NCBI GenBank assembly: GCA_031081585.1 | Contig: JAVHLY010000024.1 | Location: 1-47,447 of the forward strand | Source: Armatimonadota bacterium | Lineage (GTDB): Bacteria; Sysuimicrobiota; Sysuimicrobiia; Sysuimicrobiales; Humicultoraceae | DNA length: 47,447 nt | Direction: 5' to 3' | In this document: positions 1 through 47,447 of the stretch, piece by piece | Position numbering within the stretch: the stretch's first letter is position 1 | Layout: every line of letters starts with the position of its first letter | Made by a program: the position numbers and the translations under genes | The notes under the pieces: model-generated | Seen by the model: the letters and a program-made list of their open reading frames with translations, nothing else | Database searches by the model: none | What the model was told of the DNA's origin: nothing

Positions 1-743
1 CGCCCTTCGCCCTCGTCCTCGACGCCCTCTCCTACCTCGTGTCCGGAGGGCTCCTGGCGCGCATCCGTCGGCCTGAGGACCCTCCGGATCCGGCGAACCG
101 GCGCCCGGTGCTGACGGAGATCCGCGAGGGGCTGGCGGTGGTGGTCGGCCACCGCTTGCTGCGGGCCATCGCGGCCACCACCGGGACCTCGAACTTCTTC
201 TCCTCGGCGGTGGGAGCGCTCTTCATCCTCTACGCCACGGGTGTGCTGGGGCTCTCTCCCGCCACGCTCGGCCTGATCTTCGGTGTGGGGAATACCGGCG
301 GCCTCGTGGGGGCGACGCTGGCGGGACGGCTGGCGCGGCGCTTCGGCGTCGGCCCGACGATCGTGGGGAGCGCCGCGCTGTTCGGCGCGTACTTCCTGCC
401 GCTCCTGGTGGCGACCCCGGCCACCGCCGCGCCGTTGCTGGTGGCGGGAGGCTTCGTGGGCAGCGCCGGCGGCCTGATCTACAACGTCAACCAGGTCTCG
501 CTGCGCCAGGCCATCGTCCCGCAGCGCCTGCAGGGACGGCTGAACGCCACGATGCGCTTCCTGGTCTGGGGGACCATTCCGCTCGGCAGCCTGGTCGGGG
601 GCGCGCTCGGCGAGGGGTTGGGGCTGCGCGCCGCGGTGCTCGTGGGAGTGCTGGGCTCGCTGACGCCTTTCCTCTGGGTCCTCGGCTCACCGGTGCGCAC
701 CCTCCGGCAGGTCCCCGAACCCGACGCGGGCGCGGAGGGCTGA
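1..743 (+). CDS. MFS transporter, C-terminal part (5' end outside window)
   Basis: The reading frame is open from base 3, with no start codon required: it begins PFALVLDALSYLVSGG, so the gene enters from upstream and only its C-terminal ~247 residues are here. That opening segment, followed by a loop and about six hydrophobic helices rich in Gly and Ala, is typical of the MFS_3/EntS-like exporters, twelve-helix inner-membrane proton-driven carriers of about 410 residues. The charged GRLARRFG loop after a helix fits an MFS cytoplasmic loop. Substrate cannot be inferred. It converges on the SPFH gene, with a hairpin between them. A second MFS of the same general type lies at 34480-35775. Confidence 0.85.
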   Translation, partial: PFALVLDALSYLVSGGLLARIRRPEDPPDPANRRPVLTEIREGLAVVVGHRLLRAIAATTGTSNFFSSAVGALFILYATGVLGLSPATLGLIFGVGNTGGLVGATLAGRLARRFGVGPTIVGSAALFGAYFLPLLVATPATAAPLLVAGGFVGSAGGLIYNVNQVSLRQAIVPQRLQGRLNATMRFLVWGTIPLGSLVGGALGEGLGLRAAVLVGVLGSLTPFLWVLGSPVRTLRQVPEPDAGAEG

Positions 744-747
744 GCGC

Positions 748-778
748 AGCCCCGCGTCGCCGCCTGCCGACGGGGGCT
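748..778. terminator. Hairpin between convergent genes, possible bidirectional terminator
   Basis: AGCCCC (748-753) pairs with GGGGCT (773-778). After one bulged G, CGTCG pairs with CGACG, enclosing an 8-base loop. This is an 11-bp stem just after the MFS stop and before the end of the convergent SPFH gene. There is no U-tract on either strand, so it could be a Rho-assisted terminator or a 3'-end stabiliser. A second near-palindrome, GGCCGAC-C-GTCGGCC, lies at 793-807. Confidence 0.4.
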
Positions 779-821
779 CCGCCGTCAGGTCAGGCCGACC
801 GTCGGCCGCGTCGCCGGGCCG

Positions 822-1721
822 CTACGACGACCGCTCCTCGCCGGGCGGGCGCCCGAAGGCCTGCCCCGCCATGTCCCCGAGCGGCCCCAGCAGCCGGGAG
901 AATTCCAGGGGGAAGATGAACTTCGTGGCCGGGCTGGCGCCGAGCGCCTTGAGGGCCTCCAGGTACTGCAGGGCCATCGTCTTGCTGTCGACGTTCTGGG
1001 CCACGGCGAAGATCTTGTCCAGCGCCAGCGCAAACCCCTCGGCGCGCAGGATGGCCGCCTGGCGGTCGCCCTCCGCCTTGAGGATCGCCGCCTGCTTCTC
1101 CCCTTCCGCTACCTTGATGGCCGCCTCGCGCTTGCCGTCCGCCTCCGTGACCAGCGCGCGCCGGCTGCGCTCCGCCGACATCTGCCGGGTCATCGCCTCC
1201 TGGACCTCGCGCGGCGGCAGGATCTCGCGGATCTCCACCGTGGTGACCTTCACGCCCCAGCGCTCGGTGACCTCGTCCAGCTTGGCCCGCAGCACCTGGT
1301 TGATCTGCTCGCGCCGGGCCAGCACGTCGTCGAGCATGATGTCGCCGATGACGGCGCGCAGGGTGGTGGTGGCGATCCCCCGCGCCGCCCCCGCAAAGTC
1401 CTGCACCTGGATCACCGACATCTCGGGGTTCAGCACCTTGAAGTAGATCAGGAAGTCGATGTTGATGGGGGCGTTGTCCTTGGTGATGGTCGTCTGGCTG
1501 GGGATCTCCAGGAAGAACTCGCGCAGGTCCACCCAGACGGCGCGGTCCACCAGGGGGATGAGGAAGACGATGCCCGGGCCCTTGCTGCCGATGGAGCGGC
1601 CCAGGCGGAAGACCACCAGGCGCTGGTACTCGCGGACGATCTTGATGGCGTTGTACAGGATCAGGAAGCCGACGAGGACGACGGCGATGAGCAGGATGGC
1701 GCTCGTCCCCACGAACGGCAT
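822..1721 (-). CDS. SPFH/band-7 (stomatin/slipin-like) membrane protein
   Basis: A 299-residue protein with one N-terminal membrane helix (residues ~6-24), then a band-7/SPFH domain (~25-185), a long charged helix and a conserved C-terminal segment. The helix carries a repeated AEGxxQAAIL(K/R) pattern (~193-229), the coiled-coil oligomerisation motif of stomatins. Such proteins form ring-like membrane scaffolds that organise microdomains or protease complexes; a specific role is not known. The frame is open far upstream, but the ATG at 1721 is chosen because GGGAGGTG sits just before it and the family N-terminus begins there. No NfeD-type partner gene is adjacent. It is divergent from the ROK kinase gene. 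Confidence 0.9.
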   Translation of the reverse strand: MPFVGTSAILLIAVVLVGFLILYNAIKIVREYQRLVVFRLGRSIGSKGPGIVFLIPLVDRAVWVDLREFFLEIPSQTTITKDNAPINIDFLIYFKVLNPEMSVIQVQDFAGAARGIATTTLRAVIGDIMLDDVLARREQINQVLRAKLDEVTERWGVKVTTVEIREILPPREVQEAMTRQMSAERSRRALVTEADGKREAAIKVAEGEKQAAILKAEGDRQAAILRAEGFALALDKIFAVAQNVDSKTMALQYLEALKALGASPATKFIFPLEFSRLLGPLGDMAGQAFGRPPGEERSS

Positions 1722-1836
1722 GGCCCACCTCCCGGGAACTCTGCCGGTACAATTGCACAGGACGCCGCGAGCCTCCTGTCGGCGCGTCCGCGACGGGCGT
1801 CCGGCAGGGTGGGGCGCGACAGGGTGAGGAGCGGCC

Positions 1837-2811
1837 ATGGCAGCCCGGGCGGCGCTGGCGGTGGACATCGGGGGCACCCGGACCCGGGTCGGGGTGGTCG
1901 GTGGCGACGGGCGCGTCCTGGCCCACCGCACACTCCCCACCCCCACCGGCGGACCGGACGCGGTGGTGGCCGCGGTGGCCGGGGCGGCCGCCCACGTCCT
2001 GGCGGAGGCGGCCGTCACCCGGGAGGCGCTGGTGGGTGTCGCCGCCGGGGCGCCCGGCCCCCTCGACCCGCGCAGCGGGGTCGTCTTCGAGCCGCCCAAC
2101 CTGGTGGGGTGGCGCGACGTGCCGCTGCGGGCGCTGCTCGAGGAGCGCCTGGGCCTGCCCGCGGCCGTGGAGAACGACGCCAACGCCGCGGCCCTGGGAG
2201 AGGCCTGGGTGGGGGCGGGCCGGGGTGTGACGGACCTGGTCTACATCACCGTGAGCACCGGGGTGGGCGGCGGACTGATCCTGGGCGGGGAGCTCTACAG
2301 CGGGGTGAGCGGGACGGCCGGCGAGGTCGGGCACATGACCGTGGCCCTCGATGGTCCCCCGTGCTTCTGCGGGCAGCCGGGTCACCTGGAGGGGCTGGCC
2401 TCGGGACGGGCAATCGCCCGCGCGGCACGGGAAGCCCTGGCCCGGGGCGAGGCCACCTCGCTACGAGAGCTCCCTCCCGAGGAGCTCTCCGCCCGCACGG
2501 TGGCCGAGGCCGCCCGCGCCGGCGACCCCGTGGCCCGGGCGATCTACGAGCGGGCCGGGACCGCGCTCGGTGCCGCCGTGGCCTCGCTGGTGAACCTGCT
2601 CAACCCGCCGCTCATCATCCTGGGGGGCGGGGTGATGCAGGCCGGGGACCTGATCATGGCCCCGCTCTGGCGGGCCGCTCGGGAGCGGGCGTTCGCCCGG
2701 CCGCTGGAGGCGGTGCGCCTGGTGCCGGCAGCGCTGGGCGAGGAGGCCGGGCTGGTGGGTGCGGCGGCCGTCGCCTTCCGACGGTTGCCGCCACCCTTGC
2801 CGGGAGGGTAG
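1837..2811 (+). CDS. ROK-family sugar kinase (glucokinase-like)
   Basis: A 324-residue cytoplasmic ATP-dependent sugar kinase of the ROK family. The phosphate-binding motif DIGGTRTRVG begins at D10. ENDANAAALGE and the STGVGGG segment follow, then the ROK zinc motif at C176-F-C178-G-Q-P-G-H183-L-E185. In most family members this reads CxCGxxGCxE; here the third cysteine is replaced by His183, which could still bind zinc. Full length, without a winged-helix domain, so it is a kinase and not a NagC/Xyl-type repressor. GAGGAG precedes the ATG. Glucose or N-acetyl sugars are likely substrates, but the sequence does not decide. Its 3' end overlaps the convergent LysR gene by 158 bases. Confidence 0.88.
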   Translation: MAARAALAVDIGGTRTRVGVVGGDGRVLAHRTLPTPTGGPDAVVAAVAGAAAHVLAEAAVTREALVGVAAGAPGPLDPRSGVVFEPPNLVGWRDVPLRALLEERLGLPAAVENDANAAALGEAWVGAGRGVTDLVYITVSTGVGGGLILGGELYSGVSGTAGEVGHMTVALDGPPCFCGQPGHLEGLASGRAIARAAREALARGEATSLRELPPEELSARTVAEAARAGDPVARAIYERAGTALGAAVASLVNLLNPPLIILGGGVMQAGDLIMAPLWRAARERAFARPLEAVRLVPAALGEEAGLVGAAAVAFRRLPPPLPGG

Positions 2812-3721
2812 TCGGCACCGTCCCTGCTTCACCCCACAGCGTTGCGAGGAACCTGTCCCTGGCGGACGCCTCCCGGGCCTCCCCTCGCCAGATGACGTAC
2901 ACCCGTCGGTACAGGGGGGGCAGGTCCGCCACCTCGATGCGCGCCAGCTGACCGGTCCGGAGCTCGTGGCAGGCCATGCTCTCCCCGAGAAACGTCAGCC
3001 CGACGCCCTGGAGGACCATGCGTTTGGCCGCCTCGGCGGGGTCCACCTGGACCGCGGGCGAGAACTCCTCGCCCAGCCGCGCCCGCAACGCCTCCTGGAG
3101 ATGCTCGAACCCTTCGCCCCACCGCGCCAGGAGCACGAGTTCGCAACGCAGTGCGGCCAGCGGGATCCGCTGACCAGCCAGGTGGTGTGTCGGCGGGCCG
3201 ACCAGGATGACCGGATCCTCCAGGATCAACCGGCTGGAGAGGTTCTGGTGGTCCGGTCGAGCGACCACGAACCCTACATGAACGGATCCGTCGAGCACCA
3301 TCCGGGCGACATCGCGGGAATGGCCGGTGCGCATCGTCACGCGCACCTCAGGGTGGCGTGCGTGGAACCGGTCGAGGAGGGCCGGGAGCATGTCGAGGCT
3401 GACCGAGACCACCGTGCCCACGGCCAGGGTCTCAGTCGTCGGCCGTCCCCGCACCGCGGCGAGACCGCGCTCAATGGCAGCCAGGCCCCGCTCGACGTGT
3501 GTGATCAGTTCTCGACCGGCGGGTGTCAGTTCCACTCCTCGTCCGCCGCGTCGGAACAGGCGATGCCCGACCTCCCGTTCCAGGGCCTTGATCTGGGCCG
3601 ACACGGCCGGCTGGGAGAGGAACAGGGCGGCGGCCGCTCGCGTCATGCTCCCCTCCTGCGCCACCCGGCGAAACGTCCAGAGGCGCTGCAGGTTGAACGG
3701 CCCACCGGCGGTAACGGCCAT
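2654..3721 (-). CDS. LysR-family transcriptional regulator with an extended C-terminus
   Basis: A 355-residue protein. An N-terminal winged HTH (~10-70, containing AALFLSQPAVSAQI) is followed by a periplasmic-binding-like effector domain to about residue 290. LysR proteins are usually ~300 residues; the last ~50 codons are Pro/Ala/Arg-rich and lie antisense to the end of the ROK gene, so the tail is probably read-through and not a domain. The ATG at 3721 gives the normal LysR start (MAVTAGGPFNLQRLWTFRRV). It is divergent from the peptidase/Dpp run and is therefore the obvious candidate regulator of peptide uptake; the ligand is unknown. A TATAAT at 3767-3762 and GATA/TATC repeats lie in its leader. 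Confidence 0.9.
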   Translation of the reverse strand: MAVTAGGPFNLQRLWTFRRVAQEGSMTRAAAALFLSQPAVSAQIKALEREVGHRLFRRGGRGVELTPAGRELITHVERGLAAIERGLAAVRGRPTTETLAVGTVVSVSLDMLPALLDRFHARHPEVRVTMRTGHSRDVARMVLDGSVHVGFVVARPDHQNLSSRLILEDPVILVGPPTHHLAGQRIPLAALRCELVLLARWGEGFEHLQEALRARLGEEFSPAVQVDPAEAAKRMVLQGVGLTFLGESMACHELRTGQLARIEVADLPPLYRRVYVIWRGEAREASARDRFLATLWGEAGTVPTTLPARVAATVGRRRPPHPPARPPRPALPAPGAPPPAAGRTPAPERPARAGP

Positions 3722-3731
3722 CAGGTAAAGT

Positions 3732-3753
3732 GATACCGGCTATCAGGAGATAG
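3732..3753. promoter_or_regulatory. Alternating GATA/TATC inverted repeats in the lysR-pepQ divergent region
   Basis: The sequence reads GATA-ccggc-TATC-agga-GATAG. This makes two overlapping dyads: GATA/TATC at 3732-3744 and the perfect CTATC-AGGA-GATAG at 3740-3753. It is an AT-rich island in a very GC-rich genome, between lysR and the divergent peptidase gene and downstream of the lysR -10 box. Position and symmetry fit an operator for the LysR protein, with autoregulation, but the classic T-N11-A box is not exact. Confidence 0.5.
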
Positions 3754-3761
3754 TATTAGTC

Positions 3762-3767
3762 ATTATA
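3762..3767 (-). promoter_or_regulatory. -10 box of the lysR gene
   Basis: On the minus strand this is a perfect TATAAT, about 40 bases before the lysR ATG. No convincing -35 box is found 16-18 bases upstream. The GATA/TATC repeats lie between this box and the start codon. Confidence 0.5.
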
Positions 3768-3847
3768 CGACGCGGCCCAGTAGACTCCTGGTCGTATGCT
3801 CAAGGCGCCGCACCGCGGCGCACGGTCAGCCGACGGGGAGCGGGAGA

Positions 3848-4987
3848 GTGGAGATCCGGCCACGCCTTCAGGCAGTCCGGCAGGCCATGGCAGGCGAGCC
3901 CGTCGACGCCCTGTACTTGCGCCCCGGGGCGAATCTCGCCTACCTCACTGGCGTCCGGCGGCAGCAGCCCCACGCCACCGACACCAACGCCTACGCCGAC
4001 TGGATCGAGGGCGCCTACGTCGGACTCGAACGCCTCGTGCTGGTGGTGCCGCGCATGGGTTCCGAGTTCTTCCTGCACCAGGCCCGGGGCAAACCCTGGA
4101 TTTCCGACGTCCGGGTCGTCCTCGAGGGGGAGGATCCCGCCTCCGTCATGGGGGATGTCCTCCACCGGGTCGCTCCCGGGGCGCGGCGCGTCGCCGTCGA
4201 CGACCGGGCCTGGGTGCCGACGGTCGAGGCCCTGCGCGCCGCTGGCCTTCAGCTGGTGCCGGCGAGTCGGCTCATCGCCCCCCTCCGGATGATCAAGACG
4301 GCCGACGAGCTGGAGGTGATGCGGCGGGCGGCGGCGGTGGCCGATGCCGTGTACATGGCGATCCTGAAGGTCCTCCGCGAAGGCGTGCGCGAGCTCGACG
4401 TGGCCCACGAGATCGACTACCAGTTCGCCCAGCACGGCGCCGACTACCCGGCCTTCGTCACCGGCGTGCGGTTCACCCGGCCCAACAGTGACCGCCTCCC
4501 CACGACCCGGCACGGCCAGCGCCGCCTCGCCCCCGGGGACGCCATCACGTTCGACTTCGGCTGCGTGTACGAGGAGTACTGCTCGGACTTCGGCCGGACG
4601 GCCTTCCTGGGGAGTCCGCCCCAGGAGGTCGCCGCCATGTTCGACGCGGTCCTGGAGGCCCAGCGCGCGGCGATGGCCGCCATGCGGGCCGGGGACATCA
4701 CGGCCGAGGATGCCGACCGCACCGCGCGGGACGTGCTCCGCGAAGCCGGGTACGGCGACTACTTCACGCACCGGCTGGGCCACGGCATCGGCGTGACCGT
4801 GCACGAGCCGCCCTACCTGGAGACCGGGGACCGCACGGTGCTGCGGGAGGCTATGACGTTCACGGTGGAGCCGTCGAGCCGCGTGCCCAACGGCTACGCC
4901 TGCCGGGTGGAAGACGTTGTGGTGGTCACACCCGACAGCGCCGTGCCCCTGACGCAGGCGCCGCGCGCCCTGGCGGTGATCGAGTGA
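3848..4987 (+). CDS. M24-family Xaa-Pro aminopeptidase/dipeptidase
   Basis: A 379-residue cytoplasmic metallopeptidase that would release the residue before proline from imported peptides. It has a creatinase-like N-terminal domain (~1-130) and a pita-bread catalytic domain (~150-379). All five dinuclear metal ligands are present: D236 (TFDFG), D247 (CSDFGRT), H312 (RLGHGIG), E341 (TVEPS) and E355 (RVEDV). The GTG at 3848 is chosen because GGGGAGCGGGAGA stands directly before it. It is the first gene of the run with the dipeptide/oligopeptide transporter genes, which supports a role in degrading proline-containing peptides. It could be PepQ- or PepP-like; the length favours an enzyme acting on short peptides. 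Confidence 0.93.
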   Translation: MEIRPRLQAVRQAMAGEPVDALYLRPGANLAYLTGVRRQQPHATDTNAYADWIEGAYVGLERLVLVVPRMGSEFFLHQARGKPWISDVRVVLEGEDPASVMGDVLHRVAPGARRVAVDDRAWVPTVEALRAAGLQLVPASRLIAPLRMIKTADELEVMRRAAAVADAVYMAILKVLREGVRELDVAHEIDYQFAQHGADYPAFVTGVRFTRPNSDRLPTTRHGQRRLAPGDAITFDFGCVYEEYCSDFGRTAFLGSPPQEVAAMFDAVLEAQRAAMAAMRAGDITAEDADRTARDVLREAGYGDYFTHRLGHGIGVTVHEPPYLETGDRTVLREAMTFTVEPSSRVPNGYACRVEDVVVVTPDSAVPLTQAPRALAVIE

Positions 4988-5012
4988 ACGAGCGCCTGGA
5001 CGAGGCCGTCGT

Positions 5013-5906
5013 ATGAGCACCCGAGTGACCGCGTTGCCCCAGCTGCCGGCAGCCGAACGGTCTCGCACCTATGGCTCCATCGTTCGGGCACAGCTGGCCC
5101 GCAACCGCGGGGCGATGGCCGGGCTGACGCTGCTGGCCGTTGCCGGGGGTGTGGCGCTGGGGGCTCCATGGCTCGCCCCCTACGACCCGACGTTCCAGGA
5201 CCTCCTCCAGCCCCTCCAGCCGCCCTCCCGGGAGCATCCCTTCGGGACCGATGAGGTGGGACGGGACGTCCTCAGCCGGGTGATCTACGGTTCCCGCCTC
5301 TCGCTCAGCGTCGGTCTCATCTCCGTCGGTATTGGCGGGACGGCGGGGGTGACCCTCGGCCTGGTCAGCGGCTTCTACGGGGGATGGCTGGACGACGTCA
5401 TCCTCCGGATCATGGACCTCATGCTGGCGTTTCCGGGCATCCTGCTCGCGCTGGCCATCGTGGCCGTGCTGGGGCCCGGGCTGTACAACGTCATGCTGGC
5501 GGTAGGCATTGCCGCGACGCCGTCCTTCACCCGCGTGACACGGGGCCAGACCCTGGCGATCCGCGCCATGGACTATGTGACGGGCGCCCGGGCGATCGGC
5601 TGCACGCCCGGCCGGATCATCTGGCGGTACATACTGCCCAACGTCCTGCCGTCCGTCATCGTCCTGGCCACCCTGGGCCTGGCCTCCGCGATCCTGGCCG
5701 CGTCGGGCCTGTCCTTTCTCGGGCTGGGCGCTCAGCCCCCGACGCCGGAGTGGGGCGCGATGCTGTCGTTCGGGCGGGCCTACCTGCGCCAGGCCTGGTG
5801 GATCACCACCTTTCCCGGACTGGCCATCATGGTCACGGTGCTCGGGATGAACCTGCTCGGGGACGGGTTGCGGGACGCGCTCGACCCAAAGGTGCCGCGG
5901 AGCTGA
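5013..5906 (+). CDS. Di/oligopeptide ABC transporter permease, DppC/OppC type
   Basis: A 297-residue inner-membrane permease. A cytoplasmic N-terminus leads to the first helix (~35-55), then the family segment HPFGTDEVGRDVLSR and five further helices. The EAA loop that contacts the ATPase is visible as GARAIGCTPGRIIWRYILPN (~188-207). It pairs with the DppB-type permease at 7597-8523 to form the channel. The gene order permease C, binding protein, permease B differs from the usual A-B-C-D-F order, and no ATPase genes are nearby, so ATPases must be shared from elsewhere. It starts 25 bases after the peptidase stop, in the same direction. Confidence 0.93.
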   Translation: MSTRVTALPQLPAAERSRTYGSIVRAQLARNRGAMAGLTLLAVAGGVALGAPWLAPYDPTFQDLLQPLQPPSREHPFGTDEVGRDVLSRVIYGSRLSLSVGLISVGIGGTAGVTLGLVSGFYGGWLDDVILRIMDLMLAFPGILLALAIVAVLGPGLYNVMLAVGIAATPSFTRVTRGQTLAIRAMDYVTGARAIGCTPGRIIWRYILPNVLPSVIVLATLGLASAILAASGLSFLGLGAQPPTPEWGAMLSFGRAYLRQAWWITTFPGLAIMVTVLGMNLLGDGLRDALDPKVPRS

Positions 5907-5937
5907 ACGCCGGAGCGGACGGAGGAGGTGGAAGGTG

Positions 5938-7566
5938 ATGGCAGATCACAGGCGCCTGGGGCGCCGGTGGGCGCTGGCCGGGGTGGTGGCGGTCCTCCTG
6001 GTGGGGGGGCTGCGGGTGGCGGGCCGGGCCCAGGATGCCCGCGGGACCCTGATCCACGCGCAGGCCACCGTCTGTGCCGACACCCTGAACCAGCACCTGT
6101 CCAACAACACGCCCTGCCGCATGGTGGCTCGCCACGTGCTGGACAACCTCGTCGCGGTGAACCCCGCCGACGGGACGATCCATCCCTGGCTGGCGGAGTC
6201 GTGGGAGATCACCGCCGGCGGGCGGATCTACACCTTCCGCCTTCGCCGCGGGGTCCGGTTCCACGACGGGACGCCGTTCAACGCGGAGGCGGTCCGGTTC
6301 AACTTCGAGTGGACCATGTCGCCCGACCGACCGCGGCGCGGGTTCCGCTACCTGGCCATGGGCGGGCCCCGGTACATTCGCACCGAGGTGGTGGATGAGT
6401 TCACGGTGCGCGTCATCTTCCGGGAGCCCCACGGGGGGTTCCTCACGTACCTCAGCGACGGGGGGTTGGGGATTGACTCCCCGGCGGCCCTGCGCCGGCT
6501 GGGCGACGACTACGGGGCACGGGAGCTGGTCGGCACCGGGCCGTTCCGGCTCGTGAGCTGGGCGCGCGGGGGTGACGCCGTGCTGGAGCGGAACCCGGAC
6601 TACCGCTGGGGGGCGCGGGTGTTCGGCCACACCGGCCCGGCATTCGTGGAACGGGTCATCTACCGCCAGGTCCCCGAGGCCGGTACCCGGGCGGCGGCCG
6701 TGGAGACCGGCCAGGCGACCAGCGCGCAGGTCACCCCGCCGGACATCGCCGTGCTGCGGGGCAAACCGGGCGTGCGCATCGTGCTGGTGCCGAAGGCGGG
6801 GACGGCGCGCATGCTGCTGCTGAACACCCGACGGGGCCCGACTGCGGACCTGCGGGTGCGACGGGCCATCAACCACGCGATCAACCGACCCCTGCTCATG
6901 CGGCTGCCCACGTGGGGAGGCACCGGGCGTCCGGGGCTCGGGCCGCTCCCCATCAACATGGTCCCCCAGGCCTTCCGGAACCTGTACCGGAGCCAGCTCC
7001 AGCCGGTGGACTATGAGTACAATCTTGACCGCGCCAAGCAGCTGCTCGAGGAGGCCGGGTGGCGGCCCGGCCCCGACGGGATCCGGGTGCGGGGGACGGA
7101 GCGTCTGGTGCTGGAACACGTCATCCCCGAAGGCGTCACGGTGCGCGAGTCGGAGCCGCTGCAGGCGATGCTGCGCCAGGCCGGGATCGAGCTGCGCTTC
7201 CGCATCGGCGACTTCAACTTCTGGATCGGCAGCGTCAGCAAGGGGGACTTCGACGCCACCATCATCAGCGACTCCGGCTACGAGAGCGCCGGCATCCTGG
7301 CGTCGTTCTTCCGGAGCGGTTCCGTCTACAACTGGTACGGCTTCACCTCCCCCGAGCTCGACCGCCTGCTCGACACGGCCCTGGCCTCGGCCGATCCCGA
7401 GACCCGGTGGCGCAACCTCATCGGGGCCATGCGCATCATCCTGGTGAATGCCGTCGGCGTGATGGGGTGGGAGGAGGACTACGTCTTCGGCGTGCGGACC
7501 ACCGTGGAGAACTTGACGTTCAACGAGGTGGCATTTCCGTACTTCTACCCCACGCGGCTGCGGTAG
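5938..7566 (+). CDS. Extracellular solute-binding protein, family 5 (peptide-binding DppA/OppA type)
   Basis: A 542-residue secreted binding protein. A positively charged N-terminus, a hydrophobic stretch (~10-28) and a likely signal peptidase I site at GRAQ-DA give export. There is no lipobox cysteine, which is unusual for a Gram-positive-like organism, where such proteins are normally lipoproteins. The SBP_bac_5 features follow: the NLVAVNPADG region, RGVRFHDGTPFNAEAV, GTGPFRL and the C-terminal hydrophobic-substrate domain. GGAGGAGG (5921-5928) precedes both a GTG (5935) and this ATG. It lies between the two permease genes and should deliver peptides to them. Nickel or other oligomeric ligands are possible in this family. 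Confidence 0.92.
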   Translation: MADHRRLGRRWALAGVVAVLLVGGLRVAGRAQDARGTLIHAQATVCADTLNQHLSNNTPCRMVARHVLDNLVAVNPADGTIHPWLAESWEITAGGRIYTFRLRRGVRFHDGTPFNAEAVRFNFEWTMSPDRPRRGFRYLAMGGPRYIRTEVVDEFTVRVIFREPHGGFLTYLSDGGLGIDSPAALRRLGDDYGARELVGTGPFRLVSWARGGDAVLERNPDYRWGARVFGHTGPAFVERVIYRQVPEAGTRAAAVETGQATSAQVTPPDIAVLRGKPGVRIVLVPKAGTARMLLLNTRRGPTADLRVRRAINHAINRPLLMRLPTWGGTGRPGLGPLPINMVPQAFRNLYRSQLQPVDYEYNLDRAKQLLEEAGWRPGPDGIRVRGTERLVLEHVIPEGVTVRESEPLQAMLRQAGIELRFRIGDFNFWIGSVSKGDFDATIISDSGYESAGILASFFRSGSVYNWYGFTSPELDRLLDTALASADPETRWRNLIGAMRIILVNAVGVMGWEEDYVFGVRTTVENLTFNEVAFPYFYPTRLR

Positions 7567-7596
7567 GCGCCGGCTGCCCCCGCGCCTGAGGCGCGC

Positions 7597-8523
7597 ATGG
7601 CCACGTACGTCCTCCGGCGTGCGCTGACGGCCGTCCCGGTCCTGCTGGGGGTCACCCTGTTCACCTTCTCGATGCTGCACTTCGTCCCGGGGGACCCCGT
7701 GCTGGCGATGTTCGTGGAGAGCGGCGGGGCGACGGCGGAGCAGGTGGAGGCGGTTCGGGAGCGGTTGGGCCTCAAGGAGCCCCTGCCGGTGCAGTATGGC
7801 CGGTTTCTCCTCCGCCTGCTGCGAGGCGACCTCGGCCGGTCGATCTGGGGCAACCACCCGGTGACCGATCTCATCCTGGAACGGTTCCCGCTGACCCTCC
7901 AGCTCGCCGTCGCGGCGATGGGGTGCGCCATCCTGCTCGGAACGACCCTGGGGGTCCTGGCCGCCCTCCACCGCGGCCGGCTGCTGGACAACCTCACGAT
8001 GGTCGTGGCGCTGCTGGGGGTGTCGATGCCGTCCTTCTGGCTGGGCTTCCTGCTCATCTACGTCTTCGCCATCTGGTTGGGCGTGCTGCCCGTCACGAGC
8101 CTGCCCGGCCTTGCGGGCCTGGTCCTCCCGGCGGGGACGCTGGGGTTTGGCGCGGCCGCGATCATTGCCCGCATGGTCCGCAGCAGCCTGGTGGAGGTGT
8201 TCCAGGAGGATTACGTGCGCACCGCCCGGGCGAAGGGGTTGAGGCCGTGGAGCGTGATTACGCACCACGCGCTGCGGAATGCCCTCATCCCCGTGGTGAC
8301 CATCGTCGGGCTCCAGTTCGGCGGGCTCCTGGCCGGGACGGTGATCGTCGAGTCGGTGTTCGCTCGCCGGGGCCTGGGGCTGCTGCTGCTCCAGGGCATC
8401 CAGAGCCGGGACTTCCCCGTCGTCCAGGGCGGGGTGCTCTTCATCGCCACGGTCTACGTCGTGGTCAACCTGGCCGTCGACCTGCTCTACGGCTACCTCG
8501 ACCCACGCATCCGCTACGACTGA
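7597..8523 (+). CDS. Di/oligopeptide ABC transporter permease, DppB/OppB type
   Basis: A 308-residue inner-membrane permease with six helices. The N-terminus MATYVLRRALTAVPVLLGV and FVPGDP are characteristic of DppB. The EAA loop reads TARAKGLRPWSVITHHALRN (~209-228). The C-terminus ends YLDPRIRYD, standard for the family. Together with the C-type permease and the binding protein it forms the membrane part of a peptide importer. Its stop codon overlaps the start of the next gene (TGATG), so the exporter that follows is translationally coupled to it. Confidence 0.94.
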   Translation: MATYVLRRALTAVPVLLGVTLFTFSMLHFVPGDPVLAMFVESGGATAEQVEAVRERLGLKEPLPVQYGRFLLRLLRGDLGRSIWGNHPVTDLILERFPLTLQLAVAAMGCAILLGTTLGVLAALHRGRLLDNLTMVVALLGVSMPSFWLGFLLIYVFAIWLGVLPVTSLPGLAGLVLPAGTLGFGAAAIIARMVRSSLVEVFQEDYVRTARAKGLRPWSVITHHALRNALIPVVTIVGLQFGGLLAGTVIVESVFARRGLGLLLLQGIQSRDFPVVQGGVLFIATVYVVVNLAVDLLYGYLDPRIRYD

Positions 8524-9842
8524 TGGCAGACGCGGCACCCTCGTGGCCGACGGCGCGCCTGGTGGCGTACTGGCTCCCCCTGGCGCTGTCCTGGCTCATG
8601 ATGGCTGTCGCGCAGCCGGTGGTGGCGGCCGGCATCAGCCGGCTGGGCCACCCGGACGTGCACCTGGCGGCTTTCGGCGTCACCCTCGACCTGGCTGTCC
8701 TGATCGAGAGCCCGATCATCATGCTCTTCTCGGCCTCGGTGGCCCTGACGCGGACGCAGGCCGCCTACCGCCTCTTGCGCCGGTTCATGCTCATCTGGGC
8801 CGGCGCGCTCACGGCGCTGTTCACTGTCGTGGCGTTCACCCGGCTGTCCGACGTCGTCCTCGCCGGCCTCATCGGGGTCCCGCCCGCGGTGCTGGCGGAG
8901 GCCAAGCCGGCCCTGCGGTGGTTGCTCCCCTGGGTGCCGGCAATCGCCTGGCGCCGGTTCTACCAGGGCCCGCTGCTGCTGGCCAACGCGCCCCGTCTGA
9001 TCGGCTACGGCACGCTGAGCCGGCTGGCCGCCCTCACCGGGACCGTCCTCCTGGGCGTGGCGGCGAGGCTGCCCGGGGCGACGATGGGTGCCATCGCCCT
9101 GTCGGCGAGCGTAGTGGTCGAGGCGGTGATCATCACCCTGTGGGCTCTGCCCCGGGTGCGTCAGCTGCCCCCGGGGCCCTCCGGTGGGCTGACCAGTGCA
9201 GCGATCGTGCGCTTTTGCCTGCCGCTGGCGGCCACCGACCTCATGCGCGTGATCGCCCGCCCCATGGTCACCGCGGGGATCGCCCGTGCCGCGCTGCCGG
9301 GTGTCTCCCTGGCGGCCTGGCCCGTGGCCAACGGGTTCATGCACCTCGTCGCGGCGGGCGTGATGGCGTTTCAGGAGATGGTGGTCGCCGTCCAGGAGCG
9401 CGCCGGAGGCCCCGCGGTGGTCACCCGCTTCGTGCTGTGGACCGGGCTCGGGTGTACCGCCGTCCTGGCGCTGGTGGCCTTCACCCCCCTGGTGGACCTC
9501 TACGTGGGCCGGATCATCAGCCTGTCCCCTCCGCTGCGCGACGCCACCGTAGCGGGTCTGCGCACGATGGTGGCGCTGCCGTGGCTGCTCGGGCTGCGCA
9601 ACCTCTACCGGGGTGCCCTGATCGCCGCCCATCGCACCGGTCGGGTCCAGCAGGCCATGGCCGCCCACCTGGTCGTCCTGGGGATCGTGCTCACCCTGGG
9701 AGCGCTGGCAGGGGGGCCGGGCATCCTGGTGGCGGCATGGGCGATGGTCCTCGCCCAGGGGGTGGAGGTACTCCTCCTGCTGGGCTTCGTGCGTGGGACG
9801 GTGGGGGCTCCGGTAGGCCTGCCGGAGGCGGCCGGGCGGTGA
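8523..9842 (+). CDS. MATE/MOP-fold membrane transporter (ANKH-like)
   Basis: A 439-residue integral membrane protein with about 12 predicted helices in two similar halves. Each half has a pattern like AAFGVTLDLAVLIESPIIML / AAWPVANGFMHLVAAGVMAF, which recalls the multidrug/oligosaccharide/polysaccharide flippase superfamily. The IAWRRFYQGPLLL segment resembles bacterial relatives of the ANKH protein, as I remember them. The frame is open upstream, but the ATG at 8523 overlaps the DppB stop and gives a normal N-terminus. It is grouped with peptide import and hydrolysis genes, so export of a metabolite or peptide product is conceivable; this is inference. A multidrug antiporter is the alternative. 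Confidence 0.7.
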   Translation: MADAAPSWPTARLVAYWLPLALSWLMMAVAQPVVAAGISRLGHPDVHLAAFGVTLDLAVLIESPIIMLFSASVALTRTQAAYRLLRRFMLIWAGALTALFTVVAFTRLSDVVLAGLIGVPPAVLAEAKPALRWLLPWVPAIAWRRFYQGPLLLANAPRLIGYGTLSRLAALTGTVLLGVAARLPGATMGAIALSASVVVEAVIITLWALPRVRQLPPGPSGGLTSAAIVRFCLPLAATDLMRVIARPMVTAGIARAALPGVSLAAWPVANGFMHLVAAGVMAFQEMVVAVQERAGGPAVVTRFVLWTGLGCTAVLALVAFTPLVDLYVGRIISLSPPLRDATVAGLRTMVALPWLLGLRNLYRGALIAAHRTGRVQQAMAAHLVVLGIVLTLGALAGGPGILVAAWAMVLAQGVEVLLLLGFVRGTVGAPVGLPEAAGR

Positions 9843-9888
9843 CGGCGGCTCCGAGCCTGCCCGGGCCGGAGGAGGGGAGGAGGTTGCG

Positions 9889-11819
9889 ATGCATCAGAGG
9901 ACTGGTGTTCCCCGCGTGACGGATGTCCTGCCGACGTTGAGCCTCGATCAGCTCCTGGCCATCCGCCCGGCCGCGTTGCCCGAACCTCCGCAGTGGGCGC
10001 CGGACGGGTCGGCCATCCTCTTCGTCTCGGCGATGGCGGGCGAACCCGAACTGTGGAGCGTCTCACCGTCCGGCGGCGCCCCGGTACGGTTGACAACCGG
10101 GATGGGCGAGATCCCGTTCCTGGGTGCGCGGATGCCGCAGTGGTCGCCGACGGGCGAGTACGTCGCCTACATCTCGGCCAAGAGCGGCACGCCGGAAATC
10201 TGGCTCTGGAGTCTCCGCGGGCCGGATCAGCGATTGACGCGCCTGGGCGGCGCCATCGAGGCGTTCCGGTGGGCCCCCGACGGCCGCAGCCTCGTGCTCT
10301 CGGGGAACCGGTACGGCCAGTACGACATCTACCGGGTGGCCGTCCCCTCGGGCGAGGCCGTCCGACTCACCTCCGATCCCCGGTACGAGGTGTACCCGGC
10401 CTTCCTGCCCGACGGCCAGCACATCGTGTTCGTCCGCCTCAACGAGGCCTGGACCGACCACGACGTCATCCTCATCGACCTCGACGGCGGCAACGCGCGG
10501 GTGGTGGTGCGCGACACCGACATGTTCGACTACCACTACGGTCGGACGTTCGGCACGCCGCTGCCCTCGCCGGACGGGAGGCACCTGCTGATCCGGTCGC
10601 AGCGGTCAGGCTGGTTCAACTTCTACATCGTCCCGATCGACGGCGGCGACCTGCGGGCGGTGGCGCCGGCGGCGGCGGACCAGGGGGAGGCCGCCTGGTC
10701 GCCGGATGGGCGGTTCGTCGCCTACGTCGAGAACCACGACGGGACGCTCCAGCTGCGGGTCGCGCCGGTCTCCGGCGGCGAGCCGCGGGTGCTCGTGGAC
10801 CCCGAGGACGGGGTCTGTGCCTTCCCGCAGTGGTCCCCCGACGGGCGCCAGATCTGCTACCTGTTCCAGACGACCACCGCGCCTCAGGACCTCTGGGTGG
10901 TCGACGTGGAAACCGGCCGGACGCGCGCCCTGACGGCGTCCCTGCCCCCGTGGGCCGCTTCCGCCCTGGTGCGCCCGGAGAAGGTTCACTACGCCGCCGA
11001 CGACGGCCTGACGATTACGGCGTATCTGTACCGGGGCCGCGGCCTGATGCCGGGGGAGCGCAGCCCGGGCCTGCTCTGGCTCCACGGCGGGCCCACGTCC
11101 CAGTTCCTGGACACCTTCCAGCCGTCGGTCCAGTTCTTTGCCATGCACGGGTACACGGTGCTCCTCCCCAACGTCCGGGGCAGCTCCGGGTACGGGCGCG
11201 CCTTCGAAGACCTGAACAACAGAGACTGGGGCGGCGGCGATCTCCGTGATGCCATTGCCGGCAAGCGCTTCCTGGCCACGCTGCCGGAGGTGGATCCCCA
11301 CCACACGGGGATCACCGGAACCAGCTACGGCGGCTGCCTGACGATGTCGGCGGTCTGCTTCGCGCCGGAGGAGTTCCAGGCGGCCGTGGTCTGTTCCGGC
11401 TATGCCAACTGGGTCCGCCATTATCACGACCTCGAGCTGCGCCACGTCAAGCTGCTGGAGTACGAGTTTGGCGGCCCGCTGGAAGGCAACGAGGAGGTCT
11501 ACTACCGCTGCTCGCCGATCTACCAGGTGGCGCGGGCCACGACCCCGTGCTTCGTCCTCCATGGCGAGGGCAAGTGGCCGTGGAGCGACGCGGGCCTGGA
11601 GTTCGCCCGGGCGCTGGAACGCGCGTACAAGACGTTCCAGTACAAGGTCTACCCGAATGAGACCTACTACGTGCTCTCTCCGGCCAACGTGCGGCACATG
11701 CTGCTGGACATGCTCGAGTGGTTCGACCTGTACTTGCGGGATCGGGCACCGGCCCATCCGCCGTCCGGGGGATCGCGCGGCCCTGGCTGGACCGGGCCAG
11801 CCAGGCGCGCCACCCGCGG

Positions 11820-11823
<4 letters not shown>
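9889..11823 (+). CDS. S9-family peptidase (beta-propeller plus alpha/beta hydrolase), divergent active site
   Basis: A 644-residue protein. The N-terminal half has repeated PQWSPDG/WAPDG-type propeller blades (TolB/DPP-IV-like, ~20-350); the C-terminal half is an alpha/beta hydrolase with [11 protein letters not shown] and the nucleophile motif GTSYGG (S479). In active acyl-aminoacyl and prolyl oligopeptidases an Asp follows the HG motif and a His lies in YPGEGH. Here the equivalent segments read [11 protein letters not shown] and YPNETYYV, so both partners are missing from their usual places. Activity may be lost, or Asp/His may come from elsewhere (D in WSD, H in VRHML). Its strong GGAGG and its neighbours suggest peptide breakdown. 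Its stop overlaps the accC stop by 3 bases (11820-11823). Confidence 0.85.
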
Positions 11824-13172
<1,349 letters not shown>

Positions 13173-13175
13173 GGT

Positions 13176-13757
13176 TCAGCCGGAGGCGGGTTCGATGAGG
13201 ATGAGCGGCTGGCCGTACTCCACCGGGCTGCCGTTCTCCACCAGGATGCGGGCCACCCGGCCGGCCACCTCGCTCTGGATTTCGTTAAAGAGCTTCATCG
13301 CCTCGATGATGCAGACCGTCTGGCCCGGCTGCACCACGTCGCCCTCGTTCACGAAGGGCGGGGCGTCCGGTGCCGGCGCGCGGTAGAAGGTGCCGACCAT
13401 GGGCGCGGTGATGGGGCGCAGGTGGTCGGTCTCGGCCAGGCGGTCCTCGCCCTCGCCCGCAGGACCCGCCGGTGCGAACGGCTCCTCCAGCCCCTCACCG
13501 AAGGCGGCGTACGGGGCCGGGACCTCCTCCGGGGCCGCCGCGGACCGGGCCGCCGCGGACCTGACCGCCGCGGGCCCGGCCGCCCCCCTGGCCGCCGCGG
13601 GCCCGGCCGCCGCTCCCGGCCGCCGGGCCGCGACACCCCGCCGGATGCGCACGCGCACGCCGCCCGCCTCCACGACCAGCTCGCGCAGGTCGGCTTCCTC
13701 GGCCAGGCGGATGAGCGCCCGCACCACCTCGAGGTCGGGACCGGGCGTCTCAGCCAT
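13176..13757 (-). CDS. accB: Acetyl-CoA carboxylase biotin carboxyl carrier protein
   Basis: A 193-residue carrier. The N-terminal domain (~1-40) has [14 protein letters not shown]; an Ala/Pro/Gly/Arg-rich flexible linker (~41-105) follows, then the biotinyl domain (~115-190) with EAMKLFNEI. Biotin would be attached to K155 by BirA. The ATG at 13757 overlaps the accA stop by 8 bases, giving translational coupling, and is preferred over upstream in-frame starts that would add a non-homologous 44 residues inside accA. The linker is longer and more repetitive in Ala than usual. Confidence 0.95.
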
Positions 13758-14634
13758 CGCCCTCGACCAGCACCTGCCCCATGCGGCGGTACTTCTCGTA
13801 GCGGCGGGCCAGCAAGGCCGCCGGGTCGATGCCGCGCAGCGCGCGCAGGTGGCGCGCCACGGCCGCGCGTACCGACGCGATGGCAGCATCGGGATCGAGG
13901 TGCGCGCCGCCGGGGGGTTCGGGGACGATCTCGTCGATCACCCCCAGGCGGAGCAGGTCGGGGGCGGTGAGGTGCAGCGCCTCCGCCGCCTCCCGGGCGC
14001 GGGCGGCGTCGCGCCAGAGGATGGCCGCGCACCCTTCGGGCGGGATGACGGTGTAGGTCGCGTACTCCAGCATGAGCACCACGTCGCCCACGGCGATGGC
14101 CAGCGCCCCGCCGCTGCCGCCTTCCCCGGTGATCACCACCACGATGGGGACGCGCAGGCGGGTCATCGTCTGGATGGCCCGGGCGATCGCCTCGGCCTGG
14201 CCGCGCATCTCCGCCTCGTCGCCGGGGAAGGCGGCCGGGGTGTCGACGACGCTCAGCAGGGGGAGGCCGAACTTCTCCGCGAGCCGCATCACCCGGATGG
14301 CCTTGCGGTACCCCTCCGGGTTGGGCATCCCGAAGTTGAACGCCAGGTTCTCGCGGGTGTCGCGGCCCTTGCGCGGGGCCACCACGGCCACCGGCTGCCC
14401 GTCGAACCAGCCGAACCCCGCCAGCATGGCCGGGTCGTCGCGGTACGCGCGGTCGCCGTGCACCTCCACCAGGTCGGTGAGGAGGGCGCGCACGACGTCG
14501 GGGGCCTTGGGACGCTGGGCGTGGCGTGCCAGCTGCACGACCTCCCAGGCGGAGGGGCGCACGACCGCCGGGGCGCCCGGCGGGTGCGCCGCGTCCCCGG
14601 GCGCGGGGCTGGTGGCGTCGAGCGGCAGGGTCAT
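13750..14634 (-). CDS. accA: Acetyl-CoA carboxylase, carboxyltransferase alpha subunit
   Basis: A 294-residue subunit of the carboxyltransferase that moves CO2 from biotin to acetyl-CoA. Hallmarks are [27 protein letters not shown], the oxyanion-hole segment [15 protein letters not shown] and PEGCAAILW(R)D. The start at 14634 overlaps the accD stop as ATGA and is chosen for that coupling and for the family length (~300); the frame stays open further upstream inside accD. The N-terminal ~25 residues are a low-complexity Pro/Ala stretch. It works as an alpha2beta2 complex with AccD, the preceding gene. Confidence 0.96.
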
Positions 14635-15482
14635 ACCGGGACCGGGACGGGACGCGAGGCGCCGAAGGTGCGCAGCAGCAGGCCCAGCCGCCCGCGCAGC
14701 TCGGCGCGCGGGACGATCATGTCGATCATCCCGTGCTCCAGGCAGAACTCGGCGGTCTGGAAGGTCTCGGGCAGCTTGCGGCGGATGGTCTGCTCGATGA
14801 CGCGGCGGCCGGCGAAGCCGATGAGCGCTCCGGGCTCGGCCAGGATGACGTCGCCCTGAAAGGCAAAGGAGGCGGCCACGCCGCCGGTGGTGGGGTCGCA
14901 CAGCACGGAGAGGTAGGGGAGCCCGGCCTCGTGCAGCCGGGCGATGGCCGCGCTCGTCTTGGCCAGCTGCATCAGCGAGAGCGCCCCCTCCTGCATGCGG
15001 GCCCCGCCCGAGGCGCAGAAGGCGACGAGGGGCAGCCGCTCGGCCAGGGCGCGCTCGGCGGCGCGGGCCACCTTCTCGCCCACCGCCGACCCCATGGAGC
15101 CGCCCATGAAGAAGAAGTCCAGGGCCACGACCACGGTGCGCTGCCCGTCGACCGCCCCCACCCCCGCCACGGCCGCTTCGGCCAGCCCCGTCCGCCGCCG
15201 GGCCTCCGCCAGCTTCGCCGCGTAGTCGGGGAACTGGAGCGGATCCCTGGAGGTCAGCTCCGCGTCGAACTCGGTGAAGCTCCCGGCATCGAGGGTGAGG
15301 GCGATGCGCTCCCGCGCGCCCAGCCGGTGGTGATAGCCGCAGCGCGGACACACCTGCAGGTGGCGGTCGAGCTCCTTCTGGTAGACCAGCTGGCGGCAGC
15401 GCGCGCACTTCGCCCACAGGCCGGCGGGCATGTCCCTGCGCTGGAGGGAAGCGTACTTTGGCCGACGCAGCCAGGGAGCCAT
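14631..15482 (-). CDS. accD: Acetyl-CoA carboxylase, carboxyltransferase beta subunit
   Basis: A 283-residue subunit. The N-terminal zinc ribbon has C26-x2-C29 and C45-x2-C48; the crotonase-fold domain shows FMGGSMGSAVGEK, FCASGGARMQEG and DPTTGGVAASFA. It is the promoter-proximal gene of the acc run and sits only 12 bases after a perfect TATAAT on the minus strand, so its mRNA has almost no leader and no Shine-Dalgarno is seen. It is divergent from the HtrA gene. Confidence 0.97.
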   Translation of the reverse strand: MAPWLRRPKYASLQRRDMPAGLWAKCARCRQLVYQKELDRHLQVCPRCGYHHRLGARERIALTLDAGSFTEFDAELTSRDPLQFPDYAAKLAEARRRTGLAEAAVAGVGAVDGQRTVVVALDFFFMGGSMGSAVGEKVARAAERALAERLPLVAFCASGGARMQEGALSLMQLAKTSAAIARLHEAGLPYLSVLCDPTTGGVAASFAFQGDVILAEPGALIGFAGRRVIEQTIRRKLPETFQTAEFCLEHGMIDMIVPRAELRGRLGLLLRTFGASRPVPVPV

Positions 15483-15493
15483 AGCGCGTGGCG

Positions 15494-15499
15494 ATTATA
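15494..15499 (-). promoter_or_regulatory. Extended -10 promoter of the acc operon
   Basis: The minus strand reads TGGTATAAT, an extended -10 element (TG-N-TATAAT) ending 11 bases before the accD ATG. Transcription starting 6-8 bases downstream would leave a leader of only about 4-6 nucleotides. No -35 consensus is visible, which is normal for extended -10 promoters. Confidence 0.7.
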
Positions 15500-15554
15500 C
15501 CATCGCCGACCGCGCGGGTGTGGCTGGCGACGCCCTGGGGTGGGGATAGAGGGA

Positions 15555-15560
15555 TATAAT
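15555..15560 (+). promoter_or_regulatory. -10 box of the HtrA gene
   Basis: A perfect TATAAT lies 21 bases before the ATG at 15582. GGAGG at 15569-15573 is correctly spaced for ribosome binding, so this transcript, unlike the divergent acc transcript, has a short leader with a Shine-Dalgarno. No clear -35 box is seen. Confidence 0.6.
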
Positions 15561-15581
15561 GGGGGAACGGAGGTCGAGCGC

Positions 15582-16820
15582 ATGAGCCTCACCACGCGTC
15601 CCCGGCGCCCTGCGCCGGGCTTCACGTTCATCGTCCTGGTGCTGCTCGTGGCCGTCGCCGCCGGAGCAGCGCTCGGCGCCACGTACCTGCCGCGCTACTT
15701 CCCTGGGCTGGTGGAGGCGCGCGGGCGCGCCTCCGCGCCCGGGCAGGCCGCACCCGGCGGTACCGCACCTGGCGGCTCTGCACCTGGCGGTGTCGCACCT
15801 GGCGGCGTCGCGCCCGGTGGCAGCGCACCCGGCGTGGCACCGCCTGTCCCGCCGATGGCCGCTCCGGCGCCCGCGCCGCCCGGCGGCGCCAACATGGAGG
15901 CCACCATCGTGCGCGTGGTGGAGATGGTGCGGCCGGCCGTGGTGAACATCAACACCCGCGCCCAGGTCCCCACCTTCTTCGGGGTCTACCCGCAGGAAGG
16001 GGCAGGCTCCGGGGTGATCGTGCGGTCCGACGGGCTCATCCTCACCAACCACCACGTCATCCAGGGGGCCCAGGAGATCACCGTCACGCTGGTGAGCGGG
16101 CAGGAGCTGCGCGGTCGCGTCGTGGGTGCCGACCCCTTCACCGACCTGGCCGTGATCAAGGTGGACGGCCAGCGTCAGCTCCCCGTGGTCCAGATGGGCA
16201 CCAGCCGCACGATCAAGGTGGGGCAGCTGGCCATCGCCATCGGCAACCCCTTCGGGCTGGGCAGTAGCGTGACGGTGGGGGTGGTCAGCGCCCTCAACCG
16301 GTCGATCCAGATCAGCCCGAACTTCGTCGTGGAGAGCCTGATCCAGACAGACGCGGCCATCAACCCCGGCAACAGCGGCGGGGCGCTCGTGGACAGCAGC
16401 GGGCGGCTCATCGGCATCAACACCGCCATCGTCCGCGAGGCCCAGGGGATCGGCTTCGCCATCCCGGTGGACATCGCCCAGGCGATCATGCGCCAGTTGA
16501 TCACCCAGGGACGGGTGGTCCGTCCGGCCCTGGGCATCATCCTGGGCGGGGAGATCGACCCGCAGATCGCCCGGGCCTACAACCTCCCGGTGGACTACGG
16601 GGTGCTCGTGGCGGACGTCCCGCCGGGCGGCCCGGCCGCCGCCGCCGGCATCCGGCCCGGCGACATCATCGTGGCCATCAACGGCCGGCGCATCGAGAAC
16701 ATCAACGAGCTGCGCCGCACCCTCTTCGACTACAAGCCGGGCGACCGCGTGCGCGTGGAGGTCGTGCGGGATGGCCGCCGCCTGACGGTGACGGTCACCC
16801 TCACCGAACTGCGCACCTGA
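15582..16820 (+). CDS. HtrA/DegP-family trypsin-like serine protease with PDZ domain
   Basis: A 412-residue membrane-anchored envelope quality-control protease. One N-terminal helix (~13-35) is followed by a disordered linker containing six APGGx repeats (~57-86), the trypsin-like domain with catalytic triad H158 (TNHHV), D188 (TDLAVIKV) and S265 (GNSGGAL), and one C-terminal PDZ domain (~310-405, containing PGGPAAAAGIRPGDIIV). One PDZ domain places it with DegS/HtrA-type enzymes. The ATG at 15582 is set by its promoter, GGAGG and the membrane helix; the frame is open far upstream within antisense acc sequence. The GH3 gene follows in the same direction. Confidence 0.95.
   Translation: MSLTTRPRRPAPGFTFIVLVLLVAVAAGAALGATYLPRYFPGLVEARGRASAPGQAAPGGTAPGGSAPGGVAPGGVAPGGSAPGVAPPVPPMAAPAPAPPGGANMEATIVRVVEMVRPAVVNINTRAQVPTFFGVYPQEGAGSGVIVRSDGLILTNHHVIQGAQEITVTLVSGQELRGRVVGADPFTDLAVIKVDGQRQLPVVQMGTSRTIKVGQLAIAIGNPFGLGSSVTVGVVSALNRSIQISPNFVVESLIQTDAAINPGNSGGALVDSSGRLIGINTAIVREAQGIGFAIPVDIAQAIMRQLITQGRVVRPALGIILGGEIDPQIARAYNLPVDYGVLVADVPPGGPAAAAGIRPGDIIVAINGRRIENINELRRTLFDYKPGDRVRVEVVRDGRRLTVTVTLTELRT
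15750..15839 (+). repeat. 15-bp tandem repeat coding APGGx linker
   Basis: Six consecutive 15-base units close to GCACCTGGCGGTGTC, starting at 15750, 15765, 15780, 15795, 15810 and 15825; the last is degenerate. They encode APGG-T, S, V, V, S and a final APG-V in the HtrA linker. Third positions vary, so the repeat is partly old, but units 2-4 are nearly identical, suggesting recent slippage. Confidence 0.85.
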
Positions 16821-16862
16821 TCCCCGCCGTCGGCCCGACGCGTCCGCCCCACGGCTGACCCC

Positions 16863-18506
16863 TTGCGCGTCCTCCCCACCGGCCCGCTGATGGGCCAGCT
16901 CCTCATGGCCGACTTCGACGGCCCCGAGCCCACCCCGTGGCTGCGTCAGCTCGTGGCCGCCCACGGGCTCGGCGGGGTCATCCTCTTCCGCAAGAACGTG
17001 CAGCACCCCGCTCAGGTGGCCCGGCTGTGCGCCGCCCTGCAGGCGCTGGCCGCCCGGGCGGGGTTGCCGCCGCTGCTCATCGCCGCCGACCAGGAAGGGG
17101 GCCCGGTGGAGCGCCTGCCGGTGGGGCTGCCGAGCGCCATGGCCCTGGGGGCTACCGGGGACCCCGACCTGGCCCTGGCGGCCGGGCGGCTCACCGGTCG
17201 CGTCCTGCGCGCCGCCGGGGTGAACGTGGACTTTGCCCCGGTGCTGGACGTGAACACCAACCTGCGCAACCCGGTGATCGGCATCCGCGCCTACGGCGAC
17301 GACCCGGCCCTGGTCGCGCGCCTGGCGGGGGCCTTCGCCCGCGGCCTCCTGGCCGAAGGAGTGGTGCCGACGGGCAAGCACTTCCCGGGGCACGGCGACA
17401 CCGACGTGGACTCCCACGAGGCGCTGCCGGTGATCCCCCACCCGCAGGACCGCCTCGAGGCGGTGGAGTTCGTCCCCTTCCGCGCGCTGGTCGCCGAGGG
17501 CCTCCCGGCCCTCATGACGGCCCACGTGGCCTTCGCCGCCGACGCGGGGCGGCTCCCCGCCACGCTCTCCCCCGCGGTGCTGGACGGACTGCTGCGCCGC
17601 CGGTGGGGATTCGACGGGGTGATCGTCACCGACTCCCTGGCCATGGCCCCCATCGCCGAGGGGATGGGGGTCGGTCCGGCCGCCGTGCAGGCGCTTGGGG
17701 CCGGTGCCGACCTGCTGCTCGCCTGCGGCGGGCCGGCGGTCCAGGAGGCGGTGCTGCGCGCGGTGGCCGACGCGGTGGAGGCGGGCGTGCTCACGCGCGA
17801 GCGGCTAGAGGCCTCGCATGCGCGGCTCAGGCGGCTGCGCCGCCTGGTCGCGCCGACGCGGCGCGGGATCGCCGCGGACGGGTCTGAGGCCGGCGCGGCC
17901 GGATCGGGAGCCGGGGCGGTCGGATCGGGCGGGGACGTGGAGGCCGTGCTCGCCGACCCCGCGCGGCAGCAGACCGTGGCCGCCATCGCCGACCGGGCGG
18001 TGACGGTGGTGCGCGACGACGCCGGGCTCGTCCCCCTGCCGCCAGCACCGCTGCGGGTGCTCACGCTCCTCCCGCCACCGCCGCGCAGCGATCCCGGCGA
18101 CCTGGCCCAGCGCGTCCCCTCCCCGTCGCTGGGCGCCGCCCTGCAGGCGTGCGGGCGCACCGTCACCGAGGTCGTGCTCCCCGCGGGGGCGCCCTGGGAC
18201 GGCGAGGTGGCGGCGGGGGAGGTGGTGGTGGTCGTCACCACCAGCCGCGGCCGCCCCGATCCCTGGCAGACGGCCGTGGCGCACCGCGCCCTGGCGGCGG
18301 GCAGACCCGCCCTGGTGGTGGCCGCGGGGACGCCCTACGACCTCCTCGCCCTCCCCGAGGCGCCGACCTACCTGGCCACCTACGGGTGGCAGGCGACGCT
18401 GGAGGCCGCCGCGCGCGTGCTCACCGGCCGCGTGGCGCCGCGGGGACGCCTGCCGGTGACGATCCCCGGCCACTATCCCGCCGGGCATGGTATCGTGCGG
18501 GCATAG
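16863..18506 (+). CDS. Glycoside hydrolase family 3 (NagZ-like beta-N-acetylhexosaminidase) with C-terminal domain
   Basis: A 547-residue protein. The GH3 barrel (~1-330) shows GGVILFRKN, ADQEGGPVERL, the mobile loop KHFPGHGDTDVDSH (K172 to H185) and nucleophile D257 in VTDSLAM. The D183-S-H185 pair matches the Asp-His acid/base dyad of NagZ enzymes, which cut GlcNAc from muropeptides during wall recycling. A Gly/Ser/Ala linker (~340-360) leads to a GH3 C-terminal sandwich-like domain ending TIPGHYP, as in the longer Bacillus-type NagZ. The start is uncertain: TTG at 16863 or an internal ATG at 16890. It follows HtrA by 42 bases, and its stop TAG overlaps the argS GTG by one base. Confidence 0.9.
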   Translation: MRVLPTGPLMGQLLMADFDGPEPTPWLRQLVAAHGLGGVILFRKNVQHPAQVARLCAALQALAARAGLPPLLIAADQEGGPVERLPVGLPSAMALGATGDPDLALAAGRLTGRVLRAAGVNVDFAPVLDVNTNLRNPVIGIRAYGDDPALVARLAGAFARGLLAEGVVPTGKHFPGHGDTDVDSHEALPVIPHPQDRLEAVEFVPFRALVAEGLPALMTAHVAFAADAGRLPATLSPAVLDGLLRRRWGFDGVIVTDSLAMAPIAEGMGVGPAAVQALGAGADLLLACGGPAVQEAVLRAVADAVEAGVLTRERLEASHARLRRLRRLVAPTRRGIAADGSEAGAAGSGAGAVGSGGDVEAVLADPARQQTVAAIADRAVTVVRDDAGLVPLPPAPLRVLTLLPPPPRSDPGDLAQRVPSPSLGAALQACGRTVTEVVLPAGAPWDGEVAAGEVVVVVTTSRGRPDPWQTAVAHRALAAGRPALVVAAGTPYDLLALPEAPTYLATYGWQATLEAAARVLTGRVAPRGRLPVTIPGHYPAGHGIVRA

Positions 18507-20203
18507 TGTTCAAGGACGCCCTCCGCCGCCACCTCGAGGCCGCCGTCCGGCGGGCGATCGCCGCCGGCCGCCTGCCGCCGGTCGAGGTGCCGCCGGTCGA
18601 GGTGGAGCAGCCGCGGGGACGGCGCCACGCCGACTTCGCCACCAACCTGCCGCTCGTGCTGGCGCGCCGCGTGGGGCGGCCGCCTCGGGAGGTGGCCCGG
18701 GCCATCGTCGAGGCGCTCGACTGCTCCCCAGACCAGGTCGAACGCGTCGAAGTGGCCGGCCCGGGCTTCATCAACTTCTTCATCGCCTCGGCCTGGCTGC
18801 AGGCGCTGGTCCGCCACGTCCACGCCCAGGGGGACCGCTACGGGTCGCACGACGTGGGCGCGGGCCGGCGGGTGAACGTGGAGTACGTCAGCGCCAACCC
18901 CACCGGCCCCCTGCACATCGGCAGCGGGCGCAACGGGGTGATCGGCGACGTGCTGGCCAACCTCCTGGCGGCGCTGGGCTACGCGGTGACCCGCGAGTAC
19001 TACGTGAACGACGCCGGCCTGCTGGTCCACACGCTGGGGCAGTCGGTGGAGCACCACTACCTGGCGCACTTCGGCATCGCCACCCCCTTCCCCGAGGACG
19101 GCTACCGGGGGGAGTACGTGCGCGAGATCGCCCGAGCGCTGGTCGAGCGCGACGGAGAGGCCTGGGTGCACCGCGACCCGGAGACCCGCGTGGCCGCCCT
19201 CCGCGACTTCGCCGTGGCCTGGTGCCTGGCCGACATCCGCCGCACCCTCGAGCAGTTCGGCATCTTCTTCGACGTCTGGTTCAGCGAGCGGTCCCTCTAC
19301 GAGCAGGGGGCGGTGGACCGCGTCCTGGCGGCGCTGCGGGAGCGGGGCTTCCTCTACGAGCAGGACGGGGCGGTGTGGTTCCGCTCGACGCTGTTCGGGG
19401 ACGACAAGGACCGGGTGATCATCCGCAGCACCGGGTGGCCGATGTACTACGCCGCCGACATCCCCTACCACCTGAACAAGCTCGAGCGGGGCTTCGACCT
19501 GCTCATCGACGTCTGGGGGGTGGACCACGCCGGCGACGTGGCCCGGGTGCGCGGCGGCCTGCAGGCCCTGGGCGTGGACCCCTCGCGGGTGGAGTTCCTC
19601 CTCTACCAGCACGTCCGGCTGCGTAACGAGGGGGAGCTGCTGCGCATGTCCCGGCGGCGGGGCGAGTACGTGACGCTGCAGGACCTCCTCGACGCCGTGG
19701 GGCGCGACGCCGCCCGCTACTTCTTCTGCATGGTCAGCCCCTCGGTGCCGATGGACTTCGACTGGCAGCTGGCCCGCCAGCAGAGCCAGGACAACCCCGT
19801 CTACTACGTCCAGTACGCCTACGCCCGCATCTGCAGCATCCTGCGGGAGGCGGAGGGGCACCCGCACGGACGGCGGTGGGTGCAGGCGGGCACGCTGGAC
19901 GCGGCGGCCGTGCACGACGCCGACCTCGGGCAGCTCGTCGACCCCAGCGAGGCGGCGCTCATCCACGCGCTGGCCGAGCTGCCGGAGGTGGTCTACCAGG
20001 CCGGGATGCGCCGGGAGCCGCAGCGCCTGCCGGCCTACGCCCGGGACCTGGCCGCCGCCTTCCACGGCTTCTACACCCAGTGCCGGGTCCTCTCCGACGA
20101 CCCCGCGCTGACGGCGGCGCGGCTGGTCCTGGTGGAGGCGGTGCGCATCGCCCTGCGTCGCACGCTGGCGCTCATCGGGGTGGCCGCCCCGGAGCGCATG
20201 TAG
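18506..20203 (+). CDS. argS: Arginyl-tRNA synthetase
   Basis: A 565-residue class I synthetase that charges tRNA-Arg. The N-terminal tRNA D-loop-binding domain (~1-95) contains HADFATNLPLVLAR; the catalytic core has SANPTGPLHIGSGRNGVIGD (HIGH variant HIGS), and LLRMSRRRG takes the KMSKS position. The DALR anticodon-binding domain is at the C-terminus. The GTG at 18506 overlaps the GH3 stop (TAGTG). A TGGTATCGT sequence at 18488-18496 resembles an extended -10, so some argS mRNA could start at or near the GTG. ArgRS is unusual in needing tRNA for amino acid activation. Confidence 0.97.
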   Translation: MFKDALRRHLEAAVRRAIAAGRLPPVEVPPVEVEQPRGRRHADFATNLPLVLARRVGRPPREVARAIVEALDCSPDQVERVEVAGPGFINFFIASAWLQALVRHVHAQGDRYGSHDVGAGRRVNVEYVSANPTGPLHIGSGRNGVIGDVLANLLAALGYAVTREYYVNDAGLLVHTLGQSVEHHYLAHFGIATPFPEDGYRGEYVREIARALVERDGEAWVHRDPETRVAALRDFAVAWCLADIRRTLEQFGIFFDVWFSERSLYEQGAVDRVLAALRERGFLYEQDGAVWFRSTLFGDDKDRVIIRSTGWPMYYAADIPYHLNKLERGFDLLIDVWGVDHAGDVARVRGGLQALGVDPSRVEFLLYQHVRLRNEGELLRMSRRRGEYVTLQDLLDAVGRDAARYFFCMVSPSVPMDFDWQLARQQSQDNPVYYVQYAYARICSILREAEGHPHGRRWVQAGTLDAAAVHDADLGQLVDPSEAALIHALAELPEVVYQAGMRREPQRLPAYARDLAAAFHGFYTQCRVLSDDPALTAARLVLVEAVRIALRRTLALIGVAAPERM

Positions 20204-20236
20204 CGCCGCGGACGTCGCGGCGCGGGCATCACCCTC

Positions 20237-20266
20237 TTGGCCGGCTGTGTGCCGGTTGGGTATACT
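20237..20266 (+). promoter_or_regulatory. Promoter of the SLH/BsuPI gene leader
   Basis: TTGGCC (20237-20242), 18 bases, then TATACT (20261-20266). Transcription would begin near 20273, at the A/G-rich sequence just before the first hairpins of the leader. The spacer contains GCCGGC...GCCGGT, a possible operator dyad. Confidence 0.6.
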
Positions 20267-20272
20267 GAGCAG

Positions 20273-20586
20273 GAAAGACCCGATGCCGGGGCGAATGCCC
20301 CGGGCAACCGCAGGATGCGCCGCCTTGCGAGGTGGCCAGAGCCGGGAGGCCGCTGATGCGGTCGTCCCACCGATCGTCGCCCCGACGGTGTCGGGGACGT
20401 TCAGACGGACGGCCGACCCGACTCCCCCCGACGTGACAGCCCGATCTCGAGGATGCGCCGGCCGTTCTCCATGACCGCAACGACGGTGTGACCTGAGCCG
20501 CACAGCGTGGACTGCGCTCGCCCCGGCCGGCCGGGCAGAGCGGAGCGGGCAGCGGGCGTCAGGCCGGACCGGACAGGGAGGACTGC
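20273..20586 (+). ncRNA. Long structured 5' leader, unclassified riboswitch candidate
   Basis: About 314 non-coding nucleotides between a good promoter and the SLH gene. Consecutive perfect or G-U-containing hairpins are visible: CCGGGGC-GAAU-GCCCCGG (20286-20303), CGCA-GGA-UGCG (20309-20319), CCGCCU-UGCG-AGGUGG (20320-20335), GGCCGC-UGAU-GCGGUC (20348-20363) and CCCCGAC-GGU-GUCGGGG (20380-20396). ACGGCCG (20409-20415) can pair with CGGCCGU (20459-20465). AGGATGCGCCG occurs twice (20312-20322, 20450-20460). The unpaired GGAAAGACCCGAUG and GGCAAC segments look like conserved-core material. I could not match it to c-di-GMP, c-di-AMP, SAM, cobalamin, TPP or other classes I know. GC-rich DNA folds easily, so function is inference. 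Confidence 0.4.
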
Positions 20587-21822
20587 ATGCGAAGCCTGGT
20601 CGTCGTCCTGATCGTGCTGGGCCTGGCCAGCCAGGCGGCCGCGGCCATCTTCAGCGACCTGGCCGGCCACCCGGCCCAGCGGGCCATCGAGCGCCTGGCC
20701 GCCAAGGGGGTGGTGGCGGGCGTGGGCGACCGCTTCCTCCCCGGGGAGCCGCTGACCCGACTGGACGTGGTGCGCTTCCTGGTGCGCCTGCTGGGGATCC
20801 CGGGGGAGAGCGCCCGGCTCCCCGCCTTCAAGGACCTCGACCAGATCCCCCCGGACGCCCGGCCGGCCGTGGCCGCCTCCGTGGGCGTGGGGACGGTCTC
20901 GGCGACGAAGGTCGAGGTGAAGAAGGGGGCGATCGTCTACACGCTGACCACGGACAAGGCGGCGTACGGCCCCGAGGAGCCGGTGCTGCTGACCTTCATC
21001 GTGCACAACACCGGGAAGACGGACGTCACCTTCGAGTACGCCAACTCGCAGTTCCACGACTTCATCGTGAAGGCGGCGGACGGCAGCGAGGTGGCGCGCT
21101 GGTCGCTGGGGCGGGCCTTCCTCCCGGTGGACAAGCCGGTGCCGCTCGCGGCGGGCAAGTCGCTGACCTTCCAGACCCGCTGGCGGCAGCTCGACCAGAA
21201 CGACCGGCCGGTCCCGGTGGGGCGGTACGAGATCGTGGCCGTGCACACGACGAAGCAGGAGCCCACCCAGCTGGCGCTCTCCTTCCAGAAGGGCCTGGTG
21301 GTGGGCTACCCGGACAACACCTTCCGCCCGCGCCAGCCCGTCACCCGGGCCGAGCTGGCGGCCCTCGCCGTGCGGGCGGGCGGCCTGGATGCCGAGGCCT
21401 TCGCCCGGGCGCGCGCCCAGGTGGCGGCGGCGGACGGCGCTGCGGTGCCCGACTGGGCCCGGGGCAGCGTGGCCGTGGTCCTGGAGCGGAAGATGCTGCC
21501 GCTCCTGGACGGGGCCTTCCGCCCGGGCCAGCCGGCCACCCGCGCCGACGCGGCCGTGGCCCTGGACGCCCTGATGGTGCTACTCAACAAGTACGACTGG
21601 ACCAAGGGCACCCTGCGGGCGGTGCAGCCCGGCCGGCCGGCCACGCTGGCCGTGGAGGACGACAAGAAGGCTGTGCGCACCTTCCGCGTGGCCCCGGCCC
21701 ATGCCGTCTACCGGAACGACCGCCCGGCCACACTGGCGGAGCTGCGCCCCGGTGATGCGGTCCAGTTCCTCAAGCCGGCGGAGGTGGGCGACGTCGTCTA
21801 CATCGAGGCGACAGGGAGGTAG
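20587..21822 (+). CDS. Secreted SLH-domain protein with a BsuPI-type domain
   Basis: A 411-residue exported protein. After a signal peptide (~1-19, cleavage near AAA-AIF) comes an SLH module (FSDLAGHPAQRAIERLAAKGVVAG...), then a BsuPI-like beta-sandwich (~118-218, LTTDKAAYGPEEPVLLTF to VGRYEIVAVHT), then two more SLH-like stretches (GLVVGYPDNTFRPRQPVTRAE; KMLPLLDGAFRPGQPATRAD) and a C-terminal beta-rich domain ending GDVVYIEATGR. SLH modules bind wall-linked polymers, so it should sit on the cell surface. BsuPI is named after an intracellular proteinase inhibitor but also occurs in surface proteins. GGGAGG precedes the ATG. Its long structured leader suggests post-transcriptional control. Confidence 0.88.
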   Translation: MRSLVVVLIVLGLASQAAAAIFSDLAGHPAQRAIERLAAKGVVAGVGDRFLPGEPLTRLDVVRFLVRLLGIPGESARLPAFKDLDQIPPDARPAVAASVGVGTVSATKVEVKKGAIVYTLTTDKAAYGPEEPVLLTFIVHNTGKTDVTFEYANSQFHDFIVKAADGSEVARWSLGRAFLPVDKPVPLAAGKSLTFQTRWRQLDQNDRPVPVGRYEIVAVHTTKQEPTQLALSFQKGLVVGYPDNTFRPRQPVTRAELAALAVRAGGLDAEAFARARAQVAAADGAAVPDWARGSVAVVLERKMLPLLDGAFRPGQPATRADAAVALDALMVLLNKYDWTKGTLRAVQPGRPATLAVEDDKKAVRTFRVAPAHAVYRNDRPATLAELRPGDAVQFLKPAEVGDVVYIEATGR

Positions 21823-21833
21823 GGACGGAGCCG

Positions 21834-22505
21834 ATGCGGTTCTTCCTCGACACCGCGAACCTGGACGAGATCCGCCAGGCCACCGCCTGGGGCCTGTGCG
21901 ACGGGGTGACCACCAACCCCACCCTGGTGGCCAAGGAGGGGCGCGACCACCGCACGCAAATCCAGGAGATCGCCAGGGTGGTCAGCGGGCCCATCAGCGT
22001 GGAGACCAGCAGCAACGACGTGGAGGAGATGGTGCGCCAGGGACGGGAGTTCGCCACCTGGGCGCCCAACGTCGTCGTCAAGGTGCCGATGACGCCCAAC
22101 GGGCTGGTGGCCTGCCGGCGGCTGCGCAGCGAGGGCATCCCAGTGAACGTCACCCTGGTCTTCTCCGCCAACCAGGCGCTGCTGGCCTGCAAGGCCGGCG
22201 CCACCTACGTCAGCCCCTTCGTCGGCCGCCTGGACGACATCGGGCACGACGGGATGGAGGTGGTGCGCCAGGCCGTGGCCATCGTGGACCACTACGGCTT
22301 CGAGACCGAGGTCCTGGCCAGCAGCCTGCGCCACCCCCTGCACGTCACCGAGGCGGCGCTGGCGGGGGCGCCCATCGCCACGATGCCGTTCAAGGTGCTG
22401 GAACAGCTCTTCAAGCACGTCCTCACCGACGTGGGGCAGGAGCGCTTCCTGGCGGACGCCGCCCGGCTCCGTGCCGCCGTCGAACCACGACAGGCCAAGG
22501 TGTGA
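21834..22505 (+). CDS. fsa: Fructose-6-phosphate aldolase/transaldolase (short type)
   Basis: A 223-residue TIM-barrel Schiff-base enzyme of the short transaldolase/FSA subfamily: MRFFLDTANLDEIR, VTTNPTLVAKEGR, and Schiff-base lysine K83 in NVVVKVPMT, with SPFVGRLDDIGHDG. It would act in the pentose phosphate pathway or split fructose 6-phosphate; the two cannot be separated from sequence alone. Placement directly before rho matches the Bacillus order (ywjH near rho). It is 11 bases after the SLH gene and 6 before rho, so these can be one transcript. Confidence 0.93.
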   Translation: MRFFLDTANLDEIRQATAWGLCDGVTTNPTLVAKEGRDHRTQIQEIARVVSGPISVETSSNDVEEMVRQGREFATWAPNVVVKVPMTPNGLVACRRLRSEGIPVNVTLVFSANQALLACKAGATYVSPFVGRLDDIGHDGMEVVRQAVAIVDHYGFETEVLASSLRHPLHVTEAALAGAPIATMPFKVLEQLFKHVLTDVGQERFLADAARLRAAVEPRQAKV

Positions 22506-22511
22506 TGATGC

Positions 22512-23789
22512 ATGCTCGCGATCGCTGACCTCGAGAGCAAGACCCTCCCCGAGCTCCAGGAGCTCGCCAAGGAACTGAACATCCCCAACCTCCGCCGCTA
22601 CCGGAAGCAGGAGCTGATCATGCGCATCCTGCAGGCCCAGACCGAGCGGGAAGGGCTGATGTTCCGCTCGGGGATCCTGGAGATCATGACCGAGGGCTAC
22701 GGCTTCCTGCGCACCAGCGGGTACCTGCCCGGGCCCGAGGACATCTACGTCTCCCCCTCCCAGATCAAGCGCTTCGGCCTGCGGGTGGGGGACGAGGTCC
22801 TGGGCCAGGTGCGCCCGCCCAAGGACAACGAGAAGTACTTCGCCCTGCTGCGGGTGGAGGCGGTGAACGGCCTCGACCCCGAGCAGGCGCGCACCCGCCC
22901 GTCCTTCGAGAGCCTGACGCCGGTCTTCCCCCACGAGCGCATCAAGCTGGAGACGCCGGACGGCGACCTGACCACGCGGGTGGTGGACCTCTTCGCCCCC
23001 ATCGGCAAGGGGCAGCGCGCCATGATCGTCTCCCCGCCCAAGGCCGGGAAGACCACGCTGCTGAAGAAGATCGGGCAGGCCACCGTCACCAACCACCCGG
23101 AGATCTACCTGATGGTGCTGCTCCTGGACGAGCGCCCGGAGGAGGTCACCGACATGCGCCGCTCCGTGGAGGCGGAGGTGATCGCCTCCACCTTCGACCG
23201 CCCGCCCGAGGAGCACATCCAGGTGGCCGACCTGGTGCTGGAGCGGGCCAAGCGGCTGGTGGAGGGGCGGCGCGACGTCGTCATCCTGCTGGACAGCCTG
23301 ACCCGCTTCAGCCGGGCCAACAACCTGGTCATCCCCCCGTCGGGCCGCACCCTCTCCGGCGGCCTCGACCCCGCGGCGCTGCACCGTCCGAAGCGCTTCT
23401 TCGGGGCCGCTCGGAAGATCGAGGAGGGCGGGAGCCTGACCATCGTGGCCACCGCGCTCATCGACACCGGCAGCCGCATGGACGACGTCATCTACGAGGA
23501 GTTCAAGGGCACCGGCAACATGGAGCTGCACCTCAACCGGAAGCTCCAGGAGCGGCGCACCTTCCCGGCCATCGACATCAAGGCCTCCGGCACGCGGCGG
23601 GAGGAGCTGCTGCTCACCGACGAGGAGCTGCGCAAGGTCTGGGTCCTGCGCAAGAGCCTGGAGCAGCTCGATACGGTGGCCATGACCGAGCTCATTCTCG
23701 ACCGCCTGCGCCGCACGCCCAACAACGCGGCCTTCCTGCGCTCCATCATCAAGAGCGCGGAGGAGGACGCGGTGGGCTCCGCGAGCTGA
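22512..23789 (+). CDS. rho: Transcription termination factor Rho
   Basis: A 425-residue hexameric RNA-dependent ATPase that ends transcription. The N-terminal helical domain ([22 protein letters not shown]), the cold-shock-like RNA-binding domain ([18 protein letters not shown]), the Walker A loop [11 protein letters not shown], Walker [12 protein letters not shown], the Q-loop [12 protein letters not shown] and the R-loop [13 protein letters not shown] are all intact. There is no long N-terminal insertion of the kind seen in actinobacterial Rho. Presence of Rho fits the lack of U-tracts after most hairpins in this window. Confidence 0.98.
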
Positions 23790-23851
23790 TCCACACGCCC
23801 TGCCTGACCTGCTGAGCGCCCGCGCGGACGAGCGCGGGCGAGCGCGAGGCA

Positions 23852-23885
23852 GCGCGGCCGGCGAACAGAGGTTCGTCGGCCGCGC
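23852..23885 (+). terminator. Strong 15-bp hairpin downstream of rho
   Basis: GCGCGGCCGGCGAAC (23852-23866) pairs with GTTCGTCGGCCGCGC (23871-23885) around an AGAG loop, with one G-U pair. It is 62 bases past the rho stop. The following ACGTCTAAAAATCCC has no U-tract, so it is not a canonical intrinsic terminator on the plus strand. It may end rho transcripts with Rho's help, protect the 3' end, or belong to the leader of the next gene. Confidence 0.45.
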
Positions 23886-23902
23886 ACGTCTAAAAATCCC
23901 TC

Positions 23903-23921
23903 AATGGAGGAGGAATCCATT
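23903..23921 (+). promoter_or_regulatory. Hairpin with a Shine-Dalgarno-like loop in the rho-M23 intergenic region
   Basis: AATGGA and TCCATT form a perfect stem around GGAGGAA. A second small hairpin GCGTC-GAAT-GACGC follows, and TGCCTG-TTT-CAGGCA lies at 24024-24038. No convincing gene starts after the purine-rich loop: the 46-codon frame from 23904 looks random. The rest of the 282-base gap (23790-24071) shows nothing I recognise. Confidence 0.3.
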
Positions 23922-24071
23922 CGGGAGCGTCGAATGACGCCATCCCAGAGGCGCAGGTCAGTCCGGCCCGCACTGCCCACATCGGGGGTTTCCACGTGCG
24001 CACGACCTTCCGCGGCCGGGCTTTGCCTGTTTCAGGCACGTTGATCGTTCGTTTACCGCCGTCCACCGTCG

Positions 24072-25106
24072 ATGCGGCACCGCGTCCTCTGGATCGCCCT
24101 TGGCGCACTGCTGGCGGCTGCACCGCCCGTGCCGCGGGCCTCCTCCGCTCCGTTCGTCGACCCGGACACCGATGGCGTCCAGCGCACCGCCCGGACACCT
24201 CCGTCGTCGGCGGGGCCATCCCTCCCGGTCTCCTCAGGCACCGCCGCGGCACAGGGATCGCGGAGCGTGGTGATCGTCAGACAGGAGGGGGACATCGCCA
24301 CGCTCGTCACCGTGCCCATCCCGGCAGGGGTCCTCTGGGGGCTGGTCCCCGCCGCTCCCTCCGCCTCCTCCGGGCCGTCGACCCGGCGCCGGTCGACCCG
24401 CTCCTCCGTCGCCTCGCCCGGGCCGACGTCGGGGCGCCGCGCGGCCGCCCGGCCCCCGCGCGCGCCGAACCGCACGGCTGCCAATGCCGCGGGGCAGGGC
24501 ACCGTGCTTCCTCCGGGTTCAGCAACTGCAGCGCGTCCGGCGGGCGACGCCGTCACCTACCGGGTGCGCCGCGGGGACACGCTCTTCGCCATCGCCCGAC
24601 GTCACGGCACGACCGTCCAGGCCCTCGTCGCAGCCAACCGGCTGGCCTCGGCGCACCGCCTCCGGCCCGGGCAGGTGCTGGCCATCCCCGGCCGCACTGC
24701 CGCGGCCGCAGCCGCCGCCCCGCGGTTCGTGCGGGCGCGCCTGGTGATGGCCTGGCCCACGCGCGGTGTGCTCACCTCCCGGTTCGGCTGGCGCTACCGC
24801 CGTCACCACGACGGCATCGACCTGGCGGCCCCCCACGGCACGCCGATCTACGCCGCCCGCGCCGGCCGTGTGGTCTTCGCGGGATGGTACTACGGGTACG
24901 GCCGCGCCGTGATCCTCGACCACGGCAACGGGCTGCAGACACTGTACGGGCACGCCTCGTCGCTGCTCGTGCGCGAGGGACAGCAGGTTGAGCGCGGCCA
25001 GCTGATCGCGCGCGTGGGCTGCACGGGCTCCTGCACCGGCAGCCACCTCCACTTCGAGGTCAGGCTGCGCGGGCGGGCGGTGAACCCGCTGGGCTACCTG
25101 CGCTGA
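24072..25106 (+). CDS. Secreted LysM plus M23 peptidoglycan endopeptidase
   Basis: A 344-residue exported wall hydrolase. Signal peptide ~1-26 (hydrophobic 5-18, cleavage near ASSA); a long Pro/Ala/Arg-rich region (~30-158); one LysM repeat (~161-206, VTYRVRRGDTLFAIARRHGT), which binds glycan GlcNAc; then an M23 lysostaphin-like domain (~225-344) with zinc and catalytic residues H246-x3-D250, H294 (YGHAS) and H325-L-H327 (SHLHFEV). It would cut peptide cross-links during growth or division. An in-frame stop lies 30 bases upstream with no other start between, which fixes this ATG. No good Shine-Dalgarno is visible. It interrupts the usual rho-rpmE adjacency. Confidence 0.93.
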   Translation: MRHRVLWIALGALLAAAPPVPRASSAPFVDPDTDGVQRTARTPPSSAGPSLPVSSGTAAAQGSRSVVIVRQEGDIATLVTVPIPAGVLWGLVPAAPSASSGPSTRRRSTRSSVASPGPTSGRRAAARPPRAPNRTAANAAGQGTVLPPGSATAARPAGDAVTYRVRRGDTLFAIARRHGTTVQALVAANRLASAHRLRPGQVLAIPGRTAAAAAAAPRFVRARLVMAWPTRGVLTSRFGWRYRRHHDGIDLAAPHGTPIYAARAGRVVFAGWYYGYGRAVILDHGNGLQTLYGHASSLLVREGQQVERGQLIARVGCTGSCTGSHLHFEVRLRGRAVNPLGYLR

Positions 25107-25124
25107 GGCGCCCGTGGGCGCCTC
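25105..25124 (+). terminator. Hairpin after the M23 peptidase gene
   Basis: GAGGCGCC-CGTG-GGCGCCTC is a perfect 8-bp stem overlapping the end of the stop codon. It has no following U-tract. It may mark the end of the preceding transcript before the rpmE promoter. Confidence 0.4.
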
Positions 25125-25148
25125 GGGCCGGTGCGCCTCGAGCTGTGC

Positions 25149-25154
25149 TATACT
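25149..25154 (+). promoter_or_regulatory. Extended -10 promoter of rpmE
   Basis: The sequence TGTGCTATACT gives TG-N-TATACT, an extended -10. The predicted start near 25161 leaves a ~58-base leader. No -35 consensus is seen. This gives rpmE its own transcript, separate from the M23 gene. Confidence 0.55.
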
Positions 25155-25218
25155 GCACGGGTCGTCCGCGGCGACGCCCCTCAGGGTTGAGGCATTCCGG
25201 ACACGCGAGGGTCGGACC

Positions 25219-25425
25219 ATGAAGAAGGGCATCCATCCCCAGTACTATCAGGCCACGGTGACCTGCGCCTGCGGTGAGACGTTCGTCACAGGGTCGACGA
25301 AGGCGGTGATCCGGGTCGACGTCTGCTCGCGCTGCCACCCCCTCTACACCGGACAGCGCAAGCTGGTGGACGCGGAAGGCCGCGTGCAGAAGTTCGCCAG
25401 GAAGTACGGGTTGAAGGTCTCGTAA
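25219..25425 (+). CDS. rpmE: 50S ribosomal protein L31 (zinc-binding type)
   Basis: A 68-residue protein of the L31 type-A family: MKKGIHPQYYQATVTCACGETF, GSTKAVIRVDVCSRCHPLYTGQ. The zinc ligands C16, C18, C36 and C39 are all present (the C+ form), so it is not the zinc-independent paralogue used under zinc starvation. L31 bridges the two ribosomal subunits. The ATG at 25219 gives the family start; the longer frame from 25114 crosses the promoter and is not used. Near rho and prfA, as in Bacillus. Confidence 0.97.
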   Translation: MKKGIHPQYYQATVTCACGETFVTGSTKAVIRVDVCSRCHPLYTGQRKLVDAEGRVQKFARKYGLKVS

Positions 25426-25634
25426 GGGGCTCCGCGGGCCCGGGCCTCGGGAGTGGGGCGGCGTCCTGGCCGCCTCACCGGGTGTACTGGCGTGCCTCCG
25501 CCACGACGGGTTCGTCTCCGCCCTGCCGCCCAGGAGAGCCGGTTGGGCATCGGTGCAGGCAGGTCCGGGGCGGGAGGCGATTTCCCCCCACCGGCCGGTC
25601 GCGCCAGCAAGCGCGGGCGTGTAGGATCTCCTCG

Positions 25635-26216
25635 GTGCTCACGGGCCTGCACACCGCCCTCGTCCGCCGGGCTCTGCTGCCACTGCGGGAACGGCACCGG
25701 GGAAATTCCACCTTCCACCGCCTTTGCTCCCTGCTGGCCTCCCAGTGGTGGCCGCCGGAACGCATCAGGGACGCGCAGCTGCTCCGCCTGCGGGCGCTCG
25801 TGGCGCGGGCAGCGGAGGCCCCGTACTACCGGGACCGCCTGCGCCAGGCCAGCGTGCGACCGGAGGACCTCAGGCAGGTGGAGGACCTGGCGGCGCTCCC
25901 CCTGTTGGAGAAAGCGGTCCTGCGGGAGCGACCGGATACCCTCAGCCCCCGGGGGCCGGATGGCGGCACCCGCCGCCGTCGCACAAGCGGCTCGACCGGT
26001 GTGCCCGTGGAGGTGTGGGTGCCCGCGGACGGCTGGGTGGCTGCCGCGCGCCTCATGCGCCTCGACTGGCGAGGGCAGGCCCGGGGCCCCGTGGCCCTCC
26101 TGCTCGACTGGGACCCCCATGACCCCCTCGCCGGCTGGTGCGCTCCCGGCCGCCTGCGCGTCGAGGGAACCCGGCTGGTGCGGCTGCGCACGCGGAGGGC
26201 GGGTCGCGGCGTATAA
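25635..26216 (+). pseudogene. Truncated PaaK/CapK-like adenylate-forming protein (N-terminal third)
   Basis: A frame of 193 residues resembling the start of phenylacetate-CoA ligase/CapK-family proteins (usually ~430-470 residues): helical N-terminus with VARAAEAPYYRDRLR, LAALPLLEKAVLRE and the AMP-binding loop TSGSTGVPVEVW. It stops at a TAA just after the first third, so most of the adenylation domain is absent and it is probably not an active ligase. The TAA is part of the prfA -10 box (GTATAATCG), as if the end of the gene was lost when the prfA region joined it. GTG at 25635 is the likely start; nothing is recognisable in 25426-25634. A genuine short protein cannot be excluded. Confidence 0.55.
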
Positions 26217-26217
26217 T
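26212..26217 (+). promoter_or_regulatory. -10 box for leaderless prfA transcript
   Basis: A perfect TATAAT lies 7 bases before the prfA ATG (26225). Transcription should begin at or within a base of the A of ATG, giving a leaderless mRNA; no Shine-Dalgarno is present between them. The box overlaps the TAA of the truncated upstream gene. No -35 consensus is seen. Confidence 0.65.
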
Positions 26218-26224
26218 CGAAAAG

Positions 26225-27301
26225 ATGCTCGACCAGACCGTCATCAACAGGCTGGAGGCGCTGCAGGCGCGCTACGAGGAGCTCACCGCGCTGCTGGCCG
26301 ACCCGGCGATCCTGGCGGCACCGGAGCGGTACCAGCAGGTGGCCCGGGAGCATGCGTCCCTCGAGGCCACCGTGGCCCTCTACCGGCGGTGGCGCCGCCT
26401 CCAGGAGGAGGCCCGCGAGGCGCGGAGCCTGGCCCGCGAGGAGGCCGACCCGGAGCTGCGGGCCCTGGCGATCGGCGAGGCGGAGCGGCTCGAGGCCGAG
26501 GCCCGCGGGCTGGAAGACGCCCTGCGCCAGGCCCTCCTGCCCCCCGACCCGCACGCGCACCGGGACATCATCGTGGAGATCCGCGCCGGGGCCGGCGGAG
26601 AGGAGGCGGCCCTCTTCGCCGGCGACCTCTTCCGCATGTACAGCCGCTACGCCGAGCGGCGCGGCTGGCAGGTGGAGGTCCTGGAGGCCAGCCCCACGGG
26701 ACTCGGCGGCTTCAAGGAGGTCGTCTTCGCGGTGAAGGGGCGCGGGGCCTACAGCCGACTGCGCTTCGAGAGCGGCGTTCACCGGGTCCAGCGGGTGCCG
26801 GTGACCGAGGCGGCGGGGCGCATCCACACCTCCACCGCCACGGTGGCGGTGCTGCCGGAGGCCGAGGAGGTGGACGTCCGGCTCCGACCCGAGGACCTAG
26901 AGGTCGAGACCTTCCGCGCCGGGGGGGCCGGCGGGCAGAACGTGAACAAGGTGGAGACCGCCGTGCGCGTCCGCCACCGCCCCACCGGCATCGTCGTGGC
27001 CTGCCAGGACGAGCGCTCCCAGTTCCAGAATCGGGAGAAGGCGCTGCGCATCCTGCGCGCCCACCTCCTGGAGCGCGCCCGGCGGGAGCAGCACGAGGCC
27101 ATCGCCCGCCAGCGCCGGCTGCAGGTGGGCACCGGGGAGCGCAGCGAGAAGATCCGCACCTACAACTTCCCCCAGAACCGGGTCACCGACCACCGCATCG
27201 GCCTCTCCCTGCACCGCCTGGAGAGCGTCCTCGACGGCGACCTGGACGAGCTGATCGACGCCCTGGCCGCCGCCGACCGCGCCGCCGCCCTGGCCTCCTG
27301 A
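26225..27301 (+). CDS. prfA: Peptide chain release factor 1
   Basis: A 358-residue class I release factor recognising UAA and UAG. It has the RF1-type anticodon tripeptide PVT (in [18 protein letters not shown]) where RF2 has SPF, and the catalytic G236-G237-Q238 in [11 protein letters not shown], which is methylated by PrmC, the next gene. Length is normal. If UGA is read as selenocysteine in the arsC gene (see 32196), the competing factor would be RF2, not this protein. The start is set by the -10 box 7 bases upstream. Confidence 0.98.
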
Positions 27302-27308
27302 CCGGGCA

Positions 27309-28187
27309 GTGCCACCGCCCCGCTCCGTCCGGGAGGCCTGGGCGATGGGCCGCGAGCACCTCCTGGCCGTCGGGGTGGAGGCGGCCGGGCTGGAGGCCGA
27401 GGTCCTGCTACGCCACGCCCTGCAGGTTTCCCGCACCGACCTGTACCGCGCCTGGGAGGCGCCGGTGGAGGCGGCGCAGTGGGAGCGCTACCGGGCGCTG
27501 CTGGAGGCGCGCGCCCAGGGCCGTCCCGTCCCCTACCTGACCGGCCGGCGGGAGTTCATGGGGCTGGAGCTCGCGGTCGACGAGCGCGTCCTCATCCCCC
27601 GTCCGGAGACCGAGGTGCTGGTGGAGGCGCTGCTGCACGTGCTGGCCGACCACCCCGCTCCCCGTGTGCTGGATGTGGGCACCGGCAGCGGCGCCATCGC
27701 GCTGGCCCTGGCCCACTTCCTGCCGCGCGCCCGGGTGCTGGCCACGGACGTCTCCGCGGCGGCGCTGGAGGTGGCGGCGGCCAACGCGCGGCGCCTGGGC
27801 CTGGCCGACCGGGTCGCCTTCGCCCGGGTCGACCTGCTCGGGGCGATCGGCCCGGCCGAGCGCGCCCGGTTCGACGCCGTGGCCAGCAACCCCCCTTACG
27901 TCGATCCAGACCTGGCGCGGCATCTGCCCCGGGAAATCGCCGACTACGAGCCCCGTCTGGCCGTCGTCGACCCCGGGGGCGGAACCACCTTCCACCGTCG
28001 GCTGGCCGAGGAGGCGCCGCACGTGCTGCGGCCCGGTGGGTGGCTCGCCGTGGAGGTGGCGGCAGGCCAGGCCCCCGCCGTCATCGAACTCTTCGCCCAG
28101 ACCGGCGGCTACCAGGAGATCCGCACGGTGCGCGATCTGCTCGGCATCGAACGGGTGGTGATCGCCCGCCGCGCCAACAACCCATGA
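27309..28187 (+). CDS. prmC: Release factor glutamine methyltransferase
   Basis: A 292-residue SAM-dependent enzyme that methylates the Gln of the GGQ motif in RF1 and RF2. The N-terminal helical domain contains GRPVPYLTGRREFMGL; motif I is VLDVGTGSGAIAL and the catalytic motif is N194-P-P-Y197 (ASNPPYVDP). The GTG at 27309 lies 7 bases after prfA. Its stop overlaps the ATG of the next gene as ATGA, so prfA-prmC-tsaC-rpiB is tightly coupled. Confidence 0.97.
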   Translation: MPPPRSVREAWAMGREHLLAVGVEAAGLEAEVLLRHALQVSRTDLYRAWEAPVEAAQWERYRALLEARAQGRPVPYLTGRREFMGLELAVDERVLIPRPETEVLVEALLHVLADHPAPRVLDVGTGSGAIALALAHFLPRARVLATDVSAAALEVAAANARRLGLADRVAFARVDLLGAIGPAERARFDAVASNPPYVDPDLARHLPREIADYEPRLAVVDPGGGTTFHRRLAEEAPHVLRPGGWLAVEVAAGQAPAVIELFAQTGGYQEIRTVRDLLGIERVVIARRANNP

Positions 28188-28876
28188 GCACCGCGGAGTC
28201 GTTATACGCGCTGTCCTTCCGCCCGGCGGTCCGGCACGTCCCCCGCCCCCTCGTGATCATCAACGTGCGGGGCACGCCGGACCCGCCGCGCCGGGCCGTG
28301 CGCCTCATCCAGGAGGGCGGGCTGCTGGCCTACCCCACCGATACCGCCTACGGGCTGGGGTGCGACATCTCCAACGCGGCGGCGGTGCGGCGCGTCTTCG
28401 AGGTGAAGCGCCGGCCGCTGGACGAGCCGCTGCCGGTGCTGGTGGCGGAGGTGGCGCAGGCGTGGACGCTGGCGGCCAGCCGGCCGCCCCTCGCCGAGCG
28501 GCTGGCGGCCCGCTTCTGGCCCGGGGCGCTCACGCTGGTGCTGCCGCGCGGCCGCCGCGTCCCGGCCCTCGTGGCCGGTGGCGGGGAGACGGTGGCCCTG
28601 CGCGTCCCGGACCACCCCATCCCGCGCAACCTGGTCCGCCTGGCGGGCGTCCCCATCGTGGGGACCAGTGCCAACCTCCACGGCGACCCCACCCCGACGC
28701 GCGCCGAGCACGTCGTCTTCAGCCTGGGGGACCGCATCGACATGCTGCTGGACGGCGGCCCCACCCCGCGGGGCCGAGAGTCGACCATCGTCGACCTCAC
28801 CGAAGACCCGCCCCGGGTGCTGCGGGAGGGGGCGATCCCGCGCCGGGCGGTGGAGGAGGCGCTGGGGTGGCCATGA
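28184..28876 (+). CDS. tsaC: Threonylcarbamoyl-AMP synthase (Sua5/YwlC/YrdC family)
   Basis: A 230-residue YrdC-domain protein that makes threonylcarbamoyl-AMP for the t6A modification of ANN-decoding tRNAs. Signatures are LLAYPTDTAYGLGCD, KRRPLDEPLPVLV, FWPGALTLVL, VALRVPDHP and GTSANLHGDPTPT. The C-terminal RESTIVDLTEDPPRVLREGAI segment is typical, but the extra Sua5 domain (~100 residues) is absent, so it is the short form. The N-terminus has about 30 residues before the core. It overlaps prmC and rpiB as ATGA on both sides; the same order prmC-ywlC-ywlF is known in Bacillus. Confidence 0.95.
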   Translation: MSTAESLYALSFRPAVRHVPRPLVIINVRGTPDPPRRAVRLIQEGGLLAYPTDTAYGLGCDISNAAAVRRVFEVKRRPLDEPLPVLVAEVAQAWTLAASRPPLAERLAARFWPGALTLVLPRGRRVPALVAGGGETVALRVPDHPIPRNLVRLAGVPIVGTSANLHGDPTPTRAEHVVFSLGDRIDMLLDGGPTPRGRESTIVDLTEDPPRVLREGAIPRRAVEEALGWP

Positions 28877-29319
28877 GGATCGCCCTGGCCAGCGACCACG
28901 CCGGACTCGCCCTCAAGACCCAGGTGCGGCGCCTGGTCGAGGCCTGGGGGCACGAGGTCATCGACTTCGGCACCTTCGACGACGAGCCGGTGGACTACCC
29001 CGACGTGGTCCTGCCGGCGGCGCGCGCGGTGGCCAGCGGGGAGGCGGACCGGGCCATCGTCGTGGGCGGCTCTGGGAACGGCGAGGCCATGGCGGCGAAC
29101 AAGGTGCGGGGGATCCGGGCGGCGCTGTGCCACGACGTCACCACGGCGCGGCTGAGCCGCCAGCACAACGACGCCAACGTGCTGGCGCTGGGGGCGCGCA
29201 TCGTCGGCCCGGAGGTGGCCACCGACGTGGTGCGCACCTGGCTGGAGACGCCCTACGAGGGCGGCCGCCACGTCCGCCGCCTGGAGAAGCTGCACGCGGC
29301 CGAGCGGGAGGGGGGCTGA
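28873..29319 (+). CDS. rpiB: Ribose-5-phosphate isomerase B
   Basis: A 148-residue RpiB/LacAB-fold enzyme interconverting ribose 5-phosphate and ribulose 5-phosphate. MRIALASDHAGLALK, the phosphate-binding GGSGNGEAMAANKV and RQHNDANVLALGARIVG are diagnostic. The usual catalytic Cys in GTGxG is replaced here (VVGGSGNGEAM). The Ser at that loop and the RQHNDANV segment occur in actinobacterial RpiB, which uses a glutamate instead, so this protein is of the Glu-type class. The start overlaps the tsaC stop. Confidence 0.94.
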   Translation: MRIALASDHAGLALKTQVRRLVEAWGHEVIDFGTFDDEPVDYPDVVLPAARAVASGEADRAIVVGGSGNGEAMAANKVRGIRAALCHDVTTARLSRQHNDANVLALGARIVGPEVATDVVRTWLETPYEGGRHVRRLEKLHAAEREGG

Positions 29320-29322
29320 CTC

Positions 29323-29952
29323 GTGCGCAAGGTCCACGTCTTCGACCACCCGCTGATCCTGCACAAGGTGACGATCCTGCGGGACCGGCGGACGGGCCAC
29401 AAGGAGTTCCGCGAGCTGGTGGAGGAGCTGGCCATGCTCATGGCCTACGAGGCCACGCGCACCCACCCGGTCCGCCAGCTCGAGGTGGAGACGCCGCTGG
29501 CCGTGGCCAAGGGCTACACCATCGCCGGCCAGGAGCTGGCGCTGGTGCCGATCCTGCGGGCGGGCCTGGCCATGGAGGCGGGGATCAGCCGGCTCATCCC
29601 CACGGCGCACGTCGGGCACGTCGGCATCTTCCGCGACCCGGCCACCCTCCAGCCGCACCGCTACTACGCCAAGCTGCCCCAGGACATCGCCGAGCGCACC
29701 GCGCTCGTCCTCGACCCGATGCTGGCCACCGGCGGCTCCACGGTGGCCTGCGTGGACATCCTCAAGGCGGCGGGGTGCCGGTCCATCCAGGTCATGGCCA
29801 TCATCTCGGCGCCCGAGGGGATCCGGCGGGTCCACGACGCCCACCCCGACGTGGAGATCTTCACCGCCGCCGTGGACGACTACCTGAACGACCACGGCTA
29901 CATCGTGCCGGGGCTCGGCGACGCCGGCGACCGGCTCTACGGGACGAGGTAG
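29323..29952 (+). CDS. upp: Uracil phosphoribosyltransferase
   Basis: A 209-residue salvage enzyme making UMP from uracil and [17 protein letters not shown], the PRPP loop [13 protein letters not shown] and the uracil-binding [16 protein letters not shown] end are canonical. GTG start at 29323, 3 bases after rpiB; the following deaminase begins 6 bases later. The rpiB-upp order is the Bacillus one. Confidence 0.97.
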
Positions 29953-29958
29953 CGTCCC

Positions 29959-30441
29959 GTGGCGGCGCCGCCGTCGCCCCGGCCCAGCTGGGACGCCTAC
30001 TTCATGCGCATGGCGCACCTGGCCGCCACGCGCTCCACCTGCCTGCGGCGCCGCGTGGGCGCGGTCATCGTGAAGGACAACATGGTCCTCTCCACGGGCT
30101 ACAACGATACCCCGCGGGGGCTGCCCAACTGCGGCGAGGGCGGGTGTGCGCGGTGCGCCGGGGACGCGCCGTCCGGCAGCGCCCACGACACCTGCCTCTG
30201 CCTACACGCCGAGATGAACAGCGTGATCCAGGCCGCCTACCACGGCATCGCCATCGCCGGGGCGACGGTCTACTCCACCACCCTGCCCTGCCTCACCTGC
30301 GCCAAGATCCTGCTCAACGCGGGGATCGCGCGGATCGTCTTCGAGGGGCACTACCCGGACCCGCTGGCCCTGGAGGTCCTCACCCGCGCCCGCGTCGACC
30401 TGGTGCGCTACGCCGGGGAGGAGGTCACGCCGCTGGGCTGA
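29959..30441 (+). CDS. dCMP deaminase (ComEB-like)
   Basis: A 160-residue zinc-dependent deaminase that turns dCMP into dUMP for thymidylate synthesis. The active site is H83-A-E85 with C111-x2-C114 (PCLTCAK). The additional Cys cluster C58, C63, C66 (NCGEGGCARC) is the second zinc site of the ComEB/T4 dCMP deaminase group, which distinguishes it from cytidine or guanine deaminases. It closes the plus-strand cluster that begins at prfA. Confidence 0.93.
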   Translation: MAAPPSPRPSWDAYFMRMAHLAATRSTCLRRRVGAVIVKDNMVLSTGYNDTPRGLPNCGEGGCARCAGDAPSGSAHDTCLCLHAEMNSVIQAAYHGIAIAGATVYSTTLPCLTCAKILLNAGIARIVFEGHYPDPLALEVLTRARVDLVRYAGEEVTPLG

Positions 30442-30457
30442 CGCGCCCCATGGGCAC

Positions 30458-30488
30458 GCCCGGGGCGGGGGTGCACGTCCGCCCGGGC
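30458..30488. terminator. Hairpin between convergent dCMP deaminase and Pit genes
   Basis: GCCCGGG-G-CGG (30458-30468) pairs with CCGCCCGGGC (30479-30488) with a single bulged G, giving 10 pairs. It lies between the two stop codons. There is no U-tract, so Rho-assisted or bidirectional 3'-end formation is the best guess. Confidence 0.4.
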
Positions 30489-30492
30489 CTCC

Positions 30493-31488
30493 CTACAGGA
30501 TCCAGCGCAGCAGGTAGGTCACCAGCGCGCCGATGAGCGCGCAGGCCGGGAAGGTCAGGACCCAGGCGGTGACGATCTCCGCCCCCACCCCCCACCGCAC
30601 CGCCGAGAGCCGGCGGGTGGCCCCCACGCCCATGATCGCCGTGTTGATGGTGTGGGTGGTGCTGACGGGGATCCCCACGTGGGCGGCCAGGGTGATCAGC
30701 GTCGCCGCGGCGGTCTCGGCCGCGAACCCCTGGTAGGGCTCCAGCTTCGTCAGCCGCAGCCCCATGGTGTGGACGATCCGCCACCCGCCCACCGCGGTGC
30801 CCAGCCCCATGGTGACGGCGATGACGGCGATCACCCATAGCGGGATGTGGAACTCCGGCAGCACCCCGCCCAGCACCAGGGCCAGGGTGAAGACCCCCAT
30901 GAACTTCTGCCCGTCGCCGGTGCCGTGGCTGAAGGCCATGAAGGCGGCGGAGAGGATCTGGAGACGGCCGAAGAGGCGGCGCACCGTGCCGAGCGGCACC
31001 CGCCGGAACCCCCAGGCGATGGCCAGCATGAGGAGGAAGCCGCCGGCGAAGCCCAGGAAGGTGGAGATGCCCAGGCCCTGCACCGTCTTCACCCACCCGC
31101 TGGCCTCCAGCGCCGCCGTGCCGCCGGTGGCGAACCCGGCCCCGGTGAGCGCCGCCACCAGCGCGTGGCTCTCGCTGGTGGGCAGGCCGCGCAGCCAGGC
31201 CAGCGTGCTCCACAGCACGATGGCCACCATGGCCGCGGCCACGGTGACCGTGTCCACGACGCGGGCGTCCACGAACCCCCGGCCGATGGTGATGGCCACG
31301 GCGGTCCCGCTGAGCGCCCCGACGAAGTTGAGCACGGCGGCCATGATCACCGCGACCCCGGGGGAGAGGACGCGGGTGGAGACCACGGTGGCGATGGCGT
31401 TGGGCGCATCGGTCCACCCGTTCACGAACTCCGCGGCCAGCACCAGCAGCAGGACGGGGATGAGGCCGAGCGGCAGGTGGAGCTCCAC
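30493..31488 (-). CDS. Pit-family low-affinity inorganic phosphate transporter
   Basis: A 331-residue inner-membrane transporter with about 10 helices. The two inverted PiT signatures are GWTDAPNAIATVVSTRVL near the N-terminus and GIPVSTTHTINTAIMGVG near the C-terminus, with SHGTGDGQKFMG in the middle. Pit proteins import metal-phosphate and also admit arsenate, which is relevant to the arsenate reductase divergent from this pair. GTG start at 31488. The DUF47 protein gene, its usual partner, is 16 bases upstream on the same strand. Confidence 0.93.
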   Translation of the reverse strand: MELHLPLGLIPVLLLVLAAEFVNGWTDAPNAIATVVSTRVLSPGVAVIMAAVLNFVGALSGTAVAITIGRGFVDARVVDTVTVAAAMVAIVLWSTLAWLRGLPTSESHALVAALTGAGFATGGTAALEASGWVKTVQGLGISTFLGFAGGFLLMLAIAWGFRRVPLGTVRRLFGRLQILSAAFMAFSHGTGDGQKFMGVFTLALVLGGVLPEFHIPLWVIAVIAVTMGLGTAVGGWRIVHTMGLRLTKLEPYQGFAAETAAATLITLAAHVGIPVSTTHTINTAIMGVGATRRLSAVRWGVGAEIVTAWVLTFPACALIGALVTYLLRWIL

Positions 31489-31504
31489 GGGCGGACGGCC
31501 CGCG

Positions 31505-32119
31505 CTACGTCCGCTTGGCCCGGATACCCGCCAGCACGTCGGCCACGTCCTCGGCCTGGTCGGTGGCGCGCTCGAGGGTCTCGTAGATGTCCTTCCACTT
31601 GATGACCTCGAGGGGCTGGCCGTTCTCGGCGAAGAGGCGGGCGATGGCCTCGCGGTAGACGTGGTCGGCCAGGTTCTCCAGGCGGTGGATCTCCTCGAGC
31701 TGCCCCTCGACGCGGTCGAGCCGGCGCAGGTTCCGCACGGCCTCGACCATGGCCTCGGCCATGTGCACGATGATGTGCGCCAGCTCCACCGCCGCCGGTG
31801 TGGGCTGGGTCACGCGGTAGTCCACCAGGCGGGCGGCCACCGCCTCGATCCAGTCGATGACGTTGTCCAGCTGGCGGGCCAGCGCGTGGATGTCCTCGCG
31901 GTCCAGCGGGGTGATGAAGGTGCGGTTGAGGCGATCCGTGATCTGGTGGATGATCTCGTCGCCCCGCTCCTCCGTCGCCTTGATGGCCGCCGCCTGTTCG
32001 GGGACCCGCTCGTAGCGCTCCAGCATGGCCTTGAGCAGGCGCGCCGCCTGCAGGATGTTCTCAGCGGCCTGCGCGAACAGGGCGAAGAAGACCTCCTCGC
32101 GCGGCAAGAGTCCGACCAT
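31505..32119 (-). CDS. DUF47-family Pit accessory protein
   Basis: A 204-residue all-helical cytoplasmic protein of the DUF47/PhoU-like family: AENILQAARLLKAML, EERGDEIIHQITDRLNRTFITPLDREDIHALARQLDNVID and KWKDIYETLERATDQAEDVADVL. These proteins are almost always next to a Pit gene and are thought to modulate it. The ATG at 32119 has AGGAGGG just upstream and begins the family's N-terminus; the frame stays open to 32701 only as a shadow of the divergent gene. Confidence 0.93.
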   Translation of the reverse strand: MVGLLPREEVFFALFAQAAENILQAARLLKAMLERYERVPEQAAAIKATEERGDEIIHQITDRLNRTFITPLDREDIHALARQLDNVIDWIEAVAARLVDYRVTQPTPAAVELAHIIVHMAEAMVEAVRNLRRLDRVEGQLEEIHRLENLADHVYREAIARLFAENGQPLEVIKWKDIYETLERATDQAEDVADVLAGIRAKRT

Positions 32120-32158
32120 GGCGCCCTCCTTCCGGACCTCTCCCCAAGGTTCCACAGG

Positions 32159-32192
32159 GTTGAGAGCCTTCCTCTCGCCCACTATGCTCAAC
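32159..32192 (+). promoter_or_regulatory. Promoter and nested dyads of the arsC gene
   Basis: TTGAGA (32160-32165), 17 bases, TATGCT (32183-32188): the best-spaced -35/-10 pair in the window. The predicted start, 7-8 bases past the -10, coincides with the ATG at 32196, so the mRNA is leaderless; an upstream in-frame ATG at 32184 lies inside the -10 and cannot be used. GTTGAG (32159-32164) and CTCAAC (32187-32192) form an inverted repeat around the promoter, and GAGAG-N5-CTCTC (32162-32176) is nested inside. Such dyads are good operator candidates, but they do not look like a standard ArsR site. Confidence 0.65.
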
Positions 32193-32195
32193 GCC

Positions 32196-32594
32196 ATGAA
32201 GACCGTCCTGTTCGTCTGAGTGGGCAACACGGCCCGCTCCCAGATGGCGGAGGCGCTCTTCAACGCCGATCCGCCGCCGGGGTGGCGGGCGCGCTCCGCG
32301 GGCACGGAGCCGAAACCTGCCCTGCGGCCCGAGGCCGTCGCCGTCATGCGGGAGGTGGGGGTGGACATCTCCGCGCAGCGTCCCAAGGCGCTGAGCGAGG
32401 CGCTGGGTCCCGACGTGGCGCTGGTCGTGGGCCTCTGTGTGGAAGAGGCCTGCCCGGTGGTTCCGGGGGCGCGGTCCCTGCACTGGCCCCTGCCCGACCC
32501 GCGGCCGGGGGACCTGGACCACATGCGCGAGCTGCGGGACGAGTTGCGTCGGCGCATCGCCGCCCTGCGCGCGGCCCTGGAGGATCGGGTATAA
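32196..32594 (+). CDS. arsC: Predicted selenocysteine-containing arsenate reductase (thioredoxin-coupled ArsC, LMW-PTP fold)
   Basis: Reads as 132 residues if the in-frame TGA at 32217-32219 (codon 8) encodes selenocysteine: MKTVLFV-U-VGNTARSQMAEAL. The P-loop is normally Cys-x5-Arg; here U8 takes the Cys place and R14 is kept. Downstream the whole family pattern is intact: SAGTEPKP, VDIS, the redox cysteines C81 (VVGLC) and C86 (ACPVVP), HWPLPDP with D101, and the C-terminal helix. These match the Cys10/Cys82/Cys89 relay of thioredoxin-coupled ArsC from plasmid pI258, which reduces arsenate to arsenite. A 6-bp hairpin with one bulge at 32235-32255 is a possible SECIS. A pseudogene or sequencing error is the alternative, but a stop exactly at the catalytic Cys with no other damage is hard to explain by chance. 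Confidence 0.8.
32235..32255 (+). promoter_or_regulatory. Candidate bacterial SECIS hairpin after the arsC UGA
   Basis: CGCUCC (32235-32240) pairs with GGAGGCG (32249-32255) with one bulged G, closing the 8-base loop CAGAUGGC; a further C-G pair leaves loop AGAUG. The loop lies about 22 bases after the UGA, within the range usual for bacterial SECIS elements, and has a G among its first two bases. A competing hairpin, GUGGGC-AACACG-GCCCGC (32220-32237), directly abuts the UGA. SelB recognition differs among lineages, so this is tentative. Confidence 0.4.
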
Positions 32595-32595
32595 T
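32590..32595 (+). promoter_or_regulatory. -10 box of rplY/ctc
   Basis: A perfect TATAAT overlapping the arsC stop codon (TAA at 32592-32594). Start of transcription near 32602 gives a ~53-base leader with GAGGTGGAGGG before the rplY ATG. No -35 consensus is evident. Confidence 0.55.
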
Positions 32596-32654
32596 GACGC
32601 GCGGCCGGCCCACGGGCCGGCGTCATCGTCCGGCGGCGAGGTGGAGGGACGGTC

Positions 32655-33308
32655 ATGGAACGCGTCGGCCTGCAGGCGCAGGTGCGGGACGGGGTCGGCA
32701 AGACGGCGGCGCGCCGCGTGCGGCGGCGGGGGTGGGTGCCGGGCGTGCTCTACGGGCGCGGGGTGGAGGCCACGCCCGTGGCCGTGGAGGCGCGGGCGCT
32801 GCGCGACGCGCTGCACGGGCATGGGATGAACGTCCTGATCGACCTGGCCCTGCGCCGCAACGGCAGCGAGGAGACGCGGGTCGTGGTCGTCAAGGACCTG
32901 CAGCGCGACACCTTCACCCACGCGATCATCCATGTGGACTTCCAGGCCATCTCCCTGGAGGAGACGCTGGAGGCCCACGTGCCGCTGGTCCTGGTGGGCA
33001 CGCCGCGCGGCGTGGTGGAGGGCGGCGTGCTGGAGCAGCACCTGCGCGAGGTCCTGGTGGAGGCGCTGCCCACCGCGGTCCCCGAGCAGCTCACCGTGGA
33101 CGTCAGCGAGCTGGCGGTCGGGCAGGTGCTGCACGCCGGGGACCTGACGATGCCGGAGGGGGTCACCCTCCGCACCCCCGCGGACGAGGTCGTGGCCACC
33201 GTGCTGCCGCCGCGGGTGGAGGAGGCGCCTCCCGCTGCGGCGCCGGCCGAGGCCCCGGCGGCTCCGGCCGCCCCGGGCCCGGCCAGGGAGGAGGGCCAGG
33301 GGAGCTGA
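32655..33308 (+). CDS. rplY: 50S ribosomal protein L25, general stress protein Ctc type
   Basis: A 217-residue two-domain L25 (TL5/Ctc form) that binds 5S rRNA. N-terminal L25 domain (~5-92: GKTAARRVRRRGWVPGVLYG, HAIIHVDFQAI), C-terminal TL5 beta domain (~98-188: VPLVLVGTPRGVVEGG, DVSELAVGQVLHAGDL), then an Ala/Pro-rich tail. The long form is typical of Bacillus, Thermus and relatives, not of the short E. coli L25. It is followed 12 bases later by pth, the usual ctc-pth pair. Confidence 0.95.
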   Translation: MERVGLQAQVRDGVGKTAARRVRRRGWVPGVLYGRGVEATPVAVEARALRDALHGHGMNVLIDLALRRNGSEETRVVVVKDLQRDTFTHAIIHVDFQAISLEETLEAHVPLVLVGTPRGVVEGGVLEQHLREVLVEALPTAVPEQLTVDVSELAVGQVLHAGDLTMPEGVTLRTPADEVVATVLPPRVEEAPPAAAPAEAPAAPAAPGPAREEGQGS

Positions 33309-33320
33309 CCGGCCCGGGCC

Positions 33321-33893
33321 GTGAAGCTCGTGCTCGGGCTGGGGAACCCGGGGCGGCGCTACCAGGGCACGCGGCACAACGTGGGGGCGGCCGTGGTGGA
33401 GCGCCTGGCCCGGCGCCACGGGGTCGCCCTGCGCGAAGAGGGGTGGGCGCACACCGCGGCGATCCGCGTGCAGGGGCAGCGGGCGCTGCTGGCCCGGCCC
33501 GACACCTTTGTGAACCTGAGCGGGACCGTTGCCGCCGACCTGTGCCGCCGCCACCACGTGGCGCCGGCCGACCTGCTGGTGGTGGTGGACGACCTCGACC
33601 TGCCGCTGGGGCAGCTGCGGCTGCGGCCGCACGGCGGGCACGGCGGGCACAACGGATTGCGCTCGATCATCGAGGCGCTCGCCAGCGAGGGCTTCCCCCG
33701 GCTGCGCATCGGCATCGGGCGGCCGCCCGCCGGAGTCGATCCCGCTGACTACGTCCTGGAGCGGTTCAGCGCGGAGGAGCGACCGGTGGTGGAGGAGACG
33801 CTGGAGCGGGCGGCCGACGCCGCCGAGCGGTTCGTCGCGGCGGGCATCGAGGCGGCCATGAACGCCTTCAACGTGAGGAGGACGGTGCCGTGA
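33321..33893 (+). CDS. pth: Peptidyl-tRNA hydrolase
   Basis: A 190-residue enzyme that recycles tRNA from prematurely released peptidyl-tRNA. N9 and H19 (GLGNPGRRYQGTRHNVG), LARPDTFVNLSG, the VVVDDLDLPLGQLRLR strand and GGHGGHNGLRSI match the active-site set (N10, H20, D93, N114 in E. coli). GTG start at 33321. Its stop overlaps the next gene's GTG as GTGA. Confidence 0.96.
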   Translation: MKLVLGLGNPGRRYQGTRHNVGAAVVERLARRHGVALREEGWAHTAAIRVQGQRALLARPDTFVNLSGTVAADLCRRHHVAPADLLVVVDDLDLPLGQLRLRPHGGHGGHNGLRSIIEALASEGFPRLRIGIGRPPAGVDPADYVLERFSAEERPVVEETLERAADAAERFVAAGIEAAMNAFNVRRTVP

Positions 33894-34483
33894 CCACGCG
33901 GTCCACCGAGGCGGCGCGCCGGCGCGTCCCGCCCGGGCAGTACGTGACGGAGAAGTGGCCGGTCCTGCACTACGGCAGCGTCCCCCGCTTCGATGCGGCC
34001 ACCTGGCGCTTCCGCGTCTACGGCCTGGTCGCCGAGCCGCTGGAGTTCACCTACGAGGCCTTCCGCGCCCTCCCCCGCACCACGCTCACCTGCGACGTCC
34101 ACTGTGTGACGGCCTGGAGCAAGCTCGACATGGTCTTCGAGGGGGTCCCGGCCCGCGTGGTGCTGGAGCGGGCCCGGCCGCTGGCGGAGGCCCGCTTCGT
34201 CATGGTGCACGCCGAGCAGGGCTACGAGACCAACCTGCCGCTGGAGGTCCTGCTGGGTGACGACGCCCTCTTCGCCTGGCGCGCCAACGGGGCCGACCTG
34301 ACGCCGGAGCACGGGTGGCCGCTGCGGCTGGTCGTCCCCCGCCTCTACTTCTGGAAGAGCGCGAAGTGGGTGCGCGCCCTCGAGGTCCTGGCCACCGACC
34401 GCAGGGGCTTCTGGGAGCGTAACGGCTACCACAACCGCGCCGACCCCTGGCGGGAGGAGCGGTACGCCTCGCCCTGGGAGTGA
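33890..34483 (+). CDS. YedY/sulfite-oxidase-family molybdopterin protein
   Basis: A 197-residue protein of the oxidoreductase molybdopterin-binding family. The segment TCDVHCVTAWSKLD corresponds to the Moco-cysteine loop of YedY/MsrP (C-V-x-A-W-S), so C72 is the likely molybdenum ligand and C68 an extra cysteine. VHAEQGYETNLPL and WPLRLVVPRLYFWKSAKWVRALEV complete the fold. There is no signal peptide, unlike periplasmic MsrP, so it appears cytosolic. Short stand-alone versions are common in Gram-positive-related and archaeal genomes; the substrate is unknown. It is translationally coupled to pth and to the following MFS gene. Confidence 0.88.
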   Translation: MTTRSTEAARRRVPPGQYVTEKWPVLHYGSVPRFDAATWRFRVYGLVAEPLEFTYEAFRALPRTTLTCDVHCVTAWSKLDMVFEGVPARVVLERARPLAEARFVMVHAEQGYETNLPLEVLLGDDALFAWRANGADLTPEHGWPLRLVVPRLYFWKSAKWVRALEVLATDRRGFWERNGYHNRADPWREERYASPWE

Positions 34484-35775
34484 GGGCCGGGCGTTCCTCC
34501 ACGACCGGCGTCGTGGCCGACGACGGCGTCCTCGTCCCGGCCGAGGCCGCCCCCCGCACCGTCGACCGGCTGCCGGGCCGCACGCTCGCCCCGCTGCGCC
34601 ACCGCAACTACCGGCTGCTCTGGACCGGGCTGGTCGTCTCCAACACCGGGACGTGGATGCAGTTCACCGCCATCGGCTACCTGGTGGACCAGCTCACCCT
34701 CTCGCCGATCTACCTGGGCTACCTGGGGCTGGCCCAGGGGATCCCCCGCGTCCTCTTCGCCTTCGTGGGCGGCGTCGTGGCCGACCGGGGCGACCGGCGG
34801 CGGGTGCTGCTCCTGACCAACCTGGTGGCGATGGCCTCGGCGACGCTGCTGGCGGTCCTCACCTACCTCGACCTCATCCGCGTCTGGCACCTGCTGGTCA
34901 TCGGGGCGTTCAACTCCTTCGTCCACGCCTTCGACATGCCGGCGCGCCAGTCCATGACCCCGGCGCTCGTCGGCGAGGCGGACCTCCTCCAGGCGGTCAG
35001 CCTGAACTCCGTGGCCTTCAACGGCGCCGGCATCTTCGGGCCCGCGCTGGGCGGGCTGGTCATCAGCCTGGTGGGCACCCACGGCGCCTTCGCCCTCAAC
35101 GCCGCCTCCTACCTGGCCGTGCTGTGGGCGCTGCTGGCCATGCGGGTGCCGCCCGCCGCGGACGCCACGCGCGTCCCCATCGGGGAGGACATCCGGGAGG
35201 GGCTGGCGCTGCTGTGGCGGCAGCGGACGGTGCTCACCGTGCTGGCGCTCGTCGCCGTGGTGAGCTTCTTTGGCCGCCCCTATATCCGGCTCATGCCCAC
35301 GGTGGCGCGCGAGGTGCAGCAGGTGGGGCCGCGCGGGCTGGGGATCCTGCAGGCCGCGCCGGGGCTGGGCACGGTGCTGGCCGCCGTCCTCATCGGGTGG
35401 AGCGTGGGCCGCCTGCCGGCGGGGAGCCTGATGCTGGGCGCGGCCGGGGCGATGGGCCTGCTGGTGGCGCTCTTCGGCCTCTCCCACTCGTTCCCCCTCT
35501 CCGTCGCCCTGCTGGTGGGGGTGGGGGTGAGCCAGTCGGCGGCGCTGGCCACGGCCAACACGCTGATCCAGCGCACGGTGCCGCCCGGCGCGCGCGGGCG
35601 GGCCATGGGGATCTTCAGCATGGTGGCCTTCGGCATGATGGCTTTCGGGACGCTGCCGGCCGGGGCGGTAGCGGAGGCGATTACGCTGCCCTGGACCTTT
35701 GCGCTGTGGGGGCTGGTCATCGTCGTCGTGGTGCTGCTCATGGCCCTGCTGGCCCCCGCGGTGCGCGCCCTGTAG
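34480..35775 (+). CDS. MFS transporter, MFS_3/EntS-like exporter
   Basis: A 431-residue 12-helix carrier. A polar N-terminus (~1-40) precedes LRHRNYRLLWTGLVVSNTGTWMQ, the standard opening of this family. DRGDRRRVLL is the loop-2 motif, and FDMPARQSMTPALVGEADLLQAVSLNS is very characteristic of EntS-like exporters. The substrate cannot be read from sequence. The GTG at 34480 overlaps the preceding stop (GTGA); a later in-frame GTG at 34513 would trim the polar N-terminus. Confidence 0.9.
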   Translation: MRAGRSSTTGVVADDGVLVPAEAAPRTVDRLPGRTLAPLRHRNYRLLWTGLVVSNTGTWMQFTAIGYLVDQLTLSPIYLGYLGLAQGIPRVLFAFVGGVVADRGDRRRVLLLTNLVAMASATLLAVLTYLDLIRVWHLLVIGAFNSFVHAFDMPARQSMTPALVGEADLLQAVSLNSVAFNGAGIFGPALGGLVISLVGTHGAFALNAASYLAVLWALLAMRVPPAADATRVPIGEDIREGLALLWRQRTVLTVLALVAVVSFFGRPYIRLMPTVAREVQQVGPRGLGILQAAPGLGTVLAAVLIGWSVGRLPAGSLMLGAAGAMGLLVALFGLSHSFPLSVALLVGVGVSQSAALATANTLIQRTVPPGARGRAMGIFSMVAFGMMAFGTLPAGAVAEAITLPWTFALWGLVIVVVVLLMALLAPAVRAL

Positions 35776-35789
35776 CGCGGAGGTGGAGC

Positions 35790-36206
35790 ATGGCGGCTGA
35801 GTGCATCTTCTGCCGGATCATCCGCGGGGAGCTGCCGGCGGCGCTGGTCTACCAGGACGACGCCGTCGTGGCCTTCATGGACATCGCCCCGGTGAACCCC
35901 GGCCACCTGCTGGTCGTCCCCCGCACCCACGCGGCCGGGCTGGGAGACCTGCCGGAGGCCAGCGGCGGGGCCATGTTCGCGGCGGCCCAGCGGCTGGCCG
36001 GCGCGCTGCGCCGCTCCCGGCTGCGCTGCGAGGGGATCAACCTCTTCCTGGCGGACGGGGCGGTGGCCGGGCAGGAGGTCTTCCACGTCCACCTCCACGT
36101 CCTGCCCCGCTTCGCCGGCGATGCGGTGCGCTTCACCTGGCCGCGGACCCGCCCCACCCGCCAGGAGCTGGAGGAGGCCGCCGCGGCGGTCCGCGAGCGG
36201 CTCTAA
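35790..36206 (+). CDS. HIT-family nucleotide hydrolase/phosphotransferase
   Basis: A 138-residue HIT protein: CIFCRIIRGELPA at the start, VNPGHLLVVPRTHA and the histidine triad HVHLHVLPR. C5 and C8 resemble the zinc pair of Hint-type members. It hydrolyses nucleoside phosphoramidates or Ap4A-like compounds; the physiological role is not clear. GGAGGTGGAG precedes the ATG at 35790. Its stop overlaps the convergent KAS gene. Confidence 0.94.
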   Translation: MAAECIFCRIIRGELPAALVYQDDAVVAFMDIAPVNPGHLLVVPRTHAAGLGDLPEASGGAMFAAAQRLAGALRRSRLRCEGINLFLADGAVAGQEVFHVHLHVLPRFAGDAVRFTWPRTRPTRQELEEAAAAVRERL

Positions 36207-37447
36207 CCGTCCAGGCGCCCGAAGGCCAGCGTGGCGTTGATCCCCCCGAACCCGAAGGAGTTGCTCAGCACGTAGTCCACGCGCGCCGGGCGGCCGACGT
36301 GCGGGATGTAGTCGAGGTCGCAGGCGGGGTCGGGGACGTCCAGGTTGAGGGTGGGCGGCAGGTAGGCCTCCCGGATGGCCAGCGCGCACAGCGCCGCCTC
36401 GATGGCGCCAGTGGCGCCCAGCGCGTGGCCGTGCATCGGCTTGGTCCCGCTCACCGGCACCCGGTAGGCCCACGGACCCAGCGCCTGCTTGATCGCCGCC
36501 GTCTCCACCGGGTCGTTGAGCGGCGTGCCGGAGGCGTGCGCGTTCACGTAGCCCACCTGCTCGGGGACGATCCCGGCGTCGGCCATGGCCAGCCGCATCG
36601 CCCGCGCCGCCTGCGCCCCCGAGGGCAGCGGGGCGGTCATGTGGTAGGCGTCGTTGGTGGTCCCGTACCCCAGCACCTCGGCGTAGAGCGGGGCGTCGCG
36701 GCGCACGGCGTGGCCGTACTCCTCCAGCACCAGCAGCGCTGCACCCTCCGCCATGACGAACCCGTCCCGCCCGGCGTCGAAGGGGCGGCAGGCCGCGGCG
36801 GGCGCATCGTTGCGCGTGGACATGGCGCGCAGCAGGTCGAACGAACCGAAGATGAGCGGTGTGAGCGGGCACTCCACCCCGCCGGCCAGGATGAGGTCCG
36901 CCTCGCCGGCCCGGATGGCCCGGAAGGCCTCGCCGATGGCGATGGCCGCCGAGGTGCAGGAGTCGGAGTTGGCGCTGGTGGGGCCGGTCAGCCCGAACTC
37001 GATGGCCACGTTGCAGGAGGCCGACCCGCTGAAGACGGCCAGGGCCAGGGTGGGCCTGACCCGCCGGATCCCCTCGCGCAGGAAGGCGACGTGCTGCTCC
37101 TCCGCGAAGGCCGCCCCGCCCAGCGCCGCGCCGATGAAGACGCCGGCGCGGTCGCGGTCCACCGCCTCCCACCGCAGGTTGGCGTCCTCCACGGCCTGGC
37201 GGGCCGCGGCGACGGCGAACTGGGCGAAGCGGTCCAGTCGCCGGGCGCGGCGGGCGTCCATCCAGGCCAGCGGGTCGAAGTCGCGCACCTCGCCGGCGAT
37301 ACGCGAGGCGAAGCCGCTGGCGTCGAAACGGGTGATGGGGCCGATCCCCGACCGCCCCTCGCGCATGGCCGCCAGCAGCCCCTCCCGTCCGTGGCCCACC
37401 GGGGTCACCGCCCCGATGCCGGTGATGACGACGCGTCGACGGGTCAC
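36203..37447 (-). CDS. Beta-ketoacyl-ACP synthase II-type condensing enzyme
   Basis: A 414-residue KAS II/FabF-fold enzyme: RRVVITGIGAVTPVG, active-site C164 (SDSCTSAAIAIG), H304 (NAHASGTPLND), K336 and H341 (GTKPMHGHALGATG) and the glycine loop NSFGFGGINA. The full Cys-His-His set predicts an active condensing enzyme. The segment around the cysteine differs from the usual TACATG of housekeeping FabF, and it is not next to acpP or fabG but at the end of a four-gene overlapping run with an SRPBCC protein, an FAD oxidoreductase and a methyltransferase. A dedicated polyketide or modified fatty acid pathway is therefore more likely than housekeeping synthesis. The GTG at 37447 overlaps the preceding stop (GTGA). 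Confidence 0.92.
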   Translation of the reverse strand: MTRRRVVITGIGAVTPVGHGREGLLAAMREGRSGIGPITRFDASGFASRIAGEVRDFDPLAWMDARRARRLDRFAQFAVAAARQAVEDANLRWEAVDRDRAGVFIGAALGGAAFAEEQHVAFLREGIRRVRPTLALAVFSGSASCNVAIEFGLTGPTSANSDSCTSAAIAIGEAFRAIRAGEADLILAGGVECPLTPLIFGSFDLLRAMSTRNDAPAAACRPFDAGRDGFVMAEGAALLVLEEYGHAVRRDAPLYAEVLGYGTTNDAYHMTAPLPSGAQAARAMRLAMADAGIVPEQVGYVNAHASGTPLNDPVETAAIKQALGPWAYRVPVSGTKPMHGHALGATGAIEAALCALAIREAYLPPTLNLDVPDPACDLDYIPHVGRPARVDYVLSNSFGFGGINATLAFGRLDG

Positions 37448-37914
37448 CCCTCGCCCTCCCCCGCGGGCTGCCCCGGGGCTTCGGTCAGCTCCGCCAGGGC
37501 CTTGACGCGCCGCAGCGTCCGGCCGGCCACGTGGGTGATGAAGACGCGGCCGACCACCCACCGCGCCACCCAGTGCAGCGGCGGGGGCCAGCGCAGGTCG
37601 TGGCGCACGCGTACGCGCACCCCGCCGGCCGTGGGCGTGAAGGACCACTCCACCCGCATGCCGCGGGTCGGCCCGGCGGTGTGGGTGAAGAGGATCCGCC
37701 GCTCCGCCGGCCGTACCTCCTGGACCGCCCGCCAGCGCACGGGGATGCGCCCGCGCCGCGCCGCCATCTCCACGGCCGTGCGCGGGCCATCGCGCCCCAG
37801 GACCCGGACCCACCGGTAGTGCGGGAGGCGCTCCGGCCACCGCTCCACGTCGGCGGCCAGGGCGAACACCCGCTCCCAGGGCGCGGCGATGTCGATCACG
37901 CTCTCCGTCTGCAT
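37444..37914 (-). CDS. SRPBCC-superfamily protein (polyketide cyclase/START-like)
   Basis: A 156-residue helix-grip protein: MQTESVIDIAAPWERVFALAADVERWPERLPHY is the classic cyclase/dehydrase or coenzyme Q-binding start, and TPTAGGVRVRVRHDLRW sits in the later strands. Such proteins bind hydrophobic ligands or guide cyclisation of polyketides. Overlaps with both neighbours (19 bases upstream, GTGA downstream) tie it to the KAS and oxidoreductase genes. The start at 37914 gives the standard family N-terminus. Confidence 0.88.
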   Translation of the reverse strand: MQTESVIDIAAPWERVFALAADVERWPERLPHYRWVRVLGRDGPRTAVEMAARRGRIPVRWRAVQEVRPAERRILFTHTAGPTRGMRVEWSFTPTAGGVRVRVRHDLRWPPPLHWVARWVVGRVFITHVAGRTLRRVKALAELTEAPGQPAGEGEG

Positions 37915-39149
37915 GCGGCCAGCCAGCCGATCCCGGTATCGTGCACCGTCGCAGGCCCCGCCGCCCTCCCGCCGATCAGCCCCAGGAAGGCCGACGCCAG
38001 CGCCGGCCAGCGCGCCCAGGCCGCCACGACCGGCTCGATGAGCGCAGGGCGAAGCGCCACGGCGTCGACGGCGCCCAGGAAGACGGAGAGGAGGGCGTAG
38101 CGCCGCCGGTGCCAGCGGACGTACGGGGCGAAGGCCTGAGGGTGGCCCTCGAGGCCGTCGGCCAGGGCGGCATCGATGACCCGGGCGGCGCGCACTGCGC
38201 CGGCGAGGGCGAGCGTGACCCCCTGCCCGGTCAAGGGGTCGACGAAGGCGGCGGCATCGCCGACCAGCACGACGCCCGGCCCGGCCGGCCGGCGGCGCCA
38301 GAACCCCAGCGGTCCCACCGCACGCCACCCCGGAGCCACCTCCACGCCCGGCTGGCGCAGGCGTGCGTGGAGGCGGGGGAATCGCGCCAGCACGGCGTCG
38401 AGGGCCGCAGGGTCGTGGCGCACCCTGCGATCAAGGCCGCGGGGCGCGAGCACGGGGGTGACGTTGGCCCACCCGTCGGGGAACGCGGAGACGCCACAGT
38501 AGGCATCGTGCGCCAGGTGCATCTCCGCGTAGCCGGGCCGGGTGCGCAGGCCCCGCACGCGCAGGGCCAGGGCGAAGCGGCCCCGCCGCGGTCCGGGTCC
38601 CCCCAGGCCGGCGGCCGCCGCCACGCGGGACCGGCACCCGTCGGCGCCGACGAGCACGCGCGCCTCCACGCGTCCGCGCGGGGTCTCGACCCACCACGTC
38701 CCTCGCCGGGGGACACCGGCCCGCGCCCCGCCGTGTCCATCGATGCCGATCACCGGCACGCCGGTGCGCACCTCGACGCCGGCGCGGGAGGCGGCCTGGA
38801 GGAGCGCGGCATCGAGGGCGTCCCGCGGCACGGAGAGGCCCTGCCCGGCCTGGAAGGGCGCTGCGACCTCCCGCCCTCCCGGGGAGACGATCACCATCCC
38901 GCGCAGCGGCCGGGACACGTCGGCGAGGGCACCGTCCAGCCCCAGGTGCGCCAGGGCCTGAGCGCCCACCGGGTTCAGGTAGTCGCCGCACGGCTTGGGC
39001 CGCGGGAAGGGGCGGGCGTCGAGGAGCAGGACGTCGCGGCCTGCGCGCGCCAGGAGGAGGGCGGTGGCGCTCCCCGCCGGTCCGCCGCCCACCACCACGA
39101 CCTCGACCCGGCGGCCGGCCACGCCATCAGGGCGCTGGACGGGGCTCAT
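37896..39149 (-). CDS. FAD-dependent oxidoreductase, geranylgeranyl reductase/UbiH-like
   Basis: A 417-residue flavoprotein. The Rossmann loop VVVVGGGPAGSATALLLARAG binds FAD, with RPKPCGDYLNPVG (a motif of geranylgeranyl reductase-like enzymes), VLVGADGCRSRVA and GDAAAFVDPLTGQGVTLAL. The C-terminal helix region (~350-400) may touch the membrane. It could reduce or hydroxylate an isoprenoid, quinone or polyketide. The neighbouring methyltransferase and KAS genes make a small secondary-metabolite or lipid-quinone pathway a reasonable guess. ATG at 39149, overlapping the methyltransferase gene by 23 bases. Confidence 0.9.
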   Translation of the reverse strand: MSPVQRPDGVAGRRVEVVVVGGGPAGSATALLLARAGRDVLLLDARPFPRPKPCGDYLNPVGAQALAHLGLDGALADVSRPLRGMVIVSPGGREVAAPFQAGQGLSVPRDALDAALLQAASRAGVEVRTGVPVIGIDGHGGARAGVPRRGTWWVETPRGRVEARVLVGADGCRSRVAAAAGLGGPGPRRGRFALALRVRGLRTRPGYAEMHLAHDAYCGVSAFPDGWANVTPVLAPRGLDRRVRHDPAALDAVLARFPRLHARLRQPGVEVAPGWRAVGPLGFWRRRPAGPGVVLVGDAAAFVDPLTGQGVTLALAGAVRAARVIDAALADGLEGHPQAFAPYVRWHRRRYALLSVFLGAVDAVALRPALIEPVVAAWARWPALASAFLGLIGGRAAGPATVHDTGIGWLAACRRRA

Positions 39150-39930
39150 CGGCGGTGTAGCGGCAGCGGTCACGGGGTGTGGCCGCCCGGACGCGGCCGT
39201 GCCGCGGATGCCGGCCGTCAGGGTCGGGGCGACGGCACACGAGCGAGAGGCGGAAGAGCGGGTGGCGTCTGAGGGTGACCTCCCGCAGACCGGCACGGGC
39301 ACAGAGGGCCTCCACCTCGGGCACCGTGTAGGCGCGCCGCACCGAGAGCGGGCCGTCCGCCCGGGTGATGGGACTCCGCTGAACCGTGGCGGCCAGGACC
39401 CGGGCCCCGGCATACGCGCCCCACGCGCGGACCAGGTCGGTGACGATGAAGCCGCGCCGCCCCACCCGGTCGAGTTCCCGCAGGACCGCCACCGCCGCAT
39501 CCGGGGAGAAGTGGTGGAGGGTACTCGTGCAGATGGCCACGTCCACCGCGCCGTCGGGCAGCGGGAGCGCCCGTGCGTCCCCGACGACCACGGCGATCTC
39601 GGGGAAGGAGGCTGTGGCCTCCTGCGCCAGGGTAGCGATCAGAGGGTGCCGGTCGAGGGCAAGGACGCGCACGGCGACCCCGCGCGCCCGTCCCCAGGCG
39701 ACGAAGGCGCGGGGGAGGTCGGCGCCCCCGGTGGCCACGTCGGCCAGGGTGAGCGTCGTCACACCGGGGGCCAGGAACGGCCCGAGGAGGCGCACCACCA
39801 GGCGGCGCATCCCCAGCAGCCGGTTGAGGCGGGCCAGGTCGGCGAGGCAGGCGGCCATTGCCGCCAGCGGCTGGGGCCGCTCCATCGCCTCGACGGCCTC
39901 CACGCGCGTCAGGGGAGGCAGCAGGGGCAT
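39127..39930 (-). CDS. Class I SAM-dependent methyltransferase
   Basis: A 267-residue Rossmann methyltransferase. Motif I is the variant LADVATGGADLPRAF, acidic motif II LALDRHP, motif III VVGDARALPLPDGAVDVAICTSTLHHF, and a later FIVTDLVRAW. The N-terminal MAACLADLARLNRLLGMRRL helix region resembles UbiE/arsenite-methyltransferase-like small-molecule enzymes. First gene of the overlapping four-gene run; the acceptor is unknown. The C-terminal ~40 residues are Arg/Pro-rich and lie over the start of the next gene, so they may be unstructured. Confidence 0.88.
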   Translation of the reverse strand: MPLLPPLTRVEAVEAMERPQPLAAMAACLADLARLNRLLGMRRLVVRLLGPFLAPGVTTLTLADVATGGADLPRAFVAWGRARGVAVRVLALDRHPLIATLAQEATASFPEIAVVVGDARALPLPDGAVDVAICTSTLHHFSPDAAVAVLRELDRVGRRGFIVTDLVRAWGAYAGARVLAATVQRSPITRADGPLSVRRAYTVPEVEALCARAGLREVTLRRHPLFRLSLVCRRPDPDGRHPRHGRVRAATPRDRCRYTADEPRPAP

Positions 39931-40103
39931 CGCTCCGGTCCCTCCAGCATCGTCATGCGGCTGTGTAACGGTCTTACCACAGGCGAGGTCGCGGGCGCAG
40001 GGTGCCCTCCGGGGGATGCTACGGGCGGAGGCCGGTGGGGGGGACGCGGGGTCCGGAGGCGTCGGGCAGGGTCGGCGCGGGAGGGGCGGGCCCGCGCGGG
40101 GGT
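39931..40103. other. Intergenic stretch with no recognised gene
   Basis: Between the methyltransferase start and the tandem repeats. On the minus strand it would carry the promoter of the four-gene run. I see GTTACACAGCC near 39961-39971 but no clear -10/-35 pair, no conserved frame and no RNA gene. Confidence 0.5.
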
Positions 40104-40163
40104 TCAGCCGCCGGGGCGGGGGGTCAGCCGCCAGGGCGGGGGGTCAGTCGCCGGGGCGGCGCA
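40104..40163. repeat. 20-bp tandem repeat at the 3' end of the NAGPA gene
   Basis: Units at 40104 and 40124 are TCAGCCGCCGGGGCGGGGGG and the same with one A change; a third, partly diverged unit begins at 40144 and includes the stop codon of the minus-strand gene. Each unit carries a minus-strand TGA at the same place, so the stop codon and its surroundings have been duplicated outward past the gene end. Confidence 0.8.
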
Positions 40164-41538
40164 CGACCACCAGCATCGAGGCGACGCCGCGCTGCTCCCG
40201 CTCCGCCCGGTTCACGACCTGGCCGCCGACGACGAGCGTCGACGAGCCACCCCCGTCGAGGTTCATGGCCTGCACGGCGCCGAGCGCCCGCATGAACCGG
40301 GCCAGCTCGTAGAGGTTCATGCCGCTGTTCTCGCGGTTGCGCCCTTCCACCGTGACCAGGACCACCTTTCCCGCCGCCGTGATGCCGACCGCCGACCGGG
40401 AGGTGCGGCGCATGACGAGGCTGCGGGGGAACCACTCCCACTCGTAGGGCACGAAGACCTCCCCGTCCTTCACCAGGCGCGGCCCCCCGCCGAGGGCGTG
40501 GACGATGCTCCCGGGCGTCACCGCCAGGTCGAGGCGGAGGCGCTGCTGGCGCTGCAGGGTCTCGGTGAGGTAGTGCGTCTCCCAGGCGGCGGTGGAGAGG
40601 ACGTAGCCGTCGGCGGGGATGGGGACGCGGCCGGAGGCGAAGCCCACGACGTAACCGTCGCGCACGACGGCGCTCAGCCGGTGCGCCGGCGTGAGCGGCC
40701 CGTACTCGGGGGTGTAGACGGCCACCCCGCCGGAGCGCGGCGGCCGGTTCACCGCCGAGATGGGCGCGCGCCGCCCCGTGTCGGTCTCCAGGCGCCCGCG
40801 GAACTCGAAGGGCTGGATCACCGGGCGCCCCTGGGTGGTGATGGCGAAGACCGAGCGGCGCGGCAGCGGCGTGGAGAGGAGCTTGCCGTCGATGACGACC
40901 ATCCCGAGCGGCTGGCCGGTGGGGACGGTGAAGAACCCGCCGTTGATGGCGGCGATGGCGTCGTGGCGGGTGGCGGCGGCGCCGGTCGGCTCGTGCCCGG
41001 GGATGACCCCGGAGGCGAGGACGGGACGGAGCTCGATGCGCGGGTCGCCCAGGTCGACCGTGACCGCGTGGACGGCCGTCGAGCCGCGCCCCGTCTCCAC
41101 CCGCAGTTTCCGGTAGGCCACGCTGGCCGGGAGTGGCGTGGTGGCCTGCCAGACGGGGACCAGGATGACGGCCAGCTTGTAGGGCTCGGCCCGGGTGAAG
41201 AACTTGTAGCGGGCGGCCCGCCGCAGCCCGATGCTCATCCGCACGATGCGGCTGTCCAGCGTCTCCTGCCAGACGTCCCCCACCACCCCCGTGCGCACCG
41301 GGACGACCCGGGGGCGGTCCGCCTCCACCGGCCAGAGGTCGACCAGAAGCCGGTCAGCGGCATTCACCGTGCGGAAGCGGACCGGCCGGTCCAGGTGGAC
41401 CACGATCTTCACTGCGCTCTCCTGAAGAGTCCAGCCGATGTCCAGCAGGCGGGCGGGGTCGTCTCCACGGGGCTGCCCGCCGGCCGGGCCCGCCGGGAGG
41501 AGGAAGAGGATGGCCAGGAACGCCAGGATGAGCGCCAC
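40144..41538 (-). CDS. Secreted AMIN plus phosphodiester glycosidase (NAGPA) domain protein
   Basis: A 464-residue exported protein. Signal peptide ~1-21; an AMIN-like beta domain (~35-125: VKIVVHLDRPVRF, DRLLVDLWPVEA), which binds peptidoglycan; then a NAGPA/DUF2233 domain (~150-460) with AAINGGFFTVPTGQPLGMV, GGGPRLVKDG, RSAVGITAAGKVVLVTVEGR, MNLYELARFM and AMNLDGGGSSTLVV. The human relative uncovers mannose 6-phosphate; bacterial ones probably act on wall polymers or exopolysaccharide phosphodiesters. GTG start at 41538 with no in-frame alternative upstream. Its transcript seems to pass through an attenuator-like leader at 41665-41830. Confidence 0.9.
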   Translation of the reverse strand: MALILAFLAILFLLPAGPAGGQPRGDDPARLLDIGWTLQESAVKIVVHLDRPVRFRTVNAADRLLVDLWPVEADRPRVVPVRTGVVGDVWQETLDSRIVRMSIGLRRAARYKFFTRAEPYKLAVILVPVWQATTPLPASVAYRKLRVETGRGSTAVHAVTVDLGDPRIELRPVLASGVIPGHEPTGAAATRHDAIAAINGGFFTVPTGQPLGMVVIDGKLLSTPLPRRSVFAITTQGRPVIQPFEFRGRLETDTGRRAPISAVNRPPRSGGVAVYTPEYGPLTPAHRLSAVVRDGYVVGFASGRVPIPADGYVLSTAAWETHYLTETLQRQQRLRLDLAVTPGSIVHALGGGPRLVKDGEVFVPYEWEWFPRSLVMRRTSRSAVGITAAGKVVLVTVEGRNRENSGMNLYELARFMRALGAVQAMNLDGGGSSTLVVGGQVVNRAEREQRGVASMLVVVRRPGD

Positions 41539-41664
41539 GACGGTTGCTCGGGTCGAACGCGGCGACGGCTCGACGACGAACGCCGCTTTCTCTACGACCT
41601 GACCTGCCCTGTTTCCTCTTCGTTAAGACGGGTTCGTCCAGACGGGCCGCGCGAACCACCGCCC

Positions 41665-41700
41665 AACAGAAAAGCGCCCCGGCCCACGAGCCAGGACGCT
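41665..41700 (-). terminator. Intrinsic terminator upstream of the NAGPA gene
   Basis: On the minus strand AGCGTCCTGGC pairs with GCCGGGGCGCT (11 pairs including two G-U) around a short TCGTGG loop, followed directly by TTTCTGTT. It is the clearest Rho-independent terminator in the window, yet it lies about 130 bases before the NAGPA start codon on the same strand. It must therefore either end a short upstream transcript or act as an attenuator. Confidence 0.65.
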
Positions 41701-41830
41701 GGGCGTGCACACCCCGAGGGGGACCTACCCCGCTGTCCTCCTCAGGTGGGCCGGGGTCACGGGATCCATCCGCGGCCTCACCTCCTTTCCCCTGAGCCAT
41801 CTGGCAACCCAGGGCGACTGCCACAGCCTA
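41701..41830 (-). ncRNA. Attenuator-like leader of the NAGPA gene
   Basis: On the minus strand, a TTGACG (41858-41853) with a weak CTAGCT/TAGCTA 17-18 bases on could start transcription near 41823. The RNA then shows CCCUG...CAGGG closing an inner GCC-AGAU-GGC, the near-perfect Shine-Dalgarno AAAGGAGGUGA (41788-41778), and AGGUGaGGCC (41783-41774), which can pair with GGCCCACCU (41752-41744) and hide that ribosome site. An intrinsic terminator follows. I do not recognise an established riboswitch class. The remainder of the gap (41539-41664 and 41831-41928) shows nothing I can name. Confidence 0.4.
41725..41769 (-). CDS. Possible 14-residue leader peptide
   Basis: ATG at 41769 reads MDPVTPAHLRRTAG and stop. 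It is preceded, with 11 bases between GGAGG and ATG, by AAAGGAGGTGA, the strongest Shine-Dalgarno in the window, and followed by a terminator hairpin, as in translation-coupled attenuators. There is no run of one amino acid that would name the signal; two adjacent Arg codons (AGG AGG) are rare-type codons in many genomes. Translation is inference from the ribosome site only. Confidence 0.4.
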   Translation of the reverse strand: MDPVTPAHLRRTAG

Positions 41831-41928
41831 GCTAGCGAAGCCGCTCTGCGCCCGTCAACGCGCTGTATGACCTCAGTGGATGAGGCAGTACACGCGCAGT
41901 GAGGCAGGCTCCCCGCGGCGCGGGGCCC

Positions 41929-42435
41929 TCACGGCCCATAGACGACGCGGACCTGGTCGCGGTCCTGCGGCACGTAGGCGAGGGGGTCGCGGACCTCCCG
42001 GCCGTTCACCAGGACGCGCAGGTGCGCCTGCCGCCCGTCGGGGCAGCGCTCCCCGTCCCGCAAGGTCCGCCCGTCGGGCAAGGAGAGCGTGGAAGGGGTG
42101 AGGCGCATGCCGACGCTGCGGAAGAACGCGCCAAGCGACGCCGCCCGACCGCTGGTCTCGCGCGTGCTCGGGTGAATGTGGATCACCCCGTCGCCGTGCG
42201 TGTGGACGTCGCCCGGAGAGGGCGGGAACGGCGGTTGCACCGTCCCGCACACTTCCAGGGTGAAGCGGGCGTGCCAGTGATCCCCCACGCGAGGCAGGCG
42301 CGGCTGGCGGGCCAGGGCCGCCACCATGAGGATGAAGGCGGCCGCCACCACCGCGGCGACAAGCCAGGGGAGGTAGCCCCGCCGCCGGCCGGCCGGCTGG
42401 CGGGGACGGGCGCGGGCGCGGTGTTTGCGGGTCAC
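41929..42435 (-). CDS. Membrane-anchored His-rich conserved hypothetical protein
   Basis: A 168-residue protein with a basic N-terminus (1-20), one membrane helix (~22-42) and an external domain. Right after the helix it has GDHWHARFTLEVCGTV, then DVHTHGDGVIHIHP: a cluster of HxH pairs with one Cys, suggesting metal binding (copper or zinc). I recall similar His-rich, one-helix proteins in Actinobacteria annotated only as hypothetical. The C-terminal half has LSLPDGRTLRDGERCPDGRQAHLRVLVNG. Function unknown. GTG start at 42435. It is divergent from the phosphatase-superfamily gene. Confidence 0.75.
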   Translation of the reverse strand: MTRKHRARARPRQPAGRRRGYLPWLVAAVVAAAFILMVAALARQPRLPRVGDHWHARFTLEVCGTVQPPFPPSPGDVHTHGDGVIHIHPSTRETSGRAASLGAFFRSVGMRLTPSTLSLPDGRTLRDGERCPDGRQAHLRVLVNGREVRDPLAYVPQDRDQVRVVYGP

Positions 42436-42518
42436 GCCGTCATTCTATCCGCCGGCGAGGTTGCCGCTCCCTGCCGCTCGGACCGACCGCCGGCAAGGGG
42501 AACGACCCGACGGCCCGA

Positions 42519-44297
42519 ATGGTTCCGGGGATGAGCCCGATGCGCCTGCGGGTGGGCCGCCCGCTCGCCGTCCTCCTCCTTGCGCTCATGCTGGTGCTGG
42601 CCGGGCTCGGCGCGCGGGCCCTGGCCGTGCGGACCTGGAATGCGGTCGTCGAGTACCGCACGCCGTTCGCTGCTCCGCTCCCGCCCGCGCCGGGCGGCCC
42701 CGGCCCGGCGCGGCGGGCGCTCCTCATCGTCGCGGACGGCCTGCGTGTCGACACCTTCGCCGGCATGGCCGTGCGCGAGCGGTTCCAGACCCGCGCCGCG
42801 CTGGGGAGGGCCTGGGCCACGCCGCCGACGCTCTCGTACCCCGGGTGGACGGCCATCGCCACCGGTGCCCCACCGGAGATCAGCGGGGTGACGACGAACT
42901 GGCACCGCGGCCCCGTGCGCGTGGATTCGCTCTTCGCCGCCGCCCGGCGCGCCGGGCACCGCACGGCCGCCGCCGGGCACCCCGGGTGGCGCCAGCTCTT
43001 CGGCGGTGACCTGGACGAGGTCGTGGCGGTCCCCGACCCACCCCTGACCGACCTGGCCGCCATCCACCAGACCACCATCGCGGTGGCCCGCGCCGGCGAG
43101 CGCTTCCTGCGCGAGGGCACGGCCGCCCTCATCCTCCTCCACTTCCCGGCCCCGGACCTGATGGCGCATGGCTACGGCGTGCGCAGCCAGCCCTACGCCG
43201 ACACGGTGCGCGTGCTGGACGAGGAGCTGGGGCGGCTGCTCGCTCGAGTGGACCTCGCCACCACGGCCGTGCTGCTGACCGCGGACCACGGCCACCTGGA
43301 CCGCGGGGGGCACGGCGGCGCCGAGGAGGTCGTCCGGGCGGTGCCGCTCCTGCTGGCCGGCCCCGGGGTGGCGGCGGGGGAAGGGTTCGAGGCGCGCCAC
43401 GCAGACCTCGCCCCCACGCTGGCCGCCCTGCTGGGCCTGCCCATCCCCAGCCACAGCGTGGGCCGCCCGCTCATCGAGGCCTTCACGGCGATGCCGGAGG
43501 GGCTGGACCGGCGGTGGGGGCAGCAGCAGGCGGCCATCTTCGGGGTCTACGCGCAGGTGGCGCTGCGCCGGCACGCGCCCGTCTTCACCACGCCGCTGGG
43601 GACGGCCACCCCCGAGGAGGCGCTCATGGCCGCCGCCGACGACCTGGCCCGGCAGATGTCGGAGTGGCGCGAGCGGGGGCTTGGGCGCGAGCGCCGGTCA
43701 CGCCTGCCGGGAGCCCTCGTCCTGGGGCTCGTGCCGCTGGCGGGGCTGCTGGCCTACCGCCCGCGACGAGACCTGCTGCCGGCGGCGGCCGGAGCCGCCG
43801 TCTTCTTCGTCGTGGCGCTGGGGCTGTACGTCGGCCGCGGGTACACCTTCTCGCTGAGCGTCATCAACCGGGAGGACCTGTTGCGGCCGTTCTTCGACGA
43901 GCGTGCCCGCGAGGCGGCCCTGGCGCTGGCCGCCGCCGCCTTCGTGGCCGGGTGGGCCGCCCGGCGGCGCGGGGCGGCCACGGGAGCGGTGGCGGGGCTC
44001 ACCGCCGCCTACCTCGTCGCCTGGGTCGTCCTGCTCCACGCCCTGCACTTCTGGGTGCTGTGGGGCTTCCGCTTCCCCTGGTACCTCCCGGACCTGGGGC
44101 ACGGGTTCCGGTTCTACCTGAGCCTGGTGGCGATGGTGCCGGTCGGGGTGCTGGCGCCGGTGACGCCCGTGATCGGGCTCGTGGGGTACGCGGTGGGGAG
44201 GGGCATGGAGTGGGTCAGGCGAGGTCGCGCGCCGATGCGGCGCGCGACTACACCGGGTACCCCATCGCCTGGAGCATCTCCCGGCCCTCCTGGGTGA
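42519..44297 (+). CDS. Alkaline-phosphatase-superfamily membrane protein (type I phosphodiesterase-like)
   Basis: A 592-residue protein. After an N-terminal helix (~15-37) comes an external phosphodiesterase/sulfatase-fold domain (~65-330) with ALLIVADGLRVDTF (metal Asp), TPPTLSYPGWTAIATG (likely Thr/Ser nucleophile region), FPAPDLMAHGYG (Asp/His ligands) and TADHGHLDRGGHGG. The C-terminal third holds about five hydrophobic helices, as in GPI-ethanolamine-phosphate-transferase-like or LTA-type envelope enzymes. It could transfer or remove phospho-groups on surface polymers; the substrate is unknown. The start may be 42519, 42531 or 42540. The last 50 bases overlap the convergent DUF59 gene and encode a Pro/Gly tail. 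Confidence 0.85.
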   Translation: MVPGMSPMRLRVGRPLAVLLLALMLVLAGLGARALAVRTWNAVVEYRTPFAAPLPPAPGGPGPARRALLIVADGLRVDTFAGMAVRERFQTRAALGRAWATPPTLSYPGWTAIATGAPPEISGVTTNWHRGPVRVDSLFAAARRAGHRTAAAGHPGWRQLFGGDLDEVVAVPDPPLTDLAAIHQTTIAVARAGERFLREGTAALILLHFPAPDLMAHGYGVRSQPYADTVRVLDEELGRLLARVDLATTAVLLTADHGHLDRGGHGGAEEVVRAVPLLLAGPGVAAGEGFEARHADLAPTLAALLGLPIPSHSVGRPLIEAFTAMPEGLDRRWGQQQAAIFGVYAQVALRRHAPVFTTPLGTATPEEALMAAADDLARQMSEWRERGLGRERRSRLPGALVLGLVPLAGLLAYRPRRDLLPAAAGAAVFFVVALGLYVGRGYTFSLSVINREDLLRPFFDERAREAALALAAAAFVAGWAARRRGAATGAVAGLTAAYLVAWVVLLHALHFWVLWGFRFPWYLPDLGHGFRFYLSLVAMVPVGVLAPVTPVIGLVGYAVGRGMEWVRRGRAPMRRATTPGTPSPGASPGPPG

Positions 44298-44568
44298 GCC
44301 GGTCGGGCGTCCAGGGCGGGGACCAGACGAAGTCCACCGTCACGGTCTGGGCGCCGAGGGCCTTGACCTTCTCCTCGATCTCGGCGGCGATGGCCGGGCC
44401 GATGGGGCAGCCCAGCGCGGTGAGGGTCATCTTGATGGCCACGGCCGCGTCGGTCACCGTCAGGTCGTAGACCAGTCCCAGGTCCCAGATGTTCACGGGG
44501 ATCTCCGGGTCGTAGACGGTCTTGAGGACCTCCACGACCTGGTCGCGGTCGAGCGTCACCATGGCCAT
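44248..44568 (-). CDS. DUF59/MIP18-family iron-sulfur assembly protein (SufT/PaaD-like)
   Basis: A 106-residue protein: LKTVYDPEIPVNIWDLGLVYDL is the hallmark of the MIP18/DUF59 family, and TALGCPIGPAI carries the conserved Cys. FVWSPPWTPDRLTQEGREMLQAMG ends it. Members help insert Fe-S clusters into target proteins. No suf genes are nearby. The ATG at 44568 is chosen because a TACAAT -10 ends 7 bases before it, predicting a leaderless mRNA; GTG at 44571 or ATG at 44562 are alternatives. Confidence 0.92.
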   Translation of the reverse strand: MAMVTLDRDQVVEVLKTVYDPEIPVNIWDLGLVYDLTVTDAAVAIKMTLTALGCPIGPAIAAEIEEKVKALGAQTVTVDFVWSPPWTPDRLTQEGREMLQAMGYPV

Positions 44569-44575
44569 CACGCAT

Positions 44576-44581
44576 ATTGTA
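44576..44581 (-). promoter_or_regulatory. -10 box for the DUF59 gene
   Basis: The minus strand reads GGCTACAATATGCG. TACAAT is followed 7 bases later by the ATG at 44568, so the start of transcription should fall on or next to the start codon. No Shine-Dalgarno fits between, and no -35 box is seen. Confidence 0.5.
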
Positions 44582-44649
44582 GCCTACGGGCGGTCCCGCA
44601 TGGTCCCCACCCAGGGGGCGGGGAGCCGTGGCGCGAAGAGGAGTCCACC

Positions 44650-47397
44650 ATGACCTGGCTGTGGCGGGTGCTGCTGGTCGCGCTGGTCGTCGTCCTCTTC
44701 ATCCTCGCCCCCACCCTGGCGCGCTGGTACACCGACTGGCTGTGGTTCGGCGAGGTGGGCTACCGCCGCGTCTTCTGGGTGCCGCTCCTCTCCCGCATCG
44801 GTGTCACCCTCGTGGTGGGTGGCGTGCTCTTCCTGCTGCTCTCCCTGAACGCCCTGCCGCTGCTACGGCGCCCGCCGGCCGGCGAGGTCGTCGATATGGT
44901 GCGGACGCCCCGCGGCTTCCGCCGCCGCCGCGCGCCCACCCTGTTGCCGCGCTGGGTCACGCTGGGGCTGGCGGCACTGGCCTTCGTGGCAGGGCTGGGG
45001 GCCTCGGAGCGGTGGCCGATGTTCCAGCAGTTCGTGCACGCCCGGCCCTTCGGCGTGCCCGACCCGCTCTTCGGCATCGACGCCGGGTTCTTCGTCTTCC
45101 GCCTCCCCGTCTACCAGTGGGTCGCCCAGTTCCTCTTCGCCTGGCTCGTGGTGACACTCATCGCGGTGGGGGCGGGCTACCTGCTGCAGCTCGCGCCGGC
45201 GGCGGTGCGAGGCGCCTGGCCGCCCCCGCCGCGCGTCCGCGTCCACCTCTCGCTGCTACTCGGCCTGCTCCTGCTGGTCCGCGGCTGGGGCTTCTGGCTC
45301 GACAGCTTCGCCCTCGTCTACGCCCCGGGCGGGATCGTGGCGGGGGCGGGCTACACCGACGTCCACGTGGTCCTGCCGGCCCTGCGGGTGCTGGCGGTCC
45401 TCTTCCTGGTGGCCGGGCTCCTGCTGCTGGCCAACGTGCGCCTGCGCACCCTGCGCTTCGCCGCCGGGGTGCTGCTGCTCACCCTGGCGGCCTGGTTCGT
45501 GGGGCTGCGGGTGCTGCCCGGGTTCGTGCAGACCTTCCGGGTCAAGCCGAGCGAGCTGACCCTGGAGGCCCCCTACATCCGCCGCGGCATCCAGGGGACG
45601 CTGGCGGGCTTCGGCCTCACCCGCGTGCGCGAGGTGGACTTCCCCGGCGGGGCCGTCACCGCCGCGGACCTGCAGCGTCACCACGACACGGTGGAGAACG
45701 TGCGCCTGTGGGACTACCGGCCGCTGCTGCAGGCCTACCGGCAGCTCCAGTCACTGCGGCAGTACTACACCTTCCTCGACGTGGACATCGACCGCTACCG
45801 GGTGGAGGGAGCCCAACGGCAGGTGATGCTCTCCGCGCGGGAGCTGGACATCGAGCGCCTCACCGCCCCGGCCCGCTCCTGGGTGAACGAACACCTGGTC
45901 TTCACCCACGGCTTCGGCCTGGTGATGAGCCCGGTGAACCGCATCTCCGAGGAGGGGATGCCGGAGTTCTGGCTGCGGGACATCCCGCCGCGGGGCCTGC
46001 CGGAGCTGGCGGTGCGCGAGCCGCGCCTCTACTTCGGCGAGCGCACCGACCGCTACGTCATCGTGAACACCCGGGTGCAAGAGTTCGACTACCCGCGCGG
46101 GGACGAGAACGTCTACACCACCTACGGCGGGCGGGGCGGCATCCGTCTCTCCTGGCTGCGCCGGCTGGCCTTCGCCTACCGCTTCGCCGACCTGAAGCTG
46201 GCCCTCTCCGGCGACATCGGCCCCCAGAGCCGCATCCTCTTCGCCCGTACCGTCCGCACGCGGCTGGAGCGCATCGCCCCCTTCCTGCGCTACGACCGCG
46301 ACCCGTACCTGGTGCTGGCCGACGGCCGCCTCTACTGGATCGTGGACGCCTACACCACCTCGAGCCGCTACCCTTACAGCACGCCGCTCGGGGGGATCAA
46401 CTACATCCGCAACTCGGTGAAGGTGGTGGTGGACGCCTACCACGGCACGGTGGACTTCTACCTGGTCGACCCCACGGACCCGGTGGCGCAGGCCTTCGCC
46501 GGCGTCTTCCCCGAGCTCTTCAAGCCGGCCGGCGCCGTCCCGCCCGCCATCGCCGCCCACTTCCGCTACCCCGTCGACCTCTTCGAGGTCCAGGCGCGCG
46601 TCTACAGCACCTTCCACATGCGCGACCCGCGGGTCTTCTACAACCGGGAGGACATCTGGGCGATCCCCAACGAGGTCTTCGGCGACGAGACGGTCCCGGT
46701 GGAGCCGTACTACGTGACGATCCGCGTCGATCCCGACCCGCGGGCGCGGCCGGAGTTCGTCCTCATCCTGCCGTTCACGCCGGCCAACCGGGACAACCTG
46801 GTGGGGTGGATGGCGGCGCGCAACGACCCCCCGCACTACGGAGAGATCCTGGTCTACCGTTTCCCCAAGCAGTCGATCGTCTTCGGCCCCATGCAGGTGG
46901 AGTCGCGCATCAACCAGGACCCGCACATCTCCCAGCAGATCACGCTGTGGAACCAGGAGGGGTCGCGGGTCATCCGCGGCAACCTGCTGGTCATCCCCAT
47001 CGAGCAGGGGCTGCTCTACGTCGAACCCCTCTTCCTGCAGGCGACGCGCAGCCAGCTCCCCGAGCTGAAGCGGGTGATCGTGGCCACGGGGCCGCGCATC
47101 CAGATGGCGGAGACCCTGGAGGCCGCCCTGGCCGCGGTCGTGGGCGGGCGCCCGGCGCCGCCGGGCGCCGCGACGGGCCCACCGGCTCCGGGCCCGCCCG
47201 TTCGGGGCCCGGCTGCCCCGGGGCCGCCAGGCTCCGCAGGGCCGGGGACGGCGGCGGAGCGGGAGCGGCTCGCCCGGGAGGCGCTGGAGGTCTACCGGCG
47301 CGCGCGTCAGCGGCTGGCCGCGGGGGACTTCCAGGGGTACGGCGAGGAGATCGAGCGGCTGGGGCGGATCCTCGAGCGACTGGCAGGAACCCGGTAG
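44650..47397 (+). CDS. UPF0182-family large membrane protein
   Basis: A 915-residue protein of the UPF0182 (COG1615) family found in actinobacteria, cyanobacteria and several Gram-positive-related thermophiles. Seven or so N-terminal helices (~5-300: LARWYTDWLWFGEVGYRRVFW, FGIDAGFFVFRLPVYQW) are followed by a long soluble region with NVRLWDYRPLLQAYRQLQSLRQYY, YGGRGGIRLSW, RYPYSTPLGGINYIRNSVKVVVDAYHG and YVEPLFLQAT. A Pro/Gly/Ala linker (~835-870) and a short C-terminal helical domain end it. Function is unknown; an envelope or transport role is assumed. ATG at 44650 with GAAGAGGAG upstream. Confidence 0.95.
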   Translation: MTWLWRVLLVALVVVLFILAPTLARWYTDWLWFGEVGYRRVFWVPLLSRIGVTLVVGGVLFLLLSLNALPLLRRPPAGEVVDMVRTPRGFRRRRAPTLLPRWVTLGLAALAFVAGLGASERWPMFQQFVHARPFGVPDPLFGIDAGFFVFRLPVYQWVAQFLFAWLVVTLIAVGAGYLLQLAPAAVRGAWPPPPRVRVHLSLLLGLLLLVRGWGFWLDSFALVYAPGGIVAGAGYTDVHVVLPALRVLAVLFLVAGLLLLANVRLRTLRFAAGVLLLTLAAWFVGLRVLPGFVQTFRVKPSELTLEAPYIRRGIQGTLAGFGLTRVREVDFPGGAVTAADLQRHHDTVENVRLWDYRPLLQAYRQLQSLRQYYTFLDVDIDRYRVEGAQRQVMLSARELDIERLTAPARSWVNEHLVFTHGFGLVMSPVNRISEEGMPEFWLRDIPPRGLPELAVREPRLYFGERTDRYVIVNTRVQEFDYPRGDENVYTTYGGRGGIRLSWLRRLAFAYRFADLKLALSGDIGPQSRILFARTVRTRLERIAPFLRYDRDPYLVLADGRLYWIVDAYTTSSRYPYSTPLGGINYIRNSVKVVVDAYHGTVDFYLVDPTDPVAQAFAGVFPELFKPAGAVPPAIAAHFRYPVDLFEVQARVYSTFHMRDPRVFYNREDIWAIPNEVFGDETVPVEPYYVTIRVDPDPRARPEFVLILPFTPANRDNLVGWMAARNDPPHYGEILVYRFPKQSIVFGPMQVESRINQDPHISQQITLWNQEGSRVIRGNLLVIPIEQGLLYVEPLFLQATRSQLPELKRVIVATGPRIQMAETLEAALAAVVGGRPAPPGAATGPPAPGPPVRGPAAPGPPGSAGPGTAAERERLAREALEVYRRARQRLAAGDFQGYGEEIERLGRILERLAGTR

Positions 47398-47431
47398 CGG
47401 CCGGAGGTCGGGCGTCCTGCCGCCCGCCCCG

Positions 47432-47447
47432 TGTCCCGTCGTCTAGC
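47432..47447 (+). tRNA. Possible 5' end of a tRNA-Glu gene cut by the window edge
   Basis: The last bases, ...TCCCG-TCGTCTAGC, match the U8-C9 and D-stem start (TCGTCTAG) that is highly characteristic of bacterial tRNA-Glu, preceded by a plausible seven-base acceptor strand. Only 16 bases are visible, and the first acceptor base would be T instead of the usual G, so this needs the flanking sequence. Confidence 0.35.

Follow-up and report, generated by a model that had tools for sequence, protein, structure and literature searches.

Does the TGA that interrupts an arsenate reductase gene at the codon of its catalytic nucleophile end translation, or does it encode selenocysteine (Sec)? The gene, arsC, lies in a stretch of 47,447 nucleotides (the window) from the genome denoted G000. 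A sequence-only reading of the window had proposed a selenoenzyme, with coordinates, frame and residue numbers for ArsC that all prove exact. The frame comprises 133 codons, and its sole interruption is the TGA at 32217–32219 (Table 1).

Recurrence of the TGA in the phylum

Our sample of the phylum consists of 43 genomes, all from one order. A TGA occupies exactly codon 8 of arsC in 15 of these, spread over three families, and the 15 genes (Sec-arsC below, with Sec-ArsC as the predicted products) contain no other internal stop. The orthologues are down to 63% identical to the G000 protein, and the C81/C86 pair is intact in every one. In a survey of 134 aligned matches, in which the Sec loci were entered twice, codon 8 is TGC in 63, TGT in 40 and TGA in 29 cases, with 2 not covered; every TGA comes from one of the 15 genomes, and distant ArsC relatives have TGC or TGT at this position. 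The earlier claim that the TGA replaces the codon of the P-loop nucleophile is borne out by this alignment of orthologues, which had been suggested as a check. A wider survey of 386 genomes revealed no further codon-8 TGA among the matches listed, and a scan of genome contigs for relatives gave Cys forms only among the 80 matches listed. A genome outside the phylum (G090) was flagged for one TGA and rejected, since it has TGC at the catalytic site and the flagged TGA merely ends the gene as its natural stop. A tree of 109 proteins groups the Sec forms in one clade (support 99/93), which fits a single change between Cys and Sec, in either direction.

Fold and active-site residues of the predicted protein

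With the TGA translated as U, the gene product reads MKTVLFV-U8-VGNTARSQMAEA...GLC81VEEAC86PV...PLPDP...V, followed by the stop. Strand beta-1, the P-loop, the C81/C86 redox pair and the DP motif can all be recognized in this protein (MKTVLFVUVGNTARSQ...GLCVEEACPVVPGARSLHWPLPDP...). When C is put in place of U, its only Pfam match is PF01451 (LMWPc), at 71.2 bits against a gathering threshold of 23.2 (Pfam), and no glutaredoxin/Spx-fold domain (PF03960) is detected. The nearest solved structures by sequence are those of S. aureus pI258 ArsC. Modelled by AlphaFold, the Cys stand-in reaches a pLDDT of 93.4, and in the PDB matches of this model arsenate reductases fill the top ranks, with LMW-PTPs appearing only after them.

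Table 1. Features of the Sec-arsC locus (positions in the window)
Feature	Positions	Strand	Description and basis
Pit/PHO4 phosphate transporter gene	30493..31488	-	Pfam PF01384
DUF47/PhoU_div gene	31505..32119	-	Divergent, 76 bases upstream of arsC; Pfam PF01865
Sec-ArsC gene	32196..32594	+	Predicted 132-residue LMWPc-fold arsenate reductase, TAA stop; Pfam, PDB matches, 15 TGA orthologues
In-frame TGA, predicted Sec8	32217..32219	+	Nucleophile position of the P-loop, corresponding to Cys10 in pI258 ArsC; codon survey, Cys10/82/89 mechanism (PMC2714181)
Remaining P-loop, VGNTARSQ	32220..32243	+	N11, A13, R14 and S15 invariant across the Sec clade
Candidate bacterial SECIS hairpin	32246..32267	+	GGCG/CGCC + GAGG/CUUC, AA bulge; loop begins about 33–34 nt past the TGA; no covariation
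C81 codon	32436..32438	+	Predicted first resolving cysteine; invariant among aligned Sec forms
C86 codon	32451..32453	+	Predicted second resolving cysteine (C-x4-C); sequence alignment

The sequence-only reading held that every family feature is present apart from the nucleophile. The G000 copy has the P-loop, C81/C86 and the general acid D101, which precedes the Pro of the DP motif, but the statement was too strong in two respects. Against the thioredoxin-ArsC equivalog TIGR02691 the protein reaches 78.7 bits, under the curated cut-off of 174.3 bits (NCBIfam), and is therefore not filed as a thioredoxin-ArsC equivalog; the Cys relatives tested against this model likewise fall under the cut-off. 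Furthermore, 6 of the 14 readable Sec forms have N or G in place of the general acid, as compared with none of the 86 readable Cys forms, each of which has D. Either Sec relaxes the need for this Asp, or the activity differs. Asn or Gly at position 101 is found in L016, L024, L025, L026, L027 and L028, i.e., in Sec forms only and apparently on more than one branch.

Gene neighbourhood and the likely substrate

Phosphate-uptake genes adjoin Sec-arsC, or lie within about 2.5 kb of it, in 13 of the 15 genomes. The divergent DUF47-Pit pair is found beside the gene in G000, G001, G002 and G005, and near it in G004, where a pyrophosphatase gene adjoins. G008 and G009 feature the string pstS-C-A-B-phoU-arsC-pyrophosphatase, and the genomes of family f2 have PstB/PhoU or a PstS-type protein nearby. 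Arsenate is taken up into cells via phosphate carriers, so the placement of Sec-arsC fits arsenate detoxification, although it would fit a phosphatase too. As for the wider surroundings, a housekeeping run (prfA-prmC-...-upp-dCMP deaminase) in the window is followed by pit-DUF47, arsC, L25 and pth (26216–35775), and the gene run around arsC is kept in G001 and partly in G005. An aldo/keto reductase gene is located beside Sec-arsC in several f2 genomes (L133, L135, L137 and L138), and its product is a possible functional partner.

Because phosphate-uptake and pyrophosphatase neighbours suit phosphate as well as arsenate, Sec could be inserted into an enzyme that is a seleno-phosphatase, or some other redox enzyme of phosphate metabolism. 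PF01451 includes phosphatases, and the score below the thioredoxin-ArsC cut-off, the variation of the general acid among the Sec forms, and the failure to find an Acr3 or ArsB arsenite exporter in G000 would also agree with such an assignment. We nevertheless consider it unlikely. The invariant C81 and C86 correspond to the ArsC redox pair, the closest structures and family models are arsenate reductases, and Sec is typical of redox enzymes; the loss of the general acid, moreover, would harm a phosphatase too. Provided that Sec is inserted, reduction of arsenate is quite probably the reaction of the enzyme, as judged from these comparisons.

Decoding of the TGA

The components that Sec insertion would call for, and which the sequence-only reading had proposed to search for, are all encoded in the source genome. 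The genes for SelA, SelB and tRNA-Sec are clustered on contig 8 of G000, and the anticodon of the tRNA is UCA (TCA in DNA), as confirmed by ARAGORN. The selD gene (L045, G000:C23:826-1752, - strand) contains an in-frame TGA of its own in the motif VACAG-U-ASKLSP, which is a known Sec site, and this TGA is also present in selD of most genomes of the phylum. selA was detected in 13 of the 15 Sec-arsC genomes. The other two are G005, which is 69% complete, and G017, which is 93% complete and has a TGA-bearing selD, and where we found no convincing selA. In genus g19 of family f4, two genomes (G027 and G030) give selD matches with one in-frame TGA and have the Cys form of ArsC. None of the four genomes of this genus gave a selA match, perhaps because selA is being lost, has diverged or lies on contigs that are missing.

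A hairpin compatible with a SECIS element follows the TGA, with the sequence GGCGGAGG-CGCU-CUUC-AA-CGCC. The loop spacing of 33–34 nt is within the 16–37 nt range of the published bSECIS model (PMC13188914). It is also like the spacing in selD of the phylum, where the hairpins are conserved and the loop (GUC/GUU) is placed 32–33 nt past the TGA in most. The pairing is kept in 94% of cells versus 27–49% for slid versions, and the choice among synonymous codons slightly favours the stem (synonymous-null p about 0.001–0.02, a post hoc value since the hairpin was picked after inspection). F22-N23 is invariant in the Sec clade, and the Cys forms mostly have A/L-R there. No covariation or compensatory change is present across the Sec-arsC alignment. 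A contiguous-stem bSECIS scan was rejected as a discriminator because the separation was poor, with any match in 15 of 15 Sec versus 70 of 83 Cys genes, and with matches at an energy of at most -3 in 12 of 15 versus 39 of 83. Rfam gave no SECIS in the window and none in the selD control, and can therefore not decide the matter. With a hairpin chosen post hoc, no covariation, and bSECIS matches common in Cys genes, the support for a SECIS is weak.

Before the TGA of arsC, mean pN is 0.21 and pS 0.54, and after it the values are 0.23 and 0.54, i.e., selection is purifying and alike on either side, from which it follows that both sides are read. Furthermore, the seven codons 5′ of the TGA are kept as the family strand beta-1 in all 15 genes. 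These observations bear on the possibility that the TGA is a true stop, leaving a pseudogene, or a truncated protein made from the GTG at 32220 or from the ATG of M17. A GTG codon directly 3′ of the TGA and the weak SECIS evidence could be taken to favour a stop of this kind. However, neither the conserved upstream codons nor the similar pN and pS would be expected, no copy has another stop, a downstream start would produce a protein devoid of the catalytic nucleophile, and the genome has the Sec machinery; we regard a true stop as very improbable. The earlier argument against decay is upheld by the same similarity in pN and pS and by the lack of other stops, and the relatives that share the TGA show no decay downstream of it.

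That the TGA is read as another residue (by a code change or Trp/Cys readthrough), or is an assembly error, has found no support and can be dismissed, since TGA terminates the window genes for PrfA, PrmC, dCMP deaminase, L25, Pth and a SUOX-like protein as well as nine of the 14 Sec-arsC genes that are complete and is thus not reassigned, the identical base recurs in 15 separate assemblies, which makes sequencing error an unreasonable explanation, and a dedicated tRNA-Sec with anticodon UCA is encoded. Taken with the similar selection on both sides, the use of TGA as an ordinary stop leaves code change, decay and sequencing error as poor explanations. The machinery, the TGA in 15 genomes and the purifying selection on both sides lend strong support to the selenoenzyme reading, and insertion of Sec at codon 8 of ArsC appears highly probable.

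Proposed catalytic mechanism and relation to arsenic methylation

Comparative sequence evidence thus covers the conserved TGA, the Sec machinery, the fold, the cysteines and the gene context, and from it we infer insertion of Sec in vivo, arsenate as substrate and the order of the relay described below. The combined reading, in which the TGA is decoded as Sec by the host SelA, SelB, SelD and tRNA-Sec, and the product is an LMW-phosphatase-fold arsenate reductase whose nucleophile is a selenolate, is in our judgement likely. In characterised ArsC, Cys10 attacks arsenate, Cys82 and Cys89 form a disulfide, and thioredoxin reduces the enzyme (PMC2714181). Based on homology to these Cys10/Cys82/Cys89 enzymes, a corresponding relay of U8, C81 and C86 can be proposed. 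Sec8 would attack arsenate that arrives through the phosphate transporters, whereupon C81 would attack the arseno-Sec adduct so that arsenite is released and a Sec8-C81 selenenylsulfide forms. C86 would then resolve the selenenylsulfide to give a C81-C86 disulfide, and thioredoxin or a similar reductant would regenerate the enzyme.

G000 has ArsM-type enzymes that may go on to methylate the arsenite, and one of them is itself a predicted selenoprotein. The gene for this ArsM-like methyltransferase (L184:2149-2979, + strand, G000:C17) carries a TGA in frame within the motif WAG-U-ISGALAE, and at least eight further genomes of the phylum have it too. The protein scores 232.8 bits against a curated ArsM cut-off of 263, and WAG-U-ISG conforms to UxxG, the motif by which the established Sec-ArsM family is listed. 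With both a TGA-bearing ArsM-type gene and Sec-arsC in G000, a selenium-based route of reduction and methylation is possible. Such a pairing is not obligatory, because several genomes have Sec-ArsM without Sec-ArsC.

Comparison with known arsenate reductases and selenoproteins

Like the thioredoxin-coupled ArsC of the pI258/B. subtilis type (PF01451, TIGR02691), the predicted Sec-ArsC has the same fold (TM about 0.8), a P-loop, a redox Cys pair and, in the G000 copy, the DP motif. It differs in that the nucleophile would be Sec from a TGA, in the spacing of the redox pair (C-x4-C as compared with C-x6-C), in its position below the equivalog cut-off, and in the general acid, which varies within the Sec clade. 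The LMW protein tyrosine/arginine phosphatases Wzb and YwlE have the superfamily fold and the P-loop in common with Sec-ArsC, but lack the C81/C86 redox pair and use Cys as nucleophile.

The sequence-only reading had mentioned reports of Sec forms of ArsC-like proteins. Selenoproteins annotated as arsenate reductases have indeed been published (PMC2398784, PMC9312934, PMC13188914), but they are different proteins. Two catalogues of prokaryotic selenoproteins, from 2022 and 2026, the latter with 119 families (PMC13188914), include no arsenate reductases other than TIGR00014 (UxxS) and NF041106 (UxxC) (PMC9312934, PMC13188914), and these (PF03960/COG1393) have the unrelated glutaredoxin/Spx (thioredoxin-like) fold, another motif and another chemistry. 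Neither catalogue contains a PF01451/COG0394 protein, text searches of the open-licence literature turned up no article on a Sec variant of the PF01451 fold, and there is no selenoprotein model among the matches in NCBIfam 20.0. Since the published Sec arsenate reductases have a different fold, we judge the G000 protein to represent a new selenoprotein family and not a repeat. Sec-ArsM (NF008823, UxxG) is, like Sec-ArsC, a selenoprotein of arsenic detoxification and has the TGA-bearing relative in G000 described above, but it is a methyltransferase that acts at another step.

A more far-reaching proposal, which we hold to be about evenly balanced, is that Sec-ArsC is the first selenoprotein family on the LMW-PTP fold, a selenolate arsenate reductase fixed in one phylum that takes part, with Sec-ArsM, in a selenium-dependent arsenic detoxification linked to phosphate uptake, and in which the selenolate perhaps relaxes the need for the general-acid Asp. 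Most described selenoproteins have thioredoxin-like or metallo-redox scaffolds (PMC13188914). If the proposal holds, Sec as the nucleophile of a phosphatase-type P-loop would unite phosphoryl/arsenyl transfer with selenolate redox chemistry, and the natural Sec and Cys homologues allow the two nucleophiles to be compared directly. Automated annotation likely cuts the Sec-arsC genes at the TGA, and arsenate resistance would then be under-called in this phylum.
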